The position numbers and the translations under genes are program-made. Below are positions 1-64,000 of a stretch of DNA of 64,000 nt, piece after piece; the first letter of the stretch is position 1, and each line of letters opens with the position of its first letter. The notes beneath the pieces were generated by a model, which saw only the letters and a program-made list of their open reading frames with translations, was not told where the DNA came from and did no database searches. The DNA comes from Caenorhabditis elegans (taxonomy: Eukaryota; Nematoda; Chromadorea; Rhabditida; Rhabditidae), in the NCBI RefSeq assembly GCF_000002985.6, contig NC_003284.9, positions 3,410,001 through 3,474,000 on the forward strand, given 5' to 3'.

Positions 1-1614
1 TTAATGGTCTTATCAGCAGAAGCCGATGCGATTTTTGTACCATCCGGGCTCCAGGTAAGGCCAAACACAGATCCAGAATGAGCGACATTTTTCAAAGAGT
101 CATCTTCAAAGACTCCGGTTTTTGTTCCATCAACTCCGTTGTATAACACAATGGTTCCATCTCCTCCAGTCGAGGCGAACAGAGAGCCATCAGGGTTGTA
201 GCGCACAGAGTGGACGAATTTCGTATGTTCTCCGAAAGTCTGGAAAAATTGGAAAATAAATTTGAAACTGGTTTTTTGTCTGAAAACGTATTTGGAACAC
301 TCGAGTCATTTAAAACAAGTTTCCTTCTATCAAAATTAAATCTCTGTTAGAGTTGCACTGACAATAAGCTACTGAAAAGATGTTTGCATTCCGGTAGTAT
401 TAAAAATTCACGCATACGTTCAGGTTTTTTTCTACATTATTTGTTGATAGTTTCTGAAAAAAAAGTTCGCTCAGTGTTTTTTTTAATGTTTTATCAAATA
501 AAAAGCATGAAACTTCAGCGAAAAGCTCACGCGAAATTATCTTTTTTGGAATTAAAAAATACAACTTAACACAAACCTAATAGAATAACATGTAGTATTT
601 CGAAATACTTTAAGCGGAACCTTTGTGGAGAATTTTCAAAAACTAATCCAATATTACAATCACTTACACTTTTAAATTTGAATGGTGGTCCTTCAAAAAT
701 CGCCACTGTATTATCATCAGATCCAGAGATAATGCGGAATGGGCGTGATGGCTTGAAGTCGACGCTGTTCATAGCGCGAGCTTGTCCGGTAAGATTTCCA
801 TTAGACGTTCCAGTGTCAAACAAGAAAACATGACCGAAACGTTCTCTGCCTTCTCCAACGGCGGCAATTCTCTTACTTTCGCTATCCCACGAAATATCCT
901 TCACTGGTCCAGAGAACACCGGAATAGTAGTTTTCAGAATGTGGGTGGTTTGAGTTGTGTCCCAGATACGAACATTTCCATGAACATCACCAGAAGCACA
1001 ATAATAACCACTTGGGCTTGTCTTGGCGACAGTCGTTTGGTGAGAATGCTCAGTGTAGATTTCGGTGTCGGTTAGGCTTCCAACTGGTACAGTATAAACC
1101 GATGTTCCGTTACAATATTGAATCTTGTCTCCAGCGGGGGTGTTGCCTGGAAGTATTTTTGTAAAACGTGATTTAGCTTTCCTATTAACCGTTTCACTTT
1201 GCACTTTTTCTGTTGCCAAAGCGTCTCACTAATACTTAAATATTTCATCAATGATTTTTACTATTTTTCGCACAATTGACAAAAAAACTACAGTAACAAC
1301 AAGCGCTACAGTAGTTTTTTAAAGGATCAATGTGGTTTTCGCTACGAAATACTTTAAATATGTTGCGCAATATGAATTTTCAGAATTTTCTACTTTTGCA
1401 AGTGAAGACTAATTATTTTAAAGAAACAATTTATCTGAAAATTAGTATTGCAGCCATATTAAAATATAATGCAGCCATACGGCTTCAATTTCTAGTATTA
1501 AATAGTAAAATCACCGTGCAATTAAAAATATAAAAACTCACCGAGAACTACGGCAGTTCCTCTAGCAGTGCGAGGCAAAGACGGGAACAATGCGGTTTGA
1601 GAGAATTCCGACAT
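1..1614 (-). CDS. unc-78: Actin-interacting protein 1 (UNC-78), N-terminal part
   Basis: WD40 protein that works with ADF/cofilin to disassemble actin filaments, needed for sarcomere order in worm body-wall muscle (known of the family). Exons read on the minus strand: 1614-1542, 1146-668 and 239-1, the last cut by the window edge. Junction phases agree (73 + 479 nt gives 184 codons; the third exon adds about 79). The protein starts MSEFSQTALFPSLPRTARG and then shows repeated WD40 blades, with GH-type turns and WD-like ends such as GNVRIWD (exon 2) and ASADKTIKIWN-like sequence (exon 3). The sequence agrees with C. elegans UNC-78 as I remember it; the C-terminal propeller lies outside the window. 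The start is fixed by a trans-splice-like acceptor one base upstream. Intron 1 (1147-1541) holds a short inverted repeat around 1285-1322 built on a CTACAGTA-type motif. Confidence 0.96.
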
Positions 1615-1628
1615 TCTGCAAAAATTGT
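1615..1628 (-). promoter_or_regulatory. Probable SL1 trans-splice acceptor of unc-78
   Basis: On the minus strand the sequence reads caatttttgcag, then one A, then the ATG at 1614. A T-rich tract ending in CAG directly before a start codon, with no matching upstream donor in a coding exon, is the usual form of a nematode spliced-leader acceptor. It supports the chosen unc-78 start. Confidence 0.65.
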
Positions 1629-1629
1629 A

Positions 1630-2850
1630 AAAATTGAGCAGGAATCCAAAAGATCGAAGGAAGAAAATCAATAAAATCAAACGAGAGCATTGAGAAGAAA
1701 TAGTGACGACAGCGGGTGAGGAACTAATGAGGGTGCGGAAGGACAGCGGTCACTGGTCACTAACAAACAGTGCGCGCGGCCGAGATGGGGTTTCCTAGGC
1801 CGCAAAGATTGAACAACTGTTTTCTTTGCTTGAAATATATAAGTTTTTCGACGGAATTTTATAATTGAAATTTTCTTTTTTTTTTCTAAGAAAAAATTAT
1901 TAATTTGGTCGATCTATTTTTGTTGATAACGAAGAACAATGCGATAGTTATTTGTGACGTGAAAAAAGTGAATAAGTGTTATTGTTGTGAGAAAGAGGAG
2001 GTCAATAGAAAACGGGGCCCGCCGGCTCGCCGGGTGGAAAGCATTCGACAGCAAGACGTGTTTTTCAATCTGCGACTCGGCGATTCCCATCATCACTCGA
2101 CAATCGAGAAACGGAGGTTCACGCAAACAGAGGATCGGCTGTAAACTCCTCGTTGCTCATCGACCGCTTTTTTTATTATTAGCCGTCACTGGAAAAATCG
2201 ATAAACCTGCGGGGGAAGCTTTGGGTGAAAAACACGTTTTTTTTTCTCGAACAACATGTCGAAACAAAACAAAATAAGAAGAAAATTGGTCGGGTTTTGC
2301 AATAACTTTTCGAATGAGAAATGAAACATTTTCTCGATGAGACAACTCACCAAGCACATGTGATTCATGTTGCATACACGTTAAGGAGGGGCTGACTAAG
2401 CGAACTATAGCCTTATCGCAACAAAAAACGATTTTTTTCCTCCCTTTTCTACTTTTCTCGTATGAATTTGTGCAAACTAGAATATGATTCCCCGTGAGTC
2501 ACCGGAAGAGCTAAATTTTCAATATCAATATATTCATTAATATAAAAAAGACATGTTATTATTTAAGTCCAAAAGTATTTTTGAATAAAGAGTACTACAA
2601 TCCAAACTACATACTAAAAGCTTATAAAAAATTGCTGACAACTTGGCTTCTCGAGATGTTTCAATAGGAATATTCGAAAAACAAGTAGATCATAAAAATT
2701 TGTATATTTAATTTTTTAAAACTGTTTTTCTTTCTCTAGAGCCAACATATTTGCAGGATTCAAGTGTGTGCAGCAATTCTGTGGAGTATGGCCAGTGGGA
2801 AAAATTTGAAATGTTTTTTCTGGCAAAAAAAGCTTCAATCGGTGATCAAC
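1630..2850. other. Intergenic region between unc-78 and dhs-27
   Basis: This holds the presumed unc-78 promoter and outron on the right of the start codon, then the 3' flank of dhs-27. A GC-richer island at about 1700-1800 and 1990-2220 stands out from the AT-rich background and is the best candidate for promoter elements. The overlapping ORFs at 1905-2277 on both strands have no protein-like sequence and were not called as genes. No RNA gene was recognised. Confidence 0.4.
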
Positions 2851-2975
2851 TTTAAAAAAAAGATTCTAAAAAATTAAGTTCACACGAAAACTTTTTTATC
2901 TGAAAAATAGCATTCAATAAAAAAAAATCATGATAAAAATGAACGAAAATGGATAAACGTGAAATGATAAAAACT

Positions 2976-4706
2976 CTAATTATTCTTTCTCGAGTTCTTC
3001 GCTTGATAAGAGGCAACACGATGCTTATGAACTCCGAGCATAACAACAGGGACGAAAAGTACTTTGAAAAACCAAAAGGAGAACAATGTTCCAAGGGCAA
3101 CCTGAAATTTTGCAATATTCAGACCACTAAGACACCATTGATTTTACCTGAACATCATGTTGCACACAGCCCGTTGTGATTTCCCAATTAGTCCCGATAA
3201 TTCTGACAGCTTGTTTGGCAAAGTTTTCAGGGGTGACAACGAAGATATTGTTCGCTTCTTCAGCTTCATACGAGGCGACCTTGGTAGCAACGAGCATTGG
3301 AATGAGACACTGGAAAAATGAATAAACTTACACTTGAGTTTTTTTTTAAAGTTTGTGAAGAAAGATTTTGAGTTAAAATACAATACGTTTAACAATAAAT
3401 TGAATCAGTTCTGGCAAAATCATTACATGTAACTGGTTACGTTTAGACGTGCGACATTTAAATTAAAAACTCCGTTGTTGTAAGTATTAATATATACATT
3501 TTATAGAATACAAATTTTCAGATAAGCATGTCATTTGACAGCTCGTTTTTCGATTAGGTATCTACAATTATTCAAAATGCAAGAACACAACTCAAAAGCT
3601 TTCTGAAAGTATTTCAGTGCATTTAAGGCTGTTTAACGAAGGCTCTATATATTTGAAATTTTGAATTTCAATTTTGAATGCCTTGAAGGAATATTTAAAA
3701 CGTATTGGACAATAAATCGGTAATTGTTAAGATTTAAATTTAAAGTGTACCTATTGAAAATACGTACCTGAACACGAATTCCAGTTCCTCGGTATTCATC
3801 TGACAAGGAGTCGGAGAAGAAGGATAATGCAGCTTTGCTAGCCGGGTAAGAACTGAGGTACGGAAGCGGCCTCCAGCCCTGGAAGTATATGATTAGTAAA
3901 TCTCGGAAGTTACGGTAGGTAGGTAGGTAACGGTTGGTAGGCGCTTACCGTCATTGATGAGATATTTACAATGATTCCTCGCTTTTTCTTCACCATGTTT
4001 GGCAGAATCATCTCGGTCATCTGAAACAAAGCCTTAATTTGGAAAAGTATCAGAGTATTGAAACCTTAACAGCAGACATCAGGTTAACACGAAGAATCTT
4101 GGACGCCAATCCTTCTGGCAGCTCGGTCAGTGTTCCAATGATATGTGGAGCAATTCCGGCACAATTGACTGTAAAAATACATTGTGAAAATGTTGGAAAA
4201 AATTGCTTACTCAAAATTCCAACATCTAAAGTTTCGAGATCCTTGGGGAGAGCTGACAAGTCGTCTTTTTCAAAATCATGGACATGGCACATAACCTCGC
4301 ATCCATGTTGCTCCACTAGCTCCTTCTTGGTGTTGTTCAATTTGTCGATATTGCGGCCAATCAGGTAGAATTTTTTGAGCCCTCTTGTTTTGCAGAGTTC
4401 TTCAATGTACGCTTTTCCAATTCCATCGGTTCCTCCAGTAATCACTGTAGCAATGAATTTTGAATTTCAGAACATGATTCAACTATATTGTTCAGGCAGC
4501 TTTAGCCCAGAATAGTATTTTATTCAAAATAAAATATAAAAATATAACATACCAGTCCAGGTATCCTTCAAGTAGTCCAAGTCGTGTTTCGGTGTGATAA
4601 AATGCACAAGTACACTCTTACACATAATGTACAGAAATTTGAGAACTCGGACGCACACATATGAAGTAACGGCAAACTGTGCGGCACTCCATAATGCGCC
4701 TGACAT
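2976..4706 (-). CDS. dhs-27: Membrane-bound short-chain dehydrogenase DHS-27
   Basis: Oxidoreductase of the short-chain dehydrogenase/reductase superfamily, closest in layout to 17-beta-hydroxysteroid/3-ketoacyl reductases (let-767, stdh family); substrate unknown. Seven exons on the minus strand: 4706-4553, 4444-4211, 4168-4065, 4020-3949, 3878-3768, 3309-3148, 3101-2976, giving 320 residues and ending in TAG. Visible motifs: an N-terminal hydrophobic segment (about residues 8-35), cofactor motif TGGTDGIG (54-61), NCAG (131-134), active-site serine in NISSM (about 183-187) and the YPASK catalytic pair (Y199, K203). A second hydrophobic stretch near residue 280-305 suggests a C-terminal membrane anchor and ER location. 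The start is backed by an acceptor ending exactly at the ATG. The length equals that of C. elegans DHS-27 as I recall it. NCAG in place of the commoner NNAG is a family variant. Confidence 0.93.
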
Positions 4707-4716
4707 CTGAAATTTT
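4707..4716 (-). promoter_or_regulatory. Probable SL1 trans-splice acceptor of dhs-27
   Basis: Read on the minus strand, aaaatttcag abuts the ATG at 4706, so the mature leader would have no 5' UTR of its own beyond the spliced leader. This is a near-perfect nematode 3' splice consensus with no coding exon upstream. Confidence 0.75.
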
Positions 4717-4964
4717 AGAATTCTTTGAAAAAAAAACAGTTGGTGACAAGACAAGAATGTAATAATTTGGGTCAGAAAATGCAGGAGATGAGAGAAATGT
4801 AGCAAACATTGACACAGATAGAAAACCTTTTATGAGTAAGAGTAAGAAGAACAGTAGCCTGCAGAAAGGAGGATAATGAGCGGAATGATCCAAGGCCGCG
4901 TGTCGGCGCACACAGGAACTGTGTGCGGATGACCTCGTCGTCCCTCCATTTTAGGGGGGAAAAT

Positions 4965-4977
4965 GGGGGGGGGGGGG
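4965..4977 (+). repeat. Poly-G tract (13 G)
   Basis: Uninterrupted run of 13 G on the plus strand, about 260 bp upstream of the dhs-27 start, inside a G-rich stretch. See the finding on poly-G tracts. Confidence 0.95.
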
Positions 4978-6380
4978 ACGGTCAGATTGATAGTTTTGGA
5001 GTGTGTGTGTGGAAACGGACGTTGTCCTATATGACGAGAAGAATGCAATCACCAGCGGCAACAGCATACAGTGGAGATTGGTATATGAAATGTTTGACGC
5101 AACAAGTGACCAAGTGTAAAAAGATATTTCTCGTTCTTTTATTGGATTCGTAATACTTATTGTCTGAAGTTCCCACAGTTCCATTGAACTAAATCTGAAG
5201 ATTATGCAAACCAGTTTGTTTTTCTACCACGTTTCAAGTGTTAAAAAAAAACGAATCCCAAGTACTCTTAAAATGTAATAACTATGTACTAAAAAATGTC
5301 ATTTATTTATTTACTCTAATACGTTTTTGTTTACCTTGTATTGCTGGTAAAAGTAATGAGATTACTACATGAACCTGAAAATAAAACGTATGCCAAAAAG
5401 GTCTATTAAAGTTTTTTGTGTCTACCTGGAAAATATCAATAAACCTCCGTCTATTTGATTCAGAATAATTAATTTCTATCTGCATTGGGAATATCTTTGA
5501 AAATTTTTATTTAAATTCAGAACTTATTTTATAGATTTTGTTTCAACTTAAAAATGAACTAACTTGCAAGCTGTCACAGTTACACATTATTTTGGTTTTT
5601 GGATGATTTTTTTAATAAGTTAGGGGAGTATGTTCTTAAAAACTGATTCGTTCAACAAGAAACTTTGAATGACCTGCACCTGCCTGGGAGTTCTCTCCTA
5701 AATGCAAAAGCAGACGAAAGGTAGGTAAGAAGGCGCAAACGAGACACGTGCGCCTTGAAACACGTGTTTTTAGTTCAATTGAAAGCTCAATTAGGTTTCT
5801 TTAGCACCGTAAAATCTTCAACATGTTTTCGATACAAAACTTGCAAAATCAGGTGCACTACCATATTCTGTTTGCCAGTAAAAAATATTTCTAAAAATGT
5901 TTGAAAATTAAAATTGAAAAAGTTTAGATAAACGTTGATAAATTTTAAAAACAATTTATTTTATCTGATTGTAAAGTGTCAGATCAAATTGGAAGATACG
6001 CCCAAATAAAAAAAGTTGGAACTACATATTTTCCATCTACTTCCTATATCTATAATTAGTATTTTTGATATTGTTCTTAGCACCCTTGTAACCATTCTAA
6101 ATGTTAATGCCCCAATCCCCCTTTACTTCTGCTAATAAACTTCCTCTCCCAGCAACATGAATGAACTAGATAAGCCCAAAGCTTAAAAAATTAATAATAG
6201 CAGAAGAACATTAAATCCTTTGAATGTGATTCCCTAAATCACATCATTTACTTCGTGTATTTTCTAGGAATTGTCCTCCTGAAATAATCCCTTTCTGTTT
6301 AACTACTAAATTGTCATCATAAACATCACAGTCGCCGTCCTTTGCAGAGTGACCAAAACGATATCATTGTGAAACCCTAA
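4978..6380. other. Intergenic region upstream of dhs-27
   Basis: The first few hundred bases are the presumed dhs-27 promoter and outron. A CACGTG-containing pair of E-boxes lies at about 5745-5765 (acacgtgcgcc...aacacgtgttt). The rest is AT-rich with no ORF that reads like protein and no recognisable RNA gene. Confidence 0.4.
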
Positions 6381-6382
6381 AT

Positions 6383-6532
6383 ATGAATTTTAATACCATA
6401 AAAATCAAAAAACTAGTTCACGACACGGGCTACGGATTTCGAGGAGTTCCTCGAAACTACAAAAGAAACAACAAAAAAGTCGCTCAAGCGTCTCACGATG
6501 CTCCACGCGGTGCCATTCACTATTGTTGGTAA
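6383..6532 (+). CDS. Possible small basic protein (49 codons), unknown
   Basis: A single-exon ORF from ATG to TAA encodes a very basic peptide (MNFNTIKIKKLVHDTGYGFR... ending AIHYCW). It is unusually balanced in base use for this AT-rich region and is followed about 80 bp later by AATAAA. It has no signal peptide, membrane segment or family motif that I recognise. An internal perfect 7-bp hairpin (ttcgagg-agtt-cctcgaa, about 6437-6454) leaves open that the transcript is non-coding. It might also be one exon of a larger gene. Confidence 0.33.
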   Translation: MNFNTIKIKKLVHDTGYGFRGVPRNYKRNNKKVAQASHDAPRGAIHYCW

Positions 6533-6612
6533 ACACTGCTCTCAAACTGTGACTTGTACCTGATATATTATAGAATTAAAAAAAAACGAAAAACGAAAAA
6601 ACAAACAAAATG

Positions 6613-6627
6613 CAATAAAGTTTTATT
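6613..6627. terminator. Back-to-back polyadenylation signals
   Basis: AATAAA at 6613-6618 reads on the plus strand and could serve the small ORF ending at 6532. TTTATT at 6622-6627 is AATAAA on the minus strand and is well placed for the kinase gene ending at 6888. The two signals are four bases apart, as in a convergent gene pair. Confidence 0.5.
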
Positions 6628-6887
6628 TCCTTCGAAAATAAAGGTTTGAAACATGAAAAATTGATACTCTCCGGCTCTGGTTAAAATACACAGGATTCAA
6701 AAATAAATAGTTCACCGAGATCGTTTGGGATCGAAAAATACCGGAATGCTACGGAACCTCATGTGAGCTTTTCTCTCTAGCGGCATGAAATGATTATCAA
6801 AATGTGGGGTGTAACTATGACTAAAATGCGCAACAACACAAATATAAGTACATCAAAAAAAAAATAACAGATTATCATTATTATTGT

Positions 6888-8999
6888 TCAGCATGGATAT
6901 TCTGGATATTCCTCGTGCATCGCTTGAATCGCATCTTCCCAAGCTCCAAGAACTTTTTGAATAAGCATCTGGTAATAAGAATTGTTATAATACTCTACAC
7001 AAGCCAATTTTTGTTACCTGATTCCGGATTTTTTGAACAATTTCATCATCTGCTGGCTTGACACATAACATAATTGAAACAATAAATGGGAGATGAAGAG
7101 CATGTGCAATGAAGTTTCTTCTGTATGCTCGGAGGAATTGGTTCAGAGTTAGATTGAGCTTCTTTCCGGCTTCAACTGCTTTTGCTTTCAGTTGATTGTA
7201 GTAGTAGGGTAGAAATGTGTTCTCAGCTTGTCTACGAATCTCGGTATCACAGCAGAATGTGAGCATATGGCAAAAATCTTCACAAATATTTCCAGTGTGG
7301 ACGTTTTGCCAATCAATTATTGATCCAAGGTGATTGGACGCCACCTCACTTCCCGACTTTCTTGGAATCCACATCAAATTGTAAAACCACAAATCTCCGT
7401 GGCAAAGGAAATCATCGATTCCTGAAATATTAAAGATATTTATAATATCGTTTTCAAAATTGTTTATATTTACCCAATGATTTGTGTGAATCCCGGAGAA
7501 CTTTGGTGAACAGCTCTCTGTCTTGATACATTTTCTCAACTTTTGAGAATCCTTCCTCAAGCTCAGGGTTTCGTGAAACGTACAGCTTCACTATATCAGT
7601 CATATTGGACACAGTGTCAATAAGCTCCATTGGGAAAGGGAATTTTTGTCTCCACTCATCAGACATGCCGATGGAAAATAAATGAAGGTTGAGCATTTGT
7701 GATCCAATTGAAGCGATTTGTTGTAAATTCAAAGATTCATAGTATGGAACACTGACCATCCCTTCCAGATCTTGCATTACAATGGCGCCGGTGGTTTTTC
7801 CATTGTCCTGAAACAAAATTACAATGATTCATGGAAATTTGAATAATTCCTATTACCCATTGTTGAGCGTGATAACATTTTGGAGTTCTTAGGCCTGGAA
7901 TTTTCTCCATAGCGTAATACTCAACCTCTCGATTGAAGAACATAGTCAGACCTCCGATGAACTGTTCATCAGCACCTTCTGGCATTTTTTGCTGGGTTGT
8001 TTTCTCAAGAGCAGCCTTAATGTTGGTGGTTTCTGGCATTTTCACAATGTACTGAAAACAAATGAAACAGGTCATTTCAGCCAACTACAAACTACAGTCA
8101 ACGTACTTTTTTTGTTTGGTTATTGGTGAACTCAATCACGACGCGCATGATTTGTGATACAAAACCGTCTGTTCCAAGCTGACTACACTTGATGTTTCGG
8201 ATATTGTCACTGTTCAGAAGTTGTCCGAGAGACTCAATGAGCCAGCCGGCTGTCAATCCGTGACGACCAATTGGAAGAAGTTCCTTATCAAACTCTAAAT
8301 AAATTTTCAAATTAGAAACTCTAATTACAATGTGCTCATACTTTTACTGAAAAACTCATGCTCTCGAATATTTCCATGGCGGAATGCCAACAGGCGAAGT
8401 TGAAAAACCTGAAATGGAAACAGTATTTGTAGTTTAGTAAGAATTTCTATTTGCAAATATCACGTAGGCCGTAATAATGTTAATCTACTTGTGAAAGTAA
8501 CTAGGATATTAGGTGTATTTTTTCTAGTAAATCTATTGCATATAGTTGACTTTTGATTTCTAGCTCTCTGAAAAAAACTTTTTTCTAGTGGTTTTTCGGT
8601 TCTTCAAGGAGGAGATTTTTTTGAATCAATGTAGCTTTTTGTTTTGTTAAGCATTGATGCTTTCCAAGACAAGGAAGTACTGCAAAAGTTTTGATTTTAA
8701 ACATTAAACACTTAACACGACATTTCACAAGAGAAAAGTCAAATCTCTGAATGATTTTGATAATCGACGGAAAATGCTAGACTTAGTGGATTTTTAGTCA
8801 ACATTTAAAATTTTCAAAATCAAGTGATATCTAATTGTAAGAGTAATTAGTAAGAAATAAGAAGTATGTCTACTGATATTGTTGTTGTTGTGATATTTTA
8901 GAAAACTAATAAACTGATACTCACTTTCAAGAGCTCATTAAACGAGCTCTTTTTCCATCGGCGGCTTTCACGATTGAGAGCCACGACTTTAGACTCCAT
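6888..8999 (-). CDS. CHK kinase-like (DUF1679 family) protein
   Basis: Member of the large nematode family of kinase-like proteins related to choline, ecdysteroid and aminoglycoside kinases; the substrate is unknown. Seven exons on the minus strand: 8999-8925, 8408-8342, 8294-8107, 8051-7857, 7807-7474, 7421-7018, 6968-6888, all phases consistent, giving 447 residues (normal for the family) and ending in TGA. The catalytic-loop motif HGDLWFYN (about 294-301) and the metal-binding IIDWQ (about 321-325) are intact, followed by the typical helical segment with EDFCHMLTFCCD. The N-lobe carries the family sequence LTMFFNREVEYYAMEKIPGL. There is no signal peptide, so it is probably cytosolic. No trans-splice site directly abuts the ATG. 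The 2.2-kb gap to dhs-27 argues against an operon. I believe this is C. elegans C04F6.7, from memory only. Confidence 0.88.
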
Positions 9000-10460
9000 T
9001 ATAGTGATACAAGTTGATAGCTGTATTGAGAACTTTTAACGTGAGAAAAGATGAACTGATATCAAGAGAGAAATAAAATGGCCGGAGATTTTTCGGCTGA
9101 ACGGAGGGCGTTCTAGTTTCGGCAGAGCTTCTTATAAAGGCGGTTTTGGGCGGATCGGTTTTTTTGATACCGCTCTCTGATTCTAATTATCTTGCTTTGC
9201 AGAAAAAATTATTGTTGTAGAAAAGGCAAGAGAAGGAGATAGCTTAAAGTGGGCGGGGATTTGGCAAAACTAGGAAAAACGGACTACGGTGTTCTGTTCA
9301 GCTCCTAGGCAGGACAACGGCTGTGCTCTAGAAGACTAGAAAAGGCGGCGCTTCAGGGCATTTTTAGTAATAATGAGTTTAACGCTAACACATGTCTAAA
9401 CATATGCTTGCATCACACAAGCAATTGGATGTTCGTTTGGAAGTGATGGGAATGGAACAGTGCCCTTTTTTGCAAAGTTCACTAATCAGAGACACAATTT
9501 ACAAAGTAACAACATACAAAAAATACAAAACATGCGTTAATTTTATCATTCTCAGATTTTTTTTTTCAAATTAGATACCCTGCCAAACAAACTGGGAACT
9601 GCCAAAGATCTGTTTGCAAACAATAGTAGATCGCGTTATATATAGACCTGAGGCATGTACTTTTGCTGGTTTTTATAATGAGCTAAACGCGTTTAGCGAT
9701 TCAAGTGATTTCATAAAACGTAGTATTGTATTAGGAACTGGCATCTCTACAGAGACTGATTACAAACCGATGGACTAGAAGTATCTGCAACGATGACGTT
9801 CGTGGATTCTGATTCCGAATCTGATTTTGTGTCCACCACAGTTCATACAGCGCGGCGCGACTACTGTACCTGCTGACCGTAAACAGCCGTACGAGACTGA
9901 TCTGACGAGAAAACAAATAGCCAGTTAGTGCAATAGCTAATTTGTTGGTGACGTCAAGATTGGTGAAAGATTGCCGGTCACTTCATACTAATTTTGACTA
10001 TCAAGTGTTTAAAATTAGAAGAAAAAAAAGAAACTTCCATTTTCACCAGTCTGGATTGTTCTTGATGTTCAAGATGTAGAAGATGTTGAACAGGTGCAGA
10101 ATTCAAATAGTGGGCCAATTGTTTCTTGAAAATTCGGAGGAAACTGTTTCACTGCTCCCTTGCGCAATACTACAATAAAGGTGAAAGCTATAAGATGATA
10201 TTCAAGTTTTAAAATGTTTCTTGCGCAAATTTGTGTGATTAGAATAAGATATGCAGATGAAACAATATTAAAATTTCTGATCTGTGATGCCACTTCTCAT
10301 AATTTGTACGGTTTTTGTACATTACATTTGTACAGAACCGTCAGGTTTCTTGAAGTGTGCAATGGTCCAGGAGTACATGTTGCGTTCTTTATAAAAAGAA
10401 AACCGAAGAAACCTGAAAACAAGAAACCGAAAAGAAAACAAAATTTGATGAACAACATAT
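9000..10460. other. Intergenic region upstream of the CHK kinase gene
   Basis: The first 350 bp are GC-richer (about 9050-9360) and probably contain the promoter of the minus-strand kinase gene. The remainder shows only short ORFs without protein character. No RNA gene recognised. Confidence 0.35.
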
Positions 10461-10462
10461 AA

Positions 10463-12128
10463 CTAATATCCAAAAAGGATTAAAGCTTTCTCTGACAGGT
10501 TCCCAGTGTGATTTCCATGCACTTGCTTTTGTTTCAACACTTTCAACGACTTTTTCCAATTATTATGATGTTGTAAGGATTCCAATCTTCCAACTTGTTG
10601 ATTAATCCGATTTGTCACGTACAACTGGTCCCCGGCGATGTGTCGTAGAAGCGTGGGAGGTCTTTTCTGGCTAGGTGTTCGGAGAAGATGTGAGGAACCA
10701 ATGAAACAAATTTTCTCCTGTGTTCAGACATCCGATTGTCGGAAATTATGCGATAAGATAAATGATCATTTGCAGGTCATAAACTCATAAACTATATTTC
10801 ACAGTTTGAACTAAATATTGTTAAATATTGCGAAAGTAATAATCATTTGTTTTTTTTTCGTGTTGCAAATTTAGATCATAATTTGTTATTGCTTGCTCTC
10901 GTATTTTGTAGAGTCCACATTATATCACTATTGATACTTTGATTTATAAACCCCGCGCTAGGCTTGATCACAAATCAGATTCTTAACACTACTGCTCTTT
11001 GCGGTCGATCGAGGAAAAAAGCCTTTTTAGACAATTAAACAGGATTAACACTCAAACAATTTGAAGCATAGTCTCAAAAACTTTTCCCAAACCTTATGGA
11101 AACCTTTGCTAATCTAGCGCTTATTTCCAGTTCCAGGAAAGGTTCTGCTGTTCAGCACCACTCTGCTCAGTTTCACGTGTACTAAGCCATTGGAAATGAT
11201 CGGAAATTAGGGTCAACATAATCAGAGGGGAATGCTTTTTTAAATGTTTCTTAACTACCAGTGTTTTGAAATGAAATGTAGCCATAAATATTGCTAAATA
11301 GCTGGGTATTTTCCTTTTAAAGGTAATCTTAACAAACTAGAAAATTTTCAAAATTTGAGATTGGGTCCGACTCATTATAGACTAGGCTCATTTTTGGTCA
11401 ACTAATTAAAAAAAAACAACAATACATCTTGCATTTTCTGAGAAAAAAACAAACACATATCATATTTTTTACTTCATGTTCTGCTTTTACATTATAGCTC
11501 ATTTTAACACCAGGAACGGTATGAAATGTTGAAAAAATAAACAAGTCAGGTTTTTGTATTGCATCTGAAAATTTAAGTTCCGGGTAGACATAATAAAAGT
11601 GAACAGTACGCCAAACTGCCATTTTCAGTATGACATTAAAAACAACACATCATTTTATGAGACAATTTCCGAACATTATAACACAAACCAGGAACACGTG
11701 TTGCAATTGGAAAGAAAAATCTCTGAACCAGTGTATACCTTAATGGACTAGTTGCAAAAATAACTGATCAAAAGGTCATCAAGGTCCGATTTCCAGAGCA
11801 CAAGGAACTTCGCAATAATCACGGAGCCCACGCTTCATCTCCGTCACAACCTTCCTCTGCACTCTTTGCAGATTGATCAAATTCCACCAATTCCACCAAT
11901 TTATTGGTCGCTTTTGACCGCTGATTGCGGTGATTGAGTTGTGACTCTAAAATTAAACGTCAGAATACACACTTTTGATGTGTCAAGTATTTTGTAGTGT
12001 TGTGGCCTTCGCTCATTTCGCAATAGAATTGTTGGTAATCAAATGATATCTGAACTTTTTCCAACATAAGGAAGTGTCACCGGCAGCTCAGAGTTATAAT
12101 TTCTGGGAACGGCGTGTATTATTGGCAT
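10463..12128 (-). CDS. Candidate uncharacterised gene, three-exon model
   Basis: Three stretches on the minus strand look like exons and can be joined in frame. 12128-12056 starts MPIIHAVPRNYNSELPVTLP. 11946-11823 contains NKLVELVEFDQSAKSAEEG and has a good ttttag acceptor. 10670-10463 contains RHIAGDQLYVTNRINQQ and ends in TAG. The model gives about 134 residues with no domain that I know. Weak points are the donors (gttcag, gtgatt) and the third acceptor (cacctag). The reading frame is also open upstream of the proposed ATG to 12242, so the true start may be elsewhere, possibly joined to the ORF at 12851-13201. It could instead be a decayed gene. Confidence 0.3.
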
Positions 12129-12850
12129 TTTGAATAAAGTGTAAAAGTCAGTGTTGTTGCAATATGGTTGTTGCGTGATGTTAATTAGTACCTCCACAGG
12201 GTACAAATTCAACACTACAAACTTCAAAATCTTTTTTGGCAAATAAACAAGTCTATTGTTTCCTCTCTTAATAACGTTTTTATTAAACGTTTCAGCCTTC
12301 TACTTGTGGGATTTTTGTTTCAGGATTTTCATTTTCAGTGCAGTCGTATGGAAAAATATATAAAAGGAAAGTACAAAAAATTTGAGGGTTGGGCATTTGT
12401 TGGCAACTTTTTGCACAATTTTGGCTCAATTTGGCTTAATATTGGATTGGTATAAAAGTTGGGCAAGACCTTTGCAACCGAGGCTTTTTTGTCAGAGTTT
12501 TGCAAAAGTCGAATAAACTTTGGCACCAAGCTCTATCATATTTTTGTCTAACTTTCCCCCAAAATCGCCAATTTCTAAACAAAGTTGGTACTTTGTGGGC
12601 TAAACTTAGCCATAAAGTTTTTACGAAATGTAGAGGAATAGCTGGCCGAGTCTATTATGAATTTTTTAAAACATCGGCCTTTTTAAATTTATTATACAAT
12701 GATATTAAAGTTTAAGATGATGTTATTTTTATGCGATTTCAAAAAATAAATTTCCAACAATCAATTGGAAATGGGTGGGTGTCAAATATGGTACTTCTTC
12801 ACTATTTTTCTAAATTTTTTGTATTTCAAATGTTCTTCTGAATCTATTTA

Positions 12851-13201
12851 TTATTTGAATTTATTGTCATTTTGAAACTTGACACAATTATCATGGTTTC
12901 CATTTTCATCTATGACATGTTGAACCAGCACTCCAAACTGATCAGTGTCGTGATTTCGGAGTGATCCTTTACTCTGATACAACGTTTCCATAAAATGCAG
13001 CTCTCGAAATATTTGCTCCGTCATGCTCTGGGATAAGTGCCTAATAAGAATATCAACAAGTGAATTCTCGCTCAGCGCGCGTTCGCATTCACTTTTGGAC
13101 ACAAAACCTCTTGAAACCTGACGCAGCTCGTATGCAAATGGCGACGAAAGACACAACGAACACAGAAACAGTATATTTGGTGCAATGGGGCTCCTCCCGT
13201 A
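12851..13201 (-). CDS. Candidate secreted-protein ORF without a clear start
   Basis: An open frame on the minus strand (open back to 13321) reads like protein. It has a hydrophobic segment ILFLCSLCLSSPFA followed by a mature-like part with SKSECERALSENSLVDILI and ends in TAA beside two AATAAA-like signals. No ATG precedes the hydrophobic segment in frame; an ATT lies where a start would fit. It is therefore an exon of a gene whose first exon is elsewhere, a gene with a damaged start, or chance. It lies directly upstream of the plus-strand Kazal gene and would share a bidirectional promoter region with it. Confidence 0.3.
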   Translation of the reverse strand, partial: YGRSPIAPNILFLCSLCLSSPFAYELRQVSRGFVSKSECERALSENSLVDILIRHLSQSMTEQIFRELHFMETLYQSKGSLRNHDTDQFGVLVQHVIDENGNHDNCVKFQNDNKFK

Positions 13202-13320
13202 AGAGTTCACGTTGTTTGCGCCCACACACGCCGCCCTATTCTCCCGGGAAACTCGGAGAACTCGGCATATAGGAAGGGCTCTACGGTGACACTTGTCCTC
13301 TTTGTTCCCACCATTTGGCA

Positions 13321-16300
13321 ATGCGCACCACTATTCTAGTGTGTCTTTACACCTTTCAAATTGCACAGTAAGTTGATCTATGTTCAAAAACTTCCAATCA
13401 GACTTTTCTCATGTTTTCCTTACATGGTTGAAGAAAGAAAAGAACAAAGAATTTTCATTTCCAACCCAATTAAAATGAGGGTGGGCAACAAACAATATTA
13501 TGCTCTACTACAAAATAAATGTTCTTGTCTTGTAACATTATTTGGGTGGCTCATATGAGTTCTTATTGAACATTAATCTTGAAACGTAAAGGGAATGTAA
13601 AAAGATTTTTTCCTGGAAACGCCATGTTTACATAAACAGTTTCAGGAAAAGATATTCGAATCTTTGTACTTCTGCTCGAGTTAAGCATTAATCTTGAAAC
13701 TTAAATAGGAATATAGAGAGAATTTTCCTGGAAACGCCATGTTTACAAAAATAGTTGTTTCCAATAGGTGTTCGAAACTTTGTATGATCACTTTTGATAA
13801 CAGAGTTGCAAAGATTGCTGCTAGCTTTAAAAATTCTGAGAATGGGCTAGAAAACAGAATATTGCAATGCTACTTCTATAAAAAAATGTATGTGTCAGGC
13901 TAAATTAAGCTAAAAAATTTTAAATTGTATGTCTCATATTCTGCTTGAACTACGCATTAATCTTGAAACGTGAACAGGGATAAAGAAAGGATTTGTCTGA
14001 AAACACGATGATTACATGGATAATATAATGCAATAGATTGAAACTTTGTATGATCACTTTTAATGACGAAGTTGCAAGCATTTCTCGTTTGCTCTCAAAT
14101 TCTGGAAACGGGCTGAAAACATCTATGTAGGTAAAATTTGCGTTTATTGCCAATTAAGCTACGTTTAAAGTATGTCTATAATTAAAAACTTTGGACCGAA
14201 CTTTAGAGGAGGAGTAAAGGTGAAGGTTCGGTCGATTTTGAACTTGTAGACCCAAAATGTGCTCAAATTAACGAAAATCGTTATGAAATTTTTCAAAAAA
14301 ATTTTTAATGGCGGTTTAAAATTTCGAAAAAAAAATCTAATTTTGCCTGTAATCTCCAACCTTGCCCACTTTTCCGTCTGGGGAAAAAATCATACTCAAA
14401 TTTGCTGTTTTTATAATACTTTGAACATGATGTTTTCCTGTAAGAAACGAAACTCAAAACCCGCTTGATAATGTAGTTTAACCGAAGACATTAACAGTAT
14501 GTAATAGGTTTGATTCACAAATGGCGATCTTTTGGACGTACGAAATCTTTGTAAACTTCAAAATTTTGAAGTTCAGCTTCTCAAATTACAGAAACTTTGT
14601 TTTGTAGTGTAATTCATCAATAACTACAATTTAGCCAATTGAAAAATAGAAATCATTGTTTGAACTCTCAAGATCTCTGAACTACATGTACTTATTAGAC
14701 ATGTTATATATTGCAAACACACAACCAGAACACATGCTCCTTGTCAGACTTTATCTGTCTAAGATACTAGGCATTCTCCGAGACAAACAACACTGTTACT
14801 GAACATTGATAAGCCATGATCCATAATTTAATTGCACTTTACAGCACGCGATTAGCATTTCCCTACAGAAGAGAGCCAAATTCAACGTGTTCGTGTAAGC
14901 CCGAAATTGATCCGGTCTGTGTGCGGGAAGGACCATACCAGTACACATATTCAAACAAGTGTGTTTTCCAATGTGCCCAGGAAAATAAAAAAGGTCGGTT
15001 TAATCCAAAGTCCAGTTGGATCTTAAGCTGCAATTCATTTCCTCTCCCCACTAATCTTTTCATTAAATTCAGCTAGAGCAAGAACAACATAAGAATGCTG
15101 AAGAAATAAAGAAATAATTATAATAATGTAGTCATAGAGTCACAAAAAAGGACTATAGTTTCTAGCATTCAACTGGTTTTTGATATGCATCAATAACAAA
15201 CACCAAACAACTATGTAGTACACAAAACGTTCCGAAAATTTCAGATTTGGTATTGTTGTATGAGGGGTCGTGTTGTTCGGCAAGATATTGCAACATGTTC
15301 GAGCAACCTGTGTGCTCAGAAGGACAAGTGGGTTCGAGATATTTAGAAAGTGACTTAAGATTTTCATTCTTCAGATGTATCAAACAGTATGCGAGTTTGA
15401 AGAACGACAGTGCATCGAGTTCAAATTATTCAAAAATCATATTTCTATGGACTCGAGCCAAGAAAAGCAAGTTTTGATAAAAGTTTTTGAAATTGTTACT
15501 TGGATTTAGTTATAGAAACCTAAAATTCTGAACAATTTTTTAATATAAAAAAAAATTTCAGATGCTCTTGCACTGCCCCCTGTCCAACAGAGTGGAATCC
15601 AGTATGCGATAAAAAAGGTCAAACTCATGCAAACTTTTGCACTTTTTTGAACTCAAAGTGTTATCATAAAAACCAGTAAGTCAGATGGTAAATGAGCATA
15701 GAAAAAAGATATTCTAAAACCATACATATACTTGACGTATGAGTCATTGTGACGAATACCAGATTTGAACACAAAATACAAACCGACCCAGTTTTTGAAA
15801 CTTTTTTTGTATGCAACAATTTTACAAAATCATGACAAATAGGATTGATAAATCAAAGAGAAATTTGTTCAAACTTGTTCTACATTTTTGGAAAATCCGA
15901 GGGAGCTAAATGAACACATGTTACTTTTGAAAAATACATGAGCATGAAAATTTCATAATTGTCATAACCAGCAGTTTTTATATCTAAATTAAAATTGACT
16001 GATTCTTAGTGATATCTAAGAAATCAGGTGAACTGTACAAATTCTGTAAAACTGCTGGCAAACGTTGGTTCTATAGGCGTTTATTGGCAATTACAATTTT
16101 TTCTAGATACATCTCAAATGATGGAAAAGCTCAGCAATTTCAAAAACTTACGTATTCAATCTGTTAGTCATGTGAAACCCTGGAAGCGTTAACAAGAAAA
16201 GACAATAAAAATATCTGCGATTTTTCGACTTAACTTGATTTGAAATTTTTAGTCAAACATTTTTTGAAAAGTTTCAAAGTTACAGGGTTTTAGTCGAGTA

Positions 16301-17337
16301 TTTCAAAATTTACAACTTTCATAAACTAATTTTCAAAGTTTTTGGGGTACTGTAGTAGGTTGAAATACAAATATATAGACCACCCAATTTGTTGGCTTTC
16401 CCAGAGAGCTTCTAGATTTATTTTTGAAAACTTTCTCTAATAAGTTTAAACTGATTAAAATTTAGAAATTTTGAAGATATTAACAGGCCTCGGATAAATT
16501 GGAATAGCAGACCATAAAAGCTGCAACTGATTTCAAAACAAAAATTAATTATGAAAACGCGTTTTGAAAAATTTTTAACTTTTGAAATGTGTTTTTCTAA
16601 TTACATACGCTAGTTTTTTAAAGATTAAATGAATCGCTGGAAGTTGACTACTCTGGTGTATGCTGCGAAGATATGTGTTCGGCCGGCCAAACATCGCTGA
16701 CCGTTTGTGATTCGGAAGGAAACACGCATACCGATATATGTTCTTTTTACATCGTGAGTTCTTGTCCCTGATCTGTGTTTCTGTTTATCTGGATTTTGAT
16801 CACGCATTTAGTATATTGTGAAAAAATGATCATGTTTCAATAAGCCGCAATACTATACCCAAATTATTTTGATGACGTCCCCAAATCCCTCCAATTGCTA
16901 TTATGATCCAATTCGATCAGAAATTGCGTTTTGGAACTGTGATACAACAAAAATCATAAATAGATCGTTACGTAGACACTTGTGACGTTGAAACAGTTTG
17001 AACTTTTTCCTCTACAATAGTCTAGGTTGTTTAATAAATTGCTTTATTGTATTTACGGGGACAAAAGTTATGCTGGTCAGAATGTGCCAATAATTCATTT
17101 TACCGAGAAGTCAAATTATAGAGGCTGGACTTTGACTACTTAATAGCTATACTAACAACATCAATATACACTTTTCAGGCAAAGTGTCGTCAAATGAGAC
17201 GAGGAATTGGCAAAAAACGACTGCAAATTGCCGGTGTTGGCCCGTGTAAGCCGAAAAATCCCTTCTTCCGGTCATTTGATTATTTTGTGAATCGATCTGT
17301 GAATTATAGTCAAACAAATACTAATCGAGTAGTATAA
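13321..17337 (+). CDS. Secreted protein with four Kazal-like repeats
   Basis: Likely extracellular protease-inhibitor-type or follistatin-like protein. Seven exons: 13321-13367, 14869-14993, 15245-15327, 15375-15466, 15562-15675, 16624-16753, 17179-17337; 249 residues, stop TAA. Residues 1-16 (MRTTILVCLYTFQIAQ) form a signal peptide. Four tandem cysteine modules follow, each with the Kazal pattern CxC/PVC...C...C...GxC: PVCVREGPYQYTYSNKC, PVCSEGQ-MYQTVCEFEERQC, NPVCDKKGQTHANFC and a more divergent TVCDSEGNTHTDIC. A basic tail with FVNRSVNYSQT carries possible N-glycosylation sites. Most modules are split at the same place by introns, suggesting module duplication. The intron after exon 4 only restores frame if it is a GC-AG intron (GCAAGT donor at 15467). 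Function of the protein is not known to me. Confidence 0.82.
13565..14125 (+). repeat. Three diverged tandem repeat copies in Kazal gene intron 1
   Basis: Three units start with a shared segment (attaatcttgaaac) near 13570, 13686 and 13952. Copies 1 and 2 share cctggaaacgccatgtttac; copies 2 and 3 share ttgaaactttgtatgatcac-like sequence and an ending near gaaacgggctgaaaac. Units are about 120-260 bp long and clearly diverged. Confidence 0.75.
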
Positions 17338-17349
17338 GAAGTAATTGCC

Positions 17350-17355
17350 AATAAA
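17350..17355 (+). terminator. Polyadenylation signal of the Kazal gene
   Basis: AATAAA lies 13 bases after the stop codon at 17337, giving a very short 3' UTR. Confidence 0.7.
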
Positions 17356-17863
17356 TATGCCAAAATCAGCTTTATTTTCAATTCATGTTTTTTTTCTGTT
17401 AGTACGTTGAAATGGAAATAATAAAAAACGAAGGGATGAAAACAATATCAAAAGAATACGAAAAAAAAAACTTGTTTTGTTTAATTTTTTTTTCTCTTTC
17501 TTTTTCAGTAGCTATAAAAATTGGGTGAAACCAGTAAGCGTTTGCTTCACTACAATGTTGAAACGATTTTTTGCTGAAACACAATGTTTGAGAAGATAAG
17601 TTCGAGGGTACATATATGAAAATGCAGGACACTTTTTGAACACGATGAAATGACTGAACATATATACTATGCAAAGGGAGGAAGAGTTCAAATGTGGTAG
17701 ATGTGGCAAAAATGTTGAATCAAAAACACCAAAAAACCCTATCAAATTGGGAAGGAATTCACATTGAAGAAACATTTTGTTCATAGAGATACACAAAAAA
17801 TACGGCGAGAAATTGGAAGGAATTATGGCTTTCAGGAATTTTTGAGGAATTTTTGCTTTACAA

Positions 17864-17869
17864 TTTATT
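17864..17869 (-). terminator. Polyadenylation signal of the MGC-protein gene
   Basis: TTTATT on the plus strand reads AATAAA on the minus strand, about 50 bases past the stop codon at 17918. The gene converges with the Kazal gene; about 580 bp separate the two stop codons. Confidence 0.6.
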
Positions 17870-17917
17870 TTATATTATATGCGTCTGATAATTCCCACAA
17901 ATGTCGGTCAATGTTTT

Positions 17918-20107
17918 CTAGACGGGATCGATTTCCACCCCGTCAATGTCGATTGAGTTGTATTGCACAATTTTCGGCCTTTCTCGATGTTTATTGATTA
18001 TGTCGCAAATGTCATCATAGATCTGAAAATGTTATCATATTTGATTTTGTCTGTCAATTTTAAAAATGTCACATATTCATGTGAATATGCACGTTTTTTG
18101 AAAACTATTTTAAAAGTTATGTAGGTGGGGAAATATTTGGTTTTTGTTGTGTTCAAAACTTTTTGAAACGTCAGATACTTAAAGGTGGAGTACCGAAAAT
18201 TGTGACTTTGTTTTTTTAAATCTAAAATGACACAAAACTACCGAATTTCTTAATGAGACGTATTGAAAATTTCTAAAAAAAAAAAGTTACGGTGGTTTAA
18301 ATTTTTAGAAAAAAAACTGATTTTCAACTAAAATCCATTTTTTTAAACGGTCAGTGTGGCCCAAATAAAAGTTGCATTTTGTGCCCCACCGACCGAAAAT
18401 GTACTTAAATCAACGAATATACGCCTAATGAAATACCACAATCTTTATTCGCCATAACTTTTTTTTTTCAAAATTTTTCAAAGCGTCTTATTATAAAATT
18501 CGTTAGTTTTGGGTCATTTTGGGGCTAAAAAAGCAAAGTCTCAAATTTCGGTAATCCACTTTTAAACTGATGTATATAGAGTGCGCGAGATTGTTTCCGA
18601 ATCCCAACATTTGTTTTTTCATTTGATGTGTTTAAGACATTTCTAAGCTCTTTATGGAACACTAATATAGGTATTGGATTCAGCCTGATATCTTAAAAAT
18701 TGAAAACCAAAAAGCAAACACTTGAAAAATCGACCCACAATTGTTATAGGGTCACGTAAGATTTTGAAACATTTTTGCAGAAAACCTTCAAATCAGAAAT
18801 GTCGAAGATACCACAAAAATTTTCTAGACGAACTTCACTATGATATTTGAGTTTATGGGACTATAGGGGTTTTTTCATTTACCCACGTTCATGTTTTTAA
18901 TGATTAAATTACCTTGTGTACATCTCCAACCGTCACTAATCCCAAAGTTTGTGCAATATCCCCTTCCATCACCTCGATCCAAATAATGTTGCGCTTGATT
19001 GTCCGATGATTCTGAAAAGTCGAAAAACTCGTTGAGCCATACGATTCCCCGGTTGTTTTTCCCCTCACATCTGGTGTATATGTTTTTCCTTTACTTGTTT
19101 TCTGGACGTTCAGTATTTCAGCTGTATATGATCCACCGCGTTTCGAGCAATCAAACCGCCTTGGACGATAGACGATCGCTTCATCCGCAACGTACACAAT
19201 CCCACCTCGACGAATCTGAAACGGATTGAATTGAGCAAAAAGAAATAGGAAGAAGAAGAAGAAGAAAGAGGAGAAATGATGTCAGAGATGACAAGGAAAT
19301 GGTCGGAGAGGGGATGCAAAGACAATTGAATTTCCACGAAAATCCATGCCTGTTTTGGTCTACGCTTTAGGCAAACTGAGTAACGCTAAATCACCAAAAA
19401 AGTAATGCGAAATTACTTCGTTGGATATCACTTTAGATAATTTTTGAAACCTGGAGTTTTATTTTCCGAAATTTTTCAGTGATTTAAAAATTACAAATAT
19501 GGTAATATGGAAATCGGATGCACTGATTGGGCTCCACGCTTGGCACCGAATATAATTTTTTCAAAAACTTATAAAATTCTCGAAAAGTCTCAAAAACTAT
19601 TTGCAATAGGAAACCGAATCTAAGTTGTTAAACTAAAATTTTTTTAAAAGTTTTTCAACTTGCGGAGCCAAGGTAGTTTCATCTGAAGCAACCTCACTGA
19701 AATGAACTAAAACTTTTCAAAACGCCAAAACATAACCGTTCCGCTCCGGAGTAGAAAAAAATAAAAACGATGAAATTTTGTTTTAAAAAAGTTGAATAAA
19801 TTGAATATCATTGTGAATTGATAAGAAAAATTCAAATAATATGCGAAAAAATTTTTTAATTCAGGTTGTGTATTCAGATCAGTCTTGCAATAAAAAAAAA
19901 CATTTTGATTCACGTCAATTAATTTACAACAATATGTGTATACAAAAACTCTAAAGCATAAATGAAAAATTTTTGCAAAATTCAAAAAAAAACACTCACT
20001 TCAGAATTTGTTCCATCATCAAGAATAAACGCGTCGACATGCCACCTGTACCGAACTGAAGAATCGGGAACTCCGGGGTCACAATGGCGGCCAAATACAC
20101 AGCCCAT
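17918..20107 (-). CDS. Small protein with N-terminal MGC, possible lipid-anchored PTB-like adaptor
   Basis: Exons on the minus strand: 20107-20000, 19215-18913, 18022-17918; 171 residues, stop TAG. The protein starts MGCVFGRHCD, which fits N-myristoylation at Gly2 with palmitoylation at Cys3. The body (RYRWHVDAFILDDGTNSEIRRGG...VYVADEAIVYRP) resembles the start of an IRS/FRS2-type PTB domain, and the end (DDICDIINKHRERPKI) resembles that domain's final helix. This is a layout resemblance only. If correct, it would act at the inner face of the plasma membrane in receptor signalling. A 57-nt stretch in exon 2 (19068-19012) has a GTGAGG start and CTTTTCAG end and is a multiple of three, so it may be an optional intron; removal would leave 152 residues. 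A tiny upstream ORF precedes the start. Confidence 0.75.
18179..18566. mobile_element. Inverted-repeat (MITE-like) element in an intron
   Basis: Two arms of about 90-110 bases face each other. The left arm is aaaggtggagtaccgaaaat and onward; the right arm ends tttcggtaatccactttt. Matching continues inwards through atgacacaaaactaccgaatt-type sequence. It lies in intron 2 of the MGC gene. No ORF is present, so it is a non-autonomous element or fold-back repeat. Confidence 0.8.
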
Positions 20108-20130
20108 CTTATTTCATAACCTGAAAATTC
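20108..20130 (-). promoter_or_regulatory. Trans-splice acceptor and 2-codon upstream ORF
   Basis: On the minus strand gaattttcag is followed by a 13-base leader and the ATG at 20107. The leader contains ATG AAA TAA (20117-20109), an upstream ORF of two codons ending one base before the main start. This arrangement could lower or regulate translation; that is inference. Confidence 0.55.
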
Positions 20131-23100
20131 AAATTTTTTTTTCGATTAATGATTTATAGAATATTTAAGAGTGTGCAACAACTACGGTAGAATATATCAT
20201 CGTAAAAAGGTGAGGGTGCTAGTGTAGTACCTGTACCCAAAAGTATTATCATTACATTTTCCATTCATTTTTTTTGAATATTAAATTCAAACGTAAAGGT
20301 TATGTTAAAAAATTGAAACGCTTCGAAATCTTTTGGTTACGGCTACTTTTGGGTTAGAAATAGTTTCTGGAAAAATTCTACTGAAGTTTTTTTTCGAATA
20401 AATTATTCACTCGCACTCATGAAATTAAATGGGACAATAGGCGATGAAGTAGTTCTCATAAAAAAAAAAAATAAAAACAAGAAAAAAAGGAAGATTCATG
20501 AATACTGTCTTTTTACAAGAAAATTTGATTCAATTATTCAAAAAAGGAAGTAAAATATGAAGATAGAGAATATAACAAAGTACGATGAGAAGCGTGAAAG
20601 AAAAAAGGAAATCTGACTGAGAATAAGTGAAAGAGCAGTTGAGGGGCTCTTTTATACATGCACGATGGGCGGAGTTCATTGTGCGGACCCATTCAATTTT
20701 GAGCTCTCAATCAGGTTTGAAATAGAGAATGGGAATCAAAATTAAATGTTGGCAGAAAATATTAGCTTAAATGATGATTATCCTATTCGAAAAATGAAAT
20801 GAAAATGTGAGATTTTTTGAGAGAATAAATCGAAAAAGGTGTGATGAAATTGCATATAATTCCAGAAACACTTTGCATTCTCATACAGTTTTTGCTTATC
20901 AAGGTTATTCAGTGAAAACGGTCTACGTGATGTATAAGAGGCAAAGTTTAGTGGAAACCGGATGCACATACACACACACACACAAACGTGGAGCATCAAT
21001 GGAGAAGGCAAGAGAAGAGGCGTTTGTGAATGCCCGTCGCACATCAAGAAGCTTGAAATAGGATCTGTGTGCGAATTAAGCTTCGCATTTGAGCAAAGTG
21101 CGCATTTTCAGGTGGGCTTGGTCAAGAGGGCTTTTGGTCTAGACATTTTTGGTAATGAGTTGAGTAGTTTCAAACAAAAAAAGGAGATGAGGCTCTTGAG
21201 AGGAATTTTCAAAGAACAAAAGAAGATAACTCGAAAATTGGTTTTGGAAAAATAATTTTTAATTTTCTAGCAAATTAGTTAGGCTTTAAGTATTTTTAGT
21301 TATAGCAACCTCGTTTTACTTTAAAAAAAAAAGTATTTTCAACTATAATTTAAAAAAAAACCTTATGTCCTTATCAAAATTTCTAACAAATGAGGTCTTA
21401 AAACTGTTTTGTTTCTGGAACACATGGCACCGAATTACGTCAAAGAAGCAAAAGTAGTCTATTTATAGAATCACTCCAAATACACTTAAATTTTTTGAAA
21501 AAGTTATAATAAACAAATACATGCATAGAAATATTAGTTTAAATATTTTGTAGATAAGGAAAAATGCAAAAAAAATAGAGTGGGTGGGCGGAAGTTGGAC
21601 AAAAAAAATGCCAGTGATAAAGGTACACTACAGTTTTGAAAATGTTTGAACATGAGTTCATGAGCCTGTGGCAACTGAAATATTGGCCAGCTGGCAATTG
21701 CCCAATTTGCCGAACGCAAAAATAGTCCACATTTTTGGTCAATGCCAAATCTTGAAATGTTTGAATTTGGTTACAAGAAACAAGCAAAAAATTTCGAAAG
21801 AATAAAAGTTTTGAAAAAAGCACTAAAAAATTTGTACATTTTTCGGTAGATTTCACTTTTTTGGTATTTGCCAAGTTATTAATGAAATAATTATCAAATT
21901 TAAAATGAATCAAATTTTCAAATAGAAATTGCCGTTAAGTTAGCAAAATACGTTCTTAAAATATATAGGAAATTGTTGGTAAATTAAAATTTAAACTTTT
22001 TCCAGTGGTCCTTTTAACTTTTACGTTTTCCGTTCAAAATAAAAAATGTTAGGAAAAAAAAAGAATATCATGCAAATTCACTTAAAAATTATATTATTTT
22101 CCAAAAAAAAGCGCATAAATCTTTTATGGTTTCACAGACCCAGTTTTCTATTTCCTGCAACCGCTCGATTTCCTATTTATCAGATAATGCAAAACCTTAG
22201 AAAATTACGTTTTGTTTAATAAATTACAAAATGCTAGGAACGCAAAACAATATTGGCTGGAGAAAGTAGAAGTGAACAAAATAAATACAAAAGTAGTGGC
22301 GTAGACTAAATTGTTGCTGAAAAATAGTCATTCACATGCGTCTTATGCCGTTTTAATTGTTTTTTTTTGTCGGGACTTAAATTTCGGAAATTTTCCAAAA
22401 GTTGGAAACTTTGAAAAGTCTACTTGAAAAATGTGATGAAAATAAATATGTGTGGGCCACAACACTTCCGGGGGTTAACCGGAACACAGCCAAAACTTGT
22501 GAACAATGGTAAAAAATATGTGGGAAATGAAAAAAAAAGAGAGAAAAAAGAAAAGTGAAAAAAAGGAAGAAAAGTGACAATTAGGAAGTTGTTTCATATT
22601 TTAAACAGCGTTATGGCTTTTGAACCTGAGGAATGCGTTTTTTGGTAGGTTTTTGCTTTTGTCTCTATTTCGGTGTGGCTTAGGAAACCTAAAGAGGAAA
22701 ACGTGTATCATATTTAATTAAAATTTCTTTTGTAACCTGGCAACTGCGAAGATGTGATTCAAAAATTTTGTGAAACAAGCATATACTATACATCTAGTGA
22801 TCATGGTTACGCTCACAACACAGATCCCATTTGAACGAAAAAAAAAACTCGACACCTTTTCAAATCTCGAAATTCATGAAAATGTACATTTCAAAAAGAA
22901 CACGCGGACAAGTTTAGGGTAAAAGGGCAACAAGAATGGGGACCCTAACGTTAGATGGGTTGTCGTCACGAGAGTGAACTGAAATGGACATAATCGAGTA
23001 CCTTTTGTGTTTGCATTCATCTTTAATGTATGAGATTTTTCGGGGCTCCCGTTTTTATTGATGTGATCGGTTGAAGAAGGAAGCCAGTGGAGCATTGCAG

Positions 23101-26100
23101 AGGACTAAATGTGAGTTAAATTTTGACTTAGCTATTCATGGTTTGGACTTTTTGCTCTACGTGTGCTCCACATTTTTGAAGGAACTACAACATTATCACA
23201 GACAAACGAAAGTAAATCAATTCACATTTTCTATCGTTTTCTAATAATCTTACACCTCTGCTGTTCCAATTTAAACATTTATATCACAACTGTTTTAGGT
23301 TTTATCAAAAAACAATTATGACCCGTCTTTTTCCTGGTAAAATTATTTACATGAAAGATACAAAATCTGCCAACGTAGATCAAAGAGAGTGCAAATTATA
23401 GGAGCAATACCGTGTTTTTAAAAATACCATGTCCTAATTTTAAGTGAAACCAAACTGCGAACTACTTTGTCAGTGCAATTTTATGAATTTTCAATATTAG
23501 GCAGATAATTGTCTCCAAGTAAAAACACAACATTTGTGATAAAAATCCCGCAAATACTGTGTAAATTTTTAAAAAAGTTGCCAAAATCGATGAATATTCC
23601 AAATTTTTAAGATAACCTAGCAAAAACAAGATTATAAAACCGGCAAGACAACATTTTTATAGTACAAAATAAATTAGCGAACTTTATTTGCAGAAAGTAC
23701 CATTTTTTTCATTCGATTCTAAGACTCGTGAGGTTTCCTACAATTTTTACTAGAAATCAACTATCATAACTTAGGCAACAAAATCTGGCATAATTTAATC
23801 GTCGAACTTCAATTCTTTTTACCTGAGCAAAAATTGAGGAAGCTTAGCCGACTAGGTACCAAGACAGTAAACAATTATGCAACAAGAAAAAAGAAACGAG
23901 GGTACGGCGCTGTTTAAAATTGGAGAAAATTGTTCAAATGAAATTTATTTCTTGGCCGCTCGCCAGAAAATAAAATTTTGTGAAGGGTTTGGTTAAAAAC
24001 ATGTGGTGTTAAAAACTTTTGTAAATAAATCTTGAAATTAAAACGCGAGAAAAGGTACTCTCTTTATGCATGACTGATGCTTTCATTATTCGCACAATAA
24101 AAAACAAAAAAAGAAATATCAATGAAAGTAAATTATTATTGTCTTAACTAGAAGTAGAGTGAGCCCATGCTACATCGAATATTCATTGAGCCCAATATTT
24201 GGGAAATTAGAACGAAAAAACTAAGGGGGAGACTAAAGACTAAATACAATTGAATATTTAGTCTTGTCCCAATAGGAAGAAAAACGTGTATAGGGAGAGT
24301 CGAATAGAAAACTGACAGCCGAGCACAGCAGAGCCAAATGCGGAGGAGAGGATTTGATTTAATTGAAGTGTGACACAAGTGTTTGAAGTGTGGGGACGGG
24401 GGGTTAACACAAAAAAAAATTGATGGGCGCTGTGATGTGGCCAAATTGAAACCTTTTGTCCGCATGACTTGATAGGCATCCCAAACACTTTTTTGGAATA
24501 AAATTGAAAAACGCAACATTTGTGGACTTTTAAATTTATAATTCAACACGCCACACAATGAAGTATGAATGAGCGGATTCTAAATTCAGGCAAACTTTAA
24601 AACATTAGAGAGAATCTAAGAAAGTATCATCTGAAGTTTCAGATATTTCAGATATGAATTAAAAACAATTAAAAAAAACCGGAAATTATCGAGGTGTCGG
24701 AGATATCGTTTAAACCAAAAATTACAGTTCAGGTAGATCAGACAAATTTTTGAAAATTTTATTTGAAGAAGTCTCATCACAAAATTTGTTCATTCATACT
24801 GATTGATCACTAGTCTGTGGTTAAGAACGTGCTGTCGTCACATTTTTTTGGGGAATAAACTCGCGCATTTTTTGTAGATCAAACCGTAATATGTAAATTA
24901 AAGAGCAATTTAATTTAAAATTCCAAAGTTTTCTACGTGTAATCTAAAATCTGTTAACCTGTTGAAGTCACGACTATAGAATTTTGTGATTTGCACACAA
25001 AAAAAGCTCAAAAAAACTTTTTGAAAATTTCGTTTTTAAATTAAACTGAACTTGTACCGGAGAATGTACGAATCAAGATATATTCACAATGATTATATCC
25101 TTGATAATAGCACGTTTTGACAAGGTTTTTGTCTCTTTTTTTTATTTTTTGGTCTGAAAAAAACAGATAAAGATTAATTGTTTGAATTTGGGGATAAGAT
25201 TAAACATATTGCAAAACGGAAACTAGACAGAGTCACGTGAAGAAAAATTTAATCAAGTAATAGGATTGACATTTTCACCGAATGCCGTTCAGCTTATTAC
25301 TGGAAATTGGCATATTCTAGACCTAGAATCGGAGGTTTGTAATCAGGAATTCGAATGGGTGGGGGGTTAAAAACGAGTGAAAAAAACGTAAGCTAAACGA
25401 GAAAAAAAACACACGGGGAAAATGGAGTGAAGTGTTCCGTTGTGTGAGAGGACCCTAGAAGCTAATAAGAAGTGAGTGAGAAGCAGCAAAAGTGAAAGGA
25501 AAATGAGAAGAGCGACGTTGGGAAGTGAGCAGTGGTGAGCAGGAACCGGTGAAAAAGAAATAAAAACGAAACGACGAATAAAAATTTGAAATTGCCAAAA
25601 AGAATCGACTCGGAATAGAATATAATTCGGGTTCAGCCGCATGGAAGATTAATATTTTAGTTTGTTAAGGCAACTTCGTACTAGACGGAAATTGAAATAA
25701 AAGTGAGTGTGTTGTCAAACTGAAATGTACGGCAATCAAAGAAAATTGAAAAAAAAATTCCTTAGAAATTTATTCATGAATTTGTCATTATATTTTTTAA
25801 AATTTAAATTACGCCAGTAAAAATGTTTCCGAAATATTACAGAAAATTTGAACAAAAACTCAAAAATGTTTCAATTTTTTATTGCAATTGTACTAATTCG
25901 GCAGTTCACCAAAACTTTGACTCAAAAATTTTAAAATATCTAACAATTTTTAACGTGTTTTATTATGATATGCAGTCATTTTAAACTACTAAAAACTTTT
26001 TTTTCAGGAAAAAAGTTTTTTGATATAATAATTTCACAAATTATTTAAAATCAATTCCAAAATAACATGGGAAAAATGCTCCAATATTCCCACATAAAAT

Positions 26101-29100
26101 GTTTCCGCGAAAAAAAATGTATCTTTGTCATTTGAAGAAGCCAAGGATCAATATGCGAAATTCAAACCGCAAGTCTTGATACACCAGTGAATTCTGAGAT
26201 CCGGGCCGTTATTTCACTAAAGAAAAAAAAACCCGCAAACCCCAAATGACTTTCGCACACTTTGTGACTTTGAGCCAGTATGCCTCATTCAATGAAAATA
26301 AAAAGTGGGTGGAAGGTCAAAAGATCTTGGGGTAAGTGACCACATAGTTGAGCAGTCAACAAAAATGTGCAAGAGTGAGCGAAATTTGAAAGAAAACGAC
26401 ACTTATCCTGATGATTAGGGTCAAATGCAAAAAAACTTAAAATTTAATCCTTACTGGCGCTTCTTCATCTTTTATATAAATTGAAGAAAGTGTTTAATTT
26501 GAAAATTGTTTAAATAGCTTCTATGGTGTTACATTGACCAAATATCACAGTAAAACTTTCCAAAAATTCGAGCAAAAAATTTAGTAACTGGTAATTACAA
26601 AGTTTTTGTCTATCATAGTTTTGCAACGCAATTAATCAATTTTGGATTTAAGCAGCAATAATTTTATTTTGACATAAAAAGTAAATGACTAATTTTTGAA
26701 AAGTAAATTTTTTTTAATATTCATTTTGCTAATTTTTGTTTTAGAATTTTGCACATTCAATGAAAGAAAAAAAATGACGGATCGCAAAATTGTGCAGTCG
26801 ACCAAAACTGCCAAAACCAAGCAAACTTAGCGGTGCACGAGCTTGTAAAAACCACAATAATGCGAAAAAATATTTGCTAGATTTTCAAAAGCTGAAAGAT
26901 TCAAAAACAGAAACAGAAACAAAAACAGAAAAAAGACAAACAAATGAATTTTTATTGTTTTTCAGTTGCTTTTCTTTTCAGACAGCTTTTGCTGGCCGCC
27001 TGTGCCCCCAGTTGTTTGATGATCAAAAAAATAAATGCATTTCAAATGGTAAATTCAATTATAAGAACATCGTCTGAGTGGGATGAGAGGATAACACCAA
27101 TAATATTGGGAAATGTCACAGTATTTGGAATCAAGTAAAGGTTTTAAATATAATTCGACAAAGGGAAAACGTTTGAACAATTTTATTGTGCAAGGATTTG
27201 ATACAGCTATAAAAAACTAAAATTATTACAGTTGCAGTAAATAAGTCTAAATTTATTTAACATTAATTGTGATACAATTAAGCAGCTACAAGTCGTAAAC
27301 TATTTATTTTTAATTTTTCAAAAAGACTAAAAATAATTTTTTAAAAACATTTTTGAAAAAAAACCTTCTTGATTCTTGATAAAATCAGTGAATTTAAAAA
27401 ATTTATACATTTCGCTCTATATTAAAATTTTTTACTTTTAAAAATGTTGTATATTTTAAATTTCATATTCGTCTGTTTTTCACAAATTTATATATTTTTT
27501 CAAAAAAGTTGGAATGTTTCATTTTGTGCTTTATATTGATTTAGGTACATTTTTAGAAAGGAAAAAGCAAACAGTGCCACTTTATTACTGTAAATCGAGA
27601 GAACATTTCGCTACCCTACCTTCAGATAAATACAAAGAACAATATATTCCTTAAATTTAATATTTAATTTTCTCCGTAAAAACTCTGAGCGCAAATCGGA
27701 AAAAATGTCATTCGAAAAACTGCGAGCCAAAATATGCCGAAGAAAAATTAAAATGGCATGTTCTGGGTTTTGAATTACAGAGAAAAACGATGACGTTATG
27801 AAAGGCTAGTGAGACCCATTAAGCTGGAACATGTGTTCTTGAATTCTAAAAAATAGCGGCTAAAAATAACATATTTATTTACACCCCTTTTGTTAATCTT
27901 TCTGTTCGCTTTTTTTATATAAATCTTGTTTAAATGAAACGAATCTCTTGTTTAAACAATAAATTTTTGTTGAGCACTGCGTAGTGCAAAAAAAATTGAA
28001 ATTTCAAATTTAATAATGGAGTTTTGAAGATAACAATTTTGCTAATAGTAAGTTTTACGGAACATGAAATGAACTAAAAATCGGAGAACAAATGCTTATT
28101 GGCCAAAAACTGCCTCGAAGGCTAATAGAGGGTAACATGCACAGAATGAAGTCACATCACTGGCAATGTTTTGCGCGTCCCTCGGGGCATTTAGTCTCAT
28201 CCGTTTTCGCCGTGGTCAATTCACGCAGTTTGGTACCCTCTTTCTCTTGTTTTGATAAAATATTCAAATTTGCTGCCTTCTTTAGAATTTCTCACCGCAG
28301 ATCAGCTGTCAAATGAAGAACAACAATGAAATAGGGTTAGAGGAGGAAGAAAAAACTCAAAATATGAATTTTTTGATAACTGTTCGCAGATCAAAAAGTT
28401 TCACTTTTGAAGTTTATATTATATATTGGTTAGTGAAAGTTATCATGCTATCATAAAAAAAGTATACGTGACAAGAAGAAGATCACAAATGAGTCGAAAA
28501 TGAGCTCTTTAAGTAGTCCTCGACGGACTCTTGGGTTTCCTGAATAGTGAAGTAGAACAGATCACACGAAAGCTTTGTGCTATTTTGGAGTTGAAGCTAG
28601 GAGTAGTTGGAAATCGATAAACTTTTGTTTTAAAAATGTCAGAGTTGCAAGGTAACATGAACTATAAAAGTTATGGTTCTTACTTTTGTTACTTCAAAAA
28701 TTGAAAGGAAATTTAATTTGTGTGCTATCGCATGTGAATGACGATTTTTAAAATAAAAGTTAAAAGTGGAAATCCATTTTTACAAATTTAGTTTTAAAAA
28801 AAGTCGAAAAATATTATAACTTAAGAGGGTCAGAACTCACAATTGCCCGTAGAAGAAATGATTTATGAAAAAACAGATTGGTTCTAGTTTTGGGGAAAAA
28901 CAATCAAATATTAAAAACGGCAAAGTCACATATTTTCTAATTGTGTTTTTAGTTTCAATTGATTTTTAATTCAAAAATTCAGAAAAAGCTTGATCTGATT
29001 GATTTTGCATTGTTTTTATCAGTTTTCTTTTCAACAGTTACAAAACATACAAATTTGATTTTGAAACATAAAAAACCGAAACTTAAAAAAAACCAATATT

Positions 29101-31800
29101 ATTGTATATTTTTTCCAAACTGGAAAAAAGTAGAGTCAAAAATTTTCAACTACTTAGTTATCACATTTGGAAGTTTAATTTTTCGAATTTTTATATTATT
29201 GGTATTTAAACATGTTTGCACTTCGAACAATTCTCTAATTATTTCAACAAAAAAACATTTAACAAAATAAATTGGCAAAAAGATTTGTCAAAACTTTAGC
29301 GGGAAATTTTGTAAATTTTCAGTTTTTAAGAGCCGTAGTGTAAAGGACTTCAAGACGCTACAATCTGAAGCGGGAATCTGATCTTTCAACCAGAATTAAA
29401 ATAGATCAAGTGTTTTTCAAAGTTTCCACATATTCCGATCACATGAGGAGCCGCCATCTTGTCAATATGACTAATCGGTTTCACAAGATAAAAACAATTG
29501 TTCAAGTGAGAACGAAATCTAACAAAAAATCGGCTAAAAACACCTAGATTGTGAAACGAGCACCCAAACGTGTTAGACAGCGGTTATTTGAAATTTGAAA
29601 TCTCTATCAAGTGGGTCATGAGACTTTCCAAAGAATTGGAACTAAAAATTGAAAGAACAAAGAATGGGTGGCATCCAAAAAAGACGAATGGGTTCGGGGG
29701 GCTCGTTTAGATATTTGCCTGGTTTCGTTGCTTCCCAAAATATTATCACATCATGTTTTTAGTTTTCGACACATTTTTCCTCTTTGTGGAACGAGGTACG
29801 TATCGGATTACTGGAGAGAGAAAAAAACAACAAGAAACGGGTGCAGTTGAGGAAAAAATAAACTATGAAAACATATAAAAACCATTTTTTAAATTTTTTA
29901 TAATACAAAAAGAATGTTTTCAAAAGGACAAAATGAAAAAGACTACAACCGGAAAGCGTGAAAACAAAAACACAGCAGCATGGGCAAGGAGAGTTTTTGA
30001 TGGTGTCAGTTGCTGTTTCGCAATTGATATCATCTTTGTTCATCTATCCACAATCAGTTGGGTACCTAACGCGTTGTTTCCTGCTTCCAGTGGATACCAG
30101 AAAGCAACTTAATGTAGCTGTTGAGTGGGAGACTGGTGTAATGGAAAATATAATGAGGGATATGAAACACATAATAGTAATTATTATCATTGATTCAGGA
30201 AGTATGTACGTAGTTGAGTTGGCTAGGCGAAACAAAAACAATGAAAGTGGAAAATTCGAAAAAAAATTGTCTATCAAAACACTTTTGGTTTCTTTTTTTT
30301 TTTCAAGTACGCTCTTTAATTGCTCTTTTTCCGTTTTTGTCGCTTCAAAAATAGCTAGATAAAGAATGTCCTGGGGGAGTTGGTGTGCAAAGCGAGACGG
30401 ATAATTGGGAGAAAAATAGTGTCGAAAAGCGTATTGCATATTCTTTCAAATGTTGCATGTCTGCACTATTTATCTTCTCGCACTCACTAATTGCTGGAGT
30501 CTCTTCAGGCACAAAAACGAATCGAATTGATGGGCTACTCTATTGCAGCGACAGGCGGCTTCAGGAAATGACGAACTCTGATTTGTTAGGACGTGATAAA
30601 ACGCGTGTGATTTGTGCCGGCAGCCAAAACGAAGTGTGAGAAAATACTTGGCCATCGGAACAACGTCCAATATTCATAAAAGAAACTACACTAGAAACAT
30701 TTTTCCCGCCATATTAGTTGTAAGCAATTCATTTTCATGATTAATGTATAAAAAACTAGAGTAACCAACGTCAAAGTATGTTGAATATTCGATGTAAAAA
30801 TTAGTTTCCTTCTTCAAAATTATAATTATAAACTTGAATTTTATCTGAAATATACGGTTTCATTTCGTTTATTTCTAGATATTGGTGCCCGTATTTTTTA
30901 AAGAAATGCCAATATTATGAATCAATGTACTGCAAGTGCGTAATTCGTGTAATATGCACTCAATACACGTAGACAAAAAAAAACATTTGAGACCACACAT
31001 AGCCCATTACGAACCTCAATTCATGTCGGCTCCTCTTTCAATACAAAAGTCCCTTAGTTTTGTATTTTACAGAGGTTCAAGATCTAACTGGAAATGTATG
31101 AACATGCAAAATGAAATACAATAGCCGCATACCATAAATGTAAAGTTAGTACACCTAACACAGTCTCAAAAAGTTTTAAATAAAATTTCATTCAAGCTAT
31201 AATTTTTAAAAAATTAAAGTTAGAGTAGCGCAAATCAGCAAATTGTTAAAAACCGGAACCTGTGTAACTTGAAGAAACATTGCTAAACTTTCCAAAAGGG
31301 CTGTTTTCTATTAAAATATTTTTCTTTAAATTTTAAAGTAAAATTACAGATTATTCGTTTCTAGTTTCAATTTAATTTAAATTGACAAGGATTTATATGC
31401 ATTATTAATGAGCCCTGTCTCGTATTTTGAAAACACTGTATATTTTTCGGCATTTTCACAAAAATTCATAGTTTGCACAATTTGTCGGACAGGCCTGGTC
31501 TGTCTTTTCAAATTACTTTTTTTTTCTTTTTTTTCGAAATTCAGTATTCAATTTTCCCATTGAGAATAAATCAAATTTACATTCAAACTTTTTGAAACTA
31601 TTATGAATTACCCGCAAACAAATGCTTGGTTTTCGCTCGCAAAACAGAATACCTATTTATTTCTAAACAATGATATGATGTATGTTTTCATTTCAACCGA
31701 CCGGCGTCACACAAGAAATAATCACGATTGTCCGTTGTTCTCAAAACTTTTTCTTATTGAATCGCTTTTCATCGAAAATTGAGGCGACGTTTTCAAAACA
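20131..31800. other. Long interval without a convincing gene (11.7 kb)
   Basis: Between the divergent MGC gene and the SR-rich cluster I see no multi-exon gene, tRNA (no GGTTCRANTCC box on either strand) or ribosomal sequence. Features noted: a (CA)n run at about 20967-20984; an A-rich promoter-like stretch downstream of 20640; a repeat-like motif (gtagatcaaaccgtaatatg) near 24878; GC-richer islands at about 28090-28260 and 30000-30650 that stand out from the background. Many ORFs of 60-136 codons exist but they are low-complexity or hydrophobic and have no splice support. It could hold distal regulatory elements or non-coding RNA genes that I cannot recognise. Confidence 0.4.
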
Positions 31801-31808
31801 AAGCGCAG

Positions 31809-31815
31809 TATAAAA
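31809..31815 (+). promoter_or_regulatory. TATA box of SR-rich gene 1
   Basis: TATAAAA lies 44 bases before the ATG at 31853, leaving room for a short leader (start expected near 31838). Confidence 0.75.
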
Positions 31816-31852
31816 ATATCACTGGATATCGATATGGCACATTCAACCCAGA

Positions 31853-32371
31853 ATGAAACTTCTTATTGTTCTTTTCGCCTTAGCCGTTGTGGCTGCTACC
31901 TATGATGGCAATGCGGCTCAAGACTCTAACAATGCTTATGGAGTGAACACCGCTGCTCAGAGTTCTAATAATGCTCCACAAACTTACGGATCCCGTCTTC
32001 CTCACCCAGGATACAAGTGAGCAGTAAAATCTTGTTTCTACAATATTTATCTTACTTTCAGTCGTGTTTATGACGAGTTTGATGTTCCAAGAAAACACAG
32101 AAGACGCCGCCACCGCGGAAGACGCCATCACCGAAATTCAAGATCTAACTCTCGCTCCTCCAGCTCCAGTTCTGATTCCGATTCGGATTCGGACTCCAGA
32201 AGCCGTAGTCGCAGCAGCAGCAGTGAAAGTGATGAGTTTGATCGTGGATACATTGTTCTCCGAACACCATACAGAGCCCCAGCTCAAAATTCCTATGGTG
32301 GAGCAGCTCAAGATCCACCAGCGCAAAGTGGTTATGGAGACCCAGCTCAAGATACCCAATCTGGTTATTGA
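31853..32371 (+). CDS. Small secreted SR-rich protein 1
   Basis: Two exons, 31853-32016 and 32062-32371, separated by a 45-base intron; 157 residues ending GYGDPAQDTQSGY. Order of parts: signal peptide MKLLIVLFALAVVAATYDG; a Gln/Asn/Ala-rich segment; a strongly basic block (RKHRRRRHRGRRHHR); a Ser/Arg/Asp run (SSSSDSDSDSDSRSRSRS); then a Tyr/Pro/Ala-Gln tail with repeats like YGGAAQDPPAQ. No enzyme domain. It is closest to gene 4 of the cluster (36320-36809), sharing intron position, basic block, SR run and tail. The TATA box and the secreted low-complexity make-up suggest abundant, tissue-specific output, for example cuticle or epidermal surface; this is inference. From memory the cluster corresponds to the ZK813 group of C. 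elegans. Confidence 0.88.
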
Positions 32372-33025
32372 AACTTGTATTTTTGATAAAGTGTTGGTAT
32401 ATTTCTGAATTGATTCTTATTGTATAACTTAAACCTGTCTTAATGAATGCTTGGAAGCAACTTCTTCGAAATTTTTTAGAACTGTCTCATTACAGGGCAA
32501 AAGTTTAGCCATAAAATGTTCCATACGGAAAGTATCTTCACCGATGGAGTCGATGGATGCAACATTCCTTATGAAAACTTGGTTCAGTTTTGTTGACTTT
32601 CAGAATAATGGGTTGATATTTAATACATAAACTTCTAGTTAGTTTAATTGAAAAATGGCATGTAGTACTACTGTTGTTTCAGTTTCAGTTTTGCTTCCTG
32701 CTTGATAGCTCAAACAATTAGATTTTTAGATTAATAGATTTTTTTTTAATTTTTGAATGACTACTTACAGATTTAAAGTCATGTTAAAAACTTTAAATTT
32801 GTACAAAACTCGCATTGAAGATTAAAAAATATCAAAACGTTATTAACGTTTTCTTAAAGCATACCAGGTCCAGTCGCCGGTGTAATGCGGACTAGAATAC
32901 CAAACGCCGAAAATAATAATCACTGCTCCCTTCTGTTTTATTCACGGTTCTCTTTCGCGATGATAAATATGGTTAAAATATGTTTTTAAAAAAGTTATTT
33001 AATTAAACTTATTGATTTAAAATAC
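32372..33025. other. Spacer between SR-rich gene 1 and the inverted repeat
   Basis: About 650 bp of AT-rich 3' flank. No canonical AATAAA lies close behind the stop codon; GATAAA at about 32385 is the nearest variant. No other gene seen. Confidence 0.4.
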
Positions 33026-33029
33026 GCTT

Positions 33030-33456
33030 AAAGGTGGAGTAGCGCCAGTGGGGATTTTGTCTAAATGCACTTATAATGATCCAAAACATTCGAATATCAT
33101 AATAAAACACTCCAAAAAATTTAAGATTTTCATAATTTCCGGTCAAAGTTGTGTCAAATTGCCAACATTTTGAAAAATACGAGCTTTTGAGGTAATTTAA
33201 ATAAATGCCGCATGTTTCGACCCCTACAACTTCTAAATACAAATAATTTAAACAAAATTTTAAAAAAAATGTCGAAAAAAAAATTTTTCTGGTTGACTTC
33301 CAAAACTATGAGTGGCAAAAACTGAGTAACTGCCACTTTTTGACAGTAAATAAAAAATTTTCAAAAATTTTTTGAAATGTTATATCATGATATTTGGTCA
33401 TTTTGGGACCGAAGGAGTGGTTCTTAGCAATTTCCCCACTGGCGCTACTCCACCAA
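33030..33456. mobile_element. Inverted-repeat (MITE-like) element
   Basis: Terminal repeats of about 21 bases match perfectly (ggtggagtagcgccagtggg at 33033 and its complement ending at 33454). Diverged inner arms follow. No ORF of its own. Related elements lie at 18179-18566 and 58612-58955, with a fragment near 39944. Confidence 0.85.
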
Positions 33457-33649
33457 AATTTCCAAAATTCCACCAAAATTTCAAAAATGAAGCCTCAAAA
33501 AAATTTCAAAATTTTTTTAGGTGGTCCAAGTTTTGGAAAGAATGAGCTAGCTAAATCAGATATTTTGCGAAAGTTTGTTTCTATTTTTTCACTGAAAAAA
33601 GTTTCGCTCCGCCTTGTATTCAGTTTTTTTCTTTCAAGAAAAACTTAAA

Positions 33650-33770
33650 GTGCAGAACAAAAACCTTTGTGACCAATGTTGATTCACCCTAATCACATTT
33701 TTTTTCTTTTTGAACTTGATCGCCCGCCTTCAGTTTCCTTTCTTTTTCATGAATATAGATTTTATAACAA
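33650..33770 (+). promoter_or_regulatory. Duplicated upstream block of SR-rich gene 2
   Basis: The block beginning gtgcagaacaaaaacctttg, with gaccaatgttgattcaccc, recurs almost unchanged upstream of gene 3 (34650-34760). Position relative to the start codon is the same in both, so promoter and gene were copied together. Confidence 0.8.
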
Positions 33771-33784
33771 AAACAATGAACAAG

Positions 33785-33792
33785 TATAAATA
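33785..33792 (+). promoter_or_regulatory. TATA box of SR-rich gene 2
   Basis: TATAAATA lies 41 bases before the ATG at 33826. Confidence 0.7.
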
Positions 33793-33825
33793 AAAAGCAG
33801 GTAACAGAAAGAAGTACCGTCAGAA

Positions 33826-34191
33826 ATGAAACTGCTCCTTTTCACCTTTGCCTTATTATTCTTTTTTGTGTCCGCCGATGATTACGATGATTACAAAGAT
33901 AACCGTGAAGCCTCGTGGGAGTACGAAAGCATTGATAGCATCCATGGATATGTTACCAGTAAGGCGTATCCGCGAAAAAACAGATCAGCTTCAAACTCCA
34001 ACTCCCGCTCTCATGAGCCATCTGATTTGAAACCTGCTGGCTTTGGTTTTTCTCAACATAGGTCAATCAGAAGATCAAGCGAATCACACGAAGGGAGAAG
34101 ACACAGTTCACCAAATCCACCCAATCAGCAGCTACCTGCAAATTTTCCAAAAATATCGTCAACTTCTGAAAGCCACGACAGAAGCAGATAA
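33826..34191 (+). CDS. Small secreted SR-rich protein 2
   Basis: Single exon, 121 residues. Signal peptide MKLLLFTFALLFFFVSA, then an acidic/aromatic start (DDYDDYKDNREASWEYES), then Ser/Arg/His-rich sequence with NRSASNSNSRSHE, LKPAGFG, IRRSSES and PNPPNQQ. It is a close paralogue of gene 3, which shares these motifs in the same order. Function unknown; probably secreted. An AATAAA at 34246-34251 follows the stop by 55 bases. Confidence 0.87.
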   Translation: MKLLLFTFALLFFFVSADDYDDYKDNREASWEYESIDSIHGYVTSKAYPRKNRSASNSNSRSHEPSDLKPAGFGFSQHRSIRRSSESHEGRRHSSPNPPNQQLPANFPKISSTSESHDRSR

Positions 34192-34245
34192 CACGATAAT
34201 TTTCAGTTCAATCAATTTGCTGAACTCAGATAAATGTGATTCTGA

Positions 34246-34251
34246 AATAAA
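34246..34251 (+). terminator. Polyadenylation signal of SR-rich gene 2
   Basis: AATAAA 55 bases after the stop codon. Confidence 0.7.
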
Positions 34252-34649
34252 TGACTAACTTGACTCTCTAACTTTTTCAGTATTAAATTTGAAAAAAACA
34301 AGAGATTTTATGGATTCGTAGTACTTTCATCCTGTTTAAAATCTAACACCGTATTCTCTCTGCTTGTTTATGGTATTGGTTGTGTAACTTATTTATAAAC
34401 GTATGCAGGAAAGTACCAACATGATGTATTTTTTTCTGTGAAACTCTGAACTTTGTTTATTTACATAAATCACGAGAAATAGCCAAAACGTACAGTCATA
34501 ATTTTTCCCCCAAAATCAGTAACAATGTTGGTTTTGCTACAGTATTTTCGAATTCTCCGTTCAATTTTCATAAGCTCTCTGGATTATATAATTTTATCTA
34601 AAAACGACGTTTTTTAAAAGAAAATGATTAAATCTGTCAAAAACTTATT

Positions 34650-34760
34650 GTGCAGAACAAAAACTTTTGGGACCAATGTTGAATCATCCGAATTTGTTTT
34701 TTCTAGGCTTGATTGCCTTTTTTTGTTTTCCTTTTCAAGATTATAAATTTTATTTTTTAA
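34650..34760 (+). promoter_or_regulatory. Duplicated upstream block of SR-rich gene 3
   Basis: Second copy of the block found at 33650-33770 (tgtgcagaacaaaaactttt, gggaccaatgttgaatcatc), shared through to the T-rich stretch before the TATA box. Confidence 0.8.
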
Positions 34761-34772
34761 ACAAAAACCCAG

Positions 34773-34780
34773 TATATATA
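34773..34780 (+). promoter_or_regulatory. TATA box of SR-rich gene 3
   Basis: TATATATA lies 41 bases before the ATG at 34814, the same spacing as in gene 2. Confidence 0.7.
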
Positions 34781-34813
34781 GACAACAGAGGAAAGGAAGA
34801 TGCATCGTTAGAA

Positions 34814-35197
34814 ATGAAAGTGCTCATTTTTGCCTCCGCATTACTATTCCTTTTCGTGTCGGCTAATAAAGACACCGAGCCCCTCTTTGGCACTATTGAC
34901 ACTTGGGGATATGTACAGTCACGGATGCTCCACCATCGAGAAGAAAGATCAGCTTCCAACTCTCACTCACGTTCACACGAATCATCTGAATTGAAACCTG
35001 CTGGCTTTGGACGTCCTCAACCTGGGCCAATCAGAAGATCAAGCGAATCACGCGAATCACGTGAAAGAAGAAAAAACAACACACCAAATCCACTCAATCA
35101 GCAGCCGACAGGAAACGGTTTTGTCCCGAGAAGATCGTCGCACTCAAATTCTGATAGCCGCGACAGAAGCAGAGAAAGAAGAGTCAATCAACATTAA
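34814..35197 (+). CDS. Small secreted SR-rich protein 3
   Basis: Single exon, 127 residues. The frame is open further upstream to 34667, but the start at 34814 begins the signal peptide MKVLIFASALLFLFVSA and sits 41 bases after the TATA box. The mature part has EERSASNSHSRSHESSELK, PAGFGRPQ, IRRSSESRESRERRK, PNPLNQQ and a SRDRSRERR tail. It is the tandem duplicate of gene 2. Two AATAAA signals follow, at 35249-35254 and 35261-35266. Confidence 0.87.
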   Translation: MKVLIFASALLFLFVSANKDTEPLFGTIDTWGYVQSRMLHHREERSASNSHSRSHESSELKPAGFGRPQPGPIRRSSESRESRERRKNNTPNPLNQQPTGNGFVPRRSSHSNSDSRDRSRERRVNQH

Positions 35198-35248
35198 TTT
35201 TCGTGCATTTAAGCAATTTGCTATAAACATGAATAAGATTTTGAGATG

Positions 35249-35266
35249 AATAAAAGCTTCAATAAA
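35249..35266 (+). terminator. Paired polyadenylation signals of SR-rich gene 3
   Basis: AATAAA at 35249-35254 and again at 35261-35266, 52-70 bases after the stop. Confidence 0.7.
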
Positions 35267-35289
35267 TATACCAACTGCTCTCACACTTT

Positions 35290-36280
35290 TTACAGTATTG
35301 AAATAAAACCCTAGAACTTTTCCCTGTTTTCTGCCACAAAATGTTCAGACAACTACACTTTATGATACTTTAGTTCGTCTGGATAATTTTAAAAAGAAAA
35401 TTGAAATGAAAAAAAAACAAATTTATGATTTCACCGATCCGTCGGCTCCATGTATGATCTTTTAAACTACTGTCAACATTTAGATCTTTTCAGGCGGTTT
35501 CGTACCATCTTCAACCTTAAATAACACGTTCTAAGACAATATTTTTCAAATTGATGCATTACCGATTAGTTTCAAACAGTAGTACACCGATGAAAAATTT
35601 GCATTGTGCTCACAAAACTCTCATGAAAACGAATAATTGTTACTGGCGTCTATATTTATACTTGGGCCTTAGATAGAACACATATCATGCTCCACAATAA
35701 ATTTTGAAGTCATCTTGCTGCCACACTTTTATCACTATTTTTCAAAAAAAAATATACATATGCGCATGTGCAATTTTGTCCTTGCAGTGGAGAATAACTG
35801 ATCAAAAATTTCAATTTCTGTCTTCCGTAGGAGCGTATTCTTAATTGTATTGGACTAATGATGACGTCTGAAATTAGTACCGCCTGCTAATTATTATAAA
35901 ATATGCCGAACGTTAATCCGAACGTTAATCGCCCAGAGTGTTTTCATGTATTGAACTAGTTTTAAGTAGCTACTGTAAGAATAAATTATAAATTTTTAAC
36001 ATAATTTCCGCAATTTCCGTAATTGAAATCATGAAAAGTTTTAGATCTCTTATTGAATGCATAGCTAACTAACTGAAAACAAAATTCAGACATTGGAACT
36101 CTTGCTGTGATACGGTCACTACAACACAATTCTGTTCTACGTGATATTATTCGCTTTTGCCCGTTTTTTCCTTGTATTTGGATCTGAGTCACTATACGTC
36201 ATAGGATTTTCCTAAAACAACAAATCCTTTTCTTTTCAATCATGGGGGTGAAAATTCATATTTTTCGAAAACATAACTTG
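35290..36280. other. Spacer upstream of SR-rich gene 4
   Basis: About 1 kb of AT-rich spacer. It contains a perfect 12-base tandem duplication (ccgaacgttaat twice, 35906-35929). The last 150 bases (36135-36280) contain the promoter block that recurs at 36987-37100 upstream of the broken fifth gene. Confidence 0.5.
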
Positions 36281-36281
36281 A

Positions 36282-36289
36282 TATAAAAG
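36282..36289 (+). promoter_or_regulatory. TATA box of SR-rich gene 4
   Basis: TATAAAAG lies 38 bases before the ATG at 36320. Confidence 0.75.
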
Positions 36290-36319
36290 TGTTGCGCGTC
36301 GACTTGAATTTATCAAACC

Positions 36320-36809
36320 ATGAAGCTTCTCATCGTCCTCCTCGCTCTCATCGCTGTTGTTGTAGCCTCCAGCTACGGAGCTCAAAACGACTACCCAACA
36401 GATGTTGGATATGGAAACCCTGGCTAGTAAGTTATATAGCGGCTTCCATGAAATATTTTATAGTTACAATTTGTTTAGTGACAACGGAAATCCCTTCTAC
36501 AAGCCACGCAAGCATCACAGAAGACGCCACGGACGTCGTGGAAGACACGGAAGACATGGAAGACATGGAAGAAGACATAGTGATTCATCCGATTCTAGCT
36601 CTGAATCAAGATCCAGATCATCGTCGGGATCCAGTTCATCCGAGTCACGCAGCTACGAGAGAGATTACTACTACGTCCCAAGATGGCCAACCGCCCCAAG
36701 TTACGGAAACACCGGTAACGATGTTCCAGCTGGAACAGCTTACGGATCACCAGCCAACGATCCACCAGCACCTGCTCCATACGGTACCAACACATTTGGC
36801 GGAAAGTAA
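36320..36809 (+). CDS. Small secreted SR-rich protein 4
   Basis: Two exons, 36320-36426 and 36479-36809 (52-base intron); 145 residues. Signal peptide MKLLIVLLALIAVVVASSYG; a short Asn/Tyr/Gly segment; a basic Gly-Arg-His block with repeated GRHGRHGRHGRR; a Ser-rich SR run; a YYYVPRWP motif; and a Pro/Ala/Tyr-Gly tail (AYGSPANDPPAPAPYG). Same architecture and intron position as gene 1, and the presumed parent of the broken copy at 38077-38335. Function unknown; probably a secreted structural protein. Confidence 0.88.
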
Positions 36810-37107
36810 ATAATTGCGATGTTTTTATTAAGATATTTTGGATGTGGTAATGAATGGTATCTAATTGAACTTCCGTTTTCTTTTGAAGAATTTTGTCGTT
36901 CAGGGAAATAATGGCAGAATATGTGAAAAGTCAACAGAATCCAGCCACTGAAGTTTTTTGAATGATAGGAAAGTACAAAAACTTGGTTCTACGTGATAAA
37001 ACTTACATTCCCACTTTTCCAGTAATTGGTTCTGAATTATGCGACGTCATAGGTTTTCTTTTGAACGGTGATGGAACAAATTTTCATTTTTTGGAAAATA
37101 CTTAAGT

Positions 37108-38075
37108 TAAACATCAATTTCAGCTAGAATGTTTTATTCAGTCAGTTCAAATTTCCAAAAAAAAAATCAGTTTTTAATTTTCAACTAAGGAAATTGCACC
37201 TAAAAATTGTTTTTAAATTATTGGAAAATCTAGCATCAAATTTTGAAAATTCATAAATCTCTTCAAAGTAACTTTTTTTGAAATGTCTTTCAGAAACTTT
37301 GTAGTAAATTTTAAGCTCTTTTAGAATATACCAACAATATTCCAGTAGATACAAGAAGCTTCACGTAGTTACAGAAATAGTACATTTCAGCCCTACCTTT
37401 TAGTGCGTATTTTATTATTTAATGAAAACTACCATTTATAGGCAAAAATAGATAGATTTTCGAAACTTTGAAATTTCATAAATCTCTTCAAAGTAACTTT
37501 TTTTGAAATGTCTTTCAGAAACTTTGTAGTAAATTTTAAGCTCTTTTAGAATATACCATCAATATTTCAGTAGGTACAAGAAGCTTCACGTAGTTACAGA
37601 AATAGTGAGATAAACATCAATTTCAGTTAGAATGTTTCATTCAATCATTTCAAATTTCCGAAAAAAAAACAGTTTTTAATTTTCAACTAAGGAAATTGCA
37701 CCTGAAAATTGTTTTTAAATTATTGGAAAATCTAGCAACGGTGATGATACAAATTTGCATTTTTTGGATAATACTTTGGAAAATAGACCACAATTTATAT
37801 GCAATATTAATAGATTTTCCAAACTTTGAAAATCAATTTCTGGTTTCGAACTAAGTTTTTTAGAAACTCCTGTAGCCATTTTGTAGCAAATTTTATGTTC
37901 TTTCAGAATTTGAAAACAGAATTTCGATAAATTTCAAAACCGCCAAGTTCAAGCAGAAAAAGTGAATATTCAGTCTTCTAGACCACAATTTATATGCAAA
38001 ATTAATAGATTTTCCAAACTTTGAAAATCAATTTCTGGTTTCGAACTAAGTTTTTTAGAAACTCCTGTAGCCATT
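37108..38075 (+). repeat. Locally duplicated repeat blocks
   Basis: Three blocks occur twice each. Block A: 37108-37236 and 37611-37738 (taaacatcaatttcagctag type). Block B: 37250-37380 and 37473-37606 (cataaatctcttcaaagtaa). Block C: 37785-37880 and 37980-38075 (gaccacaatttatatgcaa through actcctgtagccatt). The order A-B-B-A-C-C shows nested duplications. The second block C ends exactly where the broken signal peptide of the next gene begins. Confidence 0.85.
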
Positions 38076-38076
38076 T

Positions 38077-38335
38077 GCGCTCTTATTGCTATGGTCGTCG
38101 CCTCCAACTGTGGAGCTCCAGTACAGAATAATCCAGCAAACAGCTATCCAGGAAATGGAGGGTATGATGAAAGGATGTAAGTTATACGGCAAATTTCATT
38201 TTAAAAAATTGAGTTTAACACTTTAGTAACTTTGGAAACCGCTACATCGACCCACTCTCGCGCTCCATTTACTATCACAGGAATAATCAAGGCGTAAGCT
38301 CTGAATTTGAACCATTCGAATCAGGCCGTCACTAG
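38077..38335 (+). pseudogene. 5'-truncated copy of SR-rich gene 4
   Basis: From 38077 the frame reads CALIAMVVASNCGAP, which matches the second half of the signal peptide of gene 4 (LALIAVVVASSYGAQ), but the first half, start codon and TATA box are missing. The upstream sequence is repeat block C. Exon 38077-38176 keeps the family splice donor (ATGTAAGT) at the conserved position; exon 38227-38335 ends in TAG. The SR block and tail are absent. An in-frame ATG at 38091 (MVVASNCGAP) could give a 75-residue product with a crippled signal, so a short functional gene is not excluded. The stop codon sits in a 10-base tandem duplication (actagaggtg twice). Confidence 0.75.
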
Positions 38336-38803
38336 AGGTGACTAGAGGTGATTGCTACAAAGTGGTCTTTTTGAAAATGTTTGTATATGATAATAAATGA
38401 TAACTAACCAGACTTCTGTAAATTTAATATTTTAAAACTTTTCCCAGTGTAAAAAATAATTGTGCTTAAAAATGATGTCTAAAAATTGCTGAATTCAAGT
38501 TACAACGTAAATGGCGCGGGTTTTAACATGAGCATTTTTAACACTATTTTCATTTAGCTCTATAGAGTTTATAATACCTATGCTTCTTCTGAAATATAAT
38601 ACTTACAAATACTCCTACTGCACAAGGATATAAGATTCACCTTTCAAACAAGTTTAAACTATTACATATTTGGTCAGATTACAATTAATATCTATTGCAA
38701 CTTCATTCATACTTCCTATGAAAGTTTTTATGACAAAGTTTCATTGTAAATACACATTTTTTTCCAAATATTTAAAAATTGTAATTATCGAATCAAAGTT
38801 TTT

Positions 38804-41187
38804 TCACATGGCTTTCCCTCCAGGAGCATGTGGCCTTTTAGTTTTCGAATTATTTCGCTTTGTCTTAAACTGTGGAATCTGCCTAGGAATCTTCGATGGA
38901 ACACTTGATCGAGCTTTTCCAGCGTCCTGTGCTCTTGGTTTGGGCGTCTCACTGGGAGACGGAGTACAGTTGGCTGATGCTGGCACTGATACTGGTGGGA
39001 TACTCGTAATAGGAAGATTTGTCTCTTGAGTCACTGCTGGAAAATTTTCTTTGAACATTTAGAGGATTTAGAGATGATTCTTCAAAACTTACAACTTGGA
39101 GGGTCGCTTTCATAACTTGTCACAGATGGAGATGGGTTCCAGTTCGGTCTTAGTTGGTAGCTCGGAGAAGCTTCGGATTTGATTCTTGGGCCATTCTCTC
39201 CTCCGACAACCGTCATGACACTTGATGCTGGTGATACATCAGAGTTATCTAGAAAAATACTAGTGTAAAATTGTTAATTCGAAAGCCTATGATTACCTCT
39301 GTAGCCAGGCATGTGACCAATAGTGGGTGGGTCATAGGATCTACAACACATCACTTCTTTCACTTTTGTCCACACATCATTGCACCAGCTGAGCATCTGA
39401 AAAAACAGCAAACATTTAATATGTTTTAAAATAAAATTTCAAAACTGATAATCATTTAAAAACTTACGATTATTGGACAGATGAGCGGAAACACAAATTT
39501 CAGCCAAGTGATCAAAGTGTCAGCGTCCTGAGGATACTCGATGCTCACTTCGGAAAATTCGCGGCTGTTATAACTTTCATAGAAGAAGCACATGGTGATA
39601 TATGGACCTTCTATGCATAAAAATACACACGTGATCAGAATCATCTGAAACTTATTAGATCCGCAATTTATCAGAATGATGTTTCTTACCAGCTTCCCAC
39701 GACTGCGATGCTCTTGCATTGCTCTGTTCCTTTTTATAAATTCAGCATACTCCTGCGTGTTTGGTGATATGGAGGCGGCGGTCTAAATTTGTTGTTTGAA
39801 CTATTAGGAAATGACACAAAGTCCTTACGCGTTTCTGAAGAATTGCTCCACAAGCTACCAGAATCACTGCTAGACATCCAAAATAGACAACAAGCCGAGC
39901 AATCACATATCCGATTGGACCACCACTAAAAATTAATTTGAAGTTGGAGTACCGTCAGTGGGTACATTGCTTTACAACACCACAATAGCCAGAAAAAGTA
40001 GTGAAAGTTTTTTTTTATCTAAAAATTTTTAATGATTTTTTTTTAAGTTGAAAAACTTTCAGCTTGCGTAAAATTAAATTTGAACCTCCCTCCATAAGTA
40101 TCTGTTTGATGGATTTTTTTAACCCGACTTTACATGTTTTCAGTGAAGCTTTACTGCAAATTTGAAGAAAACGTCAAGATAAATGTTTTTGATCATAAAG
40201 CAAATGTACAAGCATAAATCTGTGAAATTCAATTATTTCAGATTTAAGCTCTTTAAAAATGGGTTTAGAGAGCAAACTGAGACTTTTTCAATTTTCAAAA
40301 AATTATACACATTTCAGAAAAATTTTTCAATAATTGTTTCAATAATATTTTATTTGATTGCTGTGGTGTTCTAAAAAAATTTTGCCACTGCTCAATCTTT
40401 AAATTACAAAAAAAAATCAAAGATTAACAAACCCGTCTATTCCACAAACATAACGATTGCGAAATGGCTTTGTGGGAATAACATTCATGAAAACAGCCGA
40501 GGCAAATGAAATTGAGACAAAACTCAAAATTGTGCTAACTCCTGGAAAAATAAATAATTGCTGGTGATTTCAATACAAATTCAATCATACCTGTTATTCG
40601 CAATCCGCTGAGATATTTGTGTCCATGTGTGACGTATTCTGGACCAAGAATAATACCGAGTGCTCTTTCAGCTCCAATAATCATCAGAACAAAAAGCGTG
40701 TGAAGATGTACAAACTTAATAAAATATATATCAATGCAAATTTACGAAATATTAATGCGTACCTCTTGAATCGCAACATTAAATGTGCACCAGCCATTGC
40801 TCATGTTCCAGTTTCCGTTAGCCACAAAAATGAGTGCAAAAAATATATTGAAGGAGAGATCGATGATATTCACAAAGCTTAGGTGGCAGTACATTAGGTA
40901 TATTGTAGTTCGAAAAGATTTCCTAAAATTAGGTTAAAAAATATATTAGTTTGGCTGTTCACTATATTATTACGTTATAAGCACTGCAACAATAAACAAT
41001 ACATTGAGAAAATAAGAAGAAACCAATAAAGCGGCTGAAAAAATAATATGACTAGTCTCGTTTATTCGGAAAAAAACCTACCGATCAGAATAGCATTTGT
41101 AGTTCTTAAACTCGCCGATTGAGTTTCCTTAATAGTCACAATGGCAAGAGTATCTTCTTCTGGAACGTACTCGACTGTGATAGCCAT
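38804..41187 (-). CDS. Divergent seven-transmembrane (rhodopsin-like) receptor
   Basis: Eleven exons on the minus strand: 41187-41082, 41034-40974, 40922-40763, 40714-40591, 40541-40433, 39925-39829, 39782-39690, 39644-39468, 39396-39297, 39248-39093, 39036-38804; 471 residues, stop TGA. Hydrophobic segments are visible in order: TM1 around AALLVSSYFLNVLFIVAVLI, TM2 LSFVNIIDLSFNIFFALIFV, TM3 LHTLFVLMIIGAERALGIIL, TM4 STILSFVSISFASAVF, TM5 YVIARLVVYFGCLAVILVAC, TM6 MILITCVFLCIEGPYITMCF, TM7 WLKFVFPLICPIIM. A Cys before TM3 (GWC) and one in loop 2 (YVCG) could form the usual disulphide. TM3 ends in ERA rather than DRY, and the TM7 NPxxY is not conserved. MCC after TM7 may be palmitoylated; the long Ser/Pro tail is basic. 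Ligand unknown. A trans-splice-like acceptor (tgaaacag) precedes the ATG by one base. Confidence 0.82.
39944..39975. repeat. Fragment of the inverted-repeat element family
   Basis: The sequence ttggagtaccgtcagtggg in intron 5 of the receptor gene resembles one terminus of the elements at 33030 and 18179. No matching opposite arm was seen. Confidence 0.45.
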
Positions 41188-41310
41188 CCTGTTTCAGAAA
41201 AGCGTTATGTCGATAAGCATGTGAGGGAGCTAATATGAGTGGAAGTGAGTTTGCCTTACGATGTCGTCATAGCAACCAACGAATTAGAATATCGGCGACG
41301 GAGAAGTGTG

Positions 41311-41332
41311 GGTGTGTATGTGTGTGTGTGCT
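41311..41332 (+). repeat. (GT)n microsatellite
   Basis: Interrupted GT run (gtgtgtatgtgtgtgtgtgt) just upstream of the receptor gene. Confidence 0.8.
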
Positions 41333-41339
41333 CACTAAA

Positions 41340-42490
41340 AGCAGAGCAAAAGTAGGGAGAGCGGTGTTGTTCTTCCCATGTGTAATCTTTTTGCTTTTGC
41401 GTAGTTAGGAAAATTTTCAAATAATTTGGAAAGGTAGGCTTTTGTTTTGGTAAAAATTCTTAAATTCTGCATTTCTTTTTAGAGCTATATATTTAAAATG
41501 TTTTCAGCTAACTCGTCATTGAGTATAGTTTTTATTAATTTTCCATGGTGTATAATTTTATCAAATTCTTTATGAAAAATTTTTCATCGGCTGACATCAT
41601 GCGGGTCTCAGTTGGACCATGATTTGTATGTGAGCTACAGCTTAAAAATATAGTTTTTCCCAATTGAATAGAGTTTACTGATACTCTTCACAATATTGTC
41701 CAAGATCTGCAGTTTTGTTTCGCTTCAAATTTCCCAGAAAATTTTATACAAAAGCAAAAGAACACTCTTCACAATTTTTTATTTTTGGCCCTGTTTTTTT
41801 TGTTTTGAATGTATCTGGAAACTTCAGGGAAAATTTTAAGAATTTCACTCAAAATTCTACATTTTGAGAAAATTATAAAAGTTTGAGCCAAGTATATCAA
41901 AAATAGGTTTTTATGTTTTTTTTTTCATATGATATAATGAATCATTTATTGCAAAGCAAATGAACATAATATTATTCGGCCCTATTTATGACCTCAATTG
42001 CTGGGGAAACCGTATTACTCATGCTCAAAAGTAATTATCAAGTAAAAGAAAATTGAAAAATTGAAAAAAAAGTGTTGTTGAGCTTAACACCGATTTGTAG
42101 GAAAATGTTTGGCAGAAGAAAGAAATATATTAACATCGAGGAGACACAAAGGAAAACAAGTGTAAATATTACATAATTAAACATGAAACAGTTGTGAACA
42201 CAACGCATCACAAGTTGCAATTGCGGATACAAAATGATTGTCTGACAGAGAGAATAAAAAGGTAAAGCTCAAAGCCTAGCGACTTCTGCTTTTCTGTACA
42301 TCGAGATCTTGTTGAGCAATTCATAAAAGGGCTTAAGTAGCAAATGTTGAAACAATGACAAGTGAAGGACAGATTCTTGGTTCAAAGAGAGAAAAGGGAA
42401 AATGGTTGACTCGTAATAAATTCTTGTGATTGAATAGTTTGGTTATTCTTTAAAGCACCGATTTCTAAACATGATCGTTTTCTAGTTCAA
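41340..42490. other. Spacer and sax-3 3' flank
   Basis: Left half is the upstream region of the receptor gene; the right half is the 3' UTR of sax-3. The best minus-strand polyadenylation signal is TTTATT at 41945-41950, which would give a 3' UTR of about 550 bases. No other gene recognised. Confidence 0.4.
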
Positions 42491-42495
42491 CATCG

Positions 42496-45400
42496 TCAAG
42501 TTTGTTCTTGTGTGACGATTCCATTGTTACGTGGAATTGACCGGAATCGTTGAGCAGTGCCGTTTGTCCCGTCTGAGAAAATAAAAATTAGATGACATTT
42601 TGCTTCCAAAAACTCACAACAACTATGAGCCAGCGTACTTGCAGAGATACCCATTCGAGGAACTGCTTTTCTAACACCTCCACGCGGAACGTCTCCTTCA
42701 GAGTTCTCCCCGTCAGCTTCAGAAGATCCACCATCATCGTCCATCATCAACGAAGACCGCTGACTATCGTCGTCTCGTTTCCCTTTCAGCGGCCTTCCTC
42801 CCAAATTCCGATTCCGACTCGTTGGCCTTGCATTCACATCAACCCGAGCAAAAGCTCCGTCACTGACCGAATCGTAGGTGTCTTCTCGTGGAGTACTTCC
42901 ACGATTCAACTGACGCCTAGTTGCTGTCTGGAATATATCCTGTTTTGTGTAAGAATTTTGGTGTTTTCAAAAGCTACTTACGTCATAAACGTGCCCTCCA
43001 GGTGGTGGTGGATTGGAAGGTGGTGGCGGAATAAAGTCCATCAGAGTCTTATTCGGTGGTGTTCTCCGCTCCCCAGTTCTTTCCTTACTACTACCAGTTC
43101 CATCGGATGAGTGAAGCTGAAACAACATTTCAAGTAAAATTCTGATTTCGAGAAGCTATCAATCAAGTTAGTCATGGTTAGAAAACAAAGTAAAAAGTTG
43201 CCGGTTAAATCTATCTATCCTAAAAATACCTGAACATAGCTCACATCTGTGTGAGGTGGACTATCCGACCGTTGACTTCCGCTAGTCCGGTGATGGAGTC
43301 CGCCATTCAGAGTTCCTCTCCCATCGGATGCACGGCTCGATCGAGATCGTCTTCCAGCGGTATGATCTGCATATCGCGCCGGTGGCTCTGGTGGCACGGG
43401 ATTTGTTGGCATTGCTGGCGCGCGAAGCATTTTGTCATTGAGCCAAGCTGGTTGTTGGTTCGACAGGACCAGTGTTGTGGTGGCATATGGAGATGGATCA
43501 TCGTGATATTGGTTTCCATAAAAAGTAGACATCGCATTACCAGGTCCGCCAGTCAGTTGAGCATAATGATAGTGATGCTCGGATCCTGGTCTGTGCATCG
43601 TTCCACTGTAGTCATCACAATTGTTGAAAAAGTCTTGCGCATTTGGTGTCAGCGAATAGAGAGCCTGGCCATTTCTATTGTTCATAGTCATTCTTCCAGC
43701 AGTGTTGTACATTGGATTCTGATTCGGATTTTGTGCAACATCCCAAAGATTATTCGAAGCCATATGAACACTTCCATCATTGATCTTTATAAAACTTCGA
43801 TCCTTTCCATCACTGTTTCTGCTATTCCTCCAGTAACAATAGGCTATAATGATGACTACGAAAATAATCAGAATTGCAACAATGACAATCACAGGAACAT
43901 GAGATTTATTGATCAGCCCATACAAAAATGATTCGTTTTCTTGTTGAGCAGCAAGGTGTTTTTCCAGCGTGTCTTGATCTTAAAATTAACATAATTAAAA
44001 TTTAGTCATCTTTTCTGCAATTATTCAATTAACATACTCATGATGACTTCACTCGTTCCATGTGAGACTCCAACTCCACCATTGCTTCTAGCCGCTACAC
44101 GAATTTTATACGTCATTCCAGTCACTAAATGGAACAGAGTAACACTGGCAGCTCTCTCGTTTGTAGTGATGTTCCGATTGTTGTTGGGCGCTTGACCAAC
44201 AATAACAATTTGGAATCCTTTGAGAATTCCGTTGATGCCGTCGGCTTTTGGTGCTTTCCAAGAGATACGAAGAGTGGTCAGGTTGAGCATACGGATTCGC
44301 ACATCCTCTGGTGGCAATGAAGGTGCTGAAAAAAACATTGTTTTACAAAAGTATGCTTGACTGCCTATAAAAACTTACGAGCTTCGGCGGTCAACACGTC
44401 CATGGAATTACTCGGTGCTCCATGAATACTATGAACTCCGGAATGATAAGGAATCACGAAAAACTCATAGTTGGTGAATGGCATTAAATTTGAAACAACA
44501 TAGTTTTCGGTGCTAGGGCTGGTCACATTCACGTATTGATTATCATTGGTTCTTGGAGGCCCTCTCCACTTGATGTAGTAACCATCAATCAGCTCTTCAA
44601 GTTTCCTCTTCTTCCAGAACAAACGAACGGCCGTAGAATTAATAGTCTTCACTTCCTCGAGTTTTATGAGTTGTTCCGAAGTGAGTCTCTTCTCAGCGAT
44701 GGCCATGTCCATTTTGTTCTTGTCAGAAAGCGCAACTTGAGCTGCTGGCTTGCTAGTGGTAACGAGAGCCGACGACACACTCGGCGTTCCAATACCTTTC
44801 TCATTTTCTGCTCGAATCACAAACATATACGAGTGAGATGGTTTCAGACCCTTTATTCTATATTCAGTAGATGCCACGTAGTCTGGAATGTTAAACCACG
44901 TCTGTCCGAGGTCTGGACTGTAGTACTGAATGATATAACCAGTGATTGGTCCTGCGCCAGATGTGGAGGGAGCATTCCAGTGGAGCTCTACTTCGGTATC
45001 AGTGACATTGACAATAATGGGTTGCGTTGGAGAAGACGGGAAGTTCGATGGATCCGGCATCCGAACAAATTGTGCATTGCTAGTGTGATCTTCAACAGTC
45101 AGAGATGCCGACCATGTTGACTCTCCATCCTCGTTCTTCGCAATGCAAGTGTAAACTCCGGTGTCAGGTTTCCTGAAATTATATAGTTTAGCTTGCAACT
45201 TCTCATGTTGTTTTCTATCCGACAACTCACTTTAAATCGGCAATATGTAGACTTCCCGTTGAATGTTGACTGATACGACTATCTGTAATGTCAATAGGTA
45301 GCCCATCCCTGAGCCATGATATTCCTGGAGTTGGTTTTCCGCTAGCCTGACATGGAAGGATGGCTGATGATCCAACCATAAGGGTCTGATTTTGATGACC

Positions 45401-48400
45401 ATGCTCGATTGTTGGTGGTGGTTTGGCGGGTGTGTTTCCGGTCACGGCTGAAATTAAATATTTGATAATTGATTGAACATTTTTTTGTTTCTGTTTGCCC
45501 ATTCTTCCTCTCTTCAAATGTTCAATTTGTCACAATGTTTTGTTGAAGCAGTTAAAAAAACCGAAAAATGACAGAGGAAGAACAAAACGCGAAATCTTGC
45601 CCGAAATTCTCATTTTTCATCTTGTTTCCAAACCACCGGACAAGTGGCTCTTTAGCAGAACATTTGGCGCGCTTTGCCGGCATTTCAGTGAGCACCACAG
45701 CAGGAGTATGAGCCACGGAGAAAAACGCGGCAGCAGGAGCACAAGAAGAAGAAGAAGAGCGGGATCCAGCAATTTATCATTGTTGGGACAATTGTTCGCA
45801 CATAATTGAGATGTGTTGTACATCGGCCCGTTTCCCGCTCATCTTCTTCTTGTTTTGCAGACAAGCGAGAACAAGTGTTTATGACCCGTTGACGAGTGAA
45901 TGATGATGATCACGACTGATAATAAACTTCACTCACCCAGGCAATCCGTGCCGTTCACGCACATCAGTGCCGAAGTCAAGCTGAAGACAGAGCCAAATAT
46001 CATTTGACTATGTCATAGGGTTACTCTAAAATGTTACAATTTTTGGTAAGGAAAGAGAAAAAATTGTTTGAAGATCACAGAGAAGATGACAAGATTGAAT
46101 TGAAAAAGGTTCATTAGGCTGATGAAAAGCAGTATAAGCCGTCCCCTTCCGGAGAGAGCCACCCAGGGTGTATTTCTACGCGGAGGACGCCTCGACAAAT
46201 GACCATCGCAATGACTAACCACAACACACGCATGACAAGGTTTCATCTTGCATCATTACTTTTCAGATTGACTAGCTAAACGAAATAAGAGAATTTCGGG
46301 TAAGCAGGGAGACAAAAACGGGGCGAGTAGATGGTGTGGCTGGCGGTGGCGGTGGGTGAGAGGAGACCCTCACAAAAATGCAATTGTTTACGATTGGTTG
46401 AGAAAACGAAAAAGACAAATGGGAAATGAGCTCCAACACTCCCGATGTGAAGGCAGAGATAAAAGGTGAGCCGTGTCGTTTCGTTTCTGATTGGGCAAAT
46501 TGAAAATTTTACTTTTTACGAGCGACAGAGAGATATACGTAAATAAAATATGTACGTACAAAATAAGGGGGTTTTGTGTTTTTGTGTACTTGGGGGGGGG
46601 GGTTGCATCGAAAAAATATTATTCTGGCCTACCAGTAAACAAGTTTGGACCACACACACTAATAAGATCAAAAAGTATTGAATAGTGGGGAAGGGGCAAT
46701 GGAAAAAAGAAAGAAAAAACCACCATATAAAAAAAGGAAAACGTTTCAATGATCCGAGGTGTCTAATGATAAGTGGCCCTCTCTAGCTCTACGCATCCCG
46801 GGACACACACACACATGTCGACGTATTACATCCATCTCTCCACACCAACCAGAAATGTTGAACAGCAGCTAAAAGGAGCACCGCCCTGCGCCCTGCCTCT
46901 CCCATTCTCTACACCCCACAAGATACCCCCACCGTTTACAAATTGATTCATAAATCAGCTCAATATTTATGTTGCGAGTTTTAATTGACTGATCTCGGCG
47001 GCACCGACGTGCGCGGCTACACTAAATAATGAATAAAAGAGATTGCGGCGGGAGCGAGCGATCGTAGTAGTAGTCCCGCCGTCCTTTGTGTTCGTGTACG
47101 ACGACGTCATATGGTGCTTTTGGCGGAGAATGGTGGATGAGTTATGAGAGACCGACAAAAAGGCATCCACGGCAGGTTTCGAGGAATCACAATTTTACGA
47201 AAAATTGATGCAACGAGCAAAAACTATAATTGACGGGAAAAAGTTCAAGTCCAGTTTTTTCACAAAATCTCAAAACTTGGAAAGTCTCCATTTAAAAAAA
47301 AATTAATAAACAAGCCGAACTCTATAATTTGGAAAAAAACCAACTGTTATGAGTCTTAACAAAACTGCTTGAATACCTAAATGAAATGTAACCTGGCAAA
47401 CGATGCGGATAGTAGAAGAATGGAAATTTTGCGTTTTTCTGGGTGTGGTGTCCGTTTTCGGACATAAAAGATGTCTAAAAGTTCACATAAATCACACGTC
47501 CTAATCTTAGTTCTTCTCCTTCTCTCTTTCCTGAAAAGTCAAGTAAGAGCATGTACGTACGTACTCATATTCTATCTGATCAGATTTCGAGATGTGGTCG
47601 TGGCGGCGGCGGCGGTGGTGGTTTTTGTCGTTACGTTAAACTAGTAGTGCAGCAGCAGCACAAAAAGTCTATATTTCAATGTGAAACATATGATAATAGT
47701 GTGCGAAAAATGTCGCAAAAACGCGGCGGTGAAGGAGTGTAGAAAAATAAACGCGGAGGTTACGATGAGCTTCAAGAAAATTGGAAGGAAATAGAAATGT
47801 GTGGAAAACGGGGGGGGGGGTGAGCTCCGTTTCGTTTTCAAGTACTACTTCTGAATTGAGCCCGTGCTGTCATCAAAGCTAGGAAAACGGAAGAAGAAGA
47901 CTGCAAAGCTATGAAAAAAAACAACAACAAAAATATATATAGAAATCAGGCGTGGGACCCAAAACAAAAGCCTAGCTCTAAAAAACCCCAAATTAAAGCC
48001 TAGAAGAGCAGCATGAACAATGAAAAATTTTCAGACATTAAATAAAACAATTAATATTCACCGGGTCTTTATTTTTTTGCAAAGCGGCCAAAATGTAAAA
48101 ACGAAACGAAACGTTCATAATTCTTCCAACACGCTAACCAAGTCATTTAGATTTTTATTTATTTGTTACTTATAACATCTACCTTCATTTGTATATTTAG
48201 TCTAAAAAATGTTACCAACTATTCAGAAGTTTAATGTTGAAATCAGAACTAGTAATAGTGGGTGCTATAATTATGGTGACACTATAAAATTTATCGCTAC
48301 GGAAAATTGATAACACAATTCGATACATTTCTAGTAACTTCCACATATTTATAGTACTATGATCGAAAAAAAAGAAGCTGATAATAATTTTTAAAAAGAA

Positions 48401-51400
48401 TTTTGAAATTCTATAAAGAGTGGAAAAAAGCGGTGTCAACTTCCTGCACGTCACCACTATATTAAAAATTTTGAGACCAACATGTTTTTTTTCGATAAAA
48501 AACCGTGAATACAAGGATTTCCTATTGAAAAGTCAAAGTCAAAAAGAAGCGCCAAGCTTTCTTATTCCGGCTGGCACAGACGTTGGACAAACATATGGTT
48601 TTCAGGAGGACAAATACCTTGTTTATTTTTTAATAACTATATGTATGTGTACAGATGTATTTGTTAAATACACAGAAGAAAGGGGAAAGTAGAATAGTAG
48701 AATAGATGCAAAGCGATGCAAATGCAACTTCTTCTCACAACACTGTCTCAAAACATTTCTCAACTCCACATATTTTTGGCGAACATTTTTGGTAGGAACA
48801 AAAATGCTACTGTAAAGAAATATGGAATGATTGAAAGCAGCGGATGGGAGAGTTTATTATTATTATAAGAGATCCGAAATATGTGTGACAGTAAGGTCAA
48901 AGGACCTAAACGTGCCGCCGTCATCGGGTGGCAGGAAGATCGCTCCTCTACCTTCTGGTATAATTATCGCACTTACTTATCGAAATTTGAGCGCAAAATT
49001 GGTTTGGCGGTAATTGTGGTGGACACCCGACTGGTAGCGGGGTCCGTCCAAAACATCCGGTAAGAAAAAAGGCGAAAAAGGCAAAAAACCGAAATGAAGA
49101 GTGTCATGTTGACTCAACAGATTTTTTTTCGGATAGGTAGTCAAGTGAATGTGCAATTTGATATTTTCAAAAGAACAAAACAAAACAATAGTATTTTTCT
49201 GTTGTTGTAAAGAAATAATATTCTAAAATCAAAGTGGAACCACACAATGCTCGAGAGAATTTTGAAGAAAAAGAAAAAAAAATTGAAATCATAAAAATGA
49301 TCGTTAGGGTTGGCCCATCTTCTCTGCCCAATCATTGCAAAATTTATATACATATTGCCAAAAGTTTTAAACAATCAAAGAGAAAAAGTATCGTATTGAG
49401 GACAAATCGAAAGTCCTCAGTTTTTTTTTTGCTGAGAAATAGTGACCGGAAAGACATGTCGCTTCTATTGTTGTCAAGAAAAGGGTCGGTGTGTTCATCT
49501 CCAATTCCTTGGTTCTTTTCAAAAAAAAAACGAACCAAGTATAGTTCATTTGAGATTCAGTAGGAAAAAATGGCAACCAAAACTCAAGCCGCGGAACTAA
49601 AAAAAAAGTGAGTGAAAAGTGAGACGGCAGATCATGACCAGGTATTACTAATGAGGGTATAAAGTATGGTCCAGTGATCGCATAGAAATGTAACTTATCC
49701 CATGCAAGGTTTCGCCTACAAATCCGAAAATGAGCCTAGGCGATGAATAGTGGGGGGAACGCCGCGCGCGGTCAACTTGTCAAGTGAGCATCCACCATAG
49801 TGGGTGAAAAATCACGCGCATCTGGCTTGAGAGCGGCCCAGTGAACGTGTGAATATTGTACGGAAACTCGCGGGGCATTGTCTCAAGCTGTCCTCTAATG
49901 GTAACGAGCTTGACACGGAAGATGGGGATGGAGGAGAAGCGATAAATCATCTCTGGTAAGAGGTTTGATTTTGATTAATTTATGAGGTGATGGAAGCAGA
50001 GCAAGCAAGTGTAGGCGGGGGTAAACTGAATAATTTCACAAAATCTATGTACTATGATTATTTCTAGGAATTGATTTTTTTCGCTGGATTAAAAAAACAT
50101 ACAACATGATTACCTTAGGACAGGTGTTCACGCAAGATTAGATATAGAAATTCATGGAAATTGACAGCCTTCAATGTCATTCTCTTTTTTCACCTTTCCC
50201 TTATTTAAAAAGAAAGAGAGTGGCCAAAAAGGTGCGCAATACGCATACATAAAAGACTTTTGTGATGTCTTTTTCTTAATTCATACATAAATTTCCAACG
50301 TTTTCTACACATTTAGTGTTTGTGTGTGTGTATGTGTTTCCCCAATAAAGTCGAAAAGATGTCGGCGGGTTGCTTTATGACTCCAAACAAAAACCTCCAA
50401 ATGTGGCAATAATTTATTCATCTCTCATCTTCAGCCCGACGTTTTCGGTTCAAACAAGCATATATTTTTTTTTAGTGTCTCATTTTTAGTGGCTTGTAAA
50501 AAAGTAGAAACCTACTGAAACCGGTCTAAAAATAAAGTGCCGACAAATGGTTAGAAGTAAAGGAAAAAAGGCAAAAGCTGGAGAGATGAACTATACGATT
50601 TAGGGCTAGAACAACACATTGAAAAAATAGGAAAAAAAGAATTCGAATCGATCGCATCCTCATTGTTTTGTTTATCCTCTCCTGTCTCTATTACTAGTAC
50701 CTTTAGCAGTGTTTGGGTGTGAAATGGATTAGTGATGGGACGGGACAGGGGATATATACGGATGGACTATTGCAATGGTTTTCAACTACTACTATAGTGC
50801 TTCTCTCTATTCAAAACCAAACAAAATGGAAAGAAGGGACACACAATCCTACCGATTGGCTTTTTTGTTCAGACTTTCCTATTCTAAACATTTCTGTAGG
50901 AATTCTGTTGAAGGGACCACCAAGGTCACATAATCGGATTGTTAGTCTTTTTTCTCTTGCCCCCGCCTGTTAAAATCCTTATAACGGGTGAGTGAAGACG
51001 AGGAAGAAGAAGTAATGGTAAAAATGAAGTCAAAACTTGGTACATTTTTTGAGAACAGTCCTGTAGTTGAAAAACAAAACACGCAGAAACTAGAGTTTTA
51101 AATTAGAATGCTACTCAAGCAACGCGGCGCACTCTAAATAGAAACAATGGGGGAAAAGTCGGGGGCCAAAATGGCTGCGCGGATGGGTTTGGAAACAAGT
51201 TATGCTAATCAACTGAGGGCAAGATTTATTTTCTTTTTCTTATTTGCTCTTTTTTTTTTGGACACGGCCTTTGGTTTCAAATGTTGCCTGAAATATGAAA
51301 TAAATACTTTCACTAACCTTTAGTTGTAACTTTCAAAGCTGCCTTGCTCAACGAGCTTCCTGCCGAGTTCATTCCAGCGCACACATAAGCTCCCTCATCA

Positions 51401-54400
51401 ACTTGACGAACTTCCTCAATTGTCAATGTTCCAGTTGGTGAAACTTTCGTTCTACCATCAGCGGACACATAACTTGGGAAAAGAAGATCCTGTTGGCCTT
51501 CCTTGCTCCAAAAATAGGCGGGACTCGGTTGACCGACCAAGGTGCATTCAAAAGTTGCCGTGCCTCCAGCTGGAACTGACTGGTCTGCTGGTTTTGTCTG
51601 GAAGGATGGAGGTGCCTGGACACGAAGATGTGCAGATGCTTCAAGAGTTCCCGCTGGATTTCGTGCATAGCAAACGTATTCACCTTCGTCTGATGGTTGA
51701 ACTCTGAAAAACGTGGGTATGAGAAATTGTATTTAAGATTCGCATTTCTTTTCAGAAATTTGAAAAGCTCAAATTATTTCAATTTTCATTAAATTCTATA
51801 AAATAATGTTCCCTTTGATTTTTCAGTTTTTTCTCGATTCGCAATTTACATTGAAATTTCATTTTGAAACTTTTTATTATTTTAAATTGAAACGTGACCA
51901 TTTTGTGATTTTAAACTTAGTATTGTTTTTTATTTTCTAGTTTTTACAATTGAAGTAGTAATGAAATATATATGCGTATAAATACTAAACACTTCAGTGC
52001 TGAAACATTAACAACTTTTTGGGGGGACGAAATCTATTGGTACCTAATCATTTTTTTTGTATAATGCGACTGTTTTCCAATAAGTACAATAAGTATAGGC
52101 TTTGTAAATTTTGTAAATCCAATACTTTCCCATTTAGATGCCTAAACTTTTCAATAAAAAGGCTCGCAAACAGGTGTCCAACAACTATCATTCATCAATG
52201 TATTTCAGATCATAAAAAATATAACCTAGATCTCCGAAAACGGTTATTAGATTATGTCTCTTCGGTGTCTCTTAAGAGATAACTAAATCCTTTGCAAGAT
52301 GAGATAACACCTCGACTTTCTCCCACTTTTATTACCTTTCGATTCTCAACCCCCGATTATCCTTGGCAATGTATGCACGTGTAACTGGCATCGGCTCATT
52401 TTTGCGTTTCCACGTAATTTGTGGTTGAGGATCTCCAGTCACACGACAATCAAACAGCACTGCGGCTCCGACGTCGACCGTCATGTCCTTGGGTTCTTGC
52501 TGAAATCAACATCAAATGAATAGTAATACTAATCATCGAATTAGTAAGATTGAGAATAGAATACAGGAAGTTACAAAACCCCCTGTCGACATTTTTTTTG
52601 TTAATCTACCAGTCATTTAGCATTTTCATCGGAACAATGAAATTGAAACGACCTTGAGTTACAATTTAAATTAATTTTAAAAGGACTATCGCTTCCACAC
52701 GTACCTCAAACTTTGGTTTCTCAAAGACACTCAATCTTGCGGGATTGGACACCCGTTCTCCGACCATGTTGTTGGCAACACACTGATAAGTACCAGAATC
52801 GCTTCGATCGACCGGATCAATGATGAGGTTTCCGTCAGAGTGTAGAGTGTATCGTGGCATGTCTTGAATTCGGAGCTCTTTGTCGTCTTTCCGCCAGCTC
52901 ACAACCGGCTCCGGGAATCCACGTGGCGGACTGCATTCCAGAACGGCCATCTCTCCACCAAGAGCCTGAAAACAATTGAGTAACGCTTCTGTGAATAATT
53001 ATTTTTTAATGGTCTAAAAATCGCGTTGACAAATTGTGCAGTGCGGTTTACAGTTTTTGAAAAACTGACGAATGAAGTTTTTTGTAACATTGATGGTCCA
53101 AATCTTCGGTTTTTCGGGGTTACCAAAAATTTTCAACTGACAAAATAGTGATAATTTTTTTTTTCTGTAGTTTAACACTAAAAAATGAGGTGACATATTT
53201 GAACTGACTCAGAATATGCCGTTTTATTCTCTATTTGTGCGGCACCCCAACTGTTTAACTGACAGCATATGTCTCGAATGCTTTTGAAGATATTAAGAAG
53301 TTCAAAAACAATAAATTTACAGAGAAATTTAACAAAACTGTGCTCAGTTAAAATTTTTACAAAAAATCCAATTTGACCGAGATACGAACTGTCAGGGTTG
53401 AGCCATGGAAATGCCGCAGTAATAGAGATTATAAGGTAAACTGTCAAAGTAGAAAAGTGCAGGATTAAGTGAAAAAATACGTAATATTATTCAAAGTATT
53501 AAACTTTACCTGAACTGTTCTTGGCCGAACTCGAAAGTCTTCGCGAAGCATCGCCAATTTTAACGATCCTTCGTTCGACTTCACTTCTCCGTGCTCGTTG
53601 CTGGCCACACAATAGTACGCTCCCGCATCGCTGTCTTTTCCGTTTTTTCCACTATTCACTTTCAGAAGAAACAGGGATCCCGTGTCGAGAACAATCCGGT
53701 GGCTGTTCACTTGCTCCTTATTCGTGATTACGGGCTGTCCATCCTTGTACCATGTGATTTTGGCGGTAGATGGCTTTGCACCACAGTTGAGGGTTGCTGG
53801 CGATCCCCTAGATACCACCACATCGATGGGATGTTCGATTATCACGGGAGCGAGATTTGAGGCATCTGAAATTATATTCAAGATTTGAAAAGGTTCAAAA
53901 CAACATCATTCCCCTGTTAGAATTTTTTTTACTTTCCTCATCTCCCATTCATCTTATTTCCACATACATCAACACTTTGATTTTATCCATCTTGACAATG
54001 TGAATAAGAAAGGAAACTTGTCCAAGTGCATTAAATCAATCTGACCGATCCGGCACGCGCAATACTGTCACATCTGTATTATGGTGTCGAAACGAACACC
54101 TTCCCTCACCGATTTTTCAGTAGAGATGTGCGACACTATTGTCCTTGACGGACGGTAGGTAATAAAATGATTCACTAGGAATTTTATCAAAATTTATGTA
54201 TGTGTGTGTGTGTGTGTGAGTGTGGTAAAAACCTAGATAGTACATTAACGGCTGGTTTATTGGGTGTCGGTGGTCTATTACATAAGATTGCCATTGACCT
54301 CCGACGGATTACCCATCTTCTCCCATCTGCTTCAAAAAATATCAAAAAGCCATTTTGAATCACTTGTTTATGGCATTCACCCTGACACTGCTGCGCACAC

Positions 54401-55842
54401 ACTTAATAAAAATTTCAGCAGGCCGACTTGTTTTCCTCCACTTCAAAATACGGACCACTGTTGTTTTCCACTAGTAAATTACCAGACCAAAGTGTGGCTA
54501 ACAAGCTGCCGGATTCAACAATTTAATTAGCCTGGCTGTCCTTCTGTCTCTTCTGTCACCTCTTTAACCTTTCAACAATCTAGCGTGCCAGTGTCAAAAT
54601 GTGCGCACGCGAGTAAACTATCCATGAACCAATGTATTGTACTCTGGCTACAATTTAATGGCCGTGTTAACCTTCAAAATATTATACTACGCTGCCTGCC
54701 CGCCTTTTCATCCATAGGCAAGACAAAACCAAAGAGCTGTGAAGATGTACACATATCTCATCCTGTCAACACCCAATTTCACAATTCGCCCGTCATTCTT
54801 TCGCAACACATTGGTGTTGAAAGCTTCTGCTAAAAAGCAGGCTGTCTTTCTAAAACATGAGATGCAACTGAATATTTTGGACAGCGCCAACAGCTCATTA
54901 ATAACCTACTAGTCTCTGGGGAGGGATTTCAAATAGCTTCTCATCTTCTATCAACCGCATGCTAATGATTCTCAATTTTACGGATATTCGCATGCATCTT
55001 AAAACTGTGCTAAAATGTTTAAATGACCCAGGTTGGGGCAATTTATCACATTGAATAATGACTTGCACATTGCACAAATTACATTGTGGAAATGTGGAAA
55101 TGTGGAACAAGACAAATATCGAGAGTCTGCGGGTGGTCGCTCCCAACTGTTTCTTATATTTTCGTTGCAAATTACACTGGCTCTGGTCGCTGTACAAAAA
55201 GACTTATTGTTTTAAGAGATTAGCATTTGAATGGTGAATACTTGAGAACACGCGCCTCAATGAGACTAACTCCTCTCATTCATTTTCTATACCATTTATT
55301 CTCCCCCCGTCCTATTCACTATTGTTTTCTCAACATTACCATCCAAAAGCGGGGCTTGGCTCGGCCAAGAGGGCAGATGGCAGTCCAAAACGATAATCGA
55401 ATCTTTTTACACTATAGTCGGCAAACGAGCTCACAATCCAAGCAGCGAACCCGCTTTTGGTGTTTGACAAAATGAAGAGTCATGTCTAATAGCGCAAGAG
55501 TAGAAAAAGCAGCGAGTAAAGAGCATTTTTCCAAGATGGAGGGCATTCGTTTCCGCGCATTCAGTCAATCTTCGTTTTAATCGCTTTCTTCGACATGGGA
55601 AATACAACCCAACCTAATGGATTTTCCAAGTTTCCAAGTGAATTCAAAGAAAACCCACGAGTGGATCGAATAGCGTGTCTTGTTGGCGACGCGTTTTTTT
55701 CACCATGTAACTTGACACTTTTGGTACATTCTTAACTTAACATTTTTTTTCTAGAAAAAAAAAACCAACCTTCGCAGAAGCTTCGGATTACTGCTTGCAA
55801 TACCAGGAGGATAGTGCATAACAGCGTTTTTCGATTGAACAT
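42496..55842 (-). CDS. sax-3: Roundabout-family axon guidance receptor SAX-3
   Basis: Robo receptor for Slit (SLT-1), guiding axons and cell migration at the cell surface. Twelve coding exons on the minus strand: 55842-55770, 53865-53510, 52965-52705, 52499-52336, 51703-51318, 45447-45231, 45172-44379, 44325-44038, 43978-43230, 43116-42982, 42927-42618, 42572-42496; all phases fit, about 1,269 residues. Order: signal peptide MFNRKTLLCTILLVLQAVI; Ig1 (exon 2), Ig2 (exon 3), Ig3-Ig4 (exons 4-5), Ig5 (exons 6-7), three FN3 domains (exons 7-8), membrane span VPVIVIVAILIIFVVIIIAY (exon 9). The cytoplasmic tail has a CC1-like PSPYATTTL and a proline-rich CC2-like IPPPPSNPPPPGG that can bind Ena/UNC-34. 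Sequence agrees with C. elegans SAX-3 as I recall it. Introns 1 (1.9 kb) and 5 (5.9 kb) are large; intron 5 contains an alternative first exon and an opposite-strand gene. Confidence 0.97.
45937..46003 (-). CDS. sax-3: Candidate alternative first exon of sax-3
   Basis: On the minus strand an ATG at 46003 opens a 67-base exon encoding MIFGSVFSLTSALMCVNGTD and two more residues, then a strong donor (G|gtgagtg). It ends in phase 1, exactly the phase needed to join exon 6 at 45447. An acceptor attttag lies 22 bases before the ATG, as expected for trans-splicing. The hydrophobic 15-residue core could be a signal peptide. The product would keep Ig5, the FN3 domains, membrane span and tail but lose Ig1-Ig4, including the Ig1-Ig2 region that binds Slit in Robo proteins (family knowledge). 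It may already be an annotated isoform; I cannot check. Confidence 0.6.
46026..47130 (-). promoter_or_regulatory. Possible internal sax-3 promoter region
   Basis: The kilobase upstream of the alternative exon is GC-richer than most intronic sequence here. It holds an 8-base perfect inverted repeat (cggcggga at 47046-47053, tcccgccg at 47074-47081) beside a CGAGCGATCG core, and a CRE-like tgacgt/acgtca context near 47100. These fit a promoter but no element is proven. Confidence 0.35.
46592..46602 (+). repeat. Poly-G tract (11 G)
   Basis: Run of 11 G on the plus strand in sax-3 intron 5. Confidence 0.95.
47471..47742 (+). CDS. Candidate nested gene for a secreted Gly/Cys-rich peptide
   Basis: Lies inside sax-3 intron 5 on the opposite strand. 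Exon 47471-47542 encodes a near-ideal signal peptide (MSKSSHKSHVLILVLLLLSF, then LKSQ) and ends at a consensus donor gtaaga. After a 41-base intron ending ctgatcag, exon 47584-47742 continues in frame: ISRCGRGGGGGGGFCRY, then a basic Gln/Lys segment, one more Cys, and a KRGGEGV end at TAG; 76 residues. AATAAA follows at 47746-47751, four bases after the stop, and may be too close to be used. The Cys-Gly-repeat-Cys core recalls glycine-rich secreted peptides of nematodes but I assign no function. The Gly run is coded by a GGC/GGT repeat, so length may vary between strains. The intron is near the lower length limit. Confidence 0.5.
47810..47820 (+). repeat. Poly-G tract (11 G)
   Basis: Run of 11 G on the plus strand, 70 bases after the candidate nested gene. 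Confidence 0.95.
47830..51310. other. Remainder of sax-3 intron 5
   Basis: About 3.5 kb of intron. GC-richer segments at about 48890-49030 and 49740-49960 stand out and may be enhancers; the latter includes a palindrome ccgcgcgcgg near 49763. A short GT run lies at about 50322-50336. No further exon with signal peptide or fitting phase was found. Confidence 0.4.
53866..55769. other. sax-3 intron 1
   Basis: A 1.9-kb intron separating the signal-peptide exon from Ig1. It contains a (GT)n run at about 54198-54220 and several less AT-rich stretches (54280-55000) that may be regulatory. No nested gene is supported. Confidence 0.5.
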
Positions 55843-55925
55843 GATCTTGTTTTATTCAATCTGTGTCCAATTTCAAAGGCTGCATCTAATTGTGGCGGTG
55901 TTCTGAATTTCCAGTTGGGAGACAC
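55843..55925 (-). other. sax-3: sax-3 5' UTR exon segment
   Basis: An 83-base leader precedes the ATG at 55842. It begins after a strong acceptor (tttttcttgcag) at 55926, so the leader is either trans-spliced here or joined to a non-coding exon further right. Confidence 0.65.
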
Positions 55926-58611
55926 CTGCAAGAAAAACACAAAAGTAATCAAAGTTATTGGCGGTTGTTTTAAGAGTGGGCGACAAAATGACGGAAAGAG
56001 AATGAGGGAATATAAAAGGAGAAACAAGACAAAATAGGTGATGGGAAAAAGATGGAAAAGGGCGAAAAAAGCGTGGCCCTGGGTGTAATCATTCATCTTT
56101 GCTAGGGTGACACTCGGGAGAATAGATTTAGAAGGAAAAAAGGAAAAGACACAACAAAGTAATTGAAAAGTTGACGAGCGTCGTCGTCGTCGTTTTCAAG
56201 ACGCGAAGACGATTTGTGCGTCCGTTTTTGCGCATTTTCGGTGGTGGTGGTGGTGGAGCGATTCGGACGGAAGCCGACCCTAAATTGGACTAGAGAGCCA
56301 CATTCTAGAATGAAGAACAAATTTAGTCTTCTACGCGACGGAAGATGTTGGACAAAAAAAAATAAAGAAAAAATGCACGGGAGGCAAAAGTAGCCAGCAG
56401 GAAGACAAGCAACAAAAAAAATGAGGACGCAAAGTTAGGAGGCAAACGTAGTGAGACTGGTTAAAGATGACGCGCAGAAGGACGGATGAAGGATGGATAT
56501 AGAAGATGAAAGAAAATGAACAAGTCGATTTTGAAAGGATTTTCTTAAATGCGGCGAGGCGTAATCAAAATTTGGTGTAGTGAAAAGGCAACTTGAAAAA
56601 GGAAACCTACTCTGACAAAAAATATAAAAAATCTTTAGTACTAAGTTCGTGGCAGATTGGGAAGTGTGCAGGAGTTGTTTCAAACTGCACAAGACTCCCG
56701 AAAAGCTATGCAAAATTTTATTTTACGCAGGAGTTGTGCAAGATTGTAGTAAGAATCCGTTGAAGTTTCAATCTAAGTAGAACTTCATCAAGTCTATATA
56801 GGCGTTTTACTTTACTTGGGAAATTTGATTTTTGCCAGAGTATCAATAAAATAACTATAGCTACAATTTGAACATGGAAATTAAAAACTTCAAACACAGC
56901 AAAATGGCCAAAATTAGGAAAATACCTTGAAATTAAAAGAAAAACGGATTTTCAACATCACCAAATGGTTCAAAATTTTTATACATACAAAAAGCTTTCA
57001 TTGTTTCTCTAACAACCAAAAAGAAACAAATCACAATTTAGTACAAATGCATTTGCAGAACATTTAAAATGAGGACCGTTGAGACGAATTGCTAGAAGGC
57101 GTAGACGCAGAATGTTAGACATCAGATTTCCTCTTCAAGGTGTGTGTGCAATGCGCGGGGAGATAAACGCGCAAAGAGGAGTGAGACAAGTATCGATTTA
57201 TGTTGTGCCAGCGATTGAATAATACTGATTAGATAAACTATCTGGCAACAGGCGGGCGAATAAGAAAAATCAATACGCTTTATTCTAGACAAGAAAGTAC
57301 TCGAGAACATATCAAAGCTCTCAACTCAATAAGGTCGTCAGAAAGCTCATAATTGTCAGATAAATAACCTAAATAATGCGCGTCAAGAGCACGGCGATGA
57401 CGGATGTCCATGTCATGCAAGCGGCTCGATACGGAACGAAACCGCATGGAATATGAGGGGATAGCCGGGGCTATACGTCGCCCCCTTCCCTGGTTAAGTA
57501 ATTATTCCAATTCGTGGCCGCCCTCCTCTCACATTCGACTACCCGTTCATTAGGTCCATTGTAGACCGAACCTATGCCCATGGACCAACGAGGCAAACGA
57601 TTGGGGGACGGGAGGACGACGAAGAAGAAGGAAAACCCGGCCCTGTCATACAACATCTGTCGTGTTGTGTCTATACGTTGTCAATGAGCAATAGTTACAC
57701 TTGTAGTGGAACCGATAAAATTCGCAAGAATAGGTGGGGAGATTCGAAGAGCCTGTGATTTTTGCGGGGAAGCAGACGGTGGGGAAATGTGGAAAGTAAA
57801 AAAGTGAGAACCAGTGACAGGAATTGACCATAATTTCGCAAAGGTGTCGGCGGGGCGAGAAGCTGGACAATAAACTTTATGGCACTTTACAAAGTGCGTT
57901 TGTTCGTTGAAATGAGAAGATCACCTCTTTTTCCGAAAAGCAAAAAGTTCAGAAGAAAGATGGCACAATAACCAAAAAGAAAAAAAAAAGAAGCAAAAAA
58001 TGCAAAGAAAAGTGTGATGGGATGGGAAAGTCTACCAGGGAGAATAGAATTGTGGTCCGCCGCAATTCGTCATGGGGTCCACTGGACACCTGCTCGACCG
58101 GACGACGGGTCGATGGCGTGAAAAACGTGGATTGGAATGGGGGACGTCAAAGAGGGGCACGAAAGTGTGCGCCAAATGATTTTTTCCCCCTCCCATCTTT
58201 TCTCAATTCCGCGCTCCTTTGCCCCGCCAAGAAGTGGGTCGCCGGCGGAGCAAGTGGTCAGTGGCAGACGACGGTGAGCAAAAGTGGGTTATGCAAATAT
58301 TCCTGCTCTCTCGGTGATATTGAATCTCTCTTTTTAAATCCAAAGAAACATGAGGTGCGTGAGAAATTATGATATGGAAGTTTTTAATACATGCACGTAT
58401 ATTTTTCGGCAATTTCAAACTTTCAGACAATTTTTGAGCACTTTTTCAATTGTTTCAAATAGAGAACAAGTTATTTTCAGATAAAAAATTAATTTTCCAT
58501 TTTTTGTAACTAAATTTTTATTTAAAAAAAAACTACTTCGGGGAACATGCCAGACTGGCTCATTTTGTAGAATTGCCAGCCTGCATTTGCCGCGCACCTT
58601 TGGCACAAATG

Positions 58612-58955
58612 TTAAAGTAGCGCGGTAGGGAGATTGGTGAAAACTACTCCTATGGTGCTAAAATAACTAAATATCTTTGTAAAATATTTCAAAAATTTTC
58701 AAAGGTTTTTGCTGACTGTCAAAAAGTGGCAAATACTGAGTTTTTGCATTTTTTAAAATGAAAAATTAGCACTGTCGCGTTTTCAAATCCCCACAGAGTT
58801 TTAATATTAAAATTTGAATTTTTTTTTTGATTGACAACGTCCAAAAAAGTAACAAAAACTGAATACACACGTTTGTAAAAATGAAAAAATTCAACAAAAA
58901 AAAGTTTTAAAAAGTTCAACTGTGTATGATATTTAGTCATGCGCCACTTTTAAAC
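58612..58955. mobile_element. Diverged inverted-repeat (MITE-like) element
   Basis: Left end gttaaagtagcgcggtaggg and right end gcgccacttttaaac are imperfect complements. The left arm (ctactcctatggtgctaaaa, then actaaatat) matches the complement of the right arm of the element at 33030-33456 in the same order, so both belong to one family. Confidence 0.7.
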
Positions 58956-59424
58956 GATTTTATACCTTTCTAGAAGATACTAAGAAAAATGCTTTAAAAA
59001 ACAAGACAGAACATTTTATTCACTAATACACTACATCTTGCGTATCAAAATGAACCAGAAAACAGAAACACACATGTTTTCCGATGGCTTTTTTTTCTCG
59101 ACTTTTCGTGTTTTTCAGGGCAATTGCACATTTTATTATTTTTGCGACTTCACGACAGCCATCCGTGAAAGCAGATGAAAAGCTGACTGACTCCGAAAGA
59201 TGATATGCATAATGAATCTGTTTTCCAGAATAAGGCGGCGAAGATGATGAAAGCGGAAACCCGACAAGGATGCAGGAGAGGAGAAGGGTGCGGGTGAGCT
59301 CTCTCAATAAATGAATACGAAATGGAAGAAAAGAAGTATAGATGAAAGAAAAGGAGAAACTCAAATTGAAGCGGTTGATGAAGAAGAGGTTTTCGAACAG
59401 AGAAGAGGAATAGAAGAATGGAAC

Positions 59425-59438
59425 GGGGGGGGGGGGGG
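59425..59438 (+). repeat. Poly-G tract (14 G)
   Basis: Run of 14 G on the plus strand. Confidence 0.95.
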
Positions 59439-59580
59439 AAGAGAGTTTTGTGGAGCACAAGAAGAATAAGAGGAAGAAGCAGCATCCATCGGGCATCCTT
59501 CTTCTCTTCCTCCCAAATTGGTTTACCTTCAAATAGAATTATGAGTAACGGCTACTGACGACGGAAGAGGAAACATGGAC

Positions 59581-59596
59581 GGGGGGGGGGGGGGGG
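59581..59596 (+). repeat. Poly-G tract (16 G)
   Basis: Longest G run in the window, 142 bases from the previous tract. Confidence 0.95.
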
Positions 59597-60721
59597 CACA
59601 AAAGCAGATGACAGCGTGATGTACTACGGCTTCAGAACAAATTTGTTACGGAGCTGCGGAAGGGTGGGGGCCCATTGTTAGTACGCGCGCAACGTCTTCG
59701 CCCTTACGTTTTTGCGCAAGTGAGAAAAGTGGAAAAAGAAAGACGAGAATAGACACACACACACAAGGATGAATGATACTTGCTGAGCGTGGTTAATAGC
59801 CCTCTGGGCAGTGTTTTCAAACATATATACTGCTCATCTTTTGAAGAAAACGCTACAACAAAAGTCGGAAAGGTTGCTCAGAAAAGTTAAAACTCATATT
59901 TTACTTTCAAATAAAAAAATTCCAGTGCTTACAAATGTTGAATCAAGCGGAAAATTTAACATACATATTCTAAAAATTTGATATTTTAATTATTAATATT
60001 ATTAAATTAACTTGTATTGACTCAATACAGAATATCAAACATAGCCACACTCCAACTTGGGATTTCCACTAAATTTCAAAGAATTTCAAAAAGAAATTTC
60101 CAATTTCCTACATGCAAACGGATGTTTCTGGGACTTTCAAGTAGAAACTTTTTTTTTGCAAATTTTGAAAGAGAATAGTGCAGAAAACAATGTCTTTTTT
60201 GAAATTTCCAATTTTCTTTCCTCTCACAGTTAATAACGTGGGGGCATGTGAAGCTTGAGAATCTTGAGAAAGAGCTCAAAAAGCAAGACGTCTTGGTCTT
60301 GGAAGGAAATAATAGTTGGCCAAGGGATGGTGGGACAAAAAGAAACAAAACATAGTGGCTTTCAGGTTTTTAGAGACAACTAAGTATTGGATTCTAAATG
60401 TTTTGGGAAACAATCAAAAATGAATTCTGTGTGGGTTGGCATTGTTGTTTATAAGGTTTTGTGTACGAAGAATAAGGGGTAAAATGGAAATGACGCTTCT
60501 GCGGACCCATCGCACATTTAGCCCCAACGGACATACGTTCATTTATCAAATGGCTAAGTGCGCCTCGACTTCATGTCACCAAGTCATGCAACGCCGCACC
60601 ACCCAATGAGAAATAACTCGGACGAGTTTTCTGGCTGGCGAATTTTGACCATGAGACAGATTTTTGAAAAATTGAGTAACGTAGAGGGCGGCGAACGGCG
60701 AGAGTAATCACTAATGGAGGT

Positions 60722-60735
60722 GGGGGGGGGGGGGG
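60722..60735 (+). repeat. Poly-G tract (14 G)
   Basis: Run of 14 G on the plus strand. Confidence 0.95.
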
Positions 60736-62936
60736 CAGGATGAGGTGAGAACAGACCACTAAAAGCTTTTTATCTCTGTTTAATTGGATCTTCTAGGGCT
60801 ACGAGAACTACCAGCGCGAAAATCGTAAAATTGAGAGTGAAAAGAAGAAATATGTGAAGACAGCTCAAAATGGCCAGAATGGGGATGAGACAGCGGCAGC
60901 GCACAAAAACAGAAATGAGATGGATGGCATAAGAAGGAAGAAAGGAAGGAAGAAGCGAACACTACTTATTCACTAAAGCTCTTGCTGTAAATGGCAGTGC
61001 TAAACGATTTTCGTCGTTTTTTTTTGTTGTTGTTCCGTCAAGTGACTCTACGTCGCAAAATGAAGCTCATAGAAACAAAGAGAGAGTTGTACTTGCCCGA
61101 AGTTTGGCGTTCTGAGAACGTGAATCGGTTAGTGACATAAGGGGGGAGGGCATCGGCAATGAAGATTCTAACGAGCGATAAACGAATTTTGGGCGTCGAG
61201 GAGAACGTGACACTGTGTAAGCCCATTGGTGAAAACAGGCAGATGGTCAATGATTTGGAGCAAATGGTGACATTACCATTCATCATGTTTTCAGGAATAA
61301 TTGGGGTTTTTCTCGAAAAAAAATAATTTAAAAAAAAACGAAAATACCTTGGGAGATTTTGGTGTCCAGAGAGTTATGACATTTCGAATTCAAAATAAAA
61401 TCTTACCCAATTCAATTTTGCGCTAGTTATTTTCACATACGAATGCTTAAATATGGGGTTTCAATCCAACTAGCAAGCATAGAATAAAATAGTTAACGTG
61501 TTATGGAAATTATTTTGTTTGTATAGAAAAACAACTTAACTTCATTCTTTTTTAAATTTGAAGCGCCTTGATGTGAAGCTTTTTGTGAAATTTTCAAAGA
61601 AATCATATCTGCAAAAACTTAAAGGTCAATAAAATCATGATTATTGTCACAATGTGCTAGTTATCTTAATGGTTTACTATAGAGATAAAACAGTAATTTT
61701 TTCGGCTTAATTACATGTATTTGAGCATCTAGAATTGAAAATAGCTGCATAAAAACAAAATTGATCAAGGATTTTTAAAATTAGAAATGTCCAATTTAGG
61801 AAACATATTACCTGGCCTATAAGTTTTTGGACACCAGAAAAGGACGCCTTGTAAGCTTTCACTTCTAATATTGAAAAATTCAAGAAGATGTAAATATTGC
61901 TTAAAAAAAGTACGTGATCTGACAAAACATTTCTGGAATTTAAGGTTTAGGGGTGCAGAATCTAAGTTGTTGTGGACTTAGGCAAGAACCAAGATATGCT
62001 TGTTCTACGTGAATAAGAGGAATCTTGCATTGCCCAGAAACAAAGGAAAAGTAATTAGTAAAACGCGTTTATAAGATCCCAAATCTTAATTAAATGTTAG
62101 CCACTAAAGTGCAATTTGTTGAACTTTTTCTGGAACATTGGGAAAGTTTCAACAAGTTTCATGAGATAAAATAGTTAAAAAGTATACATCAGTGCAAGTA
62201 TGATTAATCGAAAAACCAGACATATCGTACAAACCATCAATTGTAAATAAAATAATAGTGATGATCGAAAACAATACAAACGATGTGAGTGGTACAAAAG
62301 CGCGCGCACGAGAAAATTGAATAGGCTTGTGCAAAAAAAGCAATAGCGAACGGTAATACACAACAATCAGTTGAGTGAAGGGCAGACCGCACACACACAC
62401 ACACAACGTGAGAGAGAGATAGAGGGAGAGAGTGCAAGGTAAACGGGGAGAGACCAGGTGAGAGTGGACACAAAACGGGTAGCACCCCTAGTCAATGGGA
62501 GGGCGAGGAGAGGTAACTAGCGCGCTCGAATGCGCAGAGTTGAACACATGCAAGGACGGTGGCAGAATCGCTCGATAAGTGACCCTTGGTGGTGTTCCGC
62601 ATCCTCATTCTCTCTCTAGGTCTCACCCTCTCTCTACTCACACCAGGGTCCTCTGTGGGGGTATCATCGTTGATCTGATAGATCTGATACACCACACAGT
62701 GTGCGCAGTGTGGCTGGTTAAAGACAACAGGAAACAACACTCGCTGTATAACCAGTCTCCGGAAAAATAGTTGAAGCAGCGCTACTACTGAAGTCGTGGT
62801 GGCCATCGTCGTGACGGATCATTTAGAAAATCGAAACTTCTTTTCCCATTGTTTGGATGACTTTCATGCATATTGTACCTCCTCGGAACTGCCAGTCAGG
62901 TGGAATAGCTCTAATTGGGTGCTGAATGGATGGTGT

Positions 62937-62946
62937 GGGGGGGGGG
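62937..62946 (+). repeat. Poly-G tract (10 G)
   Basis: Run of 10 G on the plus strand, inside a G-rich stretch. Confidence 0.95.
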
Positions 62947-63995
62947 AATGGAGGAAGTGTGTTGTTTGCTTTACGAAATGAGGAAAAGTTGGCATGGAAC
63001 GGCAGAGTGGTTGTACATGGAAAGATGATATGCTTCAATGTCCTATGCAATAACATTAAAAGCGTTAAGCTATGTATTCCGAGAGTCAATGAAGTCAGAA
63101 TAAATGACCACTCAAGTAATGAGAAGTTGGCATTCGGAGTGATGAAAAGAGGGGTCGGCGAGGGTCTGGCAATTGCCGACCGGAAATTCTACAAAATTAA
63201 AGTTAAATGAAATATTTTGAAATTACATGGCAGTTGCCATGGTCTCAGATAATCATAACGAGTAAATGTAAATGAAAAATAATTTCCTCACGATAATAAT
63301 GATCGGAAATATAAAATATATATATATTTTTCTAACAATTTGAAGCTGTGCCTTACTTTCTGACGTGAGCATCAAGAAGTATGTTTGTATCATTCTGCAA
63401 GTTGTTACAGTTACTAAATTCAATATAAAAGCACTTCTGAGACCCCATACAATTCATTTTTCTGTTGTCCTGGTCTAAATTTAGAACTACTAAATTCATC
63501 AAATCGAAAAAATTGAATTTGACTGTATTTTATGAATTTATTATACATATATCGAATCTCTATATTGAATCTACAGTTAAAATGTTTCAATTAAAAATTT
63601 AAATTTAGAAAATGAATACAAATTACCATGTAATAGAAAAACAATGTGTCAATGATATGATCAACTTTTATTCAAAAGCTTTTAGTATGGAATATCAGAA
63701 TTTGTCTGAAAAGCTGTTACGAAATGGAAAAAAGAAAATATTTCTCATTCGGACTGTGTAATTTAGCCAGTTCTCATTGTTTCATTCTAGTGAGTATATA
63801 AATAAGTGAAATAATTCTAGAACTTCTTCCAATTGATTTACGTTTACCAACTTTATCTTCAATGAGTTTTCATTTTAAATTTGGCGTTTAGTAAATTTCA
63901 AATCGAAACTCTACTTTAAACAGAGAAACAAGCAAAAGATGGAGCACAAGTAAGAAAAAGTGACTAAACCTGCAATGATTGCGAAACACACTTAC

Positions 63996-64000
63996 CTGCT
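63996..64000 (-). other. Splice donor of an exon cut by the window edge
   Basis: The last bases read agcag|gtaagtg on the minus strand, a strong donor whose intron runs leftwards into the window. The exon lies beyond the edge. It may be the first, non-coding exon of sax-3 spliced to 55925, or the end of an exon of another gene. Confidence 0.4.

Follow-up and report, generated by a model that had tools for sequence, protein, structure and literature searches.

A candidate alternative first exon in intron 5 of Caenorhabditis elegans sax-3 and the short Robo product it predicts

Intron 5 of the sax-3 (Robo) gene of C. elegans contains, on the minus strand, an 89-b stretch (46025-45937) which has an open frame, a strong donor and a phase match to exon 6, and the product encoded by its join to the downstream exons has the domain content of a shortened Robo. 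Judging from these sequence features, we favour, with somewhat better than even confidence, the reading that this stretch is a real but minor alternative first exon of sax-3. We infer the transcription, the 5' end, the translation and the secretion of the short form along the following lines. Transcription would begin within intron 5, the RNA would acquire its 5' end by SL trans-splicing at 46025 or else from a start site immediately 5' of it, and the candidate exon would be spliced onto exon 6. Translation from 46003 would then give an 878-aa receptor consisting of Ig5, three FN3 repeats, the TM segment and the tail, lacking both the Slit-binding Ig1 and Ig4, the dimerisation domain.

The sax-3 locus and the join to exon 6

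The sax-3 gene lies on the minus strand of the window (the whole 64-kb stretch of DNA that was analysed, to which all positions refer), and four published sax-3 oligonucleotides (two RT-PCR primers and two sgRNAs; PMC7676865) were all found as exact matches within it. The long form of SAX-3 was rebuilt from 12 coding exons (55842-42496, minus strand) as a stop-free model of 1269 aa and 139 kDa in which all the introns are GT-AG. Five I-set and three fn3 domains were identified in it by Pfam, and a hydrophobic stretch, VPVIVIVAILIIFVVIIIAYCYW, which is the putative TM segment, is encoded by exon 9. The long form has the Robo architecture of five Ig domains, three FN3 repeats and one TM segment. 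With 631 of the 1269 aa used as query, human Robo2 (6iaa_A) aligned with residues 29-625 (E 2.4e-157) and the Robo1 Ig1-Ig4 crystal constructs (5ope_A, 5o5g_A) aligned with residues 29-411. Codon 414 is split by the exon 5/6 junction, which falls in the linker between Ig4 and Ig5. The parts of the gene and of the candidate exon are as follows.

51318-55842, minus strand: long-form coding exons 1-5, which encode the signal peptide and Ig1-Ig4 and are absent from the predicted short form
45448-51317, minus strand: long-form intron 5, in phase 1 and with 5870 b the largest of 11
45231-45447, minus strand: exon 6, the first exon common to both forms, with the linker and the start of Ig5
42496-45172, minus strand: exons 7-12, common to both forms, with the remaining Ig5, the FN3 repeats, the TM segment and the cytoplasmic tail
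45937-46025, minus strand: the 89 b within intron 5 proposed as an alternative first exon of sax-3
46008-46016, minus strand: upstream ORF of two codons (ATG ACA TAG) in the leader of the candidate exon

On the minus strand the candidate exon is directly preceded by ...ACATTTTAG and directly followed by GTGAGTG, and it consists of a 22-b leader, an ATG at 46003, 22 codons in all from this ATG and one further base. The frame of the ATG, 5' of which there is a stop codon in frame, encodes MIFGSVFSLTSALMCVNGTDCL plus the one base, and when 45937 is joined to exon 6 at 45447 the phase is the same as that of exon 5, phase 1 (G|CC = Ala). Together with exons 6-12 the candidate exon encodes 878 aa without a stop, corresponding to 96 kDa before processing. 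This computed join has reproduced the exon, the ATG and the donor phase matching exon 6 which had been put forward in the original prediction, and the ATG, the donor and the phase all fit an alternative first exon. The GC content of the candidate exon (0.48) lies inside the range of the 12 sax-3 coding exons (0.44-0.52), and its GC3 is 0.73. On insertion into the long mRNA, the candidate exon brings in GAG TAA and hence an instant stop.

The predicted short form comprises Ig5, three FN3 repeats, the TM segment and the tail, with Ig1-Ig4 missing, and Pfam returned one I-set and one fn3 domain for the first 258 of its 878 aa. Since the junction lies in the linker between Ig4 and Ig5, whole domains are retained in this form. 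The claim that such a SAX-3 would start just before Ig5 and be devoid of the homologue of the Slit-binding Ig1 was borne out by Pfam and by the alignment of Robo1 to residues 29-411, and Ig4 is missing as well. In terms of class, the short form is a truncated product of a Robo gene and not a canonical Robo receptor, as Ig1 is lacking.

The frame of exon 6 was also found to be open upstream, past its own acceptor, as far as an ATG at 45502 (45502-45448, minus strand; MGKQKQKNVQSIIKYLISAVTGN), so that retained sequence could be translated into exon 6.

Splice signals, signal-like peptide and chance expectation

The following features were scored around the candidate exon.

45931-45936, minus strand: donor GTGAGT, strong, phase 1, 7.7 bits
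46026-46035, minus strand: acceptor AACATTTTAG of the candidate exon, weak, 3.5 bits
45981-45990, minus strand: competing acceptor TCTTCAG (TCTTCAG|CTTG) within the candidate exon, which moves the exon start to 45980, rank 6 of 253
45938-46003, minus strand: signal-like peptide MIFGSVFSLTSALMCVNGTDCL, predicted cut after TDC, von Heijne score 4.87
46026-46525, minus strand: candidate internal promoter or outron stretch, drawn post hoc from composition only

The donor and acceptor matrices were built from the 11 sax-3 introns only. On this scale the candidate donor ranks second among the 315 GTs of intron 5, the sax-3 donors covering 5.3-8.8 bits, and the candidate acceptor ranks 34th among the 253 AGs. 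The 11 sax-3 acceptors score 7.2-12.4 bits (5.3-11.5 in leave-one-out scoring), all above the 3.5 bits of the candidate. An acceptor at 46118 clears the same threshold and gives a 182-b exon with an identical frame. A start at 45980, set by the competing acceptor, leaves the in-frame ATG at 45964 alone with loss of the signal peptide, and the peptide from this ATG has a von Heijne score of -0.16.

The consensus of worm SL trans-splice acceptors is given as UUUCAG/R in PMC11347140. The candidate acceptor reads UUUUAG/A, with a mismatch at -3 and with the Us and the R at +1 retained. It had been described as fit for trans-splicing, which overstates a site that scores below every sax-3 acceptor; because of this weakness, SL1 trans-splicing at 46025 is possible yet not indicated. 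The predicted signal-like hydrophobic core is mediocre. Its von Heijne score (the usual cut is 3.5) is 4.87 versus 9.30 for the long-form signal peptide, its best 10-residue Kyte-Doolittle mean is 1.85 versus 2.88, and it contains no basic residue.

The 500 b upstream of the candidate exon have a pyrimidine fraction of 0.598 and a GC fraction of 0.432, and the corresponding values upstream of exon 1 are 0.608 and 0.430. Both values were reached jointly by 4 of 3800 overlapping windows of the X chromosome and by 2 of the 22 windows of intron 5, and on account of the latter this composition lends weak support to an internal promoter. Another stretch of intron 5 (50067-49568, minus strand) shares the high pyrimidine and GC content seen 5' of exon 1 and 5' of the candidate exon. 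Over 43000-56000, no Rfam match was obtained at the gathering score, and the reading as an RNA element was rejected on this ground. A search of 651 b around the candidate exon against its own genome gave the self-match only, which excludes a repeat or duplicated sequence at the sensitivity of that search.

The chance expectation was estimated on both strands of 20 segments of the X chromosome, each 10 kb long (400 kb in all, real exons included). These were scanned for phase-1 exons between 40 and 150 b long in which an ATG opens a frame of 15 codons or more and which encode a hydrophobic stretch no weaker than that of the candidate. With the donor and acceptor cut-offs set, post hoc, at the observed values, one place was found in 400 kb, or 0.015 per 5.87 kb. 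When the donor cut-off was the weakest sax-3 donor, 15 places were found (0.22 per 5.87 kb), and at the leave-one-out minimum donor this number was 53 (0.78 per 5.87 kb). The leave-one-out minimum as acceptor cut-off gave 10 places (0.15), and the candidate exon itself fails at this level. A second scan, which included the signal-peptide score, returned 1 place in 400 kb at the observed thresholds and 23-52 per 400 kb at loose thresholds (0.34-0.76 per intron). Among 300 first-order Markov copies of intron 5, a match with a signal score of at least 3.5 occurred in 4 (0.0133) and a match at the full observed level in 1 (0.0033), and under loose thresholds at least one full-level match was present in 22 of 100 copies. 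Since the looser cut-offs predict 0.2-0.8 exons of this kind per intron, the candidate exon is only suggestive; it does not stand far above chance, and the evidence for it comes mainly from the donor.

A second phase-1 open candidate exon was seen in intron 5 in the loose scan (49596-49352, minus strand). Its signal score (5.54) and hydrophobicity (2.43) are higher than those of the candidate exon, and its donor is weaker.

Readings of the candidate exon

The reading as an alternative first exon is favoured by the phase-exact 878-aa frame, the donor ranking 2 of 315, the exon GC of 0.48 and the expectation of 0.015 at the observed cut-offs. It is further favoured by the exon-1-like composition upstream, the position of the junction in the linker, the precedent of ten-1a/b, a short form that should be cleavable and a tail that binds SYD-1C. 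The weak acceptor, its stronger competitor within the exon, the upstream ORF and the mediocre signal peptide weaken it, and so do the 0.2-0.8 exons expected at looser cut-offs, the second candidate at 49596-49352, the strong defects of ky123 and the fact that papers on SAX-3 isoforms were not found in the open-licence literature, among the matches listed. The main rival, which we regard as possible though doubtful, is chance, in that a long intron may simply contain an open frame which is not used and which happens to end at a good phase-1 donor. It gains from the 0.22-0.78 exons expected per 5.87 kb when the thresholds come from real sax-3 sites, from the weak acceptor, from the second intron 5 candidate under loose thresholds and from the fact that 2 of the 315 intron GTs reach this donor score anyway. 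It loses from the scan of the X chromosome, where a donor cut-off at the observed strength left a single place in 400 kb of strand, and from the Markov copies of the intron, of which 4 of 300 had a match scoring 3.5 or more for the signal and 1 of 300 had a match at the full level.

The exon could also serve as a poison cassette between exons 5 and 6, where GAG TAA would lead to a secreted Ig1-Ig4 product of 414 residues or to nonsense-mediated decay. The computed frame of 414 aa ends in ...KVTTKE, the exon length of 89 b is not divisible by three, and an exon starting from the acceptor at 45980 also stops at once (G|CT TGA). However, a cassette has no need of the ATG, the signal-like peptide or the phase match, all of which would hence be coincidences, and its acceptor is weak; we consider it highly improbable. 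Some other short product might start from the acceptor at 45980 with the ATG at 45964 (MCVNGTDCL...), an acceptor that ranks 6 of 253, or from retained sequence at 45502 (MGKQKQKNVQSIIKYLISAVTGN...), where the frame is open across the exon 6 acceptor. Such a product would be mis-oriented or cytoplasmic because a good signal peptide is missing from the 45964 start (score -0.16) and presumably from the 45502 start, and as a signal-less product is unlikely to be useful as a receptor, this too is scarcely to be expected. If the candidate exon is used as a first exon, the Slit-binding and Ig4 domains are missing from one Robo form of the worm, only the long form is tested by the presumptive null ky123 and by the Ig1 allele ky200, and a deletion confined to this exon would separate Slit-dependent from Slit-blind Robo functions. 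If it is unused, it is simply one of the open frames that arise by chance in long introns.

Alleles, possible action and known systems

The signal sequence and the first exon are reported to be deleted in ky123, and ky200 is reported as an Ig1 allele. Some 9.7 kb separate the candidate exon from coding exon 1, and owing to this distance both alleles should spare the predicted short form, for which the allele commonly used as a null may then be no null. HSN defects were reported at 20% in ky123 versus 2% in slt-1 (PMC4398414), and in the AMsh glia ky123 showed defects like those of yad10, with none in slt-1 (PMC7676865). These Slit-independent defects of ky123 imply that the short form, if it is made in this mutant, is not sufficient for those functions. 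They speak against the earlier suggestion, in its simplest version, that it could act on its own independently of Slit, and this suggestion is unsupported so far. The yad175 allele removes FN3-b, which is common to both SAX-3 forms, and its AMsh defect is stronger than that of the other alleles examined, although it is otherwise a weak allele (PMC7676865). The authors have ascribed this strength to lost cleavage (PMC7676865), and a contribution from loss of the short form to the yad175 phenotype is possible but unneeded. A wider proposal, which we make tentatively and hold to be rather unlikely, is that an internal promoter yields a Slit-blind, Ig4-less receptor that is left intact by ky123 and ky200, the published 'null' phenotypes of ky123 being those of long-form loss with the short form present. 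If this Slit-blind reading is true, removal of shared domains, as in yad175, could expose functions hidden so far.

The sax-3 RT-PCR primers given in PMC7676865 lie at 52457-52435 (exon 4) and 51353-51335 (exon 5) on the minus strand, and from these positions the mRNA measurements made with them report the long form only.

As to its action, the short form would most likely be a Slit-blind receptor which modulates the full receptor or competes with it and does not replace it, since the FN3-b cleavage site and the SYD-1C-binding tail would be retained. A GFP-FN3-TM mini-SAX-3 without Ig domains was reported to be cleaved in FN3-b (PMC7676865), from which it follows that the short form should be cleaved too, leaving the same stub; the part from FN3-b to the C-terminus has a computed mass of 67 kDa versus the reported stub of ~70 kDa (PMC7676865). 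The binding of SYD-1C by the SAX-3 tail was described in PMC4398414. A tuning or competing role of the predicted short form seems plausible.

Public databases presumably hold two sax-3 isoforms, a and b, and if isoform b begins at the candidate exon, the finding is already known. Searches of the open-licence literature for SAX-3 isoform wording and for ZK377.2 found no paper among the matches listed, and sax-3 was absent from the titles and abstracts shown for papers matching ZK377. The DUTT1 promoter of Robo1 is reportedly, going by the title of a reference, an alternative promoter.

Vertebrate Robo genes are diversified by splicing too, as in exon 6b of Robo1/2 and in Robo3.1/3.2 (PMC6687390, PMC12308364). 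Exon 6b inserts four residues between Ig3 and Ig4, and no removal of Ig1-Ig4 is described, in the parts of these sources available, among the vertebrate Robo isoforms compared. In the domain deletions of Drosophila Robo1, Ig1 was needed for Slit binding and repulsion, and AVM guidance is reportedly impaired when Ig4 of SAX-3 is deleted (PMC7580999). The Drosophila series consists of engineered variants, none of which, in the available part of that source, equals Ig5 with three FN3 repeats alone.

UNC-5B of C. elegans is a shortened guidance receptor whose function is separable, and it is spared by alleles affecting the long form only (PMC10464613). It arises at the 3' end, is without the cytoplasmic domains and has RNA-seq support (PMC10464613). 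The ten-1a/ten-1b pair of C. elegans (TEN-1L/TEN-1S) likewise represents one gene with two promoters and long and short transmembrane forms (PMC2887410). The short teneurin loses the intracellular domain, whereas the short SAX-3 would drop the outer Ig domains and keep the tail, and against the two promoters of ten-1 the internal promoter of sax-3 is putative. Short forms made from internal or alternative ends are already known for worm guidance genes, as ten-1b and unc-5B have shown.
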